Shown: positions 1 to 50,023 of the stretch, piece after piece
Layout: every line of letters begins with the position of its first letter
Position numbering within the stretch: position 1 is the stretch's first letter
Origin: Thermoprotei archaeon
Lineage (GTDB): Archaea; Thermoproteota; Thermoprotei; Thermofilales; B15-G2
Direction: 5' to 3'
DNA: 50,023 bases
NCBI GenBank assembly: GCA_003650815.1
Contig: QMSB01000003.1
Span: forward strand, 1-50,023
Notes under the pieces: model-generated
What the model was told of the DNA's origin: nothing
The model's input: the letters and a program-made list of their open reading frames with translations, nothing else
Database searches by the model: none
Program-made: the position numbers and the translations under genes

Positions 1-39
1 ACATATATCACCTATTATCTACATAATAAATGTATTAAG

Positions 40-387
40 CTAACTTTTTCCTCTTTTGCTTAGAACACTCAGCCAAGGATTATTCTGCAGAAAGGATGGA
101 AGGTCTCCTGATGTAAAAGTGACTGTACCGAAGTCCTCCTCTTTTTCGCCCACTATTCGTGTTTCGCTACAGGATATTTTTTCTAGAAGATATTTTATTT
201 CGCCTATCTCATTCGATAAATCCCTTAACTGTTTTTCTATCTCCTGTAATCTTTTTAAGACTACATTAGCTTTAACTACAATAACCATGCTTCCATGCTT
301 CCTAGCAATATGTCCAGCTAGAGACTCTCTCTTAGAGAAAGTTTTTCCACATATCGGACATACATATAGTTCACTAATCACTGTCAC
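40..387 (-). CDS. C2H2 zinc-finger protein with coiled coil
   Basis: Small protein of unknown function. Residues 9-31 form a classical C2H2 finger (CPICGKTF, then H26 and H31 in HIARKH), so a nucleic-acid or protein contact is likely. Residues 42-72 are a charged heptad-like stretch typical of a short coiled coil. The tail holds no motif I recognise. It is the last gene of the minus-strand radA operon and overlaps the SWIM gene by 14 bp. The start is GTG at 387; a second in-frame GTG at 381 is equally possible. The finger itself is certain; any role in recombination is inferred from its neighbours only. Confidence 0.8.
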   Translation of the reverse strand: MTVISELYVCPICGKTFSKRESLAGHIARKHGSMVIVVKANVVLKRLQEIEKQLRDLSNEIGEIKYLLEKISCSETRIVGEKEEDFGTVTFTSGDLPSFLQNNPWLSVLSKRGKS

Positions 388-697
388 TCTTGCTCACCAT
401 TGAGTAAAGTATCACAGCTCCAACATGCGTACACATACTCTTTCTTCTTCTGCCAGAGTAATGCCTTTCAAGAGACTGACATGAACATCTAAATTTTCCT
501 CTATTTTCGTCATACACTACTATGTACATCGAGTACCAGTCTCCGAGACTAGCTCTCCCCCTCACTATCCACATAGTCTTTGATACCTCGACTACATCTC
601 TGAGCCTTCTTTTACATCGCTTAATAAAGCTAAGACTTTTCCCCTCTTTTATCATTTTATCTTCAAATTCTTTAATAGGGTCTTTAGGCTTAGACAT
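374..697 (-). CDS. SWIM zinc-finger protein linked to radA
   Basis: A 107-residue protein with a basic N-terminal half and a SWIM zinc motif: C71-x-C73, then C89-x-H91 (CSC...MCTHVGAV). SWIM proteins bind nucleic acid or partner proteins; the eukaryotic Shu2/SWS1 family carries the same motif and works with Rad51 paralogs. The ATG at 697 overlaps the end of radA by 8 bp, so the two are probably translated together. The motif and coupling are visible in the sequence. A role as a RadA accessory factor is inferred by analogy. Confidence 0.85.
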   Translation of the reverse strand: MSKPKDPIKEFEDKMIKEGKSLSFIKRCKRRLRDVVEVSKTMWIVRGRASLGDWYSMYIVVYDENRGKFRCSCQSLERHYSGRRRKSMCTHVGAVILYSMVSKSDSD

Positions 698-1631
698 CTT
701 CTACTCCTCTCTCTGTTATCTTAAAGACCGCACTAGCTTTGTAGGGGAGTCTTGGAGAGTCCAATACCTCCATTATTCTCGTAGAGTCTTTACTCCTCTT
801 GAGGAGAAGCCTATGTGTACACGCATGCGCCATTATCATTCCTCCAGCAGGTCTCTTTGTTTCACCGTAGGATAACGGGACTTCAAGCACTTGATTTGTC
901 ACAACAACGTATACTCCGTAAATTTTGGCTATTCTAAGCAGCCAGTCTAAGACATAGTTTAGTCTCTGCTGCCTTGCAGCTAGCATTTCTCTTCCTTTAA
1001 ACTCAGCCCTGTATAGAGAGATTATGCTATCTACAAGAATTAGTCTCACATTCTTTTCTTCAATTAGTTTAATTGCATCTAGTTTTATTGAATCCTCTAG
1101 GTCTGCGACGTTAATCACCTTTATTACATTAATATTTTCTAATGCATGTGAAGGATCTAAGTTGAATCTTAAGCAAATTGCAGACACTCTGTTTGGAGAA
1201 AATGCTTCCTCAGTATCTATGTACAAACAAGCGCCCCCGACACCTCCCCTGTTTCTCGATAGTTGAACAGTGACTGAGAGTTGGTGACATATCTGCGTCT
1301 TTCCGCTACCGAACTCTCCCGCCAGCTCATATATCACCCTAGGCTCTATTCCTCCTTCTAAGAGCTCATCAATAGCTTTTACTCCAGTCGTAAGTCTAGG
1401 ATGATCTTTCATTTTTTCAGCGTAATCTTTCGCTGTAGTGCATATTCTAGTTCTAACAAGTCTTCGAGCTGCTCTAGTTATTCTTTCAGCACGATCAGGA
1501 GTGAGCTCTACTAGCTCAATCAGCTCCTCTGGATTAAATAGAGCTAGGTGCCTCGGACTCATAATACCTTTGCTAGAAAGTAATTTTGCTGTTTTAGGTC
1601 CCACTCCTGGCACTTCTTCGAGACACTTCAT
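690..1631 (-). CDS. radA: RadA-family recombinase, divergent
   Basis: Archaeal Rad51/RecA homolog for strand exchange. Residues 1-60 are the helix-hairpin-helix N-terminal domain (EEVPGVGPKTA). Then come Walker A GEFGSGKT (105-112), Walker B LILVD (197-201) and NQV (246-248). I chose ATG 1631: it forms an ATGA overlap with the upstream stop and has GAGGTG just upstream; a GTG at 1640 is the alternative. Several nearly invariant RadA segments differ. The linker FxxA polymerisation motif reads C64-T-T-A67, and the usual DTEGTFRPERI segment reads DTEEAFSPNRV. It is either this organism's main RadA in divergent form or a RadA paralog that kept the N-terminal domain. Confidence 0.93.
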   Translation of the reverse strand: MKCLEEVPGVGPKTAKLLSSKGIMSPRHLALFNPEELIELVELTPDRAERITRAARRLVRTRICTTAKDYAEKMKDHPRLTTGVKAIDELLEGGIEPRVIYELAGEFGSGKTQICHQLSVTVQLSRNRGGVGGACLYIDTEEAFSPNRVSAICLRFNLDPSHALENINVIKVINVADLEDSIKLDAIKLIEEKNVRLILVDSIISLYRAEFKGREMLAARQQRLNYVLDWLLRIAKIYGVYVVVTNQVLEVPLSYGETKRPAGGMIMAHACTHRLLLKRSKDSTRIMEVLDSPRLPYKASAVFKITERGVEDV

Positions 1632-1954
1632 TGAGACCACCTCTCAGCTATTCTTTCTTTAATCGAGATGAGGAGATTGATGACCTCTTCCAAGTCAGAT
1701 AACGCATCGCGATCTTCCTCCATGGCTACAAGCGCTTTCAGAGCAGAAATTATCTTTCTGTAGTCACTCAAAGTATACCATTCTTCTAGAATCAGTCTAT
1801 AATCACCTCTCTTCCCTCTAAGAAGTACTTTCTCAACTATCATAGGTCCAGACCTCGTGTGTACAAGCTTTACTCTCGCGAGTAGCACCCCCTTATTAGG
1901 TACTACTTTTATAGCCCATTCTACTTCTCGATTAGTTTTCCAAGTAACTCTCAT
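1628..1954 (-). CDS. Hypothetical protein in radA operon
   Basis: A 108-residue protein I do not recognise. The first 60 residues look like alternating beta strands rich in Val, Lys and Arg, followed by a helical C-terminus with acidic heptads (about 65-105). It has no cysteines and no membrane segment. The start is fixed by an ATGA overlap with the preceding gene (ATG 1952-1954, TGA 1951-1953), and its own stop overlaps the radA start in the same way. That makes co-translation with RadA likely and a role in the same process plausible, but no function can be assigned. Confidence 0.75.
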   Translation of the reverse strand: MRVTWKTNREVEWAIKVVPNKGVLLARVKLVHTRSGPMIVEKVLLRGKRGDYRLILEEWYTLSDYRKIISALKALVAMEEDRDALSDLEEVINLLISIKERIAERWSQ

Positions 1955-2832
1955 TTTCTCACAACTCTCTCAGCTATAAGAAAACCTTTCCTCGTTAGAG
2001 ATAGTACTGCCCTACCGTTTGGCAGAATTCTCTCAGTGATAAGACCGTAACTAATGAGCTTCGTAGTTATTCTCCTTACTAAGAGCTCGTCAACCTTCTT
2101 ATCTATAACAAGCGCGTCTATCAACGCTCTATCCACGAGACTTCCTTCGCTTAGCAACGCCAGTACTGTTTTCGCAATTTCTCCCTCAACTTTCTCGGGG
2201 AAAATTTTATCTACTAGAGTGACTGGCCCCTTAATTGGTACTTGAGGCTCTATATACTCGTATACTTCTTCTTCAGACACCTTTAGCACTCTCTCCGCTA
2301 GACTAGCTAAGAGCGGTGGAACAACTTTAGTCGAGGGATAGACTAAAACTGCTCTCTCAAATGGATATAAGCAGACGATCATTAGTGGTGTTAGCATTCT
2401 CTTACTAGGAGTAGCTAGATAAGCGTCGCATACAGTTACCTCGTTGACTCTATCTCTCAGAGACATTAAGCCAAAGACGTATGATAGGTAGCTGTAGGGC
2501 GGAGCGTATCCAGTAAAAATACTTGTAGAGTCAGCATACTCTGAGAATAGCCTACGGATTGACCAGAAGACTTGAGATATCTCTAGCGGCAGTCTCTCTA
2601 CCACTGTATCGACATCAAGATATTTCCATCCTTCTTCAACAAGCTCCTCGAGGATGTTCTGTAGCTCTATGGCCAGCTTAAAGGGCATAGAGAAAGCCTG
2701 AGCTATAGCCTGAGAGAGTATTACTGCTCGATAGTAGTCTAAAGGTATCTTCCACGGCGGCGGAGACTCACCATATACGCTGAGCGAGTTCTCGGGCGAG
2801 TAATATCTTTTAGCTATTATGACCTCTATCAT
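1951..2832 (-). CDS. Hypothetical protein with C-terminal winged helix
   Basis: About 293 residues when started at ATG 2832, which forms an ATGA overlap with the upstream stop; a longer reading from 2865 adds 11 residues and is less likely. The body is mainly helical with no motif I recognise. The last 80 residues (SLVDRALIDALVIDKKVDELLVRRI...LSLTRKGFLIAERV) look like a winged-helix fold with an archaeal 'TRKG' wing. It could be a DNA-binding regulator or structural factor of the radA operon. No function is claimed. Confidence 0.75.
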   Translation of the reverse strand: MIEVIIAKRYYSPENSLSVYGESPPPWKIPLDYYRAVILSQAIAQAFSMPFKLAIELQNILEELVEEGWKYLDVDTVVERLPLEISQVFWSIRRLFSEYADSTSIFTGYAPPYSYLSYVFGLMSLRDRVNEVTVCDAYLATPSKRMLTPLMIVCLYPFERAVLVYPSTKVVPPLLASLAERVLKVSEEEVYEYIEPQVPIKGPVTLVDKIFPEKVEGEIAKTVLALLSEGSLVDRALIDALVIDKKVDELLVRRITTKLISYGLITERILPNGRAVLSLTRKGFLIAERVVRK

Positions 2833-3443
2833 AGCTTTACCCCGTCTAAGCTTGCTGGGAGACAAGATAGTTCATATGATTCTGCATACTCGCTTAATAC
2901 AGCTAAACGTGCCGCTAATCCTCCAGCGAGCTCTTCAAGAACCTCGTGTGAGAGTCTTATAGCCCTGATTGAGTACTTAACTAAGAGAATAGCCGAATCT
3001 CCCTCACATATACAAACAGAGTCTATGTTCAATTTATTAAAGGCTTGTATTACTTTAGGGAAGTCTTTTCTGCTAATTTTTATAGGCATATAGCCAACGA
3101 CTTTCAGAGGCTTTAGTACAACTATAATATTTTTTGTAGGATATAAGTAGAGCTCGTTTACTACTACTTTGCGGCATAAGTAGCTACTAGAGTCCCCCTT
3201 AAGTATCTTAGTCAGTAACTTATCTCTGCTATCATCTATCTCTTTGCTAAATAAGATCCTTTTAGTAACATAATATATTGCAATACAGACTACTACTGTT
3301 ATGATAATTGACTGTGATAAAGCTAAGAGTATTAATGCGAGTACGGGGAGCGCTATTTTCTTCAAACCTCTCTTAAATAGGTCTTTACCGAACATTTTCA
3401 TCAATTCTTTTAAAGCTCTTTTATTTATTAATGTTTGTTGCAT
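2829..3443 (-). CDS. Membrane protein, first gene of radA operon
   Basis: A 204-residue protein, ATG start at 3443. A basic N-terminus (NKRALKELMKMFGKDLFKRGLKK) precedes a long hydrophobic stretch at residues 30-59, one long or two short membrane segments broken at SQS, followed by a cytosolic-looking domain of about 140 residues with scattered cysteines. I do not recognise the family. It heads the six-gene minus-strand operon and is coupled by ATGA to the next gene. A membrane protein translated with a recombinase suggests anchoring or a link to the cell envelope, but this is inference. Confidence 0.72.
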   Translation of the reverse strand: MQQTLINKRALKELMKMFGKDLFKRGLKKIALPVLALILLALSQSIIITVVVCIAIYYVTKRILFSKEIDDSRDKLLTKILKGDSSSYLCRKVVVNELYLYPTKNIIVVLKPLKVVGYMPIKISRKDFPKVIQAFNKLNIDSVCICEGDSAILLVKYSIRAIRLSHEVLEELAGGLAARLAVLSEYAESYELSCLPASLDGVKL

Positions 3444-3494
3444 AAAGACGAAATTGCGTCATAATGCAATGTTGTGTAGTCAAGCAACGTTTAG

Positions 3495-3502
3495 TTTATA
3501 AA
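3495..3502. promoter_or_regulatory. TATA box between the divergent radA and eIF2B-like operons
   Basis: TTTATAAA, palindromic, centred about 32 bp ahead of the ATG at 3530 and 55 bp ahead of the minus-strand ATG at 3443. It could serve either or both operons. It fits the archaeal TATA position for a very short leader on the plus strand. Confidence 0.55.
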
Positions 3503-3529
3503 GGACTATACACAATTAACTAATTTAAG

Positions 3530-4510
3530 ATGAGAGAATACGAAGATTTTCATAAACTTATAGGCGATTTAAGAGATGGAAGGATATTTGGCTCGACTGA
3601 AGCCGCTGAGAAAGCCCTTACTTTTATTAAGGAGCAAGTCGGTCTCTGTAGCTCTCTAAACGAGATAAAGAATACTCTCATAGAGTATGTACCACCTCTC
3701 GTTAAAGCTAGGCCTACTTCTGCATTAACTGTTAACTGTCTTAGGGAAATTGTTGAACTGACTATTGACTGCATTAAAAGAAAGATGGATGCTCAAAAAG
3801 TTAAGGAAAACATATGCAGTAAAATAGATGAAATGCTACGAAAAGCTCATGAGAGTGTAAAGATGATAGCTGGAATAGGAGCCAAGAGAATTAAAGACGG
3901 AGATACTATTTTAACTAATACCTACAGTTACACTGTTTTAAACGTCTTAGAGAAGGCTCGAGATGAAGGAAAGAAAATCTCGATATTTATCCCCGAGTCT
4001 AGGCCGGGTGGAGAAGGTATAGACATGGCTGTAGAGCTTTACAAGAGAGGATTTCCTGTAACGCTCTTCGTAGACTCGGCTGTGAGGTATATGATGAAAG
4101 AAGTGGATTTAGTGCTAATAGGAGCTGAGGCTATAGCCGCTAATGGTGCTGTTGTTAATAAGATTGGTACTTCTATGATTGCTCTTGCAGCACATGAAGC
4201 AAGAGTAAGAGTATTCGTAGCTGCTGGAACATATAAGTTTAGTTTAGAAACATTTCTTGGCGAAATAGTTGAACTGACGTACCGCAGGCCTGAAGTACTT
4301 CTATCTTCTCATGAGCTAAGAGCCTTAGGAAACGTTAAGGTATTATGTCCTGCTTTTGATGTGACTCCCCCAGAATACATAGATGCGATAATAACTGAGA
4401 GAGGAGTGTTCGCTCCTCAAGCAGTTCCTTTGATAGTTAGAGAGATCTTCGGGTGGCCTCCTTTAGTTAAGGATATTAGTGTGCTCATAGAAGAGCTAAA
4501 GAGGTGTTAG
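3530..4510 (+). CDS. eIF2B-alpha/R15P-isomerase-fold protein, probably non-catalytic
   Basis: Member of the eIF2B alpha/beta/delta and ribose-1,5-bisphosphate isomerase family, 326 residues. The core Rossmann-like half is clear (TILTNTYSYTVL, PESRPGGEG, DLVLIGAE, NGAVVNKIGT, PAFDVTPPEYID). The two catalytic residues of archaeal R15P isomerase (Cys and Asp, C133/D202 in the Thermococcus enzyme) are replaced by Thr131 and Glu200, as in eIF2B alpha-type proteins. It is probably an aIF2B-like regulatory or scaffold protein rather than an isomerase. It lies 1 bp from its active paralog and shares blocks of identical DNA with it. Confidence 0.88.
   Translation: MREYEDFHKLIGDLRDGRIFGSTEAAEKALTFIKEQVGLCSSLNEIKNTLIEYVPPLVKARPTSALTVNCLREIVELTIDCIKRKMDAQKVKENICSKIDEMLRKAHESVKMIAGIGAKRIKDGDTILTNTYSYTVLNVLEKARDEGKKISIFIPESRPGGEGIDMAVELYKRGFPVTLFVDSAVRYMMKEVDLVLIGAEAIAANGAVVNKIGTSMIALAAHEARVRVFVAAGTYKFSLETFLGEIVELTYRRPEVLLSSHELRALGNVKVLCPAFDVTPPEYIDAIITERGVFAPQAVPLIVREIFGWPPLVKDISVLIEELKRC
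4134..4226 (+). repeat. 93-bp block identical to 5125-5217
   Basis: Perfect 93-bp match between the two tandem paralogs at a constant offset of 991 bp. It begins TAGCCGCTAATGGTGC and ends GTATTCGTAGCTGCTG, with mismatches immediately on both sides. It encodes AANGAVVNKIGTSM and following residues in both genes. Confidence 0.97.
4348..4400 (+). repeat. 53-bp block identical to 5339-5391
   Basis: Second perfect match between the paralogs, also at offset 991 bp. It begins TCCTGCTTTTGATGTGACT and encodes PAFDVTPPEYIDAIITE. Flanking codons differ between the genes. Confidence 0.97.
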
Positions 4511-4511
4511 A

Positions 4512-5504
4512 GTGAACTACAAACTTCCAAAGGAAGTTCTTGAGATAGCTGAAGGCATAAGATCTATGAAAATAAGGGGTGCAGGAAGAATAGCTAGAGC
4601 AGCAGTGAAAGCGCTGAAAATAGCGGCTCTTGGCTACCGCGGGTCTAATGTGAAAGACTTCTACGACTACATGATGTATGCTTCTAAGCTTCTTCTGGCT
4701 ACGCGTCCCACGGCTGTCTCATTACCTAATGCCGTAGCGTATGTAATGTCTAGGCTCTCTAGGAACATAGAGGCTTTCTCGCTGAACGAGGCAGTAGATA
4801 GTGTTGTCAAATGGTCAGATGAGTTTATTGAATACTCGCTTAAGGCTACTCAGCTTATAGGAGAAATAGGAGAAGGTAGGATAAAGTCAGGAAACATTGT
4901 CCTCACTCACTGTAACAGCTCAGCAGCACTCTCTGTCATAATAACGGCACACAGAAAAGGGAAAGACATCAGAGTTTACGCGTGTGAAACTAGACCTAAG
5001 TTTCAGGGCAAGATCACAGCAAAGACTTTAGCCAAAGAAGGCATAGACGTAACCCTCATTCCAGACTCTGCTGTCCGCTTCTTTATGAAGGACGTAGATT
5101 TAGTGATAGTAGGTGCAGATACAGTAGCCGCTAATGGTGCTGTTGTTAATAAGATTGGTACTTCTATGATTGCTCTTGCAGCACATGAAGCAAGAGTAAG
5201 AGTATTCGTAGCTGCTGAAACTTATAAGTTTAGTCCAGCTACAGTTATCGGCGAGCTAGTCACTATAGAGGAGAGACCTCCTACCGAAGTTGTCGACAAA
5301 GATTTCTTAAGAAGATATCCTGGGATAAAGGTTAGGAATCCTGCTTTTGATGTGACTCCCCCAGAATACATAGATGCGATAATAACTGAGAAAGGCGTTA
5401 TCTCGCCTCATGCTGCCATACTAGTTTTGAGAGAAGAGTTCGCCTGGACACTTGAGGAGAGAATGAAGAAGTTGAAATTGACTCTAAACTATGAAATTGA
5501 GTAG
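4512..5504 (+). CDS. Ribose-1,5-bisphosphate isomerase
   Basis: Converts ribose-1,5-bisphosphate to ribulose-1,5-bisphosphate in the archaeal nucleoside-monophosphate degradation route that ends at RuBisCO; no RuBisCO or AMP phosphorylase gene is in this window. The N-terminal KIRGAGRIARAA motif, catalytic Cys134 (LTHCNSSA) and Asp203 (IVGADTVAANGA) are all present, and the length (330) is normal. The start is GTG at 4512, 1 bp after the upstream stop. It overlaps the following methyltransferase by 14 bp, so the three genes form an operon. Confidence 0.9.
   Translation: MNYKLPKEVLEIAEGIRSMKIRGAGRIARAAVKALKIAALGYRGSNVKDFYDYMMYASKLLLATRPTAVSLPNAVAYVMSRLSRNIEAFSLNEAVDSVVKWSDEFIEYSLKATQLIGEIGEGRIKSGNIVLTHCNSSAALSVIITAHRKGKDIRVYACETRPKFQGKITAKTLAKEGIDVTLIPDSAVRFFMKDVDLVIVGADTVAANGAVVNKIGTSMIALAAHEARVRVFVAAETYKFSPATVIGELVTIEERPPTEVVDKDFLRRYPGIKVRNPAFDVTPPEYIDAIITEKGVISPHAAILVLREEFAWTLEERMKKLKLTLNYEIE
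5125..5217 (+). repeat. 93-bp block identical to 4134-4226
   Basis: Partner copy of the first conversion tract. It starts 8 bp after the codon of catalytic Asp203 (GAT, GAG in the paralog), so the functional difference lies just outside the shared block. Confidence 0.97.
5339..5391 (+). repeat. 53-bp block identical to 4348-4400
   Basis: Partner copy of the second block. Sequence between the two blocks (5218-5338) is clearly diverged from the paralog. Confidence 0.97.
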
Positions 5505-6780
5505 TCTTGAAGATAAGCTAGACTTCAGAGTAGCTGCGCTGACTATAGAGATAATTTACCGCAGAAAGCTCGGATTTGATAAAAGCTTTTTAGAAGCCTG
5601 CAAGAAAGCTGGGGTTCGTGGCAGACCATCAGCGTACGACATAGCTTATAGATCTCTTCTCTCATCTTATTTAGCTGAAAAAGTTCTTGTTGATAACAAG
5701 TTAGGGACTCTGCCCCTACGAAGAAAGTCTGCGTTTATAGTAGCATTTAGGCTCATAGTTGTGGAAAAAATTAGGTGTTCTCCCTTCATTTTCGGAGGTC
5801 TTATTCCGGGTAGACTTCAGAAGATACTCCACTCCCTGAGGAAAGCATATGTTGAAGAAATCGCTGAATCGGATAATCCTATTGAGAAACTCTCACTTAT
5901 ATACTCTCATCCAAAGTGGCTTGTAGAAAAATTAGTTAAAAATCTAGGGCTCCGCGAGACTGAGCGAATCCTCAAGTCGAATGAAACTGAGGTGATGTGG
6001 CTTAGGGTAAATACTCTGAAAACATCGCTAGAAAACGCACGCAGAAGACTAGAAAAGGAAGGAGTATGTGTTGCAGAAGATAGAGAATACCCTATACTTC
6101 TGCGGGTTATTGAAAGCAAGAAGAGTATTGATGATTTAAGGACTGTTAAAAGAGGATATGTAATACCCCAGGATAAAGCCAGCGTCGCAGCAGTCTACGC
6201 GCTTAATCCACGTCCGGGCGAAACTGTTTTAGACGCGTGTGCAGCACCTGGAGTTAAGACAAGCCTGATAGCTCAGCTCATGGAAAATAGGGGGCGCATA
6301 GTCGCCTTAGATATTAGCGACAGTAGACTAGACTCTATGAAGAGTCTTTTAAAAAGACTAGGAGCTCAAGATATTGAAATAATTAGGGCAGACTCTACTA
6401 AGATCGCCTTTAGAAGAAAACTCGATAAAGCGCTAGTAGATGCTCCATGCACTAACAGTGGAGCTATTAGGAAAGACCCAGCTCTAAGAATTACTTTAAG
6501 AAAAGTAAACTTGAATAACTTTACTAGTCTTCAGAAATATCTTCTTTCAAATGCATTAAGATACTCAAATGAAGTTGTTTACGCTACCTGTTCCTTAGCA
6601 CCTGAAGAGGGGGAAGAAGTAGTTGAGAATATGCAAAATAGCTTAGTAGAGCTAAAATATATCGGTGGCACAACTGGCTATAGGAAGTATTCTTCAAGTA
6701 AACTTGTTAGGAGATTCTTTCCCCATATGCACCAGACTATAGGCTTTTTTATAGCGAAGCTCAGAGCTAATACTCGATGA
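5491..6780 (+). CDS. NSUN/RsmB-family RNA (cytosine-5) methyltransferase
   Basis: SAM-dependent m5C methyltransferase of the NOL1/NOP2/Sun family. Residues 1-125 resemble a NusB-like all-helical domain, as in RsmB. The catalytic domain follows: motif I DACAAPGVKTS (248-258), motif IV DAPCTNSG with Cys320, and motif VI ATCSLAPEE with nucleophile Cys367. The C-terminus RRFFPHMHQTIGFFIAKL is the usual family end. The substrate (tRNA or rRNA) cannot be read from sequence. The ATG overlaps the R15P isomerase stop, and the 3' end overlaps the convergent HTH/zinc-ribbon gene by 14 bp. Confidence 0.92.
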   Translation: MKLSSLEDKLDFRVAALTIEIIYRRKLGFDKSFLEACKKAGVRGRPSAYDIAYRSLLSSYLAEKVLVDNKLGTLPLRRKSAFIVAFRLIVVEKIRCSPFIFGGLIPGRLQKILHSLRKAYVEEIAESDNPIEKLSLIYSHPKWLVEKLVKNLGLRETERILKSNETEVMWLRVNTLKTSLENARRRLEKEGVCVAEDREYPILLRVIESKKSIDDLRTVKRGYVIPQDKASVAAVYALNPRPGETVLDACAAPGVKTSLIAQLMENRGRIVALDISDSRLDSMKSLLKRLGAQDIEIIRADSTKIAFRRKLDKALVDAPCTNSGAIRKDPALRITLRKVNLNNFTSLQKYLLSNALRYSNEVVYATCSLAPEEGEEVVENMQNSLVELKYIGGTTGYRKYSSSKLVRRFFPHMHQTIGFFIAKLRANTR

Positions 6781-7087
6781 TAAAGCGAGGCGGTGTTATT
6801 CGCTCGGCCTTGCACTTAGGGCATTTACTGGGTTTATGCGGCTTTGTCAAATTCTTAAAGATGTAGCCACAGTTAGCACAGCGTGGCGGATCCATGTAAA
6901 GTACTCCTCCTTTACGCCTTATGGTTTTGGCTATATGTCTTAGGTCCTCGTAGATCGTTTTAGCTTCCCTAGGGTCATAGATCCCTATGGCAGCTGCTAT
7001 TTCGTATACGCTTAGCGGTCTTGAAGTTCCAGATAGCACTTTAATTATTTTCTCTCGTCTACTTTCTTCTAGACTCACTTTTATCAA
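6767..7087 (-). CDS. HTH / zinc-ribbon transcriptional regulator
   Basis: About 106 residues. The N-terminal two thirds form a winged helix (REKIIKVLSGTSRPLSVYEIA...IYEDLRHIAKTIRRKGG), and the C-terminus is a rubredoxin-like zinc ribbon with CANCGY and CPKCKA. This is the layout of a widespread archaeal predicted regulator family (COG3357). The first codon is TTG at 7087; GTG at 7078 is a good alternative. It overlaps kptA by about 20-29 bp, so the two are an operon. Confidence 0.85.
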   Translation of the reverse strand: MIKVSLEESRREKIIKVLSGTSRPLSVYEIAAAIGIYDPREAKTIYEDLRHIAKTIRRKGGVLYMDPPRCANCGYIFKNLTKPHKPSKCPKCKAERITPPRFIIEY

Positions 7088-7763
7088 ACTTCTTTAAATT
7101 CTCTACCTTTATAACATTAACTATACAGTCGGGTGGAACATAGTCTGCTAAGTAAACTGTCCTAGACGCCTTAAATATCCTGTATCCTTTTCTCCTTAAC
7201 TTATCGGCGTCTATTATTAAGACCACAGAGGTTCCTCTTTTTCTACGAGCGTTTATCAGAGCGTCTTCTATAGAAGTAGTCATATGCACCTTTAGCCTCT
7301 TCATAGGTTTGAGTCCCTCTTTAAGAATTCTGCTCAATACTTCTCTTGAAGTTCCATGGTAGAGTACAGTGACATTATTGTCTTCTACTAGTCGAATATC
7401 GACCTTTATGCTATGTCCATATCTGGCTCTTATTTTATCTCCCTTTATCTCGAATCTCTGCTTAGGACAGAGTTCTGCTACTGCTCTTACATGCTCTTCG
7501 TGAAGCCATGAATAAAGCTCTCTTCTCGGCCATCTCTCTTTGATTGCTCTGACAAGTGCTGGTATTTTAACGAATCCTTCACTGTCTAGTTTTATACCTA
7601 CGCTGTCAGGTATATGCCTCAAAATAGCTGAAAGAAGCTTACTTAGTCTTAGTCTTCTTTCGCTGTCTAAAATTAGCTTACAGGGTCTTCCGCAGTGAAA
7701 AGAGTCTTCTGTAAACACTCCGCAGACTGAGCACTTATATATGTTTTTAAGTTTTTTATCCAT
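7059..7763 (-). CDS. kptA: RNA 2'-phosphotransferase KptA/Tpt1
   Basis: Transfers a 2'-phosphate from RNA to NAD+, giving ADP-ribose 1'',2''-cyclic phosphate. An N-terminal zinc knuckle (C11, C14, C24, C28) typical of archaeal forms precedes the family core: RLSKLLSAILRHIPDSVG, RARYGHS, LYHGTSREVLSRILKEGL and the final VHMTTS segment. The catalytic Arg/His set is visible in the LRH, HGT and RYGHS segments. The ATG is at 7763, followed downstream by the HTH gene. In archaea its natural substrate is unclear; it may act on 2'-phosphorylated or ADP-ribosylated ends. Confidence 0.94.
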   Translation of the reverse strand: MDKKLKNIYKCSVCGVFTEDSFHCGRPCKLILDSERRLRLSKLLSAILRHIPDSVGIKLDSEGFVKIPALVRAIKERWPRRELYSWLHEEHVRAVAELCPKQRFEIKGDKIRARYGHSIKVDIRLVEDNNVTVLYHGTSREVLSRILKEGLKPMKRLKVHMTTSIEDALINARRKRGTSVVLIIDADKLRRKGYRIFKASRTVYLADYVPPDCIVNVIKVENLKKFDKSESRRK

Positions 7764-7768
7764 TTAGC

Positions 7769-8179
7769 TTATATGGGCGAAGGATATCTTGGAGCTCCTC
7801 TTGAAGTTCTTTCACGTAACGGTAGTCTAAGCATTAGTGGCAATTTTCCCTCCTCTTTAAGCTTCTTTAAGTAATTTCTGTACTCACTGGTGTGTTTTAT
7901 ATCAAATTTTATGAGCTCGTACATTACGTCCCAAAGCTTTGCCCTAAGTTCTTTAAGCATTGGCTCAGGCATAAGATAAAGTACTGTAGGATTTTCAAGC
8001 CATGTATCGAAGTCTCTAATTATGTCATTAATATACCTGCAGGCAACTCTAGTCGCTAACAGCAGAGAGAGCCTGTCGGCTTCTTCGAGCTCTTTCTCCA
8101 TATTTTTAAGTAAATCTAGGTTCTTCTTTTGGGTCTCTATCCAAGAATCCAATCTCGTGAAAATATCTACTAGGCTCAT
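7769..8179 (-). CDS. Hypothetical helical protein (DUF2153-like)
   Basis: A 136-residue, mostly helical protein with no cysteine cluster or membrane segment. The N-terminus FTRLDSWIETQKKNLDLLKNMEKELEEADRL is a probable coiled coil. It resembles the crenarchaeal DUF2153 family from memory, but I cannot confirm this. It sits 5 bp upstream of kptA on the same strand, so co-transcription with kptA and the regulator is likely. Function unknown. Confidence 0.72.
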   Translation of the reverse strand: MSLVDIFTRLDSWIETQKKNLDLLKNMEKELEEADRLSLLLATRVACRYINDIIRDFDTWLENPTVLYLMPEPMLKELRAKLWDVMYELIKFDIKHTSEYRNYLKKLKEEGKLPLMLRLPLRERTSRGAPRYPSPI

Positions 8180-8261
8180 AATCTGCGATTATCTCTCGCT
8201 TTGCCTCTATTTAAGTTTTCTACTCAATGTAAAAGATTTTGTGGAAGACCGCAATAATTAA

Positions 8262-9017
8262 ATGTTCTCTAGGCTAGTATGCTTACGAAGAGAAGATATG
8301 AAGATAGTGAATACGATAAATGTTTCGCCCTCAGAAAGGGGCGATGTTTTAAAGAGTATTACAGCGTACTTAACCTCAAGTAGTAATCTTAGTGGAAATT
8401 TGCTACTCACTATTCACGCACCTTTAGATTTTATCCCCTCTTCCTTTCATCCCGAGCCTCCCCTTTTCATTAAAACAACAGCCAGAAGGAAGATAATGGG
8501 TTGGAGAATAACTCCCTACTTGAGAATTTTAGGCGGTAAAGCTGTGTTATCATATGGCATTAGGATAGATGCAAAGTACCTATTACCAGAAAACATTTTA
8601 GAAACCAATATGATTGAAGTAAAATGTATCAATGAAAATATCTTTAAATTAAATATATTCATGTGTTCTAAAATTTTGAAGAAGTTTAGGCTTATAGTAG
8701 GTCCTTTACCTTCAAACTACTTGGGCTTAAAGTACTCTGTTTTGAGTAAGAGAGGGTGTTCAGAAAAGAAATGCGATATGGCTGAGTTTGGAGCAACAAG
8801 AGTTTATATTTTTAAGAGTAGGAGAAATACTCTCGCGGGACATCTCGTAGTAAAGATAGAAGGCAAAAGATTTCTTAAAACAATACTTCCAATATTTCTT
8901 CAAGGTATTTTATCTAAAGAAAATAGTATTATTAAGACTAGGATTCCGGGTATGCGTCCTTTAGTACTTAATAGGGTAAATTACGACCTCCCAGACTTTT
9001 ATTTAACTGTGTCGTAG
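8262..9017 (+). CDS. Hypothetical protein
   Basis: A 251-residue protein I do not recognise. It is beta-rich and basic, with cysteines near the middle (RGCSEKKCDMAEFG) and no clear catalytic motif or membrane helix. The start is uncertain: ATG 8262 or the internal ATG at 8298. It is single on the plus strand between kptA and the endonuclease IV-like gene, and its 3' end overlaps the latter by 15 bp. Confidence 0.65.
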   Translation: MFSRLVCLRREDMKIVNTINVSPSERGDVLKSITAYLTSSSNLSGNLLLTIHAPLDFIPSSFHPEPPLFIKTTARRKIMGWRITPYLRILGGKAVLSYGIRIDAKYLLPENILETNMIEVKCINENIFKLNIFMCSKILKKFRLIVGPLPSNYLGLKYSVLSKRGCSEKKCDMAEFGATRVYIFKSRRNTLAGHLVVKIEGKRFLKTILPIFLQGILSKENSIIKTRIPGMRPLVLNRVNYDLPDFYLTVS

Positions 9018-9866
9018 CAAACCTTTCTCTCTTAAAACGTCTATTAGAATCTGCTTCATTACAAGAGCATCCTCATCCAGTAGAGGGGACTCTGAGATTA
9101 TTGTAGAGATGAAACCTGTTTCAGCTATTGCTTCTGCAAGGTCTCTAAATTCTGGACCAAAGTCTTCCTCGGACATTATGTGGTGTCTTCTTTCTCCAGC
9201 CTGAGTATACTCTACTCTAGTGAAATGGCAGTGTAGGTTCTTGGCTACGTCGGTTCCGAGCTCATTTTCTATTCTCTCTAACACGATAATAAAGTCTCTT
9301 GGCTCATTTAGCGCGCCTACGTCTCTAGCGTGTAAGTGGGCCCAGTCAATCACCGGAACTAGTATGTCGATTTCTTGTGAAGCTTTTATGATCTCATCCA
9401 AACTGCCGAACTGGTTCTTCTTACCCATTGTTTCAGCTCCAAGCAATATTTTCTCTTTAAAAACACTTATTTTATCTTCTATTTCCTTTAGAGACTTTAT
9501 GAATATTTCAAAAGCCTTGCTAGGATCTAAGCCCTTATATGCTCCAGGATGGAAGACTACTAGTTCTGCTCCCATCCATACAGCTGCTTGAACAGAACTA
9601 ACTACTCTCTCGATGCTTTTTTCCAGCTTCTCCTGCTCCGTGCTGCATAGGTTTATGTAATACGGTGCATGAATACTTAGCTTTACATTGTATTTTCTTG
9701 CCTCTTCTCCGAGTTTTTTCGCGTCCTCCTCCTTTATTTTTACTCCGTAAACAGCCTGATATTCGAAAGCGTCAAGCCCCCTTTCCCTCAGGTATTTTGG
9801 TATGCCCTCAATCTTACCCTTATACTTGAGGGGCTTGCCTGCTGGACCAAATCTCGGTACGCGCAT
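9003..9866 (-). CDS. Endonuclease IV-like / AP2Ec TIM-barrel protein
   Basis: TIM-barrel of the xylose-isomerase/endonuclease IV superfamily, 287 residues. Metal-ligand candidates appear in the expected order: HAPYYIN, VFHPGAYKG, GAETMGKKNQFG, DWAHLHARD, LHCHFTR, GERRHH and ISESP. This is close to the nine-ligand tri-zinc set of endonuclease IV, so AP-site incision is the best guess, but sugar isomerase relatives share the fold. The ATG at 9866 lies 2 bp after the nitroreductase stop, so the two form an operon. Confidence 0.82.
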   Translation of the reverse strand: MRVPRFGPAGKPLKYKGKIEGIPKYLRERGLDAFEYQAVYGVKIKEEDAKKLGEEARKYNVKLSIHAPYYINLCSTEQEKLEKSIERVVSSVQAAVWMGAELVVFHPGAYKGLDPSKAFEIFIKSLKEIEDKISVFKEKILLGAETMGKKNQFGSLDEIIKASQEIDILVPVIDWAHLHARDVGALNEPRDFIIVLERIENELGTDVAKNLHCHFTRVEYTQAGERRHHIMSEEDFGPEFRDLAEAIAETGFISTIISESPLLDEDALVMKQILIDVLREKGLLRHS

Positions 9867-9868
9867 AT

Positions 9869-10747
9869 CTACTTAAGTTTACATAAGAGCCCTCTATACG
9901 CTTTTCTGAATACTTCGGGGAATATTCTTGTGGAATATTCTCTTTCAACTGAGACTACTTGAGGTGAGTTTATATCCTTGGTAGTCCCCAGAGCCGATCC
10001 TCTTTTTTCAGCGTAGTCTCTGTAAGTTTTTTCTATTAGCTTTATTTCAGGTTCTTCGACTTCAGCCTCCTTAGCTATATCTATTATTCGTTTTGCTAGT
10101 GACGCGAATACGAAAGCTGAATACTTTTCTTCTAATCTGTAGATATGTAAACTTTCTTCACCATACTTTGCTACAATTTTTTCTCTAAGCTTAATGAATT
10201 CATTTACCTTATCTAGTGCCTGTTTTAGTATTTTTAGAATTAGTTGAGCTGTTACTTTGCCCTGCCCCCAGGTCTCGTAGTACACCACCTCCTCCGGAAA
10301 TCTTTTCGTGGGATCTGTTAGTTCTTCCTCAGGATATCCTATTGTCACTATATAGTGCACTTGAACATTCGGTGGTACGGAGAGTATTTTCTTTACTTCT
10401 GCTTCATTAAAGGCCCCTATCCAACATCCCTCTAATCCTAGCGCGTGAGCCATGAGAAGAACATTTTGTATTGCCGCAGCTACGTTAACTACTCTCCCTC
10501 CGCAGAACACCATTACTACTGGAGCTTCTTCTATAAACTCTTGGTTTAAAGAGACTTTGGTGAGCTTCTTTTTGGTTTCGGGGTCTTTAACTATGATTAC
10601 TTTCCATGAAGCTTTGTTCCCTCCAGCTGGTGCGTATACAGCGGATTCGATGAGCAACTGGAGTTGTTCTTCAGGGATTGGTTTAGAAGAGTATTTTCTA
10701 GCAGTTCTTCTCTCCTGAATGAGCTTTAGAACTTCCTCAGGTGTCAT
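9869..10747 (-). CDS. Nitroreductase-family flavoprotein with C-terminal helical extension
   Basis: The first 165 residues are a nitroreductase/FMN oxidoreductase domain (RRTARKYSSKPIPEEQL, AGGNKASWKVIIV, AIQNVLLMAHALGLEGCWIG, VTIGYPEEE). Substrate unknown; FMN use is expected. Residues about 170-292 form an extra helical domain rich in Lys and Glu (AKRIIDIAKEAEVEEPEI) that is not part of the standard fold. The ATG is at 10747. It precedes the endonuclease IV-like gene by 2 bp. Confidence 0.85.
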   Translation of the reverse strand: MTPEEVLKLIQERRTARKYSSKPIPEEQLQLLIESAVYAPAGGNKASWKVIIVKDPETKKKLTKVSLNQEFIEEAPVVMVFCGGRVVNVAAAIQNVLLMAHALGLEGCWIGAFNEAEVKKILSVPPNVQVHYIVTIGYPEEELTDPTKRFPEEVVYYETWGQGKVTAQLILKILKQALDKVNEFIKLREKIVAKYGEESLHIYRLEEKYSAFVFASLAKRIIDIAKEAEVEEPEIKLIEKTYRDYAEKRGSALGTTKDINSPQVVSVEREYSTRIFPEVFRKAYRGLLCKLK

Positions 10748-10779
10748 AGATATTTTGAATCACTGATATAAATAATAGT

Positions 10780-11817
10780 TTACACTGTGGGCTCAGCTAT
10801 GTATAGGTTATGTTTATTTGAAATTATTCTTACGTACATTCGAGTTCCGGGGCTAGCATGTACTCCTATAACTGTTATTAAACGCATTCTTCTCTTGTCT
10901 ACTGCTAGCAACTCTCCTTTTAGCCATCCATCCTCTATTACCTCTACTAGAACTTTTTCTCCCTTTTTATAAATTATTGGAAGCATTGGACGCTTATGTA
11001 TGCCGAAGTCTTCCGGTCTGAGAATTAACTTCACCTTGTATTTATTTTCAAGCTCTAATAATTTTCTGTAGAAATGTCTCCAAGTCATAGGCTTCACTCC
11101 TCTAGGTTTTCTTCCTCTCTTATGTGCTTCATATTTCTGTATTCCTAAAGGAGGCCATTTTTTGCCAGCTCCTATTTTGATAGCGTACTCGATGATTTTA
11201 GGTATTTCTTGGTCATTTAGCCCAGGGACCCATACAGGAGCTATGAGGAGATCTATGTCTGGTCTTTCTGCTATGTGCTCGGCTACCTGAAGAACTCTTT
11301 CTAAATCGTACCACTCAGTATCTGCTAATTTTTTCGCTAGTAGAGGATCAAGCGCATCTATCGATAGATTTATTCGAGAAAGACCTGCATCAGCTAGCTC
11401 GTCGACAAGCCTCTCGGTGAGCAGAGCTCCGTGAGTCTGCATTGAAATGACTTCAACTCCACGTATTTCTGAGAGTTTCTGTACGAGCTCTACTATGTGA
11501 GGATAAGTCAGGGGGTCTCCAACAGTATCTATATGTGCTTCAATATGTTTTCTTCCCTTGTAGTCTACTACGTACTCGAACCATTCGATGAGGCTTTCTA
11601 AATCTACGATATATTCGCAGAGTCTGTGTTTAGACTTAGGTCCTGCGTCTGTTGAACAGAAAATACAGGAAAGCACACATGCAGAGGATGGTCTGACTTG
11701 AATAACATTAGTTCCTCTATCTATGAGTCCAAAGGCTATGCATCCTACTAAAGGGACGTCATCTATGAAGACTATTTTACGCTTTTTCACAGACGCTTCC
11801 TCAAGTAGTCTGAGCAA
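10780..11817 (-). CDS. Radical SAM protein with C-terminal TRAM-like domain
   Basis: Archaeal radical SAM enzyme of the COG2100 type; reaction unknown. The cluster motif is CVLSCIFC (CX3CX2C), followed by SAM-binding strands (HIDTVGDPLTYPH, SMQTHGALL, RINLSIDALDP). The last 60 residues (GEKVLVEVIEDGWLKGELL...SPGTRMYVRII) look like a TRAM/OB RNA-binding domain, so an RNA substrate is plausible. The first codon of the longest reading is TTG at 11817; GTG at 11790 (KKRKIVFIDD) is the likelier start. Divergent from truA. Confidence 0.85.
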   Translation of the reverse strand: MLRLLEEASVKKRKIVFIDDVPLVGCIAFGLIDRGTNVIQVRPSSACVLSCIFCSTDAGPKSKHRLCEYIVDLESLIEWFEYVVDYKGRKHIEAHIDTVGDPLTYPHIVELVQKLSEIRGVEVISMQTHGALLTERLVDELADAGLSRINLSIDALDPLLAKKLADTEWYDLERVLQVAEHIAERPDIDLLIAPVWVPGLNDQEIPKIIEYAIKIGAGKKWPPLGIQKYEAHKRGRKPRGVKPMTWRHFYRKLLELENKYKVKLILRPEDFGIHKRPMLPIIYKKGEKVLVEVIEDGWLKGELLAVDKRRMRLITVIGVHASPGTRMYVRIISNKHNLYIAEPTV

Positions 11818-11824
11818 ACAAGAC

Positions 11825-11834
11825 TATATATTTT
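11825..11834 (+). promoter_or_regulatory. TATA box for truA
   Basis: TATATATTTT centred about 23 bp upstream of the GTG at 11852, fitting a leaderless transcript. Confidence 0.5.
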
Positions 11835-11851
11835 AAAATTCCGTTAATCTT

Positions 11852-12649
11852 GTGCTCAAATATGCAGCTAAAGTATTCTATGATGGCCGCTTAGGCGACT
11901 GGAGATATATGCAGAACAGGATAAAACGTGCACTATTAGCAAGTAAGGTGTCTTCTCCTCCATTTAAACTCCCTTTGGCATCTAGAACGGACAGCGGCGT
12001 ATGGTGTCTAAGCCAAGTAATCTCTTTTAATTCAAAGGTGAAGCTGAAGTCACTTCGTAGAATCAACGCCTATCTTCCTAGAGGAATAAGGCTTTACGCC
12101 CTAGCCGAGGTCTCTTCAGACTTTTCTCCTCGAAAAGCTCTCAAAAGAGTATATATTTACATAGTTCCTTATAGTGGAGAAAACTTAGACATTATGCGAA
12201 AAGCTGCTGAGCTTTTTATAGGCAAACATGATTTCTGGAACTTCTGCGTCGCTAAGAGAGAAGAAAGCACTGTGAGAGAAGTAACAAATATATTCGTCAG
12301 CGAAGCTGCGGAAACAATAATAATGATTTTCGAAGGACCCGGCTTTCTGAATAAAATGATAAGAAAAATTGCGTGGACTATATTGGCTGCAGGAAGAGGG
12401 GAAATAGACTTAGAGTTTATTCAAAATAGACTCGAGAGAAAGGTGGACTCTAAGGTTCCATCATTATCCCCTCAGGGACTTATCTTATATAGCATTGAAT
12501 ATCCTCAACCTATTAAATTTAAGTACGATAATTCAGCACTAACTGATATTAGAGAGTATTTAACTAAAGAGAAAAGAAATCTAGAAGTATTCTATGCGCT
12601 CACAAATCTCTCTCTACTCAAACTAAGCACTACTAGAAATTTTAAATAG
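11852..12649 (+). CDS. truA: tRNA pseudouridine synthase TruA
   Basis: Makes pseudouridine at positions 38-40 of the tRNA anticodon arm. The catalytic Asp47 sits in the family motif LASRTDSGVWC, and the later GKHDFWNFC and FLNKMIRKIAWTI segments fit the C-terminal half of TruA. The length (265) is typical of archaeal TruA. The GTG start at 11852 follows a TATA box at leaderless distance. Confidence 0.92.
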   Translation: MLKYAAKVFYDGRLGDWRYMQNRIKRALLASKVSSPPFKLPLASRTDSGVWCLSQVISFNSKVKLKSLRRINAYLPRGIRLYALAEVSSDFSPRKALKRVYIYIVPYSGENLDIMRKAAELFIGKHDFWNFCVAKREESTVREVTNIFVSEAAETIIMIFEGPGFLNKMIRKIAWTILAAGRGEIDLEFIQNRLERKVDSKVPSLSPQGLILYSIEYPQPIKFKYDNSALTDIREYLTKEKRNLEVFYALTNLSLLKLSTTRNFK

Positions 12650-12691
12650 AAAAACTTTAATCTGACATCAACGCAGTATAGTGTTAGACAC

Positions 12692-13186
12692 ATGCGAAAA
12701 TACGAAGATTATCTTAAAGCCGAGGTTAAAGGAATATACCGTGTAGTATTTAGAGATAAATATCTCTCTCGGCTGAACATTTACCTAAGACCCGTCTATG
12801 TAATTCTTCTCGCATGTCCTGAATGGGGAGACCTCGTTCTCCCAATATATATTAATGAGCCAGAAGCAATGTCTATTCAAATGGCGTTAGAAGGATTTAA
12901 GCCGCAGAGGCCCATGACCCATGATCTAATACTTTCTATGTTAGAAACTCTGGGAATAACTATAGAGAAAGTTACTGTAGATGGAGTAATTAGTGGGGTA
13001 TATGTGGCAACAATAGTTCTTAGGGATTATAGAAAAACTAAGCCTGAGTATAGATATGTTGATGCACGCCCTTCAGATTCCATAGCACTGGCAGTAAGAG
13101 CTGGAGCGCCTATATATGTGGCTAGTCACCTTGTAGAGTATGCTGTCCCCGCAGATCAGTTCGATTATGAAGAAAGCTCCTCTTAG
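12692..13186 (+). CDS. BFN-domain bifunctional nuclease
   Basis: A 164-residue protein of the COG1259/DUF151 family, described as bifunctional DNase/RNase. Diagnostic segments are LPIYINEPEAMSIQMALEG, PMTHDLILSMLETLG, YVDARPSDSIALAVRAGAPIYV. No other domain. It follows truA by 42 bp on the same strand and ends 2 bp before the convergent gene at 13189. A metal-dependent nuclease activity is known for some members; the substrate here is unknown. Confidence 0.88.
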   Translation: MRKYEDYLKAEVKGIYRVVFRDKYLSRLNIYLRPVYVILLACPEWGDLVLPIYINEPEAMSIQMALEGFKPQRPMTHDLILSMLETLGITIEKVTVDGVISGVYVATIVLRDYRKTKPEYRYVDARPSDSIALAVRAGAPIYVASHLVEYAVPADQFDYEESSS

Positions 13187-13188
13187 TA

Positions 13189-13740
13189 TTATTTAGCAAC
13201 AGATTTACTACATATGAAATAGAGACCTAGTCCCTTACCTCTCTCTGTAATAGCTTCTATAGTTTTTGCAGGAATTTTTTCTCTAAATATCTTGAGAATC
13301 AAGAATGCTGTGATATCTACCACCCTTTTAAAGTCTTCACAGTACTCTGCGGTATCAAAGCATTTTAGCTCAAAAGGTGGATGAAGTTGTGTTGCTATAC
13401 TAATGTAAGTTTTTGCTATCTTCTTTTTAAATGGCCCCGGAATCCCTTTAACTTGATTTATTATTTTTAGTGTAAAGGCACGACCTTTTCTTTTTAGTTT
13501 TAGCAACTCTTTTAATCCCTCACTTGATATCTGAGAATATCTGCTGTAGATATAGTATAGCTCAAGAATATGTTCTAGGCAGGCTCTTAAATAGACGTAG
13601 GCCGCTAAAGAGTCCCTTCTTTGAGCGTGACTAAACGATGATTTGAGAAGAAAGTAGCATACATCTATGCTTTTAACATGTATGGAGTCTTTGAGTAGCT
13701 TTATAATACTTAAAGCTTTAACAGCGGCGCTTAAATCCAT
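13189..13740 (-). CDS. Hypothetical helical protein coupled to PCNA
   Basis: A 183-residue, basic, mostly helical protein with scattered cysteines and no motif I recognise. It has no membrane segment. The ATG (13738-13740) overlaps the PCNA stop in a TAATG, so it is translated with PCNA. A role at the replication fork is suggested by context only; I see no clear PIP box at its ends. Confidence 0.7.
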   Translation of the reverse strand: MDLSAAVKALSIIKLLKDSIHVKSIDVCYFLLKSSFSHAQRRDSLAAYVYLRACLEHILELYYIYSRYSQISSEGLKELLKLKRKGRAFTLKIINQVKGIPGPFKKKIAKTYISIATQLHPPFELKCFDTAEYCEDFKRVVDITAFLILKIFREKIPAKTIEAITERGKGLGLYFICSKSVAK

Positions 13741-14480
13741 TATCCTGCTCTAGGAGCTAAGAAGTACCTTAAAATGCCCCCTCCAGCTATTTCGAAGGTA
13801 AGTGAGATAGGCTTTTCTGTTGCGAATTCTACAGTAACTACATCTGATAGAGCTGAAGCCTTCTTAACCATGTCAAGTAGATACTCTAAGCTATAAGATG
13901 CTACGCTGTTTTCTTGTACCTCATACTCTAAGAGAGAGCCGCTTATAAGAGAGAAGTCTACGGTAACTTCTCCCTTATCACTTGAAGCATATACTCTTAA
14001 GAGGTCTTCAGTTGCCTCGAATTTCACAGCGTCGCTTACAAGATTAGCGTCTGAGAGAGCATCTTTAAGAGAATCGCTTAGCATTCTAGCTCTGACTTTA
14101 AAGTCTACTTTGACTGCTGGCAGCTCTTCGCTAGGTATATCGAGTATTGGAAGAGAAAAAGTTCTTTCAGCTCTTCCAATTATTTTTACCTTAAATCTTC
14201 CTGCAACAGTAGACAATTCTACTTTCTCATCTTTCCTAGCTCTCTTCATTACCTTCCTTAACTCCTCAAAGTTTACTCCAATGATAGTCTCTTCATCGCA
14301 CTCAAATTCATCGAAAGCAGTTTGAGGAAGTGAGAGATCTACCATAGCTATTCTAGATGGATCTAATGCCCTTAGGGTCAATCCGTCAGGAGTCACTTTA
14401 AAGCAAGCCTCATCTATGAGAGCGGCTAAGCTTTCTACTAAGTACTTCCACTCCCTAGCATCACCAAATACTAATCTCAT
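13740..14480 (-). CDS. pcn: DNA polymerase sliding clamp PCNA
   Basis: Ring-forming processivity clamp. It matches the PCNA fold throughout: MRLVFGDAREWKYLVESL, ALDPSRIAMVDLSLP, GVNFEELRKVMKRA, LPILDIPSEELPAV, and C-terminal ILRYFLAPRAG. I set the start at ATG 14480 rather than 14495, because a TATA box lies 27 bp ahead of it and the family begins there. A single PCNA gene is seen; many Thermoproteota have two or three. Confidence 0.94.
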   Translation of the reverse strand: MRLVFGDAREWKYLVESLAALIDEACFKVTPDGLTLRALDPSRIAMVDLSLPQTAFDEFECDEETIIGVNFEELRKVMKRARKDEKVELSTVAGRFKVKIIGRAERTFSLPILDIPSEELPAVKVDFKVRARMLSDSLKDALSDANLVSDAVKFEATEDLLRVYASSDKGEVTVDFSLISGSLLEYEVQENSVASYSLEYLLDMVKKASALSDVVTVEFATEKPISLTFEIAGGGILRYFLAPRAG

Positions 14481-14503
14481 CAAAGAAAATAGCATACTCC
14501 CTT

Positions 14504-14511
14504 TATTTAAA
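14504..14511 (-). promoter_or_regulatory. TATA box for PCNA
   Basis: TTTAAATA on the minus strand, centred 27 bp ahead of ATG 14480. This spacing fits a leaderless transcript and decides the start. Confidence 0.6.
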
Positions 14512-14558
14512 TCTAAGCTTTAATGGAAAAGGATATTTCAAACATGTTTAGAGGGAGA

Positions 14559-15104
14559 TTACCAGGGAACATTTTTAAGCCCTAGTTTGAATGCAAGGAA
14601 GTTAGAGAGCTTATGAAAAGCATACGTTAAAATCACTAGCAACAGAGCCTCTAGTGAGAATATATTTATTTTAAAAATCAGGTAATCTGCTATTAATGCT
14701 ATTATTATGAAACTTAACTGGTCGACTAAAGGTAAAGGAGCACCCCTCGGTATTCCTAGTCTCCTCTTAATGAAAGAGCCCAGCATATCTCCAGTAAGAG
14801 CAGCTATAGACGTAACTATAAAGAAAAAACTATTAAAAACTATTTCACTTAAATACTTTAAGTATAATGCTTCAAAAACAACTTTAGCAGGATAGTAAGT
14901 AGATGCTCCAGCTAGTACACCTGCTATAAAGCCTTCTATGCTTTTTCCGTCACCTAGTATTCGGCGCCCATCTACAAAATTTTTACCCATATCTATTGGA
15001 GTGCGCTTTTTCAAAATTTTCGCTACGATGACTGGAACTGCGTTAGCCACATACGCGGGTATAGCTACAGCAACCATCTGAAGGACAAGGAACTCGTTTA
15101 ACAT
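14559..15104 (-). CDS. carS: CDP-archaeol synthase
   Basis: Transfers CMP from CTP to digeranylgeranylglyceryl phosphate in archaeal lipid synthesis; integral membrane enzyme. The signature GKNFVDGRRILGDGKSIEGFIAG is present, with about five hydrophobic segments across 181 residues, the normal length. GGGAG lies 7 nt before ATG 15104, and a TATA-like TTTAAATA at 15148-15155 precedes it. Confidence 0.93.
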   Translation of the reverse strand: MLNEFLVLQMVAVAIPAYVANAVPVIVAKILKKRTPIDMGKNFVDGRRILGDGKSIEGFIAGVLAGASTYYPAKVVFEALYLKYLSEIVFNSFFFIVTSIAALTGDMLGSFIKRRLGIPRGAPLPLVDQLSFIIIALIADYLIFKINIFSLEALLLVILTYAFHKLSNFLAFKLGLKNVPW

Positions 15105-15238
15105 TTCTCTACTCCCTGTCTAAATCAAGTAAATACTAAAGTGTTGGTATTTAAAGAGTTCTCCTCCGTTGAAGTACTTATAAGTCATTGACCCGACTGA
15201 AATTACTAATTTATTTAACAGTTCACATAAAGTAATTA

Positions 15239-15679
15239 GTGACTGGCCCTGGTCCTGGAAAAATACCGCTTAAGGCAAGAGTACATTTGTTAGGAAGTAG
15301 ACTTGTGGAGGTTCCTGCAGACGTGTACCTTCATGTGAAAGGATATTCTTTAGCTAGGGTTACGCATCTAGATATAGAAGACCCCCTCCTCAATAAAATA
15401 ATTCCTCCCAGCTCACATAAATATCTAAAAATAATTGGTCTTCCTACAGGATTTAGAATATTATTAAAAAACATCATAAAAATAAATGTAAACAAGGAAA
15501 GTATATTAGTCAACTCTATTGACATACATTGTAGTGAACTCTCCGATCTTCTTAGTAGTGGCGAGAGTACTATAGCCTATGTAGGTGGAAAAAATGGAGG
15601 TATATTCATTGGTTTCAAGAAAATGTATGTAGAAAAGTTAGAGAAAAAAGCTATAAAAATGGGTGTTAGGCCTCTGTAG
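15239..15679 (+). CDS. Hypothetical protein
   Basis: A 146-residue protein I do not recognise. It is beta-rich with basic patches, and has few cysteines and no membrane helix. The only plausible start is GTG at 15239, because no internal Met occurs until near the end; this lowers confidence. The 3' end overlaps the convergent deoC by 14 bp. Confidence 0.55.
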   Translation: MTGPGPGKIPLKARVHLLGSRLVEVPADVYLHVKGYSLARVTHLDIEDPLLNKIIPPSSHKYLKIIGLPTGFRILLKNIIKINVNKESILVNSIDIHCSELSDLLSSGESTIAYVGGKNGGIFIGFKKMYVEKLEKKAIKMGVRPL

Positions 15680-16355
15680 CTTCGATTAGCCTTTTATACT
15701 CTTCCGCTATAATGACTCCGCTACTCGTGCCTATTCTGTCGGCTCCAGCTCTTATGAACGTTAAGGCATCTTCCGCGTGCCTTATTCCTCCAGCCGCCTT
15801 TACTTTTATCTTGCCCTCGCTCACTTTCTTGAGCAAAGCCACATCATGTATAGTGGCTCTGCCTGGACCAAAGCCTGTACATGTCTTCACATAGTCCGCG
15901 CCTGCTTCAATAAGTAGTCTGCAGGCTTCTGCTTTTTCTTCATCGTTCAGATAGTCCGTTTGAATGATAACCTTTATAATAACACCACTGCTATGAGCAG
16001 CTTCAACGAGAGCAGTTAATTCTCTTTTTAGATCATCTATTAGACCAGACCTAAGAAAAGAAATGTTCATAACTACGTCTACTTCTTCGGCTCCTCTAGC
16101 TGTTGCCTGCTCAAGTTCAGCTAACTTTACCTCTGTAAGGGAGTATCCTAAAGGAAAGCCTACTACTGTGCAGGGTTTTACATCACTGCTGGCCAGTATT
16201 TCTGATACTTGTTTAATATAAACTGGTGGTGCCACAAATGCAGCAAATCCTATTTCCATAGATTTACGACATTCATTTATAATATCATCTAGTCTCGCGT
16301 TTGGTTTCAGAACTGTGTGATCGATCTTCTTCACAAATTCGCTTAGGCTCAACAT
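15666..16355 (-). CDS. deoC: Deoxyribose-phosphate aldolase
   Basis: Cleaves deoxyribose-5-phosphate to glyceraldehyde-3-phosphate and acetaldehyde in nucleoside salvage. Class I aldolase TIM barrel of 229 residues. Schiff-base Lys157 (DYVKTCTGFGPGRAT) and the second active-site Lys186 (KVKAAGGIRHAED) are present, as is EVDVV with Asp93. The ATG at 16355 starts MLSLSEFVKKIDHTVLKP, the usual family N-terminus. It overlaps the upstream zinc-ribbon gene by 71 bp. Confidence 0.95.
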   Translation of the reverse strand: MLSLSEFVKKIDHTVLKPNARLDDIINECRKSMEIGFAAFVAPPVYIKQVSEILASSDVKPCTVVGFPLGYSLTEVKLAELEQATARGAEEVDVVMNISFLRSGLIDDLKRELTALVEAAHSSGVIIKVIIQTDYLNDEEKAEACRLLIEAGADYVKTCTGFGPGRATIHDVALLKKVSEGKIKVKAAGGIRHAEDALTFIRAGADRIGTSSGVIIAEEYKRLIEATEA

Positions 16356-16503
16356 CTAGCTCCACCTTAAGGAATACTGTCGAAATATATCCGCATTCCT
16401 CACAAATATATTGTTGGGGAGTTACTACTCCGCTTAGCGGAGTAAAGGGCTTAACTTTAAGTGATCCACATTTTGGACATATTAACGCCTTTATTTTCTT
16501 CAA
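16285..16503 (-). CDS. Small zinc-ribbon protein
   Basis: A 72-residue protein with a zinc ribbon: CPKCG (residues 9-13) and CEECG (34-38). The part after residue 54 reads through the first 71 bp of deoC in another frame and is charged and unstructured. Function unknown; such ribbons often occur as stand-alone adaptors or RNA/transcription factors. The gene contains a perfect inverted repeat at 16427-16443. Confidence 0.68.
   Translation of the reverse strand: MKKIKALICPKCGSLKVKPFTPLSGVVTPQQYICEECGYISTVFLKVELDVEPKRICEEDRSHSSETKRETR
16427..16443. repeat. Perfect inverted repeat inside zinc-ribbon gene
   Basis: ACTCCGC / TTA / GCGGAGT: 7-bp arms with a 3-nt loop. It lies inside coding sequence (the segment encoding TPLSGVVT) and may be fortuitous. 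Confidence 0.8.
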
Positions 16504-16565
16504 TGTATCACCCTTAGCCTAGAGGTACTATTGGATTGAAAATATATAGGTCTAATGCTATCTCT

Positions 16566-16631
16566 TCTTGTGATGAGGAGGAGGGCTGTTGACCCTCCTG
16601 GGGGATGATCCTTAGGCTGCGGACTGATGTT
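16566..16631 (+). ncRNA. Candidate C/D box sRNA (or hairpin)
   Basis: GC-rich gap between two minus-strand genes. Box C GTGATGA 16570-16576, D' TTGA 16589-16592, C' GGGATGA 16602-16608, D CTGA 16624-16627, with a 12-nt first guide and a 15-nt second guide. The same region also contains a perfect 7-bp hairpin (AGGAGGG 16579-16585, CCCTCCT 16593-16599), so it might instead be a 3' structure of the minus-strand gene ending at 16630. Confidence 0.5.
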
Positions 16632-17787
16632 AGTAATAGTCTCCTAGAAGCCATATGTTGCCTATATTGACATTTTCTAAGCCTGCTCTCTTTGCTAGAG
16701 CATATGCTTCCATAGCATGTTTCCTACTTGTAGGGGGCAGATCATCAATTAAATAGTCTGGGTGAAATGCTAGAAGGGATAGTGGAATAGACGTGTCTAT
16801 ATCGGCTATGAAATTAACTATTTTCTCTACCTCGTAGTAGTCTACATAGCCTGGAACAAGGAGAATGCTTGCTACTACGAGAGGGGGTTCCTTTCTTTCA
16901 TTTATTCTCTTAGCAGCTTTTCTGAAGTTCTCAAATAATGAACTGTTATCACAGCCTGTTAACGCCTTATAGACTGGGGGGGTCCACGCTTTTACGTCGA
17001 ATTTTATGCATCCTCCGCTCTCAAGAGATAGTTCTACTGCTCTTTCAAGAAAAACAGGATTCATGAGACCATTAGTTTCCCAACATATCCTTAGAATACG
17101 ACCTTCTCGAACAGCTTGCTCAAGAGCTATAGTGCTTGCTTTTAACGCGTGAGGCATTTGGGGAGAGGGGTCTCCTCCAAAGAAACATATACATGATACT
17201 CTTCGAGTAATTTTACTGGCTAGCTCCTCTGAGCTCATGGTAGGAGACAGCCTAAATGTATTTTCCCTATAGTGCCAGTTTTGGCAGAAGAGACAATCTA
17301 AATTACAGGCACCGTAAAAAACCGCTAAGTTATAGTATCCTCTCTCTGCTGATGGCTCATAGGCATACTTAGGGTAACCTCTCCCTGTGCATCCAGGACA
17401 TGTCCATTCGGCCACACAGTTTGTTGGTAAAGGATCATAGTAGCAATCAACAATAGCCTTATCGGGAGTCCCTGCTAATCTGATAAGCTTATTTCCCTGG
17501 TTTCTAACTAAACCGCAAAAACCGTACCCTTCTTCAGGTATTTTACACTCATTGGCGCAGAAGGTACATTTAATTCCTTTAGGGTCTCTGGGGGGCTCAG
17601 AGGGTAAACCATATTTGCCTCTACTTATTTCATGTGCTTTCATAGCTACTTCTAAAGCTTCTTTAGGAGAGTCTCTTAGACAGTCAACACAGACACCGAT
17701 TATTCTAGATATTAGCGCTGATTTCTTGCCGCATATTGCACACTCTTTCTCTTTTTTAAGTAAATACCATGAAATTCTAAATATCAT
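16630..17787 (-). CDS. Radical SAM protein, pyruvate-formate-lyase-activase type
   Basis: A 385-residue archaeal radical SAM enzyme of the COG1180 (PflA-like / AmmeMemoRadiSam) group; substrate unknown. An N-terminal zinc ribbon (CAICG, CVDC), then a Cys block (CTFCANEC, CGLV), then CPGCTGRG, and the SAM cluster motif CNLDCLFC (CX3CX2C) followed by FCQNWHYRE. The later FFGGDPSPQMPHA segment is the usual SAM-binding GGE region. The ATG is at 17787. Confidence 0.87.
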   Translation of the reverse strand: MIFRISWYLLKKEKECAICGKKSALISRIIGVCVDCLRDSPKEALEVAMKAHEISRGKYGLPSEPPRDPKGIKCTFCANECKIPEEGYGFCGLVRNQGNKLIRLAGTPDKAIVDCYYDPLPTNCVAEWTCPGCTGRGYPKYAYEPSAERGYYNLAVFYGACNLDCLFCQNWHYRENTFRLSPTMSSEELASKITRRVSCICFFGGDPSPQMPHALKASTIALEQAVREGRILRICWETNGLMNPVFLERAVELSLESGGCIKFDVKAWTPPVYKALTGCDNSSLFENFRKAAKRINERKEPPLVVASILLVPGYVDYYEVEKIVNFIADIDTSIPLSLLAFHPDYLIDDLPPTSRKHAMEAYALAKRAGLENVNIGNIWLLGDYY

Positions 17788-17813
17788 TACAAATTATTTT
17801 ACTCGAGAAGATT

Positions 17814-17822
17814 GATATATTT
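17814..17822 (+). promoter_or_regulatory. TATA box for macro-domain operon
   Basis: GATATATTT centred 26 bp ahead of ATG 17844, fitting a leaderless start. Confidence 0.5.
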
Positions 17823-17843
17823 GTCTCTCGACAAGATTGTGAA

Positions 17844-18377
17844 ATGAGAGTGAAATATGCAGAAGCTATAATCGAGGTAGTTAAAGGAGACATAACAGAA
17901 CTAAGTGTTGACGCTATAGTTAATCCAGCAAACTCACTCATGGTGATGGGAGGAGGTGTAGCAGCTGCAATCAAGAGAAAAGGTGGCAGAAAAATAGAGG
18001 AGGAAGCATTGAAGAAAGCACCAGTACCTGTAGGAAAAGCAGTCGTTACATCTGGCGGTAAGCTCAAAGCAAAATATGTTATTCACGCCCCAACTATGAA
18101 AAAACCTGCTCAAAGAACTACACTAGAAGCAGTCGCTAAAGCGGTTACAGCAGCCTTACAAGCAGCTTCGTCCCTCAAAATAAATAGCATAGCTTTTCCA
18201 GGCATGGGAACTGGAGTAGGAGGTCTAAGAATCTACGATGCCGTTAAAGAAATGGCAAAACAGATTAAGAGACATCTAAAGCAGAACAGCTACCCAAAGA
18301 AAGTAGTACTAGTGGCTTATCGAGAAGAAGACTTAGAGGATTTTATAAAGGCGGTATCTGATGTCTTTGGAACATGA
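17844..18377 (+). CDS. Macro-domain (ADP-ribose-binding) protein
   Basis: A 177-residue stand-alone macro domain. Core motifs are GDITELSVDAIVNPANSLM, GGGVAAAIKRKGG, and FPGMGTGVGGL. Such proteins bind ADP-ribose and some hydrolyse ADP-ribose-1''-phosphate or remove mono-ADP-ribose. KptA in this window makes a related ADP-ribose cyclic phosphate, so the pair could be linked. The stop overlaps the next gene in ATGA, so it is co-translated with the lysine methyltransferase. Confidence 0.92.
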   Translation: MRVKYAEAIIEVVKGDITELSVDAIVNPANSLMVMGGGVAAAIKRKGGRKIEEEALKKAPVPVGKAVVTSGGKLKAKYVIHAPTMKKPAQRTTLEAVAKAVTAALQAASSLKINSIAFPGMGTGVGGLRIYDAVKEMAKQIKRHLKQNSYPKKVVLVAYREEDLEDFIKAVSDVFGT

Positions 18378-18925
18378 CGAGCAGTACTTTCCCCTACATA
18401 TCACTTTACGCGCTTCACTACCAGTTGCAGACACCGTACTTGCCGACCCCTACTCGTGTTGCCCGTTGTATGTTACAGCTGGCTGAAGCGAAACCAGGGG
18501 AGCTAGTAGTGGACCTCGGGTGTGGTGAAGGCAACGTACTGATAGCCGCAGCCAAGTACTTCAAGTGCAGATGTGTAGGCATAGAGATAGATCCAAGGCT
18601 TGCTAAGAGGGCGAAGAAGAGAGCAGAAGAAGAGGGAGTAGAAGACTTAGTTGAGATAATTATGGGAGACCTTTTCCTCTATGACTTAAGTTCAGCTGAC
18701 ATAGTGACCCTCTACTTACTGCCGAAGACCATACGCTTACTTCAGTACAAGCTTGCTGAAGAGCTGAAAGATACCGCTAAAGTGGTATCACATGACTACC
18801 CGTTAGAAAACACTCCTCCGGCTAAGGTAGCTAAGATCAAGTCATATTCTCCTATACATACTCACAAAGTATTCTTATATTACGCGAAAGACTTAAAGAG
18901 ATTCCAGAGGTCATCTCCAACATAG
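18374..18925 (+). CDS. aKMT-like protein lysine methyltransferase
   Basis: Class I SAM methyltransferase, 183 residues. It matches crenarchaeal aKMT, a Dot1-like broad-specificity protein lysine methyltransferase, in layout: YLPTPTRVARCML, motif I VVDLGCGEGNVLIAA, GIEIDPR, the D-x-F-x-x-D-L region, and KVVSHDYPLENTPP. The ATG at 18374 overlaps the macro-domain stop. The 3' end overlaps the convergent PUA gene by 46 bp. The target protein is unknown. Confidence 0.82.
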   Translation: MTSSTFPYISLYALHYQLQTPYLPTPTRVARCMLQLAEAKPGELVVDLGCGEGNVLIAAAKYFKCRCVGIEIDPRLAKRAKKRAEEEGVEDLVEIIMGDLFLYDLSSADIVTLYLLPKTIRLLQYKLAEELKDTAKVVSHDYPLENTPPAKVAKIKSYSPIHTHKVFLYYAKDLKRFQRSSPT

Positions 18926-19383
18926 TGTAAATTTTTAAGCACTTTACCTCTCCGCATGTTTCTTATCTCGTCACTAGAGTACATAGCAGAGCAGACAGCT
19001 ATAGGCTTGCCATGCCTCTCATCGACCACAACAACAATGTCTTCTTTAGAAAAGTCTCCCCTGACTTCAGTTATTCCAGGTGCCATAACGTCAGCTCCAT
19101 TAGCTATATGAGGAACAGCGCCCATGTCAACGACGACTTTAGGTAAGATGTCCTGGTATTCTGGTTTCAGTAAAATGAAGAGAAGAGGATAAATTCTCCC
19201 ACTTCTCTCTATAGCTATGCAGGGTGTCTTATCTACGATAATTACTGTTCCTGTCTCAACCGAGGCTTTTTCTACCTTCTCTCCCTTCCTTATAAATTTT
19301 ACAAGTCTAGGATATTTACTTTCCAGCTCCTTAGCTAAAGCCTTGCGGTCTTTTTTACTGAGTATATGTCTTTTGATCTTCAC
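18880..19383 (-). CDS. PUA-domain RNA-binding protein, MCT-1-like
   Basis: A 167-residue archaeal homolog of MCT-1/Tma20. Residues 1-75 are the DUF1947-like N-terminal domain, and 76-155 are a PUA domain (KVVVDMGAVPHIANGADVMAPGI, DIVVVVDERHGKPIAV). Relatives bind RNA or ribosomes in translation. The ATG is at 19383. The gene is convergent with the aKMT gene. Confidence 0.9.
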   Translation of the reverse strand: MKIKRHILSKKDRKALAKELESKYPRLVKFIRKGEKVEKASVETGTVIIVDKTPCIAIERSGRIYPLLFILLKPEYQDILPKVVVDMGAVPHIANGADVMAPGITEVRGDFSKEDIVVVVDERHGKPIAVCSAMYSSDEIRNMRRGKVLKNLHYVGDDLWNLFKSFA

Positions 19384-19473
19384 AATCTACTCATTATTTA
19401 ATAGCTTATAAACATTGCATTAGATGAATTTAAGCTTAAATAAAGAAGAGGCATATTTCTTTAAGGGAAAAGC

Positions 19474-20151
19474 GTGGTTAAGGTAAGATGTAAACTAGTC
19501 TCTTGGGACGAAGTAGTAGAGTGGTGTAGGCAGCTCTCGCTAAAAATCAAAGAATCTGGCTGGAGTCCCGACACTATTGTTGCCATAGCTAGAGGAGGCT
19601 ACGTTCCAGCTAGGCTCCTGTGTGATTTCTTAGATATCCATGAACTTTTAAGCGTACAGGTGCTTCACTGGGGGAAAGCTGCTGAAATAACAGCTAAGGC
19701 TCATGTGAAATATCCCCTTAAAGTAAATCTCTCAGGAAAAAAAGTGCTTTTAGTAGATGATATAGCTGATACTGGTGACTCAATTATAGTGGCTAAGGAA
19801 CACTTAGAAAGCGAGTGTAAGCCCTCTGAGATCAAAGTAGCTACTATGCAGTGGATAAGCCCTGTCTGTAAAATAAAACCAGATTACTACGTAGATGAAG
19901 TAAAGGAGTGGATCTGGTATCAATATCCATGGACAAGATTAGAAGATACGACGCAGTTTATCACCAAAATGCTTGATGAAGAAGGTAAGAAGAAGAAAGA
20001 GTGGACACTTGAGGAGATCGTAGAGAAATTTAAGGAGTGGTACGGCATTGATGTAGGAAAATCATACTACGAGCTAGCTCTAGAAATATTAGTAGGTGAG
20101 GGAAAGCTTAAGAAAAGGACTCGCGATAGAGAAGTAGTCTACGAACTCTAG
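19474..20151 (+). CDS. Phosphoribosyltransferase with C-terminal extension
   Basis: Type I PRTase of the COG2236 group. The PRPP loop is VLLVDDIADTGDS and the N-terminal VAIARGGYVPARLL is the usual hood-side motif. Likely a purine-base (hypoxanthine/xanthine/guanine) salvage enzyme. Residues about 165-225 add a helix-turn-helix-like tail (WTLEEIVEKFKEWYGI...LAEILVGEGKLKKRTRDREVVYEL) that ends like a winged helix. GTG start at 19474. The stop codon overlaps box C of the sRNA at 20151. Confidence 0.87.
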   Translation: MVKVRCKLVSWDEVVEWCRQLSLKIKESGWSPDTIVAIARGGYVPARLLCDFLDIHELLSVQVLHWGKAAEITAKAHVKYPLKVNLSGKKVLLVDDIADTGDSIIVAKEHLESECKPSEIKVATMQWISPVCKIKPDYYVDEVKEWIWYQYPWTRLEDTTQFITKMLDEEGKKKKEWTLEEIVEKFKEWYGIDVGKSYYELALEILVGEGKLKKRTRDREVVYEL

Positions 20152-20199
20152 TGATGAAGAACCGGGATCAGAGTAGTGACGAAGCCACCCATAGCTGAC
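20147..20199 (+). ncRNA. Candidate C/D box sRNA, first of tandem pair
   Basis: Box C GTGATGA 20151-20157, 11-nt guide, D' CAGA 20169-20172, 3-nt spacer, C' GTGACGA 20176-20182, 12-nt guide, D CTGA 20195-20198. The spacing is textbook for an archaeal C/D guide RNA for 2'-O-methylation. Box C starts on the last base of the phosphoribosyltransferase stop codon. The D guide AGCCACCCATAG should pair with CTATGGGTGGCT; I do not recognise the target. Confidence 0.72.
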
Positions 20200-20258
20200 G
20201 AGGCGATGAGGAGGCAGGGCGTGCTTACCGGTGACGAGGGACGTGGAGCGTCTGAGCC
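20199..20258 (+). ncRNA. Candidate C/D box sRNA, second of tandem pair
   Basis: Starts 4 nt after box D of the first. Box C GCGATGA 20203-20209, 14-nt guide, D' CTTA 20224-20227, 3-nt spacer, C' GTGACGA 20231-20237 (identical to the first sRNA's C'), 14-nt guide, D CTGA 20252-20255. The guides are slightly longer than usual. GC content is far above the flanking DNA. Confidence 0.62.
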
Positions 20259-20268
20259 CTAAATTATC

Positions 20269-20277
20269 TTTATAAAT
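20269..20277 (+). promoter_or_regulatory. TATA box for pyruvate-kinase-C-like gene
   Basis: TTTATAAAT centred 25 bp ahead of GTG 20298, so the transcript is probably leaderless and starts after the sRNA pair. Confidence 0.6.
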
Positions 20278-20297
20278 TTTTCTTTAGATAATTCATC

Positions 20298-20876
20298 GTG
20301 GCCCTAGAGGAGAAGACTGTATATTTTGAGGAGTTCAAGGAGGAAGAAAACACTGAAGCTACTCTGAAGATAGCTAAGGAGTATGCATTGAAGTACAACA
20401 TAAAGAACATAGTAGTCGCCTCTACTAGAGGAAAAGTAGCTGAAAAGGCTCTCAAGTTCTTTGACCCAGCAGAATATAACTTAGTTATAGTAACTCACAC
20501 CAGCTGGTTTAGAGGAAAAATACGGCAGGAACTTGATGAAAATATTAAAAAGAAACTAATTGAAAGAGGAGCTCATATAGTTACTGCAGCTCATGCCTTT
20601 GGAGGAGTCTCAAGAAGTATTGAGAAAAAATATGGTGGAATAACTTTAGTGGGACTTGTAGCAAATGTCCTCCGTAGATTTTGTGAGGGAATGAAAGTAG
20701 CTGTAGAAATAACTTTAATGGCAACAGATGCTGGGTACTTTGCTCCAGGTGAAGAAGTTATAGCTATTGCTGGTACAGGCAGAGGCGCAGATACAGCTGT
20801 GATTTTAACTGCAGCGCCCTCTCACAAATTCTTTGATACAAAAATAAAGAAAATACTTGCTAAACCCATCTTTTAA
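20298..20876 (+). CDS. Pyruvate kinase C-terminal-domain-like protein
   Basis: A 192-residue stand-alone protein resembling the alpha/beta C-terminal domain of pyruvate kinase, known in archaea as a separate family. Segments: NIVVASTRGKVAEKAL, LVIVTHTSWFRGK, GGITLVGLVANVLRRFCEGMKVAVEI, EEVIAIAGTGRGADTAVIL. No catalytic pyruvate kinase barrel is present, so it may bind an effector or a small ligand. GTG start at 20298, set by the TATA box. Confidence 0.82.
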   Translation: MALEEKTVYFEEFKEEENTEATLKIAKEYALKYNIKNIVVASTRGKVAEKALKFFDPAEYNLVIVTHTSWFRGKIRQELDENIKKKLIERGAHIVTAAHAFGGVSRSIEKKYGGITLVGLVANVLRRFCEGMKVAVEITLMATDAGYFAPGEEVIAIAGTGRGADTAVILTAAPSHKFFDTKIKKILAKPIF

Positions 20877-20909
20877 GATAAGAATTTAAATTAGTTTTTT
20901 ACCTAAATT

Positions 20910-20967
20910 ACTGGTGATGAGTACTCCCGGAAGTGAGTAGATGACCTCAACTTACCCGGCTGACATC
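20910..20967 (+). ncRNA. Candidate C/D box sRNA, possible 23S guide
   Basis: Box C GTGATGA 20914-20920, 12-nt guide, D' GTGA 20933-20936, C' TAGATGA 20938-20944, 15-nt guide, D CTGA 20960-20963. The D guide CCTCAACTTACCCGG is complementary over 10 nt to CGGGTAAGTT, which I recall as part of conserved 23S domain IV (E. coli about 1947-1956). By the N+5 rule the methylated base would be near G1950. The match rests on memory of rRNA. Confidence 0.6.
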
Positions 20968-21023
20968 TTTCTATGTTAAGCTTACTTGTGTTCGAGCTAA
21001 ATTACCCGATGTTTCCCAAGCAT

Positions 21024-21253
21024 CATCAGTAAATATCGGTAAAATCTCCATAGGAAAAGTAGGTTCAAGAGGCTCGTTTCGTCTGAATACATCAGTAAAG
21101 TACATCACTTTCCATTGATACTGATTAACGGCATCTATCATCGGTAAAATGTTTACTTCGGTAAAATTAATGTAATTTACTGATGTTTTTACTGATGTAA
21201 TGTCTTCATAAATTCATTAATTTATGACATAAAGCTACGCGAATTTTACCGAG
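21024..21253. repeat. Cluster of ATCRGTAAA-type repeats in both orientations
   Basis: In the gap before the gene at 21328. Forward copies: CATCAGTAAA at 21024-21033 and 21090-21099; ATCGGTAAAAT at 21035-21045 and 21140-21150; TTCGGTAAAAT at 21157-21167. Reverse copies: TTTACTGATGT at 21176-21186 and 21188-21198; ATTTTACCGAG at 21243-21253; partial TACTGAT at 21119-21125. ACATCAGTAAA (21089-21099) and the reverse copies form 11-bp perfect inverted repeats. Otherwise 20968-21327 holds no gene I can see. It could be a multi-site operator, a replication-origin-like element or remnants of a small mobile element. Confidence 0.8.
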
Positions 21254-21327
21254 ATTTTTCTCAAGCAGTTTTCACTACTCATGCTTCGAAATACATTATA
21301 GTTTCCTTGCTAACATATTTACAGGAA

Positions 21328-23046
21328 ATGCTTGCTGTAATTATTGATGGCTATACAGATGAGCCTGCTGGGCTAGGCGTCCCTCCCTACTTAGACGTTT
21401 ACCCACGATACACTGCTGGTGCTATATGGACTTTGTATCCCGATGCTACGGTAAAGTATTTTACCGTAGATATTGCAAGGAAAAATCTAGATGCTCTCCA
21501 GAAAATATGTTCTAAAGCCACTTTACTAATTATAGTTGCTGGAGTATGTGTTCCTGGTAAGTACTTAGGAGGAGATCCTATTAGATTAGATGAGCTCATT
21601 AAGTGGAGCTCTATTCTTGGCGCTAAAATTAAGATACTTGGAGGCCCTGTCGCTAGATTTGGTTATGGAAGCGAGGGCGGTAAAATAGCTATTGAGCCTA
21701 AGTTTTTTGAGAACTACTATGATATTGTTGTTCGCGGAGACGTGGAAATAGTAGTTAGAGATCTCATATTGGAGAAATTTTCTGTTGAGAAAATAGATCC
21801 ATTTGCCCAGCGAGTAGACTACAGTGAAATAAGGGAGTTCGCCATAAGGGGTGCAGCAATAGCTTCTCAGCATCCATGCTTTGGTAAAAACCTTATTTGT
21901 GAGATAGAGACTTACCGAGGATGCCCCCGCTATGTTGTTGGCGGATGCTCGTTTTGCACTACTGTCAGATATGGGAGAGTAGTTTACAGAAATGTAGAAG
22001 ATATAGTGGCGGAGGTTAAGGCGCTACATGATATTGGTGTAAGACACTTCAGAATAGGGAGACAAGCTGACTTTTACACTTACATGGCTGTAGATACTGG
22101 TAAGACAGAGTTTCCTAAACCCTCGCCACAGGCTATTGAAAGACTTCTCCGAGGAATAAGAGTAAACGCTCCAATGATAGAGACTCTTCATATAGATAAT
22201 GTCAATCCGGGAACTGTTTACCATCATGAGAAAGAGTCTATCGAGATCACTAGGATCATTATGAAGTATCATACCCCTGGTGATGTGGCTGCCTTCGGTA
22301 TAGAGACAGCTGACCCTAGAGTTGTGAAACTGAATAACTTGAAGGTTATGCCTGAGGAAGCTTTTGAGGCTATTAAGATACTAAATAAGGTCGGGAGAGT
22401 AAGGGGATTGAATGGCTTACCAGAGATTCTTCCAGGAGTAAACTTTGTTCTGGGTCTCATTGGAGAAACTAAGGAGACTTACTACTTGAACTTAGAGTTT
22501 CTACGGAGAGTTTTGAGAGAAGGTTTACTATTGAGAAGGATTAACATAAGACAAGTTTTAGCGTTTCCCAATACTCCTATGTGGAAAATAGGTAATAGGA
22601 TCATAAGAAAACACAGAAAGTATTTTCAGTGGTTTAAGAGTAAAGTCAGGAGGGAAATAGATCAGCCTATGTTGATGAAGCTTGTTCCACTGGGTACTGT
22701 GCTGAGGAAGGCGTTTACTGAAAGTTATTATGGTAAAGCTACCTATGCTAGACAGCCCGGGACATATCCCCTGCTTCTCTACTGCCCTGAGAGACTTCCT
22801 CTTCATCGGTACATGGATTTTGCCGTAGTCGGCTATGGCTATAGGTCAGTTACTGTTGTTCCTTACCCGTTAGACGTTAATAGAGCTCCTCCTGTTCTTC
22901 TTGAGCTTGTTCCAGGGATAAGTCGGAAGAAAGCTTTTGAGATAAAGCTTAAGAGACCCTTTAAGTCTCTTAAGGAGGTAAGAGAAATAGTTGGCTCTGA
23001 GGAGCCTCTTAAGTACCTTAGTTTAGGCGATAGCAGTGAGGCTTAA
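21328..23046 (+). CDS. B12-binding-like radical SAM enzyme with C-terminal HhH
   Basis: About 572 residues, of the archaeal COG1031 type; reaction unknown. The N-terminal MLAVIIDGYTDEPAGLGVPPY is a cobalamin-like domain, then the cluster cysteines ETYRGCPRYVVGGCSFC (CX7CX2C, wider than the usual CX3CX2C), and a C-terminal helix-hairpin-helix (LELVPGISRKKAFEIKLKRPF). I chose ATG 21328 over TTG 21307 because the conserved N-terminus begins there. A perfect palindrome lies within codons 40-47. It overlaps the Trm5 gene by 11 bp, so both are likely expressed together, and a tRNA-modification role is a reasonable guess. Confidence 0.86.
   Translation: MLAVIIDGYTDEPAGLGVPPYLDVYPRYTAGAIWTLYPDATVKYFTVDIARKNLDALQKICSKATLLIIVAGVCVPGKYLGGDPIRLDELIKWSSILGAKIKILGGPVARFGYGSEGGKIAIEPKFFENYYDIVVRGDVEIVVRDLILEKFSVEKIDPFAQRVDYSEIREFAIRGAAIASQHPCFGKNLICEIETYRGCPRYVVGGCSFCTTVRYGRVVYRNVEDIVAEVKALHDIGVRHFRIGRQADFYTYMAVDTGKTEFPKPSPQAIERLLRGIRVNAPMIETLHIDNVNPGTVYHHEKESIEITRIIMKYHTPGDVAAFGIETADPRVVKLNNLKVMPEEAFEAIKILNKVGRVRGLNGLPEILPGVNFVLGLIGETKETYYLNLEFLRRVLREGLLLRRINIRQVLAFPNTPMWKIGNRIIRKHRKYFQWFKSKVRREIDQPMLMKLVPLGTVLRKAFTESYYGKATYARQPGTYPLLLYCPERLPLHRYMDFAVVGYGYRSVTVVPYPLDVNRAPPVLLELVPGISRKKAFEIKLKRPFKSLKEVREIVGSEEPLKYLSLGDSSEA
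21446..21469. repeat. Perfect palindrome in the coding region, matching the upstream repeat motif
   Basis: CTACGGTAAA (21446-21455) and TTTACCGTAG (21460-21469), separated by GTAT. The inner CGGTAAA/TTTACCG matches the element repeated upstream at 21035-21253. Confidence 0.9.
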
Positions 23047-23887
23047 GGACTACTTCAAAGGAAAAATTAGTGATAATTTACTCAAGTACATTCCCTCAAG
23101 TTACGAGATAATTGGATCTAGGAGTAAGGCAGTGGCTATAGTTGAGATACCGTGTGAAGTTGAGCATCTGAAGTACGAGATTGCCGAGGCAATTGTGAAG
23201 ATAAATAAGCATGTAAAGACTGTTCTTAGGAAAAAGTCTGGTAGGCAGGGAGTGTTTCGCATAAGAGACTACGAAATTTTATGGGGAGACCCTGACACTG
23301 AGGTTGTTCACAAGGAATATGGGTATCTGATTAAGCTTGATCCTCGTAAAGTATACTTTTCGGCTAGAGAGGGCACGGAAAGAATGAGAATAGCTCGCCA
23401 GGTTAGGCCAGGAGAAGTAGTAATGTATATGTTTGCTGGTGTAGGTCCCTTTGCTATAGCGATAGCTAAGCACCAGCCTTTAGTGAGAAAAATAATTGCT
23501 GCCGAAATAAATCCCGACGCATACAGATATCTGCTAGAGAATATTAAGCTAAATAAACTCGAGAGTGTTGTTGAAGCTTATCTGGGGGATGTTAGGGAGA
23601 TTTGTCCCAAATGGTATGGCACTTGTGACCGAGTATTGATGCCCCTTCCTAAAGGCGCTCACACCTTCTTAGACGTCGCTCTTAGCTGTCTAAAGCCCGA
23701 AGGCGGAGTAGTCCACTTCTATCACTGGTCACACGAGAACACCCTTTTCCGAGACGCCGAGAAGATAGTGGGTGAGTGGTGTACGAGGCTTGGATACAAA
23801 TATAAAATTCTGTCAAAGAGAATTGTCTTACCTTATGCTCCGAGAGTATATAAAGTATGCCTAGACTTTTTTGCTATTAGAAATTAA
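23036..23887 (+). CDS. tRNA (guanine-37-N1)-methyltransferase, Trm5 family lacking D1
   Basis: SAM-dependent methyltransferase for G37 of tRNA. Conserved: VFRIRDYEILWGDP, DPRKVYFSAREGTERMRIA, MYMFAGVGPFAIAIAK, and DRVLMPLPKGAHTFLDVAL, closer to Trm5 than to Taw2. At 283 residues it lacks the roughly 70-90-residue D1 domain of Trm5b, so it resembles Trm5a/Taw22, which can also methylate the wyosine precursor imG-14 at C7. Which activity it has is open. The start overlaps the radical SAM gene by 11 bp. Confidence 0.87.
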   Translation: MRLKDYFKGKISDNLLKYIPSSYEIIGSRSKAVAIVEIPCEVEHLKYEIAEAIVKINKHVKTVLRKKSGRQGVFRIRDYEILWGDPDTEVVHKEYGYLIKLDPRKVYFSAREGTERMRIARQVRPGEVVMYMFAGVGPFAIAIAKHQPLVRKIIAAEINPDAYRYLLENIKLNKLESVVEAYLGDVREICPKWYGTCDRVLMPLPKGAHTFLDVALSCLKPEGGVVHFYHWSHENTLFRDAEKIVGEWCTRLGYKYKILSKRIVLPYAPRVYKVCLDFFAIRN

Positions 23888-23890
23888 TGC

Positions 23891-23901
23891 TTATATTTAT
23901 A
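23891..23901 (+). promoter_or_regulatory. TATA box for ferredoxin-AOR operon
   Basis: TTATATTTATA centred 25 bp ahead of ATG 23921, a leaderless arrangement. Confidence 0.6.
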
Positions 23902-23920
23902 GACAGAAAATAATCAACGG

Positions 23921-24325
23921 ATGTCGAGAGTCATTTTTCATCCAGATAAGTGCTCGGGATGTCACATCTGTGAAGAAGCATGTAGTTTTCAACACTTCGG
24001 CGTAATCAATATTTCTAAGAGCAGAATTCGGGTGTCGACTAGGTTTTCGCCAGAAGGAGTATTTCATGAAGCCAAGGTATGTTTGCAGTGTGAAGGAGCT
24101 CCCTGTACGCGTGTCTGTCCTACAGGAGCTCTTCAAAAGAACGAAGATGGTCACTTAGTTTTCAACGAAGATAAATGTATTGGATGTATGCTATGTGCTA
24201 AGGCCTGTCCCTACGGACTCATATTTAAACACCCGGAGCTGAAGATTCCTTTAGTGTGCGATATGTGTGGAGGAGATCCTCTCTGTGTTAAGTGGTGTCC
24301 TATGGGAGCTCTTGAGGTGAGATAA
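23921..24325 (+). CDS. Four-cluster ferredoxin, AOR partner
   Basis: A 134-residue iron-sulfur protein with four cysteine groups of the DmsB/HycB type: CSGCHICEEAC, CLQCEGAPCTRVC, CIGCMLCAKAC and CDMCGGDPLCVKWC. It is an electron carrier or subunit. The stop overlaps the AOR ATG (TAATG), so it is almost certainly the redox partner of that tungsten enzyme. Confidence 0.92.
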   Translation: MSRVIFHPDKCSGCHICEEACSFQHFGVINISKSRIRVSTRFSPEGVFHEAKVCLQCEGAPCTRVCPTGALQKNEDGHLVFNEDKCIGCMLCAKACPYGLIFKHPELKIPLVCDMCGGDPLCVKWCPMGALEVR

Positions 24326-26196
24326 TGGATTTTAAAGGAGGGTGGATTGGTAAGATCCTTAGAGTAGATCTTACCTCAGGTAAAATTAGGGAACAGGAGC
24401 TTGATAAGGATCTAGCACTTAATTTTATTGGAGGACGAGGGTTTGCTATAAAAATACTGTGGGACGAACTGCCCCGAGGAATAGATCCTCTTTCACCACA
24501 AAATAAGCTGATCATAGCTACTGGTCCAGTTACTGGAACACTAGTTCCGAGCAGCGGTAAGATAGTGATCGCCTCTAAGTCTCCTCTAACAGGTGGATAT
24601 GGTGACGGAAACATAGGTTCCCTTATTTCAGCGAAATTAAAGATGTGTGGGTACGACGCTATAGTCATAGAGGGAGCTTCACCTAAGCCAGTTTACCTGT
24701 ATGTGACTCCTGGTACTGTTGAATTAAGGGACGCTGGCCACTTATGGGGTAAGGGGGCGATTGACTCTGATGTAGCGTTACGTGAAGACTATGGACACGA
24801 CATTGGCACGCTAATTATAGGTCCGGCTGGAGAAAACTTAGTTAAAATATCTACGGTTATCTCTGAATTTGGACGAGCTGGTGGACGGCCGGGAATGGGA
24901 GCTGTTTTCGGGTTTAAGAAACTTAAAGCCATAGTATGTGACGGGTGGAAGGACATTCCAGTGGCCGACATAGAGAAACTAGCTGAGTTATTTAGAGAAG
25001 CTGTAGACTTCCTTAAGAAGTCTCCTGCTTACGAGAAGTGGATACATCAAGGAACAATGATGACTATAGAGTGGAGTCAGGAAGCCTCTGTTCTACCCGC
25101 CTTTAACTTCAGTGAAGGAGTTTTCGACGGATATAGTAAGATAGGAGGAGAGACTATGGACAAAGAGTATAAAGTGTTGCGCAGAGGCTGTCTATTTTGC
25201 CCAATGCCTTGCGGCAATGTCTGTATAGCTAGAAGAGGAAAATATGCGGGAAGCTGGGGAGAACTGGACTACGAGAATGTAGCCATGATGGGATCCAACA
25301 TAGGCGTAGACTCCATGGACGCGGTCGTTAAAATGAACTTCATGGCTGACCAACTCGGACTAGATGCTATCTCAACAGGCTCTGTAATAGGCTTCGCTAT
25401 GAACCTATACTCGGAGGGAATAATCTCTGAAAAGGACACGGGCGGGCTTAAGCTAGAGTATGGAAATCCTGACGTAGCTCTGTCTTTAATGGAGATGGTG
25501 GCTTATAGAAAAGGTTTTGGAGATCTGCTTGCTGAAGGTGTTAAGAGAGTCGCGGAGAAGTACGGAGGAAGAGCACTTGAGATAGCCATGCATGTTAAGG
25601 GATTAGAGATATCAGCTTACGACTGTCATGCTGCGCCAGGAATGGCTTTAGCTTATGGCACGTCTCCTATAGGTGCTCATCACAAAGATGCTTGGTTCAT
25701 AGCCTGGGAGTTAAAGATGGGAAGAGACCTCATTTCAAGAGAAAAAGCAGAAAGGCTTATCGAAATGCAGAGAATTAGAGGAGGTATCTTCGAGACATTT
25801 ACGGTCTGCCGCCTTCCGTGGATAGAATTAGGACTAGAGTTAGATTACTATGTCAAGGCATTTAATGCGGTTACAGGTTTAGATTACACTCTTGAGGACC
25901 ACTATAAGGTGGCTGACAGGATATACCATCTGATAAGAGCTTTCTGGATAAGAGAATATGGCGGCTGGAGCAAGACATACGACTATCCTCCCGAGAAGTG
26001 GTTCAAGGACCCACTATCTAAGGGACCGTTAGCTGGAAGAAAGCTTGACAAGGAGAAATACGATAAGCTACTGATGTACTACTATGAGACTAGAGGCTGG
26101 GATGAAAATGGTATTCCTAAGAAAGATACACTGAAATCCTACGGATTAGATTACGTTATACCAGAGTTAGAAAAAATTGGAGTTAAGTTAAAGTAA
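24325..26196 (+). CDS. aor: Tungsten-dependent aldehyde:ferredoxin oxidoreductase
   Basis: Oxidises aldehydes to acids with reduction of ferredoxin, using a tungstopterin and a 4Fe-4S cluster. Length (623) is normal for AOR. The cluster cysteines are Cys289, Cys292, Cys296 (GCLFCPMPCG) and Cys495 (TVCRLPW), matching the known spacing in Pyrococcus AOR. The pterin-binding glycine-rich region and DCHAAPGMALAYGTS are present. AOR, FOR and other WOR subtypes cannot be told apart by eye, so the aldehyde is unknown. Confidence 0.93.
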   Translation: MDFKGGWIGKILRVDLTSGKIREQELDKDLALNFIGGRGFAIKILWDELPRGIDPLSPQNKLIIATGPVTGTLVPSSGKIVIASKSPLTGGYGDGNIGSLISAKLKMCGYDAIVIEGASPKPVYLYVTPGTVELRDAGHLWGKGAIDSDVALREDYGHDIGTLIIGPAGENLVKISTVISEFGRAGGRPGMGAVFGFKKLKAIVCDGWKDIPVADIEKLAELFREAVDFLKKSPAYEKWIHQGTMMTIEWSQEASVLPAFNFSEGVFDGYSKIGGETMDKEYKVLRRGCLFCPMPCGNVCIARRGKYAGSWGELDYENVAMMGSNIGVDSMDAVVKMNFMADQLGLDAISTGSVIGFAMNLYSEGIISEKDTGGLKLEYGNPDVALSLMEMVAYRKGFGDLLAEGVKRVAEKYGGRALEIAMHVKGLEISAYDCHAAPGMALAYGTSPIGAHHKDAWFIAWELKMGRDLISREKAERLIEMQRIRGGIFETFTVCRLPWIELGLELDYYVKAFNAVTGLDYTLEDHYKVADRIYHLIRAFWIREYGGWSKTYDYPPEKWFKDPLSKGPLAGRKLDKEKYDKLLMYYYETRGWDENGIPKKDTLKSYGLDYVIPELEKIGVKLK

Positions 26197-28176
26197 TTAG
26201 CTCCAACTTTTTCCTGTTATTTTCTCGAATTCTTTAAGGAATCTTGTCCAGTATTCTTTTGCTGCTTCGACTTTGCTTTGCTTAACCTTCTCTAGCCACT
26301 TGGCCGCAGTCTCGTTTCCTTTCTTTGCTTCATCTTCAATATATGTTGCAAATATGTCTACTGTGCGCTCACTCTCCCAGAATACTGGCTTACATCCTGC
26401 TTTAATGTCATACTCTATGACTTTTTCTACAAGCTTCTTGCTGTGCTCGTAGAAGTTTATGTTTGCTCCTAGTACTGTGTTGAATAGTTTTTCAGATAAT
26501 TTCTCCCACCAGCCTCTGTGGAATCTACAGAAACCAAAGTTCTCCGAGTATAGCTCTTTGAATAATCTATCTGCGCACGCCTTAGCGAATTCTTCGGGCT
26601 CCATAAATGGTGCGTGGTACTTTGTCATGAATGTTCCTTGGAAGGGTAGTGGAACGATGAAGGCCGGGTCCCAGTACTGACAAGGAGTTATTGCTCCGTC
26701 TTCTCCGAATGGCACGTAGACTGCTATGTCTTTGAACTCTTTGCCCTTTTCTTTGACTCTGGTAGAGAATATTTCTGAGAGTTTCCTTGAGGCTCTTCTA
26801 ATGCCCTCTCCTATAGCTTTTAGAACTTCGTTTTCCGCGAAAGCTATTTTCTCTGCTAGCTGAGCTACGATCTCGGCGTTGTGTTTTGAATATTCTAGCT
26901 TAAAGCTTGCGACATCAAAGTACGGTTTGCCTGATACTCCTAAGTCGTCTGGTGTTAGCAGTCCTATGTGCAGTGCCTCTAGTACCCACGCAGCAGTATT
27001 TCCGAACTCTATTGCATCAAATCCCATTGTGTCTACTGCGTGTACTGCTGTATGTGCTGTGTCGAAGTCAAAGATTCCGCACAGAGGACCGTTGGCGCTG
27101 TAGGGCTCGTAGTCTACTTTATAGGGTCCTTCTACTTTCTTACATACTGCTACACAGGGTTCTCCGCAGGTCTTGAAGCTCTTCTTTTCTATTATTCTTT
27201 CATTAAACTGTTTAAGGTAGTGGTTTACAATATACTCGCTGTATATTTTGGTTCTAGTCTCTATATCTAGGTACATCTGAGTCCAGTTAAATAGTAGTGT
27301 TCTATCCTTTAGTGTGGAGTAGTTTCCTCCAAATGTTCCGCCCGACTTTATCTTCTCATTGTAGCGGTACTTGACTGTAGCTGAGGTCACTGCCTCCATG
27401 TATTTCTTACCTAGGTTTGCTGTGAAGACCTCGTCTAATTTGCTTACATTTTTGAGCATGTCTACTTTTCTCCAGTCGTAGTCTCCTCCAAAGGCTATTG
27501 CTACTACTCGGTGTGCCTTATATAAGACAGAGCCTCCACCACCTCTAGCCATCCAGTCCTCTGCGCCCTCCTCTACTTTATCTCCACGTAAGACAGCTGA
27601 AAACACTGCTCCGTTGTTAGTATTAACTGCTGCTGGTCCTATTACAGCTATTCTGAATGTCATATATTTACCGTCTTTAATATAAAAGTCTTTTACTTTA
27701 TCTAGAACATACTCGTGGAGAGCATAAACTCCTTTTTTGTCTTTGTAGCCTTTGAATATTTTGATAAGCTTCTCTTCGCTTATCGTCTCCCATTTAGCTT
27801 CAATTCCGTGCTCTGTTCCCTTGAGAGCAACTATTAATGGCTCACTGCTTTTTCCTTCGACTACTGAGAAGTCTACTCCTAGGTACTTGAAGGCATATGC
27901 AGCTCCTCCCATTGTTGACACGAAGAATCCGCCAGTGAGCGGTGATCTAAAGCATCCGATTAGCCTGTGCGATCCTGGTAGTACTCCACCTGCTAATTTT
28001 CCCATGCCTAAGCATATTACGTTGTGTTCATCGTAAACGTCGTACTTGTAGCTCTTATATAATTCTAGGTGACAGTGGATTCCCCAGTCGACGGGGCCTA
28101 TGATGTCTTCTTCATCCACCTCCTTTACTTTAACTGTTCGGCTGGCTACGTTTAGAAAAGCTACTTTATTCTTCAT
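26197..28176 (-). CDS. gor: Glyceraldehyde-3-phosphate:ferredoxin oxidoreductase (GAPOR)
   Basis: Tungsten AOR-superfamily enzyme that oxidises glyceraldehyde-3-phosphate to 3-phosphoglycerate, bypassing GAPDH and PGK in archaeal glycolysis. The 659-residue length and segments GVLPGSHRLIGCFRSPLTGG, WMARGGGGSVLYKAH, VKYRYNEKIKSGGTFGGNY, TCGEPCVAVCKK, DYEPYSANGPL, FGFCRFHRGW and AKEYWTRFL match Pyrococcus GAPOR closely. It is convergent with AOR, with 0 bp between the stop codons. Presence implies use of ferredoxin for glycolytic oxidation. Confidence 0.94.
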   Translation of the reverse strand: MKNKVAFLNVASRTVKVKEVDEEDIIGPVDWGIHCHLELYKSYKYDVYDEHNVICLGMGKLAGGVLPGSHRLIGCFRSPLTGGFFVSTMGGAAYAFKYLGVDFSVVEGKSSEPLIVALKGTEHGIEAKWETISEEKLIKIFKGYKDKKGVYALHEYVLDKVKDFYIKDGKYMTFRIAVIGPAAVNTNNGAVFSAVLRGDKVEEGAEDWMARGGGGSVLYKAHRVVAIAFGGDYDWRKVDMLKNVSKLDEVFTANLGKKYMEAVTSATVKYRYNEKIKSGGTFGGNYSTLKDRTLLFNWTQMYLDIETRTKIYSEYIVNHYLKQFNERIIEKKSFKTCGEPCVAVCKKVEGPYKVDYEPYSANGPLCGIFDFDTAHTAVHAVDTMGFDAIEFGNTAAWVLEALHIGLLTPDDLGVSGKPYFDVASFKLEYSKHNAEIVAQLAEKIAFAENEVLKAIGEGIRRASRKLSEIFSTRVKEKGKEFKDIAVYVPFGEDGAITPCQYWDPAFIVPLPFQGTFMTKYHAPFMEPEEFAKACADRLFKELYSENFGFCRFHRGWWEKLSEKLFNTVLGANINFYEHSKKLVEKVIEYDIKAGCKPVFWESERTVDIFATYIEDEAKKGNETAAKWLEKVKQSKVEAAKEYWTRFLKEFEKITGKSWS

Positions 28177-28246
28177 ACAGCACTACTTACAGCGAGTAAG
28201 TTATAAGAGTTACTAAGCAATATGTAAAGAAAATAAATTAAAGTAT

Positions 28247-29824
28247 CTAGATTACTCCCGCTTTTTTAGCCCAGGATACGTAGCCTTTGCGGGCGAGCGT
28301 GAATAAGTTTGCTCTTGGCTTAAAGCTTAGCTCTTTTTGCTTATACATTGTCTTGAAGGTCTTCATGTATTCTTCTTTGTTCTTCGCTGAAGTTAGTGCT
28401 TCAACAGCCTTCTCTGAGACATATAGGTCTATGTCTGCTTTAGGATGTTCTCCGAACTTTACTTTTATTGTGTCTTTCAGCCTTTCCACGTGGAACACTT
28501 TTCCTGAGACATGGTAATTTAACACCGAGCCCTTCTTTAGCTCACTAAATATCTCAGGGTGTGCTACTAGATACTCTGCTAGCTTCTTGCTAACGTCTAC
28601 CACTACTTCAGCAGGTTTCTCTATTTTAATTAAGTCTTTTACAAATACTATAAGGTCTACCATTTTATAGGGTTTCTCTTCAAGTTTTATTCCGTAACTT
28701 AGGTTTCTGTAGCAGAAGGGACAGCATGATAAGAGTACATCTGGCTTCACTTCATCAAAGTCTTTAAGCCTGTATTTCGCTACCTCTAGCGAGAGATCTG
28801 GATGGGACGATATTATAGACCCGCCGCAGCATATAGTGTATTCTCTAGTGCGTAGGGGCTCTACAAATTCTACTCCGGGTATTGCTTTTATCACATTTCT
28901 TGGCGCCTCGTATACTTGGCTGTGTCTTCCAAGGTGACAGGGATCATGGTATGTTACTCTGAGTTTCTCTTTCGGGCTTGTAAATGAAATTCTATTTTCC
29001 TTCAGTGCTGAGTCGAGGAGTTCTGCAGAATGTATTATCTTGAAGTCTAGTTTGAAGTACTTCGGGTAATATTCTTTGAATACTCTGTAGCAGCCTGCAC
29101 ACGATGTTATGACATATTCTGCTCCGGTTTTCTTTACTTGCTCGAGGTTATGAGATATAAAGTCTTTGATTTCCTTTTCTCCTCCAAAAATCATTGCCGC
29201 GAACCCGCAACACCACTCGTCTTCTAGTAGAGTAAAGTCTACTCCTAGCTTAGATAACACTTCTACAGTTGCTTGCGCGATTTCTGTTGTCACATGAGTG
29301 GCCGTGCACCCTACAAAGTACGCATATTTAGCACGTTCTCCTATTTTCACTGAAATGTTCTCAGGTAGATCTTCTAGCCACTCGAGTCTGTCTTCGTGAA
29401 GCTGTTTATATGGGTTATAGTTTTGTTTGAGAGACTTGAGAACTACTCTGTGAGAATCCATTATTAAGCCGTTCTCATAAAGGTCTTTTCTCAGGGCCTC
29501 CATTATTGATACAAAGTCTACTCCTTTACCCATTTTCGCTATACAGACTTCACGGCATAAACCGCATTCGAGACAGGTGTACATGTACTCTGCAAATTTC
29601 TCGTCGGGCTGTAGTCTTCCCTCGATTACTGCCTGAATATTTAATATTCTTCCTCTTGCAGTATAGGCATCAAAGCCTAGTAGCTCGCGTATTGGGCATA
29701 CTTTATATATGTTCTTGCCTGTTGAAGCTATTTTAATTGATTCTCTGCACTCTTGGCAGCGGGCACAGCTATATATTTCTTCTAAAACTTCTCTAATGTG
29801 TTTAAGTTTCATATATATCACCAA
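28247..29824 (-). CDS. GlcF-like iron-sulfur oxidoreductase subunit (CCG domains)
   Basis: A 525-residue iron-sulfur protein. N-terminal 4Fe-4S cysteines (CARCQEC; CLECGLCREVC) are followed by two CCG domains (CCGFAAMIFGG; CCGGSIISSHP and CCPFCYRNL). This is the layout of GlcF/HdrD-like subunits that take electrons from flavoprotein dehydrogenases. It overlaps the FAD enzyme upstream by 23 bp, so the pair forms one oxidase/dehydrogenase. The C-terminal 100 residues have no motif I recognise. Confidence 0.88.
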   Translation of the reverse strand: MVIYMKLKHIREVLEEIYSCARCQECRESIKIASTGKNIYKVCPIRELLGFDAYTARGRILNIQAVIEGRLQPDEKFAEYMYTCLECGLCREVCIAKMGKGVDFVSIMEALRKDLYENGLIMDSHRVVLKSLKQNYNPYKQLHEDRLEWLEDLPENISVKIGERAKYAYFVGCTATHVTTEIAQATVEVLSKLGVDFTLLEDEWCCGFAAMIFGGEKEIKDFISHNLEQVKKTGAEYVITSCAGCYRVFKEYYPKYFKLDFKIIHSAELLDSALKENRISFTSPKEKLRVTYHDPCHLGRHSQVYEAPRNVIKAIPGVEFVEPLRTREYTICCGGSIISSHPDLSLEVAKYRLKDFDEVKPDVLLSCCPFCYRNLSYGIKLEEKPYKMVDLIVFVKDLIKIEKPAEVVVDVSKKLAEYLVAHPEIFSELKKGSVLNYHVSGKVFHVERLKDTIKVKFGEHPKADIDLYVSEKAVEALTSAKNKEEYMKTFKTMYKQKELSFKPRANLFTLARKGYVSWAKKAGVI

Positions 29825-31229
29825 GGATCATAAATGCTCCAGGATTCATTATCATGTTCGGATCTAGAGACTTCTTTATCTTGACTAAGGTGTTCCACCA
29901 CTCTTTTCTGAGCAGTTCTACTACTATTGGGTACAATCCTACTCCTGTCCAGTAGAAGCATCCTCCATACTTTATTACTTCTCTTTTTCTCTCTTCCCAG
30001 TACTTCAGTACTACTTCTTTCTGCTTTTTATCTAAAGGATTAAAGTAGGGATGTGCTGTGAATACGCATACAGTTCTTCCCGCACACATAGCCGTTATTA
30101 TGTACTTTATTCCTAGTTCGTCGAATTTGTACTTCTTGAAGAGTTCAAGGGATTTCTTCGTTGCCTCTACTAGTCTGCTTGTCTCAAGTAAATGACACGA
30201 GCCAGCCCACTCTGAGCCCCATTCGAAGAGCGGCGTTATCATCTCATATTTCGATGTCCAGAAAATCTCTGGAAACATTATGCCTAAATCTACTCCTCCG
30301 TATTTTTTAGCAATAGAGTCCAAGTACTCTTTGATAGCTTCACCTATTTTCCTAGTTTCCGCCTCGATGACGTATACGAAAAGAGCCTCTATTCCAGCGA
30401 AGGCGACAGCTGCGTCTGGTAATATATACTCTATGCTTTTTCTGTTACAGAGTATTACCATGTCTTCTGCAAGTCCTGTTCTCTGAATACTGTAGAAAGC
30501 CTTTGCGCAGGACTCTAGGTCTTTGTATCCAAAACACCCATAGAGCACAGCTTCAGGTTTTGGGTAGATTCTCAGAGCTACTTTAGTTTTTACTCCGAGC
30601 ATACCGTGGTCTCCCAGAAATATTCCTGTTAGGTCAGGACCAAAGCAGTATCTTGCAAAACGCTTAGCATAAGGATTTACAGCAGTTCCTGTCTCGAGGA
30701 TTTCTCCCGTTGGAAGCACGACCTCTAAGGAGACTACACTATCTGGCGCTTGACCCCACTTGGCTCCTCCAAGCCCTGTTGAATTACATGAAATAGATCC
30801 TCCAACTGTAGCCGCGTGACCACTGTAGGGTCCTCTATATCCTAACTTAAATCCCTTTTTCTCTACTTCGTATAGAAGAGCCGCCCACGTTATTCCGGTT
30901 TCTGTCTCAACTATCAGTCTCTCTTCGTCTATGTCCAGTACTTTATTCAGTCTGGTCATGTCGATCACTATGCCTCCTTTAGTCGGGAGACAGGCGCCGC
31001 ACATCGAGGCTCTGCCACCAGTAGCCATTACCGGAGTTCTGGTCTCATTGGCTAGCTTCACTATATCTACTACTTCCTCTACTGAGCCTGGCCGCACTAC
31101 TATATCTGGCTTATGCGGAGGTAAAGGAGAAGCATCACGAGAATACGCGATTAAAACATATTCTTCATCGCTGGCATACTGGTCTCCTACAATCTCTTTG
31201 AGCTTGCTGAGGAGAGGATAGTTAGACAT
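29802..31229 (-). CDS. FAD-linked dehydrogenase, GlcD/lactate-dehydrogenase type
   Basis: A 475-residue FAD-binding PCMH/VAO-fold enzyme. The FAD domain shows PDIVVRPGSVEEVVDIVKLA, TPVMATGGRASMCGACLP, and GPYSGHAATVGGSISCNSTGLGGAKWG; the C-terminal half is the oxidase cap and ends with the family motif KIKKSLDPNMIMNPGAF. Likely substrates are glycolate, D-lactate or a similar 2-hydroxy acid. It is partnered with the GlcF-like subunit at 28247-29824. Confidence 0.88.
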   Translation of the reverse strand: MSNYPLLSKLKEIVGDQYASDEEYVLIAYSRDASPLPPHKPDIVVRPGSVEEVVDIVKLANETRTPVMATGGRASMCGACLPTKGGIVIDMTRLNKVLDIDEERLIVETETGITWAALLYEVEKKGFKLGYRGPYSGHAATVGGSISCNSTGLGGAKWGQAPDSVVSLEVVLPTGEILETGTAVNPYAKRFARYCFGPDLTGIFLGDHGMLGVKTKVALRIYPKPEAVLYGCFGYKDLESCAKAFYSIQRTGLAEDMVILCNRKSIEYILPDAAVAFAGIEALFVYVIEAETRKIGEAIKEYLDSIAKKYGGVDLGIMFPEIFWTSKYEMITPLFEWGSEWAGSCHLLETSRLVEATKKSLELFKKYKFDELGIKYIITAMCAGRTVCVFTAHPYFNPLDKKQKEVVLKYWEERKREVIKYGGCFYWTGVGLYPIVVELLRKEWWNTLVKIKKSLDPNMIMNPGAFMILGDIYET

Positions 31230-31322
31230 GATGATCTGAAGTTAACTGTATGGTCGGCGTATAAATTATTTTCCACGTAAAAAGTAATGTTTAATAAGCT
31301 AGTCTACTATTGAACATTGTTG

Positions 31323-31378
31323 CTAGATGATGAAGAATATTGAATGAACTGGTGATTGTCCGGATGCTCGCTGATTTT
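31323..31378 (+). ncRNA. Candidate C/D box sRNA
   Basis: In the 189-bp gap upstream of the kinase gene. Box C ATGATGA 31327-31333, 10-nt guide, D' ATGA 31344-31347, C' GTGATTG 31352-31358, exactly 12-nt guide, D CTGA 31371-31374. The D guide TCCGGATGCTCG should pair with CGAGCATCCGGA; target not recognised. Confidence 0.6.
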
Positions 31379-31418
31379 GATAGAAATTCATAAAAACTTA
31401 GATAACGTTTAATACTCA

Positions 31419-32387
31419 ATGATATGGGCTGGAGTAGACGGCGGCGCCACAAAGACATTAGCACTAGTCTTGTCGGATAAAGGTGAAGTAGGTGTCGGAA
31501 TAAGTGGTCCGTCTAATTACCATGACGTAGGACTTGAGAAAGCGGTCGCAAATATCAGGGAAGCTATTGAGGGATCTTTAAAGGACATAGGGGAGCTCCC
31601 TGTTTTCGCCGCATGCTACGGACTAGCCGGATTAGATTCTCCCAGCGACTTTAAAATCGTAGAGAAGGCGATAGTTGAGGCAAATATAGCTGAGAAAAAT
31701 TTTGTAGTGCATGACTCTGTCATAGCTATCTATGGGGCTACAGGAGGTGAAGCAGGAATAATAGTTATAGCTGGGACAGGCTCTGTTGCTGCCGGAATAG
31801 ACGACGAAGGCAATTACGTTAGAGTAGGGGGATGGGGTCCCTTGCTGGGAGACGAGGGTAGTGCTTATATGATTGGAAGAGAAGCCTTAGCTCGCGCTCT
31901 AAAGGCATACGATGGTAGAGGAGAAAAAACTTCTCTACTTAATAGAATTAAGGAGAAGTTTGGCTTAAGTCAAGTAGAAGAGATAATTGACGTCTTCTAT
32001 AGGAAGGGTGTGAGTGTGACTGAAGTAGCTTCCCTAGCCAAAATAGTTAGCGAGGAAGCGCTCAAAGGAGATAGTGTCGCTATTGATATTTTAAGGAAAG
32101 CTGCAGAGGAGATAGGAATTCACATAGAGGCCGTATATCGTCGTTTAAATATGTCTGGCCGGGTGGATGTTGCTTTAATAGGAGGAGTCTTCAGAGCGGG
32201 AGAACTTGTGTTAGGACCTCTGAGAAGCTATTTATCTAGAAAAGGTATTGAAGTTAACTTGACTAAGCCTAGGTATCCTCCAGCCGTCGGAGCTTTAATA
32301 ATTGCTTTAAAGAAGACTAAACCTGAGCTCCTCTCCGTAGAGATTCTCGAGAAAGTAAGAACTATTGCAGAGAGATACTATGGTTAA
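31419..32387 (+). CDS. BadF/BadG-family sugar kinase
   Basis: ASKHA-fold ATPase of 322 residues. Motifs: phosphate 1 GVDGGATKTLALVL, phosphate 2 IVIAGTGSVAAGI, GGWGPLLGDEGSAYMIG, and ALIGGVFRAGELVLGPL. In archaea this family includes ATP-dependent hexokinases and N-acetylglucosamine kinase, so sugar phosphorylation is likely. ATG start 31419. The 3' end overlaps the small Cys-rich gene. Confidence 0.88.
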   Translation: MIWAGVDGGATKTLALVLSDKGEVGVGISGPSNYHDVGLEKAVANIREAIEGSLKDIGELPVFAACYGLAGLDSPSDFKIVEKAIVEANIAEKNFVVHDSVIAIYGATGGEAGIIVIAGTGSVAAGIDDEGNYVRVGGWGPLLGDEGSAYMIGREALARALKAYDGRGEKTSLLNRIKEKFGLSQVEEIIDVFYRKGVSVTEVASLAKIVSEEALKGDSVAIDILRKAAEEIGIHIEAVYRRLNMSGRVDVALIGGVFRAGELVLGPLRSYLSRKGIEVNLTKPRYPPAVGALIIALKKTKPELLSVEILEKVRTIAERYYG

Positions 32388-32640
32388 GTGCTCTGAATGC
32401 ATGTTTTTTGAAGAAATATATGAGGGGACGGGAAACTGCTTAAAGAAGAAAGTATATATTCTGCAGCCTGATCGTGAAAGAGACTGTGAGTTCTTCGTTC
32501 CTAGGGATGTTACTAGAGAAGATTTCTATGATAGAGTAATTCCGCTGATACTAAAGGAGAAGAGAAGAGGCGCGAAGAGAAGTCTATTTGATAGATTCAA
32601 AAAGTTTTTAAGTAAGTATGGTAAAGAGAGGGGGAAGTAG
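32380..32640 (+). CDS. Small cysteine-rich protein
   Basis: Reads MVKCSECMFFEEIYEG, then a second pair NCLKKK and RDCEFF; a longer reading from 32365 adds five residues. The tail is basic (RRGAKRSLFDRFKKFLSKYGKERGK). The four cysteines resemble those at the N-terminus of the protein encoded at 44074-44883. It probably binds a metal or Fe-S cluster; function unknown. Confidence 0.68.
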   Translation: MVKCSECMFFEEIYEGTGNCLKKKVYILQPDRERDCEFFVPRDVTREDFYDRVIPLILKEKRRGAKRSLFDRFKKFLSKYGKERGK

Positions 32641-32645
32641 GTCGA

Positions 32646-32930
32646 GTGATATTCATGTTTGCGGCTAGTTATGACGAAATCGTCATAAGTTCCAGGAAAG
32701 GTATCACGATCTTTAACTTTCCGCTAAGATTTTATAAGAAATACTTAGCTGATAAGCTCAAGTTCGTGAATGTTTTATCAATAAAGAGAAGATACGATTA
32801 CTATGCTGGCCCCAGAGTGCTAGTCAAGGTAAAAGACCAAGACGCCGCAGAAATACGGGCGTATTTGCTTGTGGTTTTAAGCGAAGACTATGACTGGAAT
32901 CTATTAGAGTACTACGAGGAGAGTCTCTAG
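32646..32930 (+). CDS. Small hypothetical protein
   Basis: A 94-residue protein with no cysteine cluster or membrane helix and alternating beta/alpha appearance (SRKGITIFNFPLRFYKKYL). GTG start at 32646 (ATG at 32655 is an alternative). It sits 5 bp after the Cys-rich gene and 2 bp before the Trm14 gene, so it is probably part of the same operon. Not recognised. Confidence 0.62.
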   Translation: MIFMFAASYDEIVISSRKGITIFNFPLRFYKKYLADKLKFVNVLSIKRRYDYYAGPRVLVKVKDQDAAEIRAYLLVVLSEDYDWNLLEYYEESL

Positions 32931-32935
32931 CAGTG

Positions 32936-34087
32936 ATGAAATATTCTTTTTGTGTGACTACTAATAGAGGTCTAGAGGATATAGTAGCGAGAGAAATTTC
33001 TGTACTAGTGCCAGATGCCGAAAAACTGGAAATAGGCAAGTCTAGAGTATATTTCGAGGCAAATAAGGAAGCTGTTTACCTGCTCAATTTGTGGTCTAGA
33101 ACTATACATAGGCTTCTAATGGTCCTAGGCAGAGAGAGATGCAAGTCTTTAGAGGATATATACTGTTTCGTATCTTCTCTTGACTTCACAGGTATTATTG
33201 ATAGAAAACAGACGTTCGCTGTAAGAGCTGAGAGAAGCGGGAAACATAAGTTTTCGAGCCCTGAGATAGCTGCTACAGTGGGTCAAGCAATTATAGATAG
33301 TTATCTAAGAGATACTGGAGCAAGCCTGCGTGTTAACTTGAAGTTCCCGGACGTGGAGTTCATGTGTTACCTCGTAAACGATGATTTTATGATTACTGTT
33401 AATACTACTGGAGAGTCGCTACATAAGCGGAACTACCGAGTATATAATCATCCAGCAGCTCTTAAAGCCACGATCGCCTCTTCACTTATCATGCTGTCAG
33501 AGTGGAAAACAGAGGAGCCATTTCTTGACCCCATGTGCGGAGGAGGAACGATAGCTATAGAAGCAGCACTTATCGCTCGAAATATCGCTCCAGGACTCTT
33601 TAGAAAAGCTTCCTTTTTCTTTGAAAGACTTCTTCCTTTTGATAGAGATGAATATCTCAAGGTTAGAGACGAGGCTGAAAGAAGAGCCAATCATGGAGTA
33701 TACTCTATCACAGCTATCGATATATCGCCAAGGCATCTTAAAGGAGCGCACTTAAATGCATTAAGTGCAGGTGTACACGATACTATTAGATTTATTAAAG
33801 GTGATGCACGGTTTCTAGAAAAGTACATGGATATTCAGCCGCGGGTCGTAGTAGTTAATCCCCCTTACGGCATTAAGCTTACGAGAATGAAGCATGTCCC
33901 CATCCTTTATAGGGATTTCTTGAAATCCTTGAAAAAAGTTACTGAAAGAGCATGTTTAGTCGTGATTACAGCGGCTACTAGGGTATTTAGAGAAGCCTGT
34001 AAGGAGGCTGAAATCTCTATTGTTGAGAGAAGACTCATCTTACATGGAGCTCTGCAGACAACTGTATTTAAGTGTGTAATCGGGTAG
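32936..34087 (+). CDS. THUMP-domain tRNA guanine-N2 methyltransferase (Trm14-like)
   Basis: SAM-dependent RNA methyltransferase of the Trm14/COG0116 family, which methylates guanine N2 (G6) in archaeal tRNA. Residues 1-165 carry a ferredoxin-like and THUMP region. Motif I is FLDPMCGGGTIAIEAAL and the catalytic loop NPPYGIKL (asparagine-proline-proline-tyrosine). ATG 32936 (GTG 32933 is also in frame). The stop is followed by a GC-rich hairpin at 34086-34139. Confidence 0.9.
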   Translation: MKYSFCVTTNRGLEDIVAREISVLVPDAEKLEIGKSRVYFEANKEAVYLLNLWSRTIHRLLMVLGRERCKSLEDIYCFVSSLDFTGIIDRKQTFAVRAERSGKHKFSSPEIAATVGQAIIDSYLRDTGASLRVNLKFPDVEFMCYLVNDDFMITVNTTGESLHKRNYRVYNHPAALKATIASSLIMLSEWKTEEPFLDPMCGGGTIAIEAALIARNIAPGLFRKASFFFERLLPFDRDEYLKVRDEAERRANHGVYSITAIDISPRHLKGAHLNALSAGVHDTIRFIKGDARFLEKYMDIQPRVVVVNPPYGIKLTRMKHVPILYRDFLKSLKKVTERACLVVITAATRVFREACKEAEISIVERRLILHGALQTTVFKCVIG

Positions 34088-34139
34088 CACCCGCTTTCAT
34101 CCTAGCCTCAAGAGGGGGTGTCGGCGGATGTCGCGGGCT
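34086..34139 (+). other. GC-rich hairpin downstream of trm14
   Basis: AGC(AC)CCGC 34086-34094 pairs with GCGGGCT 34133-34139; CATCC 34098-34102 pairs with GGATG 34126-34130; GCC 34105-34107 pairs with GGC 34123-34125, with small internal loops. An ACA trinucleotide at 34159-34161 follows 19 nt later. It could be a 3' terminator-like structure or an sRNA, but does not meet C/D or H/ACA spacing. Confidence 0.5.
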
Positions 34140-34160
34140 CAGTCTTAGAGTCTGCTTCAC

Positions 34161-34172
34161 AAATATATTTTT
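34161..34172 (+). promoter_or_regulatory. TATA box for B3/4-domain gene
   Basis: AAATATATTTTT centred about 30 bp ahead of ATG 34197. Confidence 0.5.
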
Positions 34173-34196
34173 ATCACGCTGCTCGATAGCCAAAAT

Positions 34197-34871
34197 ATGA
34201 TAGATATCTCGATAGCCGCTGATGTTAAAAGAGATTATGAAGGTATAGCTCTAGGTATAGGGATAGTCTCAGGTGTTACTGTTAGAAAGAGTGGAGATAA
34301 AGAGAGAAGGCTTCTAGAGAATATTACTTCGATTATCAGGTCTAGGTATTCGCTCGAGATTCTTAAAATAGATCCTGTTGTCCGTGCTTACCGAGACTTT
34401 TATTGGCGATTAGGCATAGATCCTACTAAGACTAGACCTGCTAGTGAGGCTCTTGTGAGACGGGCTCTGAGAGGGAAAATTCCTCTAATAAATAATGTTG
34501 TGGATGCTGGGAATGCTGCTTCTATGGAGACCTTAGTGCCGATAGGGCTTTATGACGTAGATAGGATAAAAGGAAATGTACTGCTTCGCTACGCAAAGGA
34601 GGGAGAATTCTTTCTTCCTATTGGTGGAAAGCCCGAGAAACTTACTAGGAAGAGTATTGTACTAGCCGACGAGGAGAAAGTACTTCACGTCTTTCCGCAT
34701 AGAGACTCTCAGTTTACTATGATAAGAGCCAGCACAAAAACTGTGCTGATAATATCGTGCGGTGTTCCTGGAGTACCTTTAGATTTAGTACAATCTGCTC
34801 TCAAAAAGACCATAAGGTATATTTTGCTACTAGCTGGGGGCAAGGTTTCCTTTGAGACCATTAGGCAGTAA
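34197..34871 (+). CDS. B3/4-domain protein (PheRS-beta editing-like)
   Basis: A 224-residue stand-alone B3/B4 domain as found in phenylalanyl-tRNA synthetase beta (COG3382). Marker segments: YRDFYWRLGIDPTKTRPASEALVRRAL, INNVVDAGNAASMETLVPIGLYD, and GVPGVPLDLVQSALK. Such proteins may clear mischarged aminoacyl-tRNA or bind amino acids. The 3' end overlaps the convergent dephospho-CoA kinase gene by 42 bp. Confidence 0.87.
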   Translation: MIDISIAADVKRDYEGIALGIGIVSGVTVRKSGDKERRLLENITSIIRSRYSLEILKIDPVVRAYRDFYWRLGIDPTKTRPASEALVRRALRGKIPLINNVVDAGNAASMETLVPIGLYDVDRIKGNVLLRYAKEGEFFLPIGGKPEKLTRKSIVLADEEKVLHVFPHRDSQFTMIRASTKTVLIISCGVPGVPLDLVQSALKKTIRYILLLAGGKVSFETIRQ

Positions 34872-35417
34872 ACTGATGAAATTTTCAAAGTTCTCAAATT
34901 TCGACAAATAGTTTTCTATAATTTCCCTCTTCTTCTCTTTAGTTACATAGACTACTACCAGTCCTTCGCGGGGTTGTCCGTAGACAACCGCTGCCCCTAA
35001 AGGAGCCTCAACAATAGCGGGAAGTGTTAGCAGGTCTTCTTCTCCTTCAACTAATATTACATACTTTTCACAACTCTTCACCTCTCTTAGAGCCTTTCTT
35101 ACTGCTAAGTAAGCGTCAATAGTAATAGTGCTTCTCGGGTTACGTACTTTCAGAATTTTATAAGACGATAGAAGTAGCTCTGCTCTAGTATCTTTTTCCC
35201 TCAGAGTTCTTCTGTCTATTATACATACTTTGGGTTCTAGGCCAGCAGTTATGATATTATATGTGACAAAGTCTCCTACGGTGATTAATAGCCAAACACA
35301 CCACTTCGAAAGTTTCTGCTTCAGACATACTATTGTTTCAGAGGGGTGACCTCTAATTAAGAGACCTAGCGGCTTTCTTAGCGCAACTCTGAGCTCTTCT
35401 GTTAGCTTTAGCGACAT
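34830..35417 (-). CDS. GTP-dependent dephospho-CoA kinase (DUF359)
   Basis: Archaeal GTP-dependent enzyme for the last step of CoA synthesis, 195 residues. It matches the DUF359 family: LGLLIRGHPSETIVCLK, VGDFVTYNII, VCIIDRRTLREKD, NPRSTITIDAYLAVRKAL, VEGEEDLLTLPAI and VVYGQPREGLVVVYVT. ATG 35417. Confidence 0.92.
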   Translation of the reverse strand: MSLKLTEELRVALRKPLGLLIRGHPSETIVCLKQKLSKWCVWLLITVGDFVTYNIITAGLEPKVCIIDRRTLREKDTRAELLLSSYKILKVRNPRSTITIDAYLAVRKALREVKSCEKYVILVEGEEDLLTLPAIVEAPLGAAVVYGQPREGLVVVYVTKEKKREIIENYLSKFENFENFISLLPNGLKGNLAPS

Positions 35418-35558
35418 TACTTTTTCAATTAGTGTTAGGGAGAGACTCTCTAAAATACTTTCGGAAAAATATTACATCTAAAATCATTGAGAGAAATTTG
35501 ACCAGAGCATGAATAGCTAAAGATAAATATTATTTCACTTAGGAGTATCGAGGTAGTA

Positions 35559-37136
35559 GTGAAAATTTATCCAGCTGAGAAGGAAGCAGGTCCTGTAGAG
35601 TATAAGCTTAAGATAAGAAGGTCAGCTGAAAAAATTGAGAAGCTCGCTACTCAGCTCAAATATAGATTAGGGGAGGGAGGAGGGGAGGCATTTCTAGTTA
35701 TCGGAGTAACTGACGAAGGAGAACCTCTCGGCTTAAGCGAGGAGGAGCTTGAGGAATCACTGAGAGTACTTGATGAAGCTTCTAAGAAAATTAATGCCGT
35801 CTGGAAAATAGTTCAAGTAGCTCAGGGTAAGCGAGGAAAGGTTGTTGAAGTATTCCTACGTAGAAGTAGACTTGACACGCCTCCTATCTTTCTAAACATT
35901 CCTGTTCTAGGAAATGTAGACAGCGGAAAGTCTACACTAATAAGTGTCTTATGCACAGGAGAGCTTGATGATGGAAATGGTCTGGCTATGTCTAAGATAG
36001 CTAGGTATCTTCATGAGATAGAAAGCGGTAGAACTTCTTCAATTACGCCAAACTACTTAGGATTTGATGTCGACGGAAATGTAGTCAATCATAGGTTATT
36101 AGATCCCCTGGAAGAATCTGAAATATTTTTAAAAAGTTCTAAAATATTGATATTAATAGATCTAGGTGGTCATGAAAGATACTTAAGAACTACGTTAAAG
36201 GGCGTCATGGGTCGTGCACCTGATTACGCTATGTTAGTTGTAGCTGCAAACGCGGGTCTTATAGGAACAGGGAAAGAACATCTAGGATTATTAGTAGCTT
36301 TAAAGATACCTTTCTTTGTTGTCGTGACGAAAAAGGACTTAGTTCCTCATGAAATTTTAGGGAGAACACTTACTGGTCTTTACGCACTACTCAAGATGCC
36401 CGGTGTTAGGAAGATACCTTTACTTATAGAAAATGAGGACGATATAGTTTTAGCGGCAAGACTTGTTCCAAAAGCGCGAGTGGTTCCGATATTTATAGTG
36501 TCTAATGTTACTGGTGAAGGATTAGATCGTTTGAACAAGTTTTTGAATCTACTTCCTCCGCGAATGAGATGGAAGGAGAAAAGAAAAAGAGAATTTTTAA
36601 TGTATGTCGAGCATGTATTTAACGTCAGAGGAGTAGGATTGGTGGTAAGCGGGCTTGTTCTGGAGGGAGAAGTCAGAGTAAATGAGAGGGTATTAATAGG
36701 TCCTGATAGCAGAGGACTGTTTAAGTCTGTTCGAGTGAAGTCTATTCATGTGAATAGAGTAAGTGTTGATAGTGCTCAAGCGGGTCAGGAGGCATGTTTA
36801 GCTATTCAGGGAATAGGTTTTGACGAAGTAGTAAAGGGTATGTGTCTTACCTCAAAGCGTCTTCAACCTAAATCCATAAGGTCTTTTGAGGCTGAAATTA
36901 AGATTCTTCACCATCCCACTATGATCAAGAGAGGTTATCAAGCAGTATGTCACATACACACGATACGTCATGCAATTGTTTTTGAAAAAATGTCCAAAGA
37001 ACCTCTTAGGACAGGAGATAGTGCTATCGTTCATTTAAGGTTTCTCTACCGACCATGGTATATCAGGAAAGGAGATGTCTTTATTTTTAGAGAAGGGAGA
37101 ACCCGAGGATTAGGTGTAGTGACTCGAGTTAGCTAA
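35559..37136 (+). CDS. GTPBP1-like translational GTPase
   Basis: A 525-residue archaeal GTPase of the EF-Tu-like GTPBP1/HBS1 group (COG5258). G1 is GNVDSGKST (118-126), G3 DLGGHERY, G4 TKKD. Domains II and III follow (FNVRGVGLVVSGLVLEGEV; MIKRGYQAVCHIHT). The N-terminal 110 residues are a separate region, as in family members. It probably acts in mRNA or ribosome quality control. GTG start 35559. Confidence 0.9.
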   Translation: MKIYPAEKEAGPVEYKLKIRRSAEKIEKLATQLKYRLGEGGGEAFLVIGVTDEGEPLGLSEEELEESLRVLDEASKKINAVWKIVQVAQGKRGKVVEVFLRRSRLDTPPIFLNIPVLGNVDSGKSTLISVLCTGELDDGNGLAMSKIARYLHEIESGRTSSITPNYLGFDVDGNVVNHRLLDPLEESEIFLKSSKILILIDLGGHERYLRTTLKGVMGRAPDYAMLVVAANAGLIGTGKEHLGLLVALKIPFFVVVTKKDLVPHEILGRTLTGLYALLKMPGVRKIPLLIENEDDIVLAARLVPKARVVPIFIVSNVTGEGLDRLNKFLNLLPPRMRWKEKRKREFLMYVEHVFNVRGVGLVVSGLVLEGEVRVNERVLIGPDSRGLFKSVRVKSIHVNRVSVDSAQAGQEACLAIQGIGFDEVVKGMCLTSKRLQPKSIRSFEAEIKILHHPTMIKRGYQAVCHIHTIRHAIVFEKMSKEPLRTGDSAIVHLRFLYRPWYIRKGDVFIFREGRTRGLGVVTRVS

Positions 37137-37172
37137 ACTTTTTCAGCATTGCTACCTATATATCGTGAGAAC

Positions 37173-37631
37173 ATGAGTAAAAAGAGAATCGTTACCTTAC
37201 TTGATGAAACTCAGGCTAAGCCCGGTTATCGATTTGTAATCTATAGTATCCCGGATAAATGTAAGAAGTGTAAGCTGTATAAAGCCTGTCTCTCTAAGCT
37301 CAGGCCTGGAAGAACTTATAGAGTAGTTTCTGTCAGGAAAAAGAAGCATATTTGTCCTCTTACAAATAGGGAAGTAGTTGTAGTAAAGGTGGTCGAAGAA
37401 CCCATGTATATAGCTTTACCTTCATCTAAGGCTATAGAAGGAGTTACTATGACTTATAGAGAAGACTTAGCCTCATGTCCTAGTAAGGTTTATTGTAGGT
37501 ATCGTAAGTACTGCGACCCCTCGCCGGGCATAGTAAAGGGAACTAAGGTAAAGATTAATAAGCTAATATCTAAGATAAAGTGCATGAGAGGTCTTGATTT
37601 AGTCTTAGTTGAGGTAGATGTATTGAAGTGA
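37173..37631 (+). CDS. UPF0179-family cysteine-rich protein
   Basis: About 152 residues (ATG 37173; a TTG at 37149 would add 8). Several paired cysteines (CKKCKLYKAC, CPLTNRE, CPSKVYCRYRKYC) point to metal or Fe-S binding. It resembles the archaeal UPF0179 family, of unknown function. The stop codon TGA overlaps box C of the sRNA at 37628. Confidence 0.82.
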   Translation: MSKKRIVTLLDETQAKPGYRFVIYSIPDKCKKCKLYKACLSKLRPGRTYRVVSVRKKKHICPLTNREVVVVKVVEEPMYIALPSSKAIEGVTMTYREDLASCPSKVYCRYRKYCDPSPGIVKGTKVKINKLISKIKCMRGLDLVLVEVDVLK

Positions 37632-37679
37632 TGAAAAGCGGGCTAGAGATAGATGATCGAAACGGTTTGCTCTGATTAT
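37624..37679 (+). ncRNA. Candidate C/D box sRNA, possible 16S guide
   Basis: Box C GTGATGA 37628-37634, C' ATGATCG 37653-37659 (or TAGATGA 37650-37656), D CTGA 37672-37675; D' is uncertain. It fits exactly in the gap between convergent genes. The D guide TCGAAACGGTTTGCT is complementary over 9 nt to AGCAAACCG, which I recall as the conserved 16S helix-24 sequence just before GGATTAGATACCC. The N+5 rule would place methylation at E. coli A781. The rRNA match rests on memory. Confidence 0.65.
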
Positions 37680-38665
37680 AACTCTATTTTTACTCTGAGT
37701 TTAACCGCATGTCTTCTGCTAAGGTACACTAAGGTCTCTAGTATTTCTTCTTGGGATAGTCCTGTGCTTCGAGATATTTCATCTATGAGAGCATGTAGTG
37801 GAACTGTTTTTGAGCCTTTAGAGATTAGTGAGAGAACCGCCATTATTCTCGCATATTTTTTAGAGGAGGATTCTTCCATTATTTTCTCAAAGTACTCTAT
37901 TATTTCCTTTATTTGATTCTCTAAATCAGATACTTCAGCGAGATATACTCCGTTAGCTAGCTCAGCAGAAGCCTTTATTATATTACTTCTTATTACTCTT
38001 ATCCTCTCAAATCTTACTCTAGCTTCTTCGGCTTTCTCAAGTGATATAAGTGGCTTGATTTGATAGTAGAGCTTAGCGGCTGCTTCGCAAAGTTCTAGGA
38101 CTGTAGTTAGCCTCTTCTTGTAGTTCTGGTCAAACCTATATAGAAGGCACTTTATTTCTCTATAACTCTTTTTAAGTTCATCTGCTAAAGCATAGGGATC
38201 CGGGATATCAGGATTTTGTAGTATGCGCTGACTTTTCCTCTCTAACCGCATTAGATTAGAGTATATATTTTCATCTAGTTTTCTTACTACCTCCTTGTTT
38301 TTATCAATTTTGCTTAATATTCTTTTTAACTCTTTTTCAGCCTCTAGACATTCCTCAAGTCCTTTAGCGTATCTAGTTAGTAGTTCTAAGTAGCTCCTTA
38401 ACTTTGTCCCGTACTCTTCTAGGTTTTTCTCCAAATTCCGAGAAATCCCATAGACTGGTGGAGGCTGTGGGGGAGTGTTCGACTTGATAAAGTTTTCGAA
38501 AAGTGGTTTTACTACAGAATCTTTATTGCTCGAGTATCTCTCGTTAAGCAGATTGATTATGCTCTCTACTTGTTTCCTAAGCTCTGATACTTCATTTACT
38601 TTTCTGGACAGTTCGTTTAAAAGCTGATCTAGGGTTTTCTCCTTAGTTACTACTCTAAGTTTCAC
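37676..38665 (-). CDS. Coiled-coil protein with winged-helix C-terminus
   Basis: A 329-residue protein. Residues 10-230 are mostly heptad-rich coiled coil (EKTLDQLLNELSRKVNEVSELRKQ...). A proline break NTPPQPPPVYG sits near residue 70. The last 60 residues (KKYARIMAVLSLISKGSKTVPL...GLSQEEILETLVYLSRRHAVKL) look like a winged helix. Not recognised; it may be a structural or chromatin-associated protein. Confidence 0.7.
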   Translation of the reverse strand: MKLRVVTKEKTLDQLLNELSRKVNEVSELRKQVESIINLLNERYSSNKDSVVKPLFENFIKSNTPPQPPPVYGISRNLEKNLEEYGTKLRSYLELLTRYAKGLEECLEAEKELKRILSKIDKNKEVVRKLDENIYSNLMRLERKSQRILQNPDIPDPYALADELKKSYREIKCLLYRFDQNYKKRLTTVLELCEAAAKLYYQIKPLISLEKAEEARVRFERIRVIRSNIIKASAELANGVYLAEVSDLENQIKEIIEYFEKIMEESSSKKYARIMAVLSLISKGSKTVPLHALIDEISRSTGLSQEEILETLVYLSRRHAVKLRVKIEL

Positions 38666-38706
38666 ACTGTCTACTTTGAGTAGAGAGCTATTTTAAGTAA
38701 CGCTTA

Positions 38707-39252
38707 CTATACTGTCGTGATTTCAGGATATATTGTGGTGAATCTGTTTCCTCCCACATGGTATATTAGTTTAACTTTGCTGAGATTCCATGCTTTTTCG
38801 AAAAGATCTTCGTTGACATAAGCTTCCACTACTTCTCCTACGAAAAGCACGTGGTCTCCTGTCTTAAGCTCTGCTCTAACTACACATTCAAGATTCGCTA
38901 CACAGTCTTCGATTAGTGGCGCTTTAATTTTTCTGGATTTCATTAACTTGAAGCCATATTTAGCTATTTTATCGACTTCCTCTCCACTTTCTCTTCCACA
39001 TGCAAATACTTTTTCTAAAAGACTCCAGTCAGGTATGTTTACTCCAAAGTCTCCAGTTTCTTTTACAAGCTTATAGGTATATCTCTCAGGAGCTATACTG
39101 ACTGCGATCATAGGGGGCGAAAAGCTTGTAGGCATACACCAGGCGAAAGTAGCTATATTAACTTTACCGTCTTTGCTCGCAGAGGTTACAAGTACTGTCA
39201 ATTTTGGATGAAGCAATCTATATGCAAATGCTTTGCTAACGGTTTTCTTCAT
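38707..39252 (-). CDS. Flavin reductase-like FMN-binding protein
   Basis: Split-barrel flavin reductase domain (KLTVLVTSASKDGKVNIATFAWCMPTSFSPP, ERYTYKLVKETGDFGVNIP). I set the start at ATG 39252 (KKTVSKAFAYRLL), because the longer reading from 39297 adds an unconserved hydrophobic end. Residues 1-181 fit the flavin-reductase family. It could supply reduced flavin to an oxygenase or act on another redox partner. Confidence 0.87.
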   Translation of the reverse strand: MKKTVSKAFAYRLLHPKLTVLVTSASKDGKVNIATFAWCMPTSFSPPMIAVSIAPERYTYKLVKETGDFGVNIPDWSLLEKVFACGRESGEEVDKIAKYGFKLMKSRKIKAPLIEDCVANLECVVRAELKTGDHVLFVGEVVEAYVNEDLFEKAWNLSKVKLIYHVGGNRFTTIYPEITTV

Positions 39253-39340
39253 CGATATATCTATCAGCGCACGAAATATTAATCTGGTGATATTCACTAT
39301 CTACGAAATATTTAATTCGAATGCTGCTCTCGCTCTAAAC

Positions 39341-40030
39341 ATGAGACTAGAGGAGGCTAAGTTAAGGGCTGCTGAAAAAGCGCTAAAGATGGTTAAGGAT
39401 GGTATGGTTTTAGGCCTTGGCTCCGGCTCTACTGTGGCTAAATTTATTAAGCTTCTTGGAGAAAAGATTGGCTACGAGTTTACCGAGATTTATGGTGTTC
39501 CCTCGTCCTATGATACTGAAATTTTAGCTAGAGAAGTAGGCATAAAAATAGTTTCCTTAAACGATTACTTCCCAGATCTAGCAGTTGATGGAGCTGATGA
39601 AGTTGATAGAGATTTTAACTTAATAAAGGGGGGAGGAGGTTGCCATACCCGAGAGAAAATCGTCGATTACTCTTCAGGAGAATTCGTAGTTATAGTAGAT
39701 TACACTAAGCTAGTTACCCGCCTCGGTTTAAGAAAACCTATACCCATTGAAGTGCTTCCTTTCGCGCTAAGATTAGTAATTCGTACTCTTTCAAGGCTTG
39801 GCAGAGCGGAGATTAGACGCTGTAAGGGAGGAAAACTTGGTCCAGTCGTGACTGACAATGGAAACTTTATAGTTGATCTGAACTATGGTAGACCAATAGA
39901 GGATATTGAAGCACTTGATAGAGAGCTGAAATCTATACCTGGAGTTATTGAGACAGGACTTTTTTATGGCAGTAAAGTGTCTAAGGTTGTGGTCGGATAT
40001 CCTGATAGAGCCGAAATATTATTTAAGTAG
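39341..40030 (+). CDS. rpiA: Ribose-5-phosphate isomerase A
   Basis: Interconverts ribose-5-phosphate and ribulose-5-phosphate. Family motifs: GLGSGSTVAKFIKLLG, GVPSSYDTEILAREVG, LAVDGADEVD, NLIKGGGGCHTREKIVDY, and KGGKLGPVVTDNGNFIVDL. Start at ATG 39341 gives 229 residues, the normal length. It fits the sugar-phosphate genes nearby. Confidence 0.95.
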   Translation: MRLEEAKLRAAEKALKMVKDGMVLGLGSGSTVAKFIKLLGEKIGYEFTEIYGVPSSYDTEILAREVGIKIVSLNDYFPDLAVDGADEVDRDFNLIKGGGGCHTREKIVDYSSGEFVVIVDYTKLVTRLGLRKPIPIEVLPFALRLVIRTLSRLGRAEIRRCKGGKLGPVVTDNGNFIVDLNYGRPIEDIEALDRELKSIPGVIETGLFYGSKVSKVVVGYPDRAEILFK

Positions 40031-41068
40031 CTTGATGAAACCAGGGTGTTCTCTGGAGCCAACAGCTACTTGATATGTCTTTTCTCCTGAGGACTTGACT
40101 TCAACAAGTACTCCGTTTATCACTACTTTCTCTTCCTCTGAGAATATTCCCGAATAAACTCCATTAAAGCATACTAGTTCTTTAAGAGATTCCCTAAATA
40201 TATGAGAAACATTTAGTGGTTTTATCTTATAGGTATATGGGAAAAAGAGAGATTCCACAGGATCCAGTATTACAGCTTTAAGTTCTATTCTGCCAATAAC
40301 CCTATATACTTTTTCTCCATACTTTTCTCTAACTTCTTCAGGTTTTCTCACGAAAGATACTGAGAAATTCTTGTTAAGAAATACACCTTTATCAACTTTT
40401 CTTCTGTATATCTCCTTTGCGGTCTCTGGAGGCACATTGTATACTTTTATGATCTTGTTTACCCACTCTTTATCGCATTTTGAGATATCCATATTTTTCA
40501 GGACATCTAGTACTTTCCAGGATTCACGCAGCCCGTAAATTACTAGATTTATATCTGAGAACCTTTCGTTATGTATCTTTAAGAGAATAGATCCTGTTAC
40601 CCCTAGGCTTTTTAGCGGGATATTGCTACGAGAAGACAGTTCTTTTGCGAGTTCTACCGCTATGCTTTCTAAGTTGCTCAAATTTTTCTCCTTAAGTAAT
40701 TCACCTAAGCGTTTTTCTGGCATATAGTGCTCATCTATGCATATTATGGGTATTCCTACTACTTTGCAGCCTAATACTTTATCGTAATAAACATATTCTC
40801 TGAAAAGTTCTTCAGCCATTTCTATACTTTTAGAGATCTCTTGAATAGAGTAAGTTTTGATCAACCTTATGTACACCTTGCCCTCTCTCTTCCATACGCT
40901 TTTACCCTTTTCCGCGACTAGATACTTGGGAAATGATATTACTTTAGCTAGAGGATGCAGATAACCTACTACGCACGCAATTAGTCTTCCTGCTTGGATG
41001 TAATCTTTGTCTAGGTAAGGTCTAGTTGACTGAACTTCATGTAAGTAATGTTTTTTCTTCACACTCAT
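40019..41068 (-). CDS. Predicted nucleotidyltransferase (COG1665-like)
   Basis: A 349-residue protein. Residues 1-125 are an alpha/beta N-terminal region. A nucleotidyltransferase-like core follows at 148-175 (KSLGVTGSILLKIHNERFSDINLVIYG), where G-S and DxN suggest an NTase fold but the DxD metal pair is weak. Later segments (VRKPEEVREKYGEK, DPVESLFFPYTY) are family-typical. Substrate unknown. The 3' end overlaps rpiA by 12 bp. Confidence 0.72.
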   Translation of the reverse strand: MSVKKKHYLHEVQSTRPYLDKDYIQAGRLIACVVGYLHPLAKVISFPKYLVAEKGKSVWKREGKVYIRLIKTYSIQEISKSIEMAEELFREYVYYDKVLGCKVVGIPIICIDEHYMPEKRLGELLKEKNLSNLESIAVELAKELSSRSNIPLKSLGVTGSILLKIHNERFSDINLVIYGLRESWKVLDVLKNMDISKCDKEWVNKIIKVYNVPPETAKEIYRRKVDKGVFLNKNFSVSFVRKPEEVREKYGEKVYRVIGRIELKAVILDPVESLFFPYTYKIKPLNVSHIFRESLKELVCFNGVYSGIFSEEEKVVINGVLVEVKSSGEKTYQVAVGSREHPGFIKLLK

Positions 41069-41140
41069 TCTGAAGCCTATTCACTTTTCCTCAAAAAGTT
41101 TATATAGATTTTATGAGATAGCCAGTAAAAGGGCGGGATC

Positions 41141-42004
41141 ATGGACTTGTATAGCAATCTACTACTTGGCTTCATTGTGACGCTGGCTATAGGTCTTCCC
41201 TCTTATAAAAAGAAATTCGTTAGCTTCTCAGGACTCTTCGCAGGTCTGGTCGTCGGCATGCTAACTTTTGTTGGAGGCCCCGCTTGCTTTTTAGTAATAA
41301 TGGTGTTTTTCCTTAGTTCAAGTATATTAACTAAGCTAGGTTACCACTCCAAGGAGGTTAAGGGAGCAGCTGAAAAGAAAAGCGGTAGAACAGCTCTCCA
41401 AGTAATATGTGCCGGCGGAGTAGCTGGTGTTGCCGCTTTCCTTAAAGGACTTTATGAAGCGAGAGCCCTTATTTGGCCTGACCCAAATCAGCTGTCACAT
41501 GTTCTCACAGTAGCTTTTCTCGGAGCTGTGAGCTCAGCTAACGCTGATACCTGGGCTGTTGAATTAGGTCTTCTTTCAGAAGAAGAACCTAAGCTGATAA
41601 CTAACTTGAAGAAAAAGGTTCCGCCCGGTACTTCAGGAGGAGTCACGAAACTAGGAACTTTAGGATCTTTCCTAGGAGCTCTCTTAATAGCAGCTGTCTC
41701 AGCCGCGCTTTACCAACATGTTTCTCCTCCCTTTGAACAAATGGATCCGCTAGCTATACTTATTATAACTTTCATATCAGGTTTTACTGCCGAGAAAATA
41801 GATAGTTTCCTTGGAGCTACCGTGCAGGTAAAGTATTGGTGTCCCAAGTGTAAGAAAGAGACTGATAAAAAAGTACATAAGTGTGGTAGCTCAACAGAGT
41901 ACCTACGAGGAATAAAGATAATCAGCAATGAGGCAGTCAACTTGATCTCCACTTTAGCAGGAGCTCTTCTGGCGTCCTGCCTCTACATAGCGCTATATGA
42001 TTAA
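41141..42004 (+). CDS. DUF92 membrane protein (VTE6-like)
   Basis: A 287-residue integral membrane protein with about 5-6 hydrophobic segments. Marker segments: FSGLFAGLVVGMLTFVGGPACF, GRTALQVICAGGVAGVAAF, ANADTWAVELGLLS, PPGTSGGVTKLGTLGSFLGALL. The family includes plant VTE6, a phytyl-phosphate kinase; in archaea a polyprenyl-phosphate role is plausible. A zinc-like CPKCKKETDKKVHKCG loop lies at about 228-242. It overlaps the small downstream gene by 8 bp. Confidence 0.85.
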   Translation: MDLYSNLLLGFIVTLAIGLPSYKKKFVSFSGLFAGLVVGMLTFVGGPACFLVIMVFFLSSSILTKLGYHSKEVKGAAEKKSGRTALQVICAGGVAGVAAFLKGLYEARALIWPDPNQLSHVLTVAFLGAVSSANADTWAVELGLLSEEEPKLITNLKKKVPPGTSGGVTKLGTLGSFLGALLIAAVSAALYQHVSPPFEQMDPLAILIITFISGFTAEKIDSFLGATVQVKYWCPKCKKETDKKVHKCGSSTEYLRGIKIISNEAVNLISTLAGALLASCLYIALYD

Positions 42005-42266
42005 CATGCCTCGACCTAAAGACTTGAGATTTTATCAAGAGCGCTTAGACTTGTTTTATAGACTTAAGTTCTCTAAGTGTACTGTCAGATGGCATGCATA
42101 CGAGTATTTAATATTGTGCAGAGACTTTATTTGCGTCATACTCTTAGAACCTTGGAAAAGCAAAGCATCCTTATATTTTCGCGGAAACACTAGTAAAGTA
42201 GAGAAACTAGCCAGTATTTTGGAAGAGTATTCTCTTAAAGATATAGAGATTGTAAAGCTAGCCTGA
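41997..42266 (+). CDS. Small hypothetical protein
   Basis: An 89-residue protein with alpha/beta appearance, one Cys pair (CRDFIC) and no other motif. ATG 41997, or ATG 42006. It overlaps the DUF92 stop by 8 bp, so it is probably coexpressed. Not recognised. Confidence 0.6.
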   Translation: MINMPRPKDLRFYQERLDLFYRLKFSKCTVRWHAYEYLILCRDFICVILLEPWKSKASLYFRGNTSKVEKLASILEEYSLKDIEIVKLA

Positions 42267-42318
42267 AGTTATTCAAGCTCGTAGAGATAGATTTATTAGA
42301 AAGAAAAGAAAAATATTA

Positions 42319-42474
42319 CCTGGAGCCCGCCGGGGAAAGTGGGGCATTGTTCGGCATCTCAAGTTAAGTGCCTCAGTGAATCATTTTTAAGGAAAACAGC
42401 GATGATGATTCAAGTGATGTCTTTGATTCAAGAAAACATTATTAAGTTTATTAAGCCCCCAATGGCGGGCTCAG
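42319..42474 (+). other. GC-rich intergenic element with long inverted repeat
   Basis: Between the gene ending at 42266 and the convergent gene whose last bases are at 42471. GAGCCCGCC (42323-42331) is a perfect reverse complement of GGCGGGCTC (42464-42472), so a 150-nt transcript could close on itself. TGGGGCA (42340-42346) pairs with TGCCTCA (42369-42375) with one GU pair. Interior sequence is AT-rich with the short direct repeat TGATTCAAG. No C/D or H/ACA boxes at usual spacing. It may be a structured RNA or a terminator. Confidence 0.45.
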
Positions 42475-43142
42475 AATTCGTACTTTTCTCCAGGCTTCAG
42501 TATTACGACTTTTGTGCCTATACCTTTATCTTCAACAGCTTTCTGGAAATCTTTGGGATCCTTGTCTATAGGTGGGAATGTTCCATAGTGCATTGGTATC
42601 GCTACCTTAGGCTTAATTAGCGTAATGAACTCTGCTGCTTGAAGAGGATCCATTGTATATAGCCCGCCGATAGGCACTAAAGCTATATCTACTGGGTAGA
42701 GATCTGCATATAGTTTAATGTCGTAGAATAGCCCTGTGTCTCCTGCGTGATATATAGTTGCTTCTTTTCCTCTAATTACGTATCCTACTTCTCTACCTCT
42801 TTCTGCTGAGTGAAAAGCTGGTACGAGTATTACTTCTATGTCTTTAATTTTAATACTCCCGCCGATATTCATTCCATAGGCTTTCCGGACTCCCTGATTG
42901 TTCATATAGTTGGCTAGCTCATATATACCCGCAAAGGCCGCACCAGTCTTCCTGGCTATTTTTACAGCATCTCCTAGGTGATCCCCGTGGTCATGCGTTA
43001 CTAAGATTAAATCTGCACGCTTAATCTCTTCTATTTTACACGCTGCCTTGGGATTTCCAGTTATCCAGGGGTCGATTAATATTGTTCTGCCATCTAGAAA
43101 AATCTCAAAAGCTGCGTGTCCGAGCCACTTAACATAGCCCAT
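42471..43142 (-). CDS. UPF0173-family metallo-beta-lactamase-fold hydrolase
   Basis: A 223-residue metal-dependent hydrolase of unknown substrate. Metal motif THDHGDH (His50, His52, Asp54, His55), then AFHSAE and IYHAGDTGLF, IPMHYGTFPP. These are the defining segments of the YtkL-type UPF0173 family. ATG 43142, 13 bp after the NapH-like gene; likely same operon. Confidence 0.9.
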   Translation of the reverse strand: MGYVKWLGHAAFEIFLDGRTILIDPWITGNPKAACKIEEIKRADLILVTHDHGDHLGDAVKIARKTGAAFAGIYELANYMNNQGVRKAYGMNIGGSIKIKDIEVILVPAFHSAERGREVGYVIRGKEATIYHAGDTGLFYDIKLYADLYPVDIALVPIGGLYTMDPLQAAEFITLIKPKVAIPMHYGTFPPIDKDPKDFQKAVEDKGIGTKVVILKPGEKYEF

Positions 43143-43155
43143 TTTTATCCCTTTA

Positions 43156-44058
43156 TTACTTGTTTACCTCCAGTCTTAAAGCTTTCTTCGCACAGACATT
43201 AACACAGCTCATGCATTTGATACATCTCTTCGTGGTTAGCTTGTCGTAAGATGTTATATCAATGTTCATCGGACATTCTATTTCACATAGCCTACAGTTA
43301 ACACATATCTCTGAATTGCGTTTAATTGTAAGTACTGAGACTTTATTAAAATAGCCCATGAGAACTCCTAATGGGCATATCCATCGACAAAAGGGTCTTG
43401 GAGTTATAAGTGATAAGAACAGTATTATAGCCACTATTGCTATTCTTAAAATAGCCCACGGAGTAAGCGTCACTACTCCTGTGTATACAGCTTCGAGAAT
43501 ACGCGACGGCAGTATTATTAGGAGAGTGGCTGAGGGGCAGAAGGAACAGAAGGGGCCTTCATAGAATGTCTCGTCTATTATGTTTCCATAAGTAGGTAGC
43601 TTAAGAAAAATCATTCCCGCAGTACTAAGACCATATAGTACTGTTGTAAGCAGCACTACTAGGAGTACTGCATCTTGTAAGAAAGATACTTCAATAGGTA
43701 TTTTATTTTTCTTTCCCGCAATTCTCCATAAAAATTCTTGAATTAGCCCGAAGGGACATATCCATCCGCAAAAAGCTCTTCCGAGAATGGCTCCTATCAC
43801 TAGGAGAGAGCCTATAACTAAGAGCGGTACTTGCCCTCGGGCTAGCATTCTCTGAAGCGCTCCCATCGCGCAGACTACTGTACTGCTCGGCTTATTGACT
43901 ACTATCATGACACCCATCGAGAAACAATTCAAGACTGGCAGTGAGATACCTGTGACACCTGCTCGAATCCAGGGCTCGAAGAATCTTAAGTTCATTAAAA
44001 TAAAGGAAATTATAGCTAATATTACTCTCAAGTGCATTATTTTTCCGCGTGCTTTCAT
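43156..44058 (-). CDS. NapH/YccM-like membrane ferredoxin
   Basis: A 300-residue integral membrane iron-sulfur protein of the NapH/NosR type. Two CX3CP motifs, CGWICPFGLIQEF and CRWICPLGVLMGYF, mark the NapH family; a CSFCPSATLLI lies between. The C-terminus has two 4Fe-4S ferredoxin motifs (CVNCRLCEIEC and CIKCMSCVNVC). It should move electrons across or at the membrane; no partner dehydrogenase is evident. Likely part of the minus-strand unit 42471-44883. Confidence 0.87.
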   Translation of the reverse strand: MKARGKIMHLRVILAIISFILMNLRFFEPWIRAGVTGISLPVLNCFSMGVMIVVNKPSSTVVCAMGALQRMLARGQVPLLVIGSLLVIGAILGRAFCGWICPFGLIQEFLWRIAGKKNKIPIEVSFLQDAVLLVVLLTTVLYGLSTAGMIFLKLPTYGNIIDETFYEGPFCSFCPSATLLIILPSRILEAVYTGVVTLTPWAILRIAIVAIILFLSLITPRPFCRWICPLGVLMGYFNKVSVLTIKRNSEICVNCRLCEIECPMNIDITSYDKLTTKRCIKCMSCVNVCAKKALRLEVNK

Positions 44059-44073
44059 ATAAGCCCCTGAGAC

Positions 44074-44883
44074 TTAAGGAGTTAAGCCTTTAAGACAGCT
44101 CGAGCACGGAATTTTTATTAGGCTCTGGAGGTAACTCCAGTCGCCGTTTATCATCCCCTGGTATATAAGAACACTTCCTATAAGTAAAAATAGTATAGCG
44201 AAGAAAAACCGCTTTCCAGGTTTTCGTTTTTCTTTCGCTTTTCTTTCAGCTCTCGAGGCGAATCTGTAGCCGCAGCGAGTGCATACTTTGCTGTTGGGTA
44301 GATTTAGGGCACCACACTGAGAACACTTTATAGCGCCTTTACTGATAGCTTTTTCTTCTAATTCCTCAAGTTTCCTTCTTTGCTCCTCTATTATCTCTTC
44401 TAGTTCTCTTCTCTGACTTTCATACGCTTCATCACCTATTATATCTCTTAACTCTTCCAAAGTAATTAAATTATTTTTATTTTTTTCTAGATTTTCTAAT
44501 ATACTATTGTATTCTTTTATTAAGTCTTCTACAGCTGGCTCAGGTTTTGACGCAACCTGTACTATTTCTACCGGAGGCTTTTCTGCAGGCAATTCTTCAG
44601 TTTTCTCGCCAATTAGTTCTTCTAGTGAAACTTCCTCTTTCTCTACTTCTACTTCTGCTGGCACTTCTTCTTGTTCGCTTATCTCTGCGAAAACTTCTTC
44701 GACAGATGAGGGTTTTCTTTCACCTATTGAGACTATTTTCTCTAGATCTTCTAGTGATAGAGATACTATTCTGCCTTGTTCTTCTCTAAGACAAGGCGGC
44801 GAGGAAGGATCTTCGATATTTATACCTAATTTAAGGCACCTGTTATTAGAGAAAAATATACATTCCCTACAGTCCTTCGGCAC
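44074..44883 (-). CDS. Zinc-ribbon protein with cysteine N-terminus and membrane anchor
   Basis: A 269-residue protein. N-terminal Cys module (CRECIFFSNNRCLK...PPC), a long acidic low-complexity middle (about 45-120, EEVSLEELIGEKTEEL), a coiled coil (about 150-180), a zinc ribbon CSQCGALNLPNSKVCTRCG, a basic stretch RKAKEKRKPGKR, and a hydrophobic C-terminus (FFFAILFLLIGSVLIY) as a membrane anchor. The order suggests a membrane-tethered adaptor. Not recognised; possibly linked to the NapH-like gene 15 bp downstream. Confidence 0.72.
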   Translation of the reverse strand: MPKDCRECIFFSNNRCLKLGINIEDPSSPPCLREEQGRIVSLSLEDLEKIVSIGERKPSSVEEVFAEISEQEEVPAEVEVEKEEVSLEELIGEKTEELPAEKPPVEIVQVASKPEPAVEDLIKEYNSILENLEKNKNNLITLEELRDIIGDEAYESQRRELEEIIEEQRRKLEELEEKAISKGAIKCSQCGALNLPNSKVCTRCGYRFASRAERKAKEKRKPGKRFFFAILFLLIGSVLIYQGMINGDWSYLQSLIKIPCSSCLKGLTP

Positions 44884-44943
44884 AGTTATCTCCTAATCAC
44901 TCTCCCATTAGCTTATATATTAAGCTATTTGCTTCTGCTAACA

Positions 44944-45813
44944 TTAAACATACTTTAATAAGATACCCACCACTTCTCGCGAAGTTTTAGCTACTGGGAC
45001 TCCTGCCTTTTCGAAGGCTTTGATTTTGCTTTCAGCTGTACCCATACCCATGCTTATGATAGCTCCAGCGTGACCCATACGTTTTCCTGGAGGAGCTGTT
45101 CTCCCAGCTATGTACGCTATTACAGGTTTCGAGTACCTTTTTTCTTTAATCCATTTGGCTAGTCTTTCCTCCATACTTCCACCTATTTCCCCTATCACGA
45201 CTACAGCTTTTGTTTCTTCGTCTTCCTCAAATAGCTTTAGTACTTCAATGAAGTCTGTTCCTACTATAGGGTCTCCTCCTATGCCAACACACGTGCTTTG
45301 ACCTAGCCCTGCTTTTGAAATTGCGTGGGCTATTTCATAGGTTAGTGTCCCGCTTCTTGATACTATTCCGACTACTCCTTTTTCGAAAATATGGCCAGGC
45401 ATTATTCCGACTTTGGCTACTCCAGGAGATATTATTCCTGGGCAGTTAGGTCCGATTATTCTTGTTCCTTTAAGCCGAGCGTATGTTATGAAACGAAGTT
45501 CGTCATGTATAGGGATGTGTTCTGTTATCACCACTATGAGCTTTATTTCAGCGTCTATTGCTTCGTATACTGCGTCAGCGGCGTAGGGTGCTGGTACAAA
45601 GACTATAGACGTGTTTATAGACGGATTTTCACGTAAAGCTTCTTCGACGCTATTGTATACTTTTACGCCATGTACTTTCTGCCCGCCTTTACCGGGAGTA
45701 ACGCCAGCTAGTATTTTAGTGCCATATTCTAGCATGGCTTTTGTGTGAAAACTACCCTCTCTTCCAGTTATTCCCTGGACGAGAACTCTGGTTTCTTTAT
45801 TTACGAGTATCAT
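44944..45813 (-). CDS. sucD: Succinyl-CoA synthetase (ADP-forming) alpha subunit
   Basis: Alpha subunit of the citric-acid-cycle enzyme that makes ATP from succinyl-CoA. Motifs: [59 protein letters not shown], and [12 protein letters not shown] with the phosphohistidine. The ATG overlaps the beta-subunit stop in ATGA. Confidence 0.96.
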
Positions 45814-46934
45814 CTTACCACCTTTACAGCAGCCAGAGCGGCTTCTTCCATAGATTCGTAGACATTAATTCCTGCCGACCGTAGTATACGTTTTCCTTCT
45901 TCTTCATTTGTTCCCATCATTCTCACGAAAATAGGTTTTTCTACTGATGCTTCTTTGACTGCAGCCACTATTCCCTTAGCTACTTCATCACATCTTGTGA
46001 TTCCTCCTAAAATGTTTACTAGAATTACTTTAACTCTAGGATGTTGTAAAAGCACCTTTACGGCTTCTTTTACTCTTTCTGCTCTAGCGCCTCCACCTAT
46101 GTCTAAGAAATTTGCTGGTCTTCCTCCGTAGTGAAATACTAGATCCATTGTAGCCATAGTGAGACCCGCGCCATTGCCTATAACTCCTATATCTCCATCA
46201 AGTTCTACGTAGCTGAAGCCTTTTTCTTTGGCTATTTTCTCGTATTCTGTATACTCCTCTTCGGGCTCTTCTATATCAGGGTGCCTGTACTTCGAATTAT
46301 CGTCTATTATCATTCTAGTGTCTAGAGCTATTAAGTCTCCCCGCGTAGTTACTGCTAACGGGTTTATTTCTACTAGTTCACAGTCATATTTTCGCATTAT
46401 TTCATACATCGCCTTGATTATTTTATATAAATCTTTTTTCTGATTACTTGTAAGTGATAGAAAGCTCAGTATTTTCCTTATTTGGTAGTCTAGTAGTCCT
46501 ACTAGAGGATTTATATTTACTCTTAGAAGATCCTCCGGGTGCTTCTTAGCTAGCTCCTCTACATTTACTCCTCCTCTACGTGAAACCAGGAAACAGTATA
46601 CTCTGTTGTCTCTGTCTACAGTAATGCTGAGAAAATACTCTTTTTCAAATTGAACTTTCTCTACTACGAGAACCTTCTTTACAACGCAGCCCTTAATCTT
46701 TTTACCTAATAGATTTCTAGAAATCTTCTCTGCTTCCTCGGGAGTTTCTGCAAAAAGAATCCCACCAGCTTTTCCTCTTCCTGCCACAAGAATCTGTGCC
46801 TTTATTACAACAGGAGATCCTAGTTTTTCTGCTATTCTCCTTACTTCTTGAGGCGATGAGGCGACTTCTCCTTTAGGCACTGGTATGCCGTACTTCATGT
46901 AGATTTCTCTTGCCTGATATTCGTAGAGCTTCAT
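45810..46934 (-). CDS. sucC: Succinyl-CoA synthetase beta subunit
   Basis: Beta subunit, 374 residues. ATP-grasp core: [72 protein letters not shown], and the C-terminal [24 protein letters not shown] precedes the ATG at 46934. Coupled to sucD by a 4-bp overlap. Confidence 0.96.
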
Positions 46935-47015
46935 TATATCACCAAGTGCTCTTGTCTTATAGTGGGGTATGAGATTTAACAGTTTCCTATTTTAGAGACT
47001 TCTGAATAAAATACA

Positions 47016-47813
47016 TTGATAGCCGTGGTTGAGATAAAGCGTTTGTCCACTGGAATACGCGAATTAGATAAAATACTCTGTGGAGGAATACCAGAGGGGT
47101 TCTTCGTTACTCTTACAGGAGAACCAGGCACTGGGAAAACTATAGCCTGTTTACACTTCATCTGGGCGGGATTGACTAATTTAGAGAAATGTATTTATGT
47201 AACAACAGAGGAGAGCAGAGAGAGCATAATTAGGCAAGCTGCTCAATTTGGAATGAATTTTAGGAAAGCTTTAGATAACAATAGATTAATCATAATAGAC
47301 GCTCTTATGAAAGAAAGGAATGATTATTGGAGTTTAAGAGAAGTTACTTTAGAAGAACTTTTAAGAAAAGTTATTGAAGCAAAAAAAGAGCTAGGCTCTC
47401 CGTGTAAAAGGCTAGTAATAGATTCTCTTAGCGCTTTCTGGCTTAAGGCTCCTTCTCTAGCTAGACAAATCAGCTATGATCTCAAAAGAATACTGAATAA
47501 GTGGAGATTTACAATATATGCTACTAGCCAGTATGCTATAACTACTGGTTCTGCATTTGGATGGGGTGCTGAACACATAGCTGACGGGATTATTAGATTT
47601 AAGCGCTCCATCAGAAGGGGGAGGCTCAGGAGATATATTCTCGTCGAGAAAATGAGGCAAACTCCTCATGATCTTAGAGTATATGAGATAGATATTGTGG
47701 ATAAAATTGGGCTCGTGGTGCTGGGTCCTATAGAAGAACGCATAGAAGACCATGTTTTACCGAAAAGAGTTATGGAAAAAATAAGAAGGGTTACTGAGGA
47801 AAGCAGACCTTAG
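47016..47813 (+). CDS. KaiC/Rad55-family ATPase
   Basis: A single-domain RecA-fold ATPase (COG0467), 265 residues. Walker A GEPGTGKT, Walker B RLVIDSLSAFW, and the sensor-like ATSQYAITTGSAFGWGAEHIADGI. The opening STGIRELDKILCGGIPEGF is typical. Archaeal members act in signalling or DNA repair. Start is uncertain (TTG 47016, or GTG 47025). The last 23 bp overlap the convergent glycosylase gene. Confidence 0.88.
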   Translation: MIAVVEIKRLSTGIRELDKILCGGIPEGFFVTLTGEPGTGKTIACLHFIWAGLTNLEKCIYVTTEESRESIIRQAAQFGMNFRKALDNNRLIIIDALMKERNDYWSLREVTLEELLRKVIEAKKELGSPCKRLVIDSLSAFWLKAPSLARQISYDLKRILNKWRFTIYATSQYAITTGSAFGWGAEHIADGIIRFKRSIRRGRLRRYILVEKMRQTPHDLRVYEIDIVDKIGLVVLGPIEERIEDHVLPKRVMEKIRRVTEESRP

Positions 47814-48702
47814 CTTCTAGACACCTGTTTTTCAGAAAGCATATCTTACAGAGTTCGCTCCTACAGTAGATTTTGTCGTGTATATAAAATAGTGTTTGAA
47901 GCCAGCCAGACAGCTTTCCAAAGGTTTGTGAGAAAAGACTTCTTAAACAGTCGCCAGTTAAGGGACATTCTTCGCATGTGTATTTAAGGCAGTACCTTTT
48001 AACTGGTAGTTTACTAAACCTAATTAAGTTAAGCTTCTTCACCATGGATATTAAGTGTTTATCACATGGTACAGCTTCTGTGCATGCTTCAGCAAACAAT
48101 AGATAAGCGTCCGCTATTTTGGGCCCACACCATCTACACTTAAGTATGTTTCTTCTGATCTCCCAAAGATCCGCGCTCTTTCGACTTATATTCAAATCAA
48201 TATAGTCTTTCAATGCTAATGGTAATTGTCTTAATTGAAAACTCGTTCCAATGAGTTTTAAGTTTCCTCGGACTATTTTCCCTAAGTCCCCCTTCGACAT
48301 GAGCCATAGCTTTTTGCACCAATTTACGACATTCTTATGGTAGTCTGTTCTCCTTGAGAGAAATATTGCTATGAAAATGTATTCTTTATCTAAAGGATTT
48401 ACTGAAAGTCCTACATCAGCATAATACTTTGTAAACGCTTTAGCTACCCATAGACTTTCTCCTTTCACTTGTGAAATATATGCGAGGGGATTAAACCATA
48501 GGCCTATAGTATACTTGAGGAGTTCATATGAAAGACTAGTGTAGATTACTCCGTTATCTCTTACTTCAATTAGTTTACCTTCATCTAAGCCGACTAGTTT
48601 AACATATTTATTTTTATCAATCTTCTCATAGAGAGCTAAATTGAATGAAGGATAGAAGGTGCGTTCTAAGTTAAAAGACTTGGAAAACTTTATTTTCCTC
48701 AT
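47791..48702 (-). CDS. HhH-GPD DNA glycosylase with two Cys motifs
   Basis: A 303-residue base-excision repair enzyme. The helix-hairpin-helix segment NILKCRWCGPKIADAYLLFA contains Lys195, and PCDKH contains the conserved Asp214, so a bifunctional glycosylase/lyase is likely. The C-terminus holds a Cys loop C238-X4-C243-X2-C246-X5-C252, then a second with identical spacing at C280, C285, C288, C294. Endonuclease III has a single 4Fe-4S loop of C-X6-C-X2-C-X5-C. The N-terminal 90 residues look like an OGG1-type beta domain. ATG 48702 overlaps the upstream stop (TAATG). Confidence 0.83.
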   Translation of the reverse strand: MRKIKFSKSFNLERTFYPSFNLALYEKIDKNKYVKLVGLDEGKLIEVRDNGVIYTSLSYELLKYTIGLWFNPLAYISQVKGESLWVAKAFTKYYADVGLSVNPLDKEYIFIAIFLSRRTDYHKNVVNWCKKLWLMSKGDLGKIVRGNLKLIGTSFQLRQLPLALKDYIDLNISRKSADLWEIRRNILKCRWCGPKIADAYLLFAEACTEAVPCDKHLISMVKKLNLIRFSKLPVKRYCLKYTCEECPLTGDCLRSLFSQTFGKLSGWLQTLFYIHDKIYCRSELCKICFLKNRCLEAKVCFPQ

Positions 48703-49157
48703 TAGCTGCTGCTAATATGTCTACCTGTAAATTTTTCCTTTATCTCCCTCATTAATTTGTAGAAAAGAGTTACTTCACTGGTAGTTATTATATACTTATT
48801 CTCTCTTATACCAAAGGCTAAGTCTGATATGCTTTCATCCTTATCTATTAAAACTGATACACCTTCGATTTTATAACCTCTATAAAGAACTTTTCTTAAT
48901 TTCGCTAAACATAGTATTTTTCTCGCATACGGCTCCTTTATCTTTGACAAGTAGTCTTCGTATTTTTCTGGACTTTTTCCACTCTTCGCTGTAATGTATT
49001 TAGCAAAAGCTTCTGCATATTCGGAGATATACTCTATAAAATCAATAATGGCATAAGGTCTATCTTGGTCTGATGCTGTAATCACACTTTCATATGCTCT
49101 CTCCACTCGTTTCCACATTCTCTTTAAAGCGTGCCGTAAAGGAGATAATCTATACAT
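48702..49157 (-). CDS. Hypothetical protein coupled to DNA glycosylase
   Basis: A 151-residue protein I do not recognise: helical, with an Arg/Lys-rich N-terminus (LRHALKRMWKRVERAYESV). No catalytic motif or membrane segment. Its TAA overlaps the glycosylase ATG (TAATG), so it is co-translated and may share its role. Confidence 0.68.
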   Translation of the reverse strand: MYRLSPLRHALKRMWKRVERAYESVITASDQDRPYAIIDFIEYISEYAEAFAKYITAKSGKSPEKYEDYLSKIKEPYARKILCLAKLRKVLYRGYKIEGVSVLIDKDESISDLAFGIRENKYIITTSEVTLFYKLMREIKEKFTGRHISSS

Positions 49158-49228
49158 TTTCTCAGTTTAACTTCTCTTAATAAGTAATAAATATTAGCTA
49201 TGAGTTGATTCCTTAAATTTAATTGTTT

Positions 49229-49897
49229 TTAAGTAAAAGATAATATATCTACTGAATATATGCTATTTCTTATAGTTCTCCATGATATTCTAAAGAAATT
49301 GTTATATTCTTTTATTATTTTTTTGTCACCTATGATTTTTCTGGTCAGCGGATCAGAGGGATAGCCTGATCCTATGTTTCCTAGGAATCTTTTAATTGAT
49401 GAAATTAACTGATCTCTCATTACCTTGGCAATTATTGATGCGGCTGCTGTTGCTAGATATTTATCATCTGCTTTATGCTCACATACTAGGGTAATGCTAG
49501 TTACATGGAGTCTCTTAGCGATATTTTTCTTAAAGCTCTCAGCGTTTATTGAAGCAGCATCGATGTAAGCTACGTCTGGCTTAAGTATATTTAGAGCTAA
49601 GGCAAATATTTCAGCTTCTAGTGCTGTTAGGGAACTATTAGCTATATACGCGTCAATTGTAGGTGGATTTAAGATTACTATTAAGGTATTTTTTGCTTTA
49701 TTTAATATCATTTTCGATAATTTTTCTCTCTTTTTAGGCAGTAATTTTTTGGAGTCCTTTACTCCAGCCAATTTCAAGAAATATAATGCTTCTTTTTCAG
49801 TAAAGAGTAAAGCTGCTATTATCATTGGCCCGACGACAGGCCCCCTCCCAGCTTCATCTAAGCCAGCTATCTTCAAATCCTCGCTAATAATGCTCAC
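49229..49897 (-). CDS. rnhB: Ribonuclease HII
   Basis: Cleaves RNA in RNA:DNA hybrids and excises ribonucleotides from DNA. Motifs: GLDEAGRGPVVGPMIIA (catalytic Asp and Glu), AYIDAASINAESF, and CEHKADDKYLATAAASIIAKV. Length (222) fits archaeal RNase HII. The GTG at 49897 overlaps the upstream stop in GTGA. Confidence 0.95.
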   Translation of the reverse strand: MSIISEDLKIAGLDEAGRGPVVGPMIIAALLFTEKEALYFLKLAGVKDSKKLLPKKREKLSKMILNKAKNTLIVILNPPTIDAYIANSSLTALEAEIFALALNILKPDVAYIDAASINAESFKKNIAKRLHVTSITLVCEHKADDKYLATAAASIIAKVMRDQLISSIKRFLGNIGSGYPSDPLTRKIIGDKKIIKEYNNFFRISWRTIRNSIYSVDILSFT

Positions 49898-50023
49898 CTC
49901 TCAGGCACATAAATTATGTAAGCGTCATTAAAAAGACTCTCCATAAGTCCTGTTACTTGAATAGCTAGGTCTATTGGTATTAAACTTAGACTCTTATCAA
50001 TAATTTCTACATTAATATTAAGT
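49894..50023 (-). CDS. C-terminal fragment of an unknown ORF running off the window
   Basis: Open frame entering from the right edge; the last 42 residues end in GLMESLFNDAYIIYVPER and the TGA overlaps the rnhB GTG start. Co-translation with RNase HII is likely. Too little is visible to name it. Confidence 0.6.
   Translation of the reverse strand, partial: LNINVEIIDKSLSLIPIDLAIQVTGLMESLFNDAYIIYVPER

Follow-up and report, generated by a model that had tools for sequence, protein, structure and literature searches.

Archaeal chaperonin (thermosome) paralogs, which are subunits of one ring, exchange segments by gene conversion; they belong to a different family from the gene pair described here, and we know of no two-patch pattern in thermosome conversion. 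The nearest precedents for the present pair are the partial RF1/RF2 conversion in bacteria (PMC4530459) and the long-lasting concerted evolution recorded in a survey (PMC6053082). As in the present pair, RF1 and RF2 are functionally distinct paralogs in which conversion is partial and limited to the part with the same task, but there two events extended over almost a whole domain, whereas the genes considered here lie in tandem and are homogenised in many lineages at two separate short patches, one partner being an apparent pseudoenzyme. The survey likewise concerns recurrent homogenisation over deep time, mostly in members of complexes, but of whole genes; the seven archaeal genes in it come from methanogens without exception, the present (IF-2B) family is not among them, and partial-gene cases are named there as future work (PMC6053082). 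A search of the openly accessible literature retrieved no report on this gene pair.

The tandem genes A and B

The pair is located in a stretch of 50,023 nucleotides from a Thermoprotei archaeon (contig QMSB01000003.1), and this whole stretch, as analysed, is referred to as the window. The genes and their two diagnostic codons are the following.

3530..4510, + strand: gene A, an eIF2B-fold paralog in which Thr131 replaces the catalytic Cys and residue 200 is Glu; a probable non-catalytic subunit (PF01008, TIGR00511, residue comparison)
4512..5504, + strand: gene B, ribose-1,5-bisphosphate isomerase, with a GTG start 1 nt past the stop of A (TIGR00511, PDB 3a11/5yfj)
3920..3922, + strand: codon A131 (Thr), corresponding to the catalytic Cys (B134) present in all B genes; the real active/inactive marker (Cys in 70/70 B and 0/70 A)
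4127..4129, + strand: codon A200 (Glu), corresponding to the catalytic Asp203 in B; not a fixed marker (Asp in 13/70 A)

Both are tandem genes of the IF-2B family (PF01008), with A scoring 252.9 bits in the profile search. On TIGR00511, gene B reaches 412.7 bits against a cut-off of 314.1 with the catalytic Cys and Asp present, which places it among the R15P isomerases, whereas A, with 270 bits, falls under the cut-off of 314 and carries Thr and Glu at the two catalytic positions, and is therefore not assigned to them. Gene B matches the solved enzymes PDB 3a11/5yfj with an E value of about 1e-101, retaining Cys and Asp (Asp203), and shares its catalytic residues with the ribose-1,5-bisphosphate isomerase PH0208 (PMC5789824). 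Gene A is of the same family by sequence but, unlike PH0208, is without the Cys and several 1-phosphate ligands, as has also been reported for eIF2B alpha (PMC5789824). The equivalents of the 1-phosphate ligands Arg22 and Gln166 are lost from A; among the 5-phosphate ligands, Lys is kept and Ser mostly kept. Across 70 pairs, the Cys position in A is occupied by Ser (61), Thr (5), Ala (3) or Gly (1), and never by Cys.

Since A has neither the Cys nor these 1-phosphate ligands, it is probably a non-catalytic subunit which, judged by its residues, resembles eIF2B alpha in what is lost (Cys and some 1-phosphate ligands) and in what is kept (the 5-phosphate Ser and Lys). Six of the reported AMP-binding residues are present together in 64/69 A genes vs just 26/69 B genes, so that nucleotide binding may be the more constant property of A than of B. 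At Thermofilum-group loci (L023, L027, L031 and L068 among them) the AMP-site residues Arg225, Arg227 and Asp285 (A numbering) are lost in B and kept in A, which suggests that catalysis and nucleotide sensing are shared out between the two proteins. The window's genome also encodes the Rubisco and AMP phosphorylase required by the R15P pathway, the enzymes that flank this step in the archaeal AMP route (PMC9700705). Elsewhere in the window, positions 690-1640 (- strand) encode a Rad51/RadA-family recombinase with a helix-hairpin-helix domain, whose location about 2 kb from the pair is probably a coincidence, and positions 7059-7763 (- strand) encode a KptA/Tpt1-type RNA 2'-phosphotransferase.

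Searches of relatives and of named genomes, in which by construction A precedes B on one strand, retrieved 70 distinct tandem A-B pairs in the Thermoprotei, in records named Thermofilum, Desulfurococcales, Pyrodictiaceae, Zestosphaera, Sulfolobales and others; a search of the plasmid collection gave no match. In these pairs the B frame frequently starts right at the end of A or overlaps with it. Trees derived from the regions outside the homogenised blocks separate all A from all B (138/138), and this perfect split indicates that the duplication predates these lineages, which on such phylogenetic grounds makes A and B an old tandem duplicate pair.

Identical blocks in the window and their recurrence in relatives

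The initial annotation of the window had pointed to two perfectly identical blocks, of 93 bp and 53 bp, at an offset of 991 bp in otherwise diverged genes. These blocks are real and in frame in the two tandem ORFs, and their coordinates hold.

4134..4226, + strand: converted block 1, A copy, codons 203-232, 93 bp, identical to 5125-5217
5125..5217, + strand: converted block 1, B copy, identical to 4134-4226
4348..4400, + strand: converted block 2, A copy, codons 274-290, 53 bp, identical to 5339-5391
5339..5391, + strand: converted block 2, B copy, identical to 4348-4400
4232..4243, + strand: 12-bp identical run past block 1, after two differing codons; a possible remnant of a longer tract

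DNA identity between A and B in the other 20-codon bins is mostly 35-63%. Codons specifying the same residue are identical in 46/46 cases inside the blocks, corresponding to zero silent divergence, vs 31/78 elsewhere (Fisher p=1.3e-13). In a chance model in which codons were redrawn from the genes' own usage with the proteins fixed, the longest identical run averages 4 codons, with a 99th percentile of 8, vs 30 observed, and the chance probability given proteins and codon usage is about 10^-12.6 for the 93-bp block and 10^-6.0 for the 53-bp block. Shared runs at the very start of the B frame, which are merely overlapping frames, were left uncounted.

When the block limits as defined in the window were applied to all pairs, Fisher tests were individually significant after Bonferroni correction in 14/70, the window's own pair included. 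For 23/69 genomes, none of 2,000 codon-redraw simulations produced an identical codon run as long as the longest one observed, with two further genomes at p=0.0005. Identical runs spanning 8 codons or more number 38, of which 35 begin in the two segments and the other three in 182-199. Block trees place A as sister to the B of its own genome in 14 genomes (a list overlapping with, and not the same as, the 14 Fisher-significant ones), and flank trees do so in none. An AU test on a 20-genome subset, picked to include the 14 Fisher-significant genomes, rejected a topology forcing A and B apart for the blocks (p=0.00075, delta logL 220), with which a control segment of similar length was compatible; the trees and the AU test therefore both place blocks and flanks in phylogenetic conflict.

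The blocks of A are closer to the B of the same genome than to the A of the nearest compared genome in 13/14 Fisher-significant cases, the exception being L045. In the sister genomes L046 and L048, whose A flanks are 86% identical, three silent sites of block 2 differ between the species and match between the paralogs, none of them showing the ortholog pattern; block 1 of the same two genomes reflects ordinary descent. Over 18 sister pairs, such paralog-matching (concerted) sites are enriched in the blocks (odds ratio 3.0, p=1e-7). Conversion is slight or nearly absent in one clade, of 20 genomes (block 0.47, flank 0.41). In the L070-L099 clade, where conversion is near-absent, B has His, Asn or Asp at the position of the AMP-contacting Lys190 (A numbering).

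Origin, possible donor and limits of the homogenised tracts

Both segments belong to the best-conserved portions of the proteins, and purifying selection on the nucleotide sequence itself, through RNA structure or codon bias, might have kept the copies alike with no recombination involved. Comparison of silent sites with relatives, which the initial annotation had proposed as a check, makes this very improbable. Between distant genomes, the silent identity of same-residue codons (for A-A, B-B and A-B alike) is about 0.33 in block 1, 0.39-0.40 in block 2 and 0.34-0.36 in the flanks, whereas A and B of one genome reach 0.56 in block 1 and 0.65 in block 2 against 0.41 in the flank. The blocks therefore match only within one genome and are as diverged as the flanks between genomes, which rules out nucleotide constraint, the objection anticipated in the same annotation, as a general explanation. 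An assembly or binning artefact is less credible still: the window's assembly is fragmented (175 contigs, about 85% complete), but the same pattern is present in many independent assemblies, and a repeat misassembly would swap flanks rather than create identity. Since L033, from a 2-contig genome that is 99% complete, shows the pattern, assembly error is no general cause.

Equally hard to credit is a recent partial duplication, or a transfer into both copies from a third gene, for which a source of the right fold does exist on contig C151:

G000:C151:735-1646: third eIF2B-fold paralog (L003), unlinked to the pair and also without the catalytic Cys

This paralog shares identical runs of at most 11-12 bp with A or B, and was rejected as donor on that account. 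The lack of conversion with this unlinked gene is, as one case, in keeping with a need for proximity. In L117 and L018, the third paralog type adjoins a gene which, by eye from its translation, looks like a spermidine synthase.

Gene conversion at the same two patches, recurring across the class and independently in many lineages, is thus strongly supported. The claim of recent local recombination consequently stands in its local part, strongly backed by the tree conflict, the saturated silent sites between genomes and the recurrence, and falls where it implied a single recent event, since the same two places recur class-wide. In the window the blocks are B-like (log2 odds of -5.2 and -7.6, on few discriminating residues and against closest relatives of the same order only), which weakly suggests B as the donor and a transfer from B to A; as the closest compared relatives share just the order, the window's own event cannot be dated.

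The codon for Glu200/Asp203 had been taken as the divide between active and inactive paralogs, with the tract stopping short of changing activity. It is no fixed divide, since Asp occupies it in 13/70 A genes, five of which are in significantly homogenised pairs; what separates active from inactive copies throughout is the Cys at A131/B134, at a long distance from the tract. The argument on activity is correspondingly weak, as Asp is found at this codon in homogenised A genes and amino-acid changes are not overrepresented at tract ends, and a protective border at Glu/Asp200 was rejected on the same two observations. The first mismatch beyond a tract is non-synonymous in 49/70 cases (70%) vs 72% of flank mismatches, which gives no sign of selection at the borders; left ends alone, a comparison not pre-specified, have somewhat more amino-acid changes (30/35). 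Longer tracts with protected residues inside them were also rejected, because silent identity just beyond the tract ends is 0.44, near baseline. No fixed paralog-specific residue is present inside the tracts, which follows in part from the way identical runs are delimited.

The homogenised segments in the protein

When the residues reported for PH0208 (PMC5789824) are transferred by the numbering of our own alignment, all four inter-dimer hexamer contact residues (226, 229, 287 and 288) fall inside the blocks, two per block, vs 0/6 dimer-contact residues; 4/8 AMP-site residues are also inside, as are Asn214/Lys215. This supports the view that the homogenised parts have a common function in A and B and might make contact with each other in a mixed hexamer. 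Such an interface reading draws on literature-mapped residues of a homologue, and the A-B complex is hypothetical; the observation bearing on a putative hetero-hexamer is the conserved adjacency of the genes, with their frequently abutting or overlapping frames. Conversion showed no significant dependence on whether the AMP site of B is intact (p=0.12).

Very probably, then, the pattern reflects repeated gene conversion between the old tandem duplicates A and B at two segments, with interchangeable parts of the hexamer interface as a further step of interpretation. Non-reciprocal transfer is the mechanism that we infer for a homogenisation whose position, recurrence and lineage specificity are matters of observation. 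Homologous recombination between the adjoining copies would repeatedly overwrite A codons from about 203-232 and 274-290, where the proteins stayed nearly identical and pairing would thus be possible, and where no paralog-defining residue would be swapped (the catalytic Cys, the 1-phosphate ligands, Glu at 233 and Asn at 273). What would keep both segments interchangeable is their role as the inter-dimer interface, and as a portion of the AMP site, in a hexamer perhaps common to A and B.

Whether selection has a part in this conversion divides the possible readings. There is about an even chance that conversion simply occurs at the sites of greatest similarity, where it does no damage, and that its coincidence with the hexamer interface is without selective meaning: similarity by itself predicts these two segments, tract ends look random as regards amino-acid change, and silent identity drops to baseline at once. 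Amino-acid matching within genomes does exceed that of shuffled pairing in block 1 (z=6.7), contact residue 222 included, but conversion itself would cause that. It is distinctly less probable, and can be offered only tentatively, that conversion is selected as a form of interface maintenance, by which both sides of one protein-protein contact, and a nucleotide site as well, would be kept compatible in a mixed hexamer of an enzyme and an inactive partner that regulates it, for as long as an archaeal class has existed.

Repeated conversion between A and B provides a natural replicate series, of about 70 pairs with 14 or more of them homogenised, in which to ask what makes conversion persist in certain parts of a diverged gene pair and not elsewhere. 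It also carries a warning, in that whole-gene trees of the A and B paralogs mix two histories. Finally, it raises the testable possibility of an enzyme/pseudoenzyme hexamer in nucleotide salvage in archaea, formed by members of the protein family from which the eIF2B regulatory subunits also arose.
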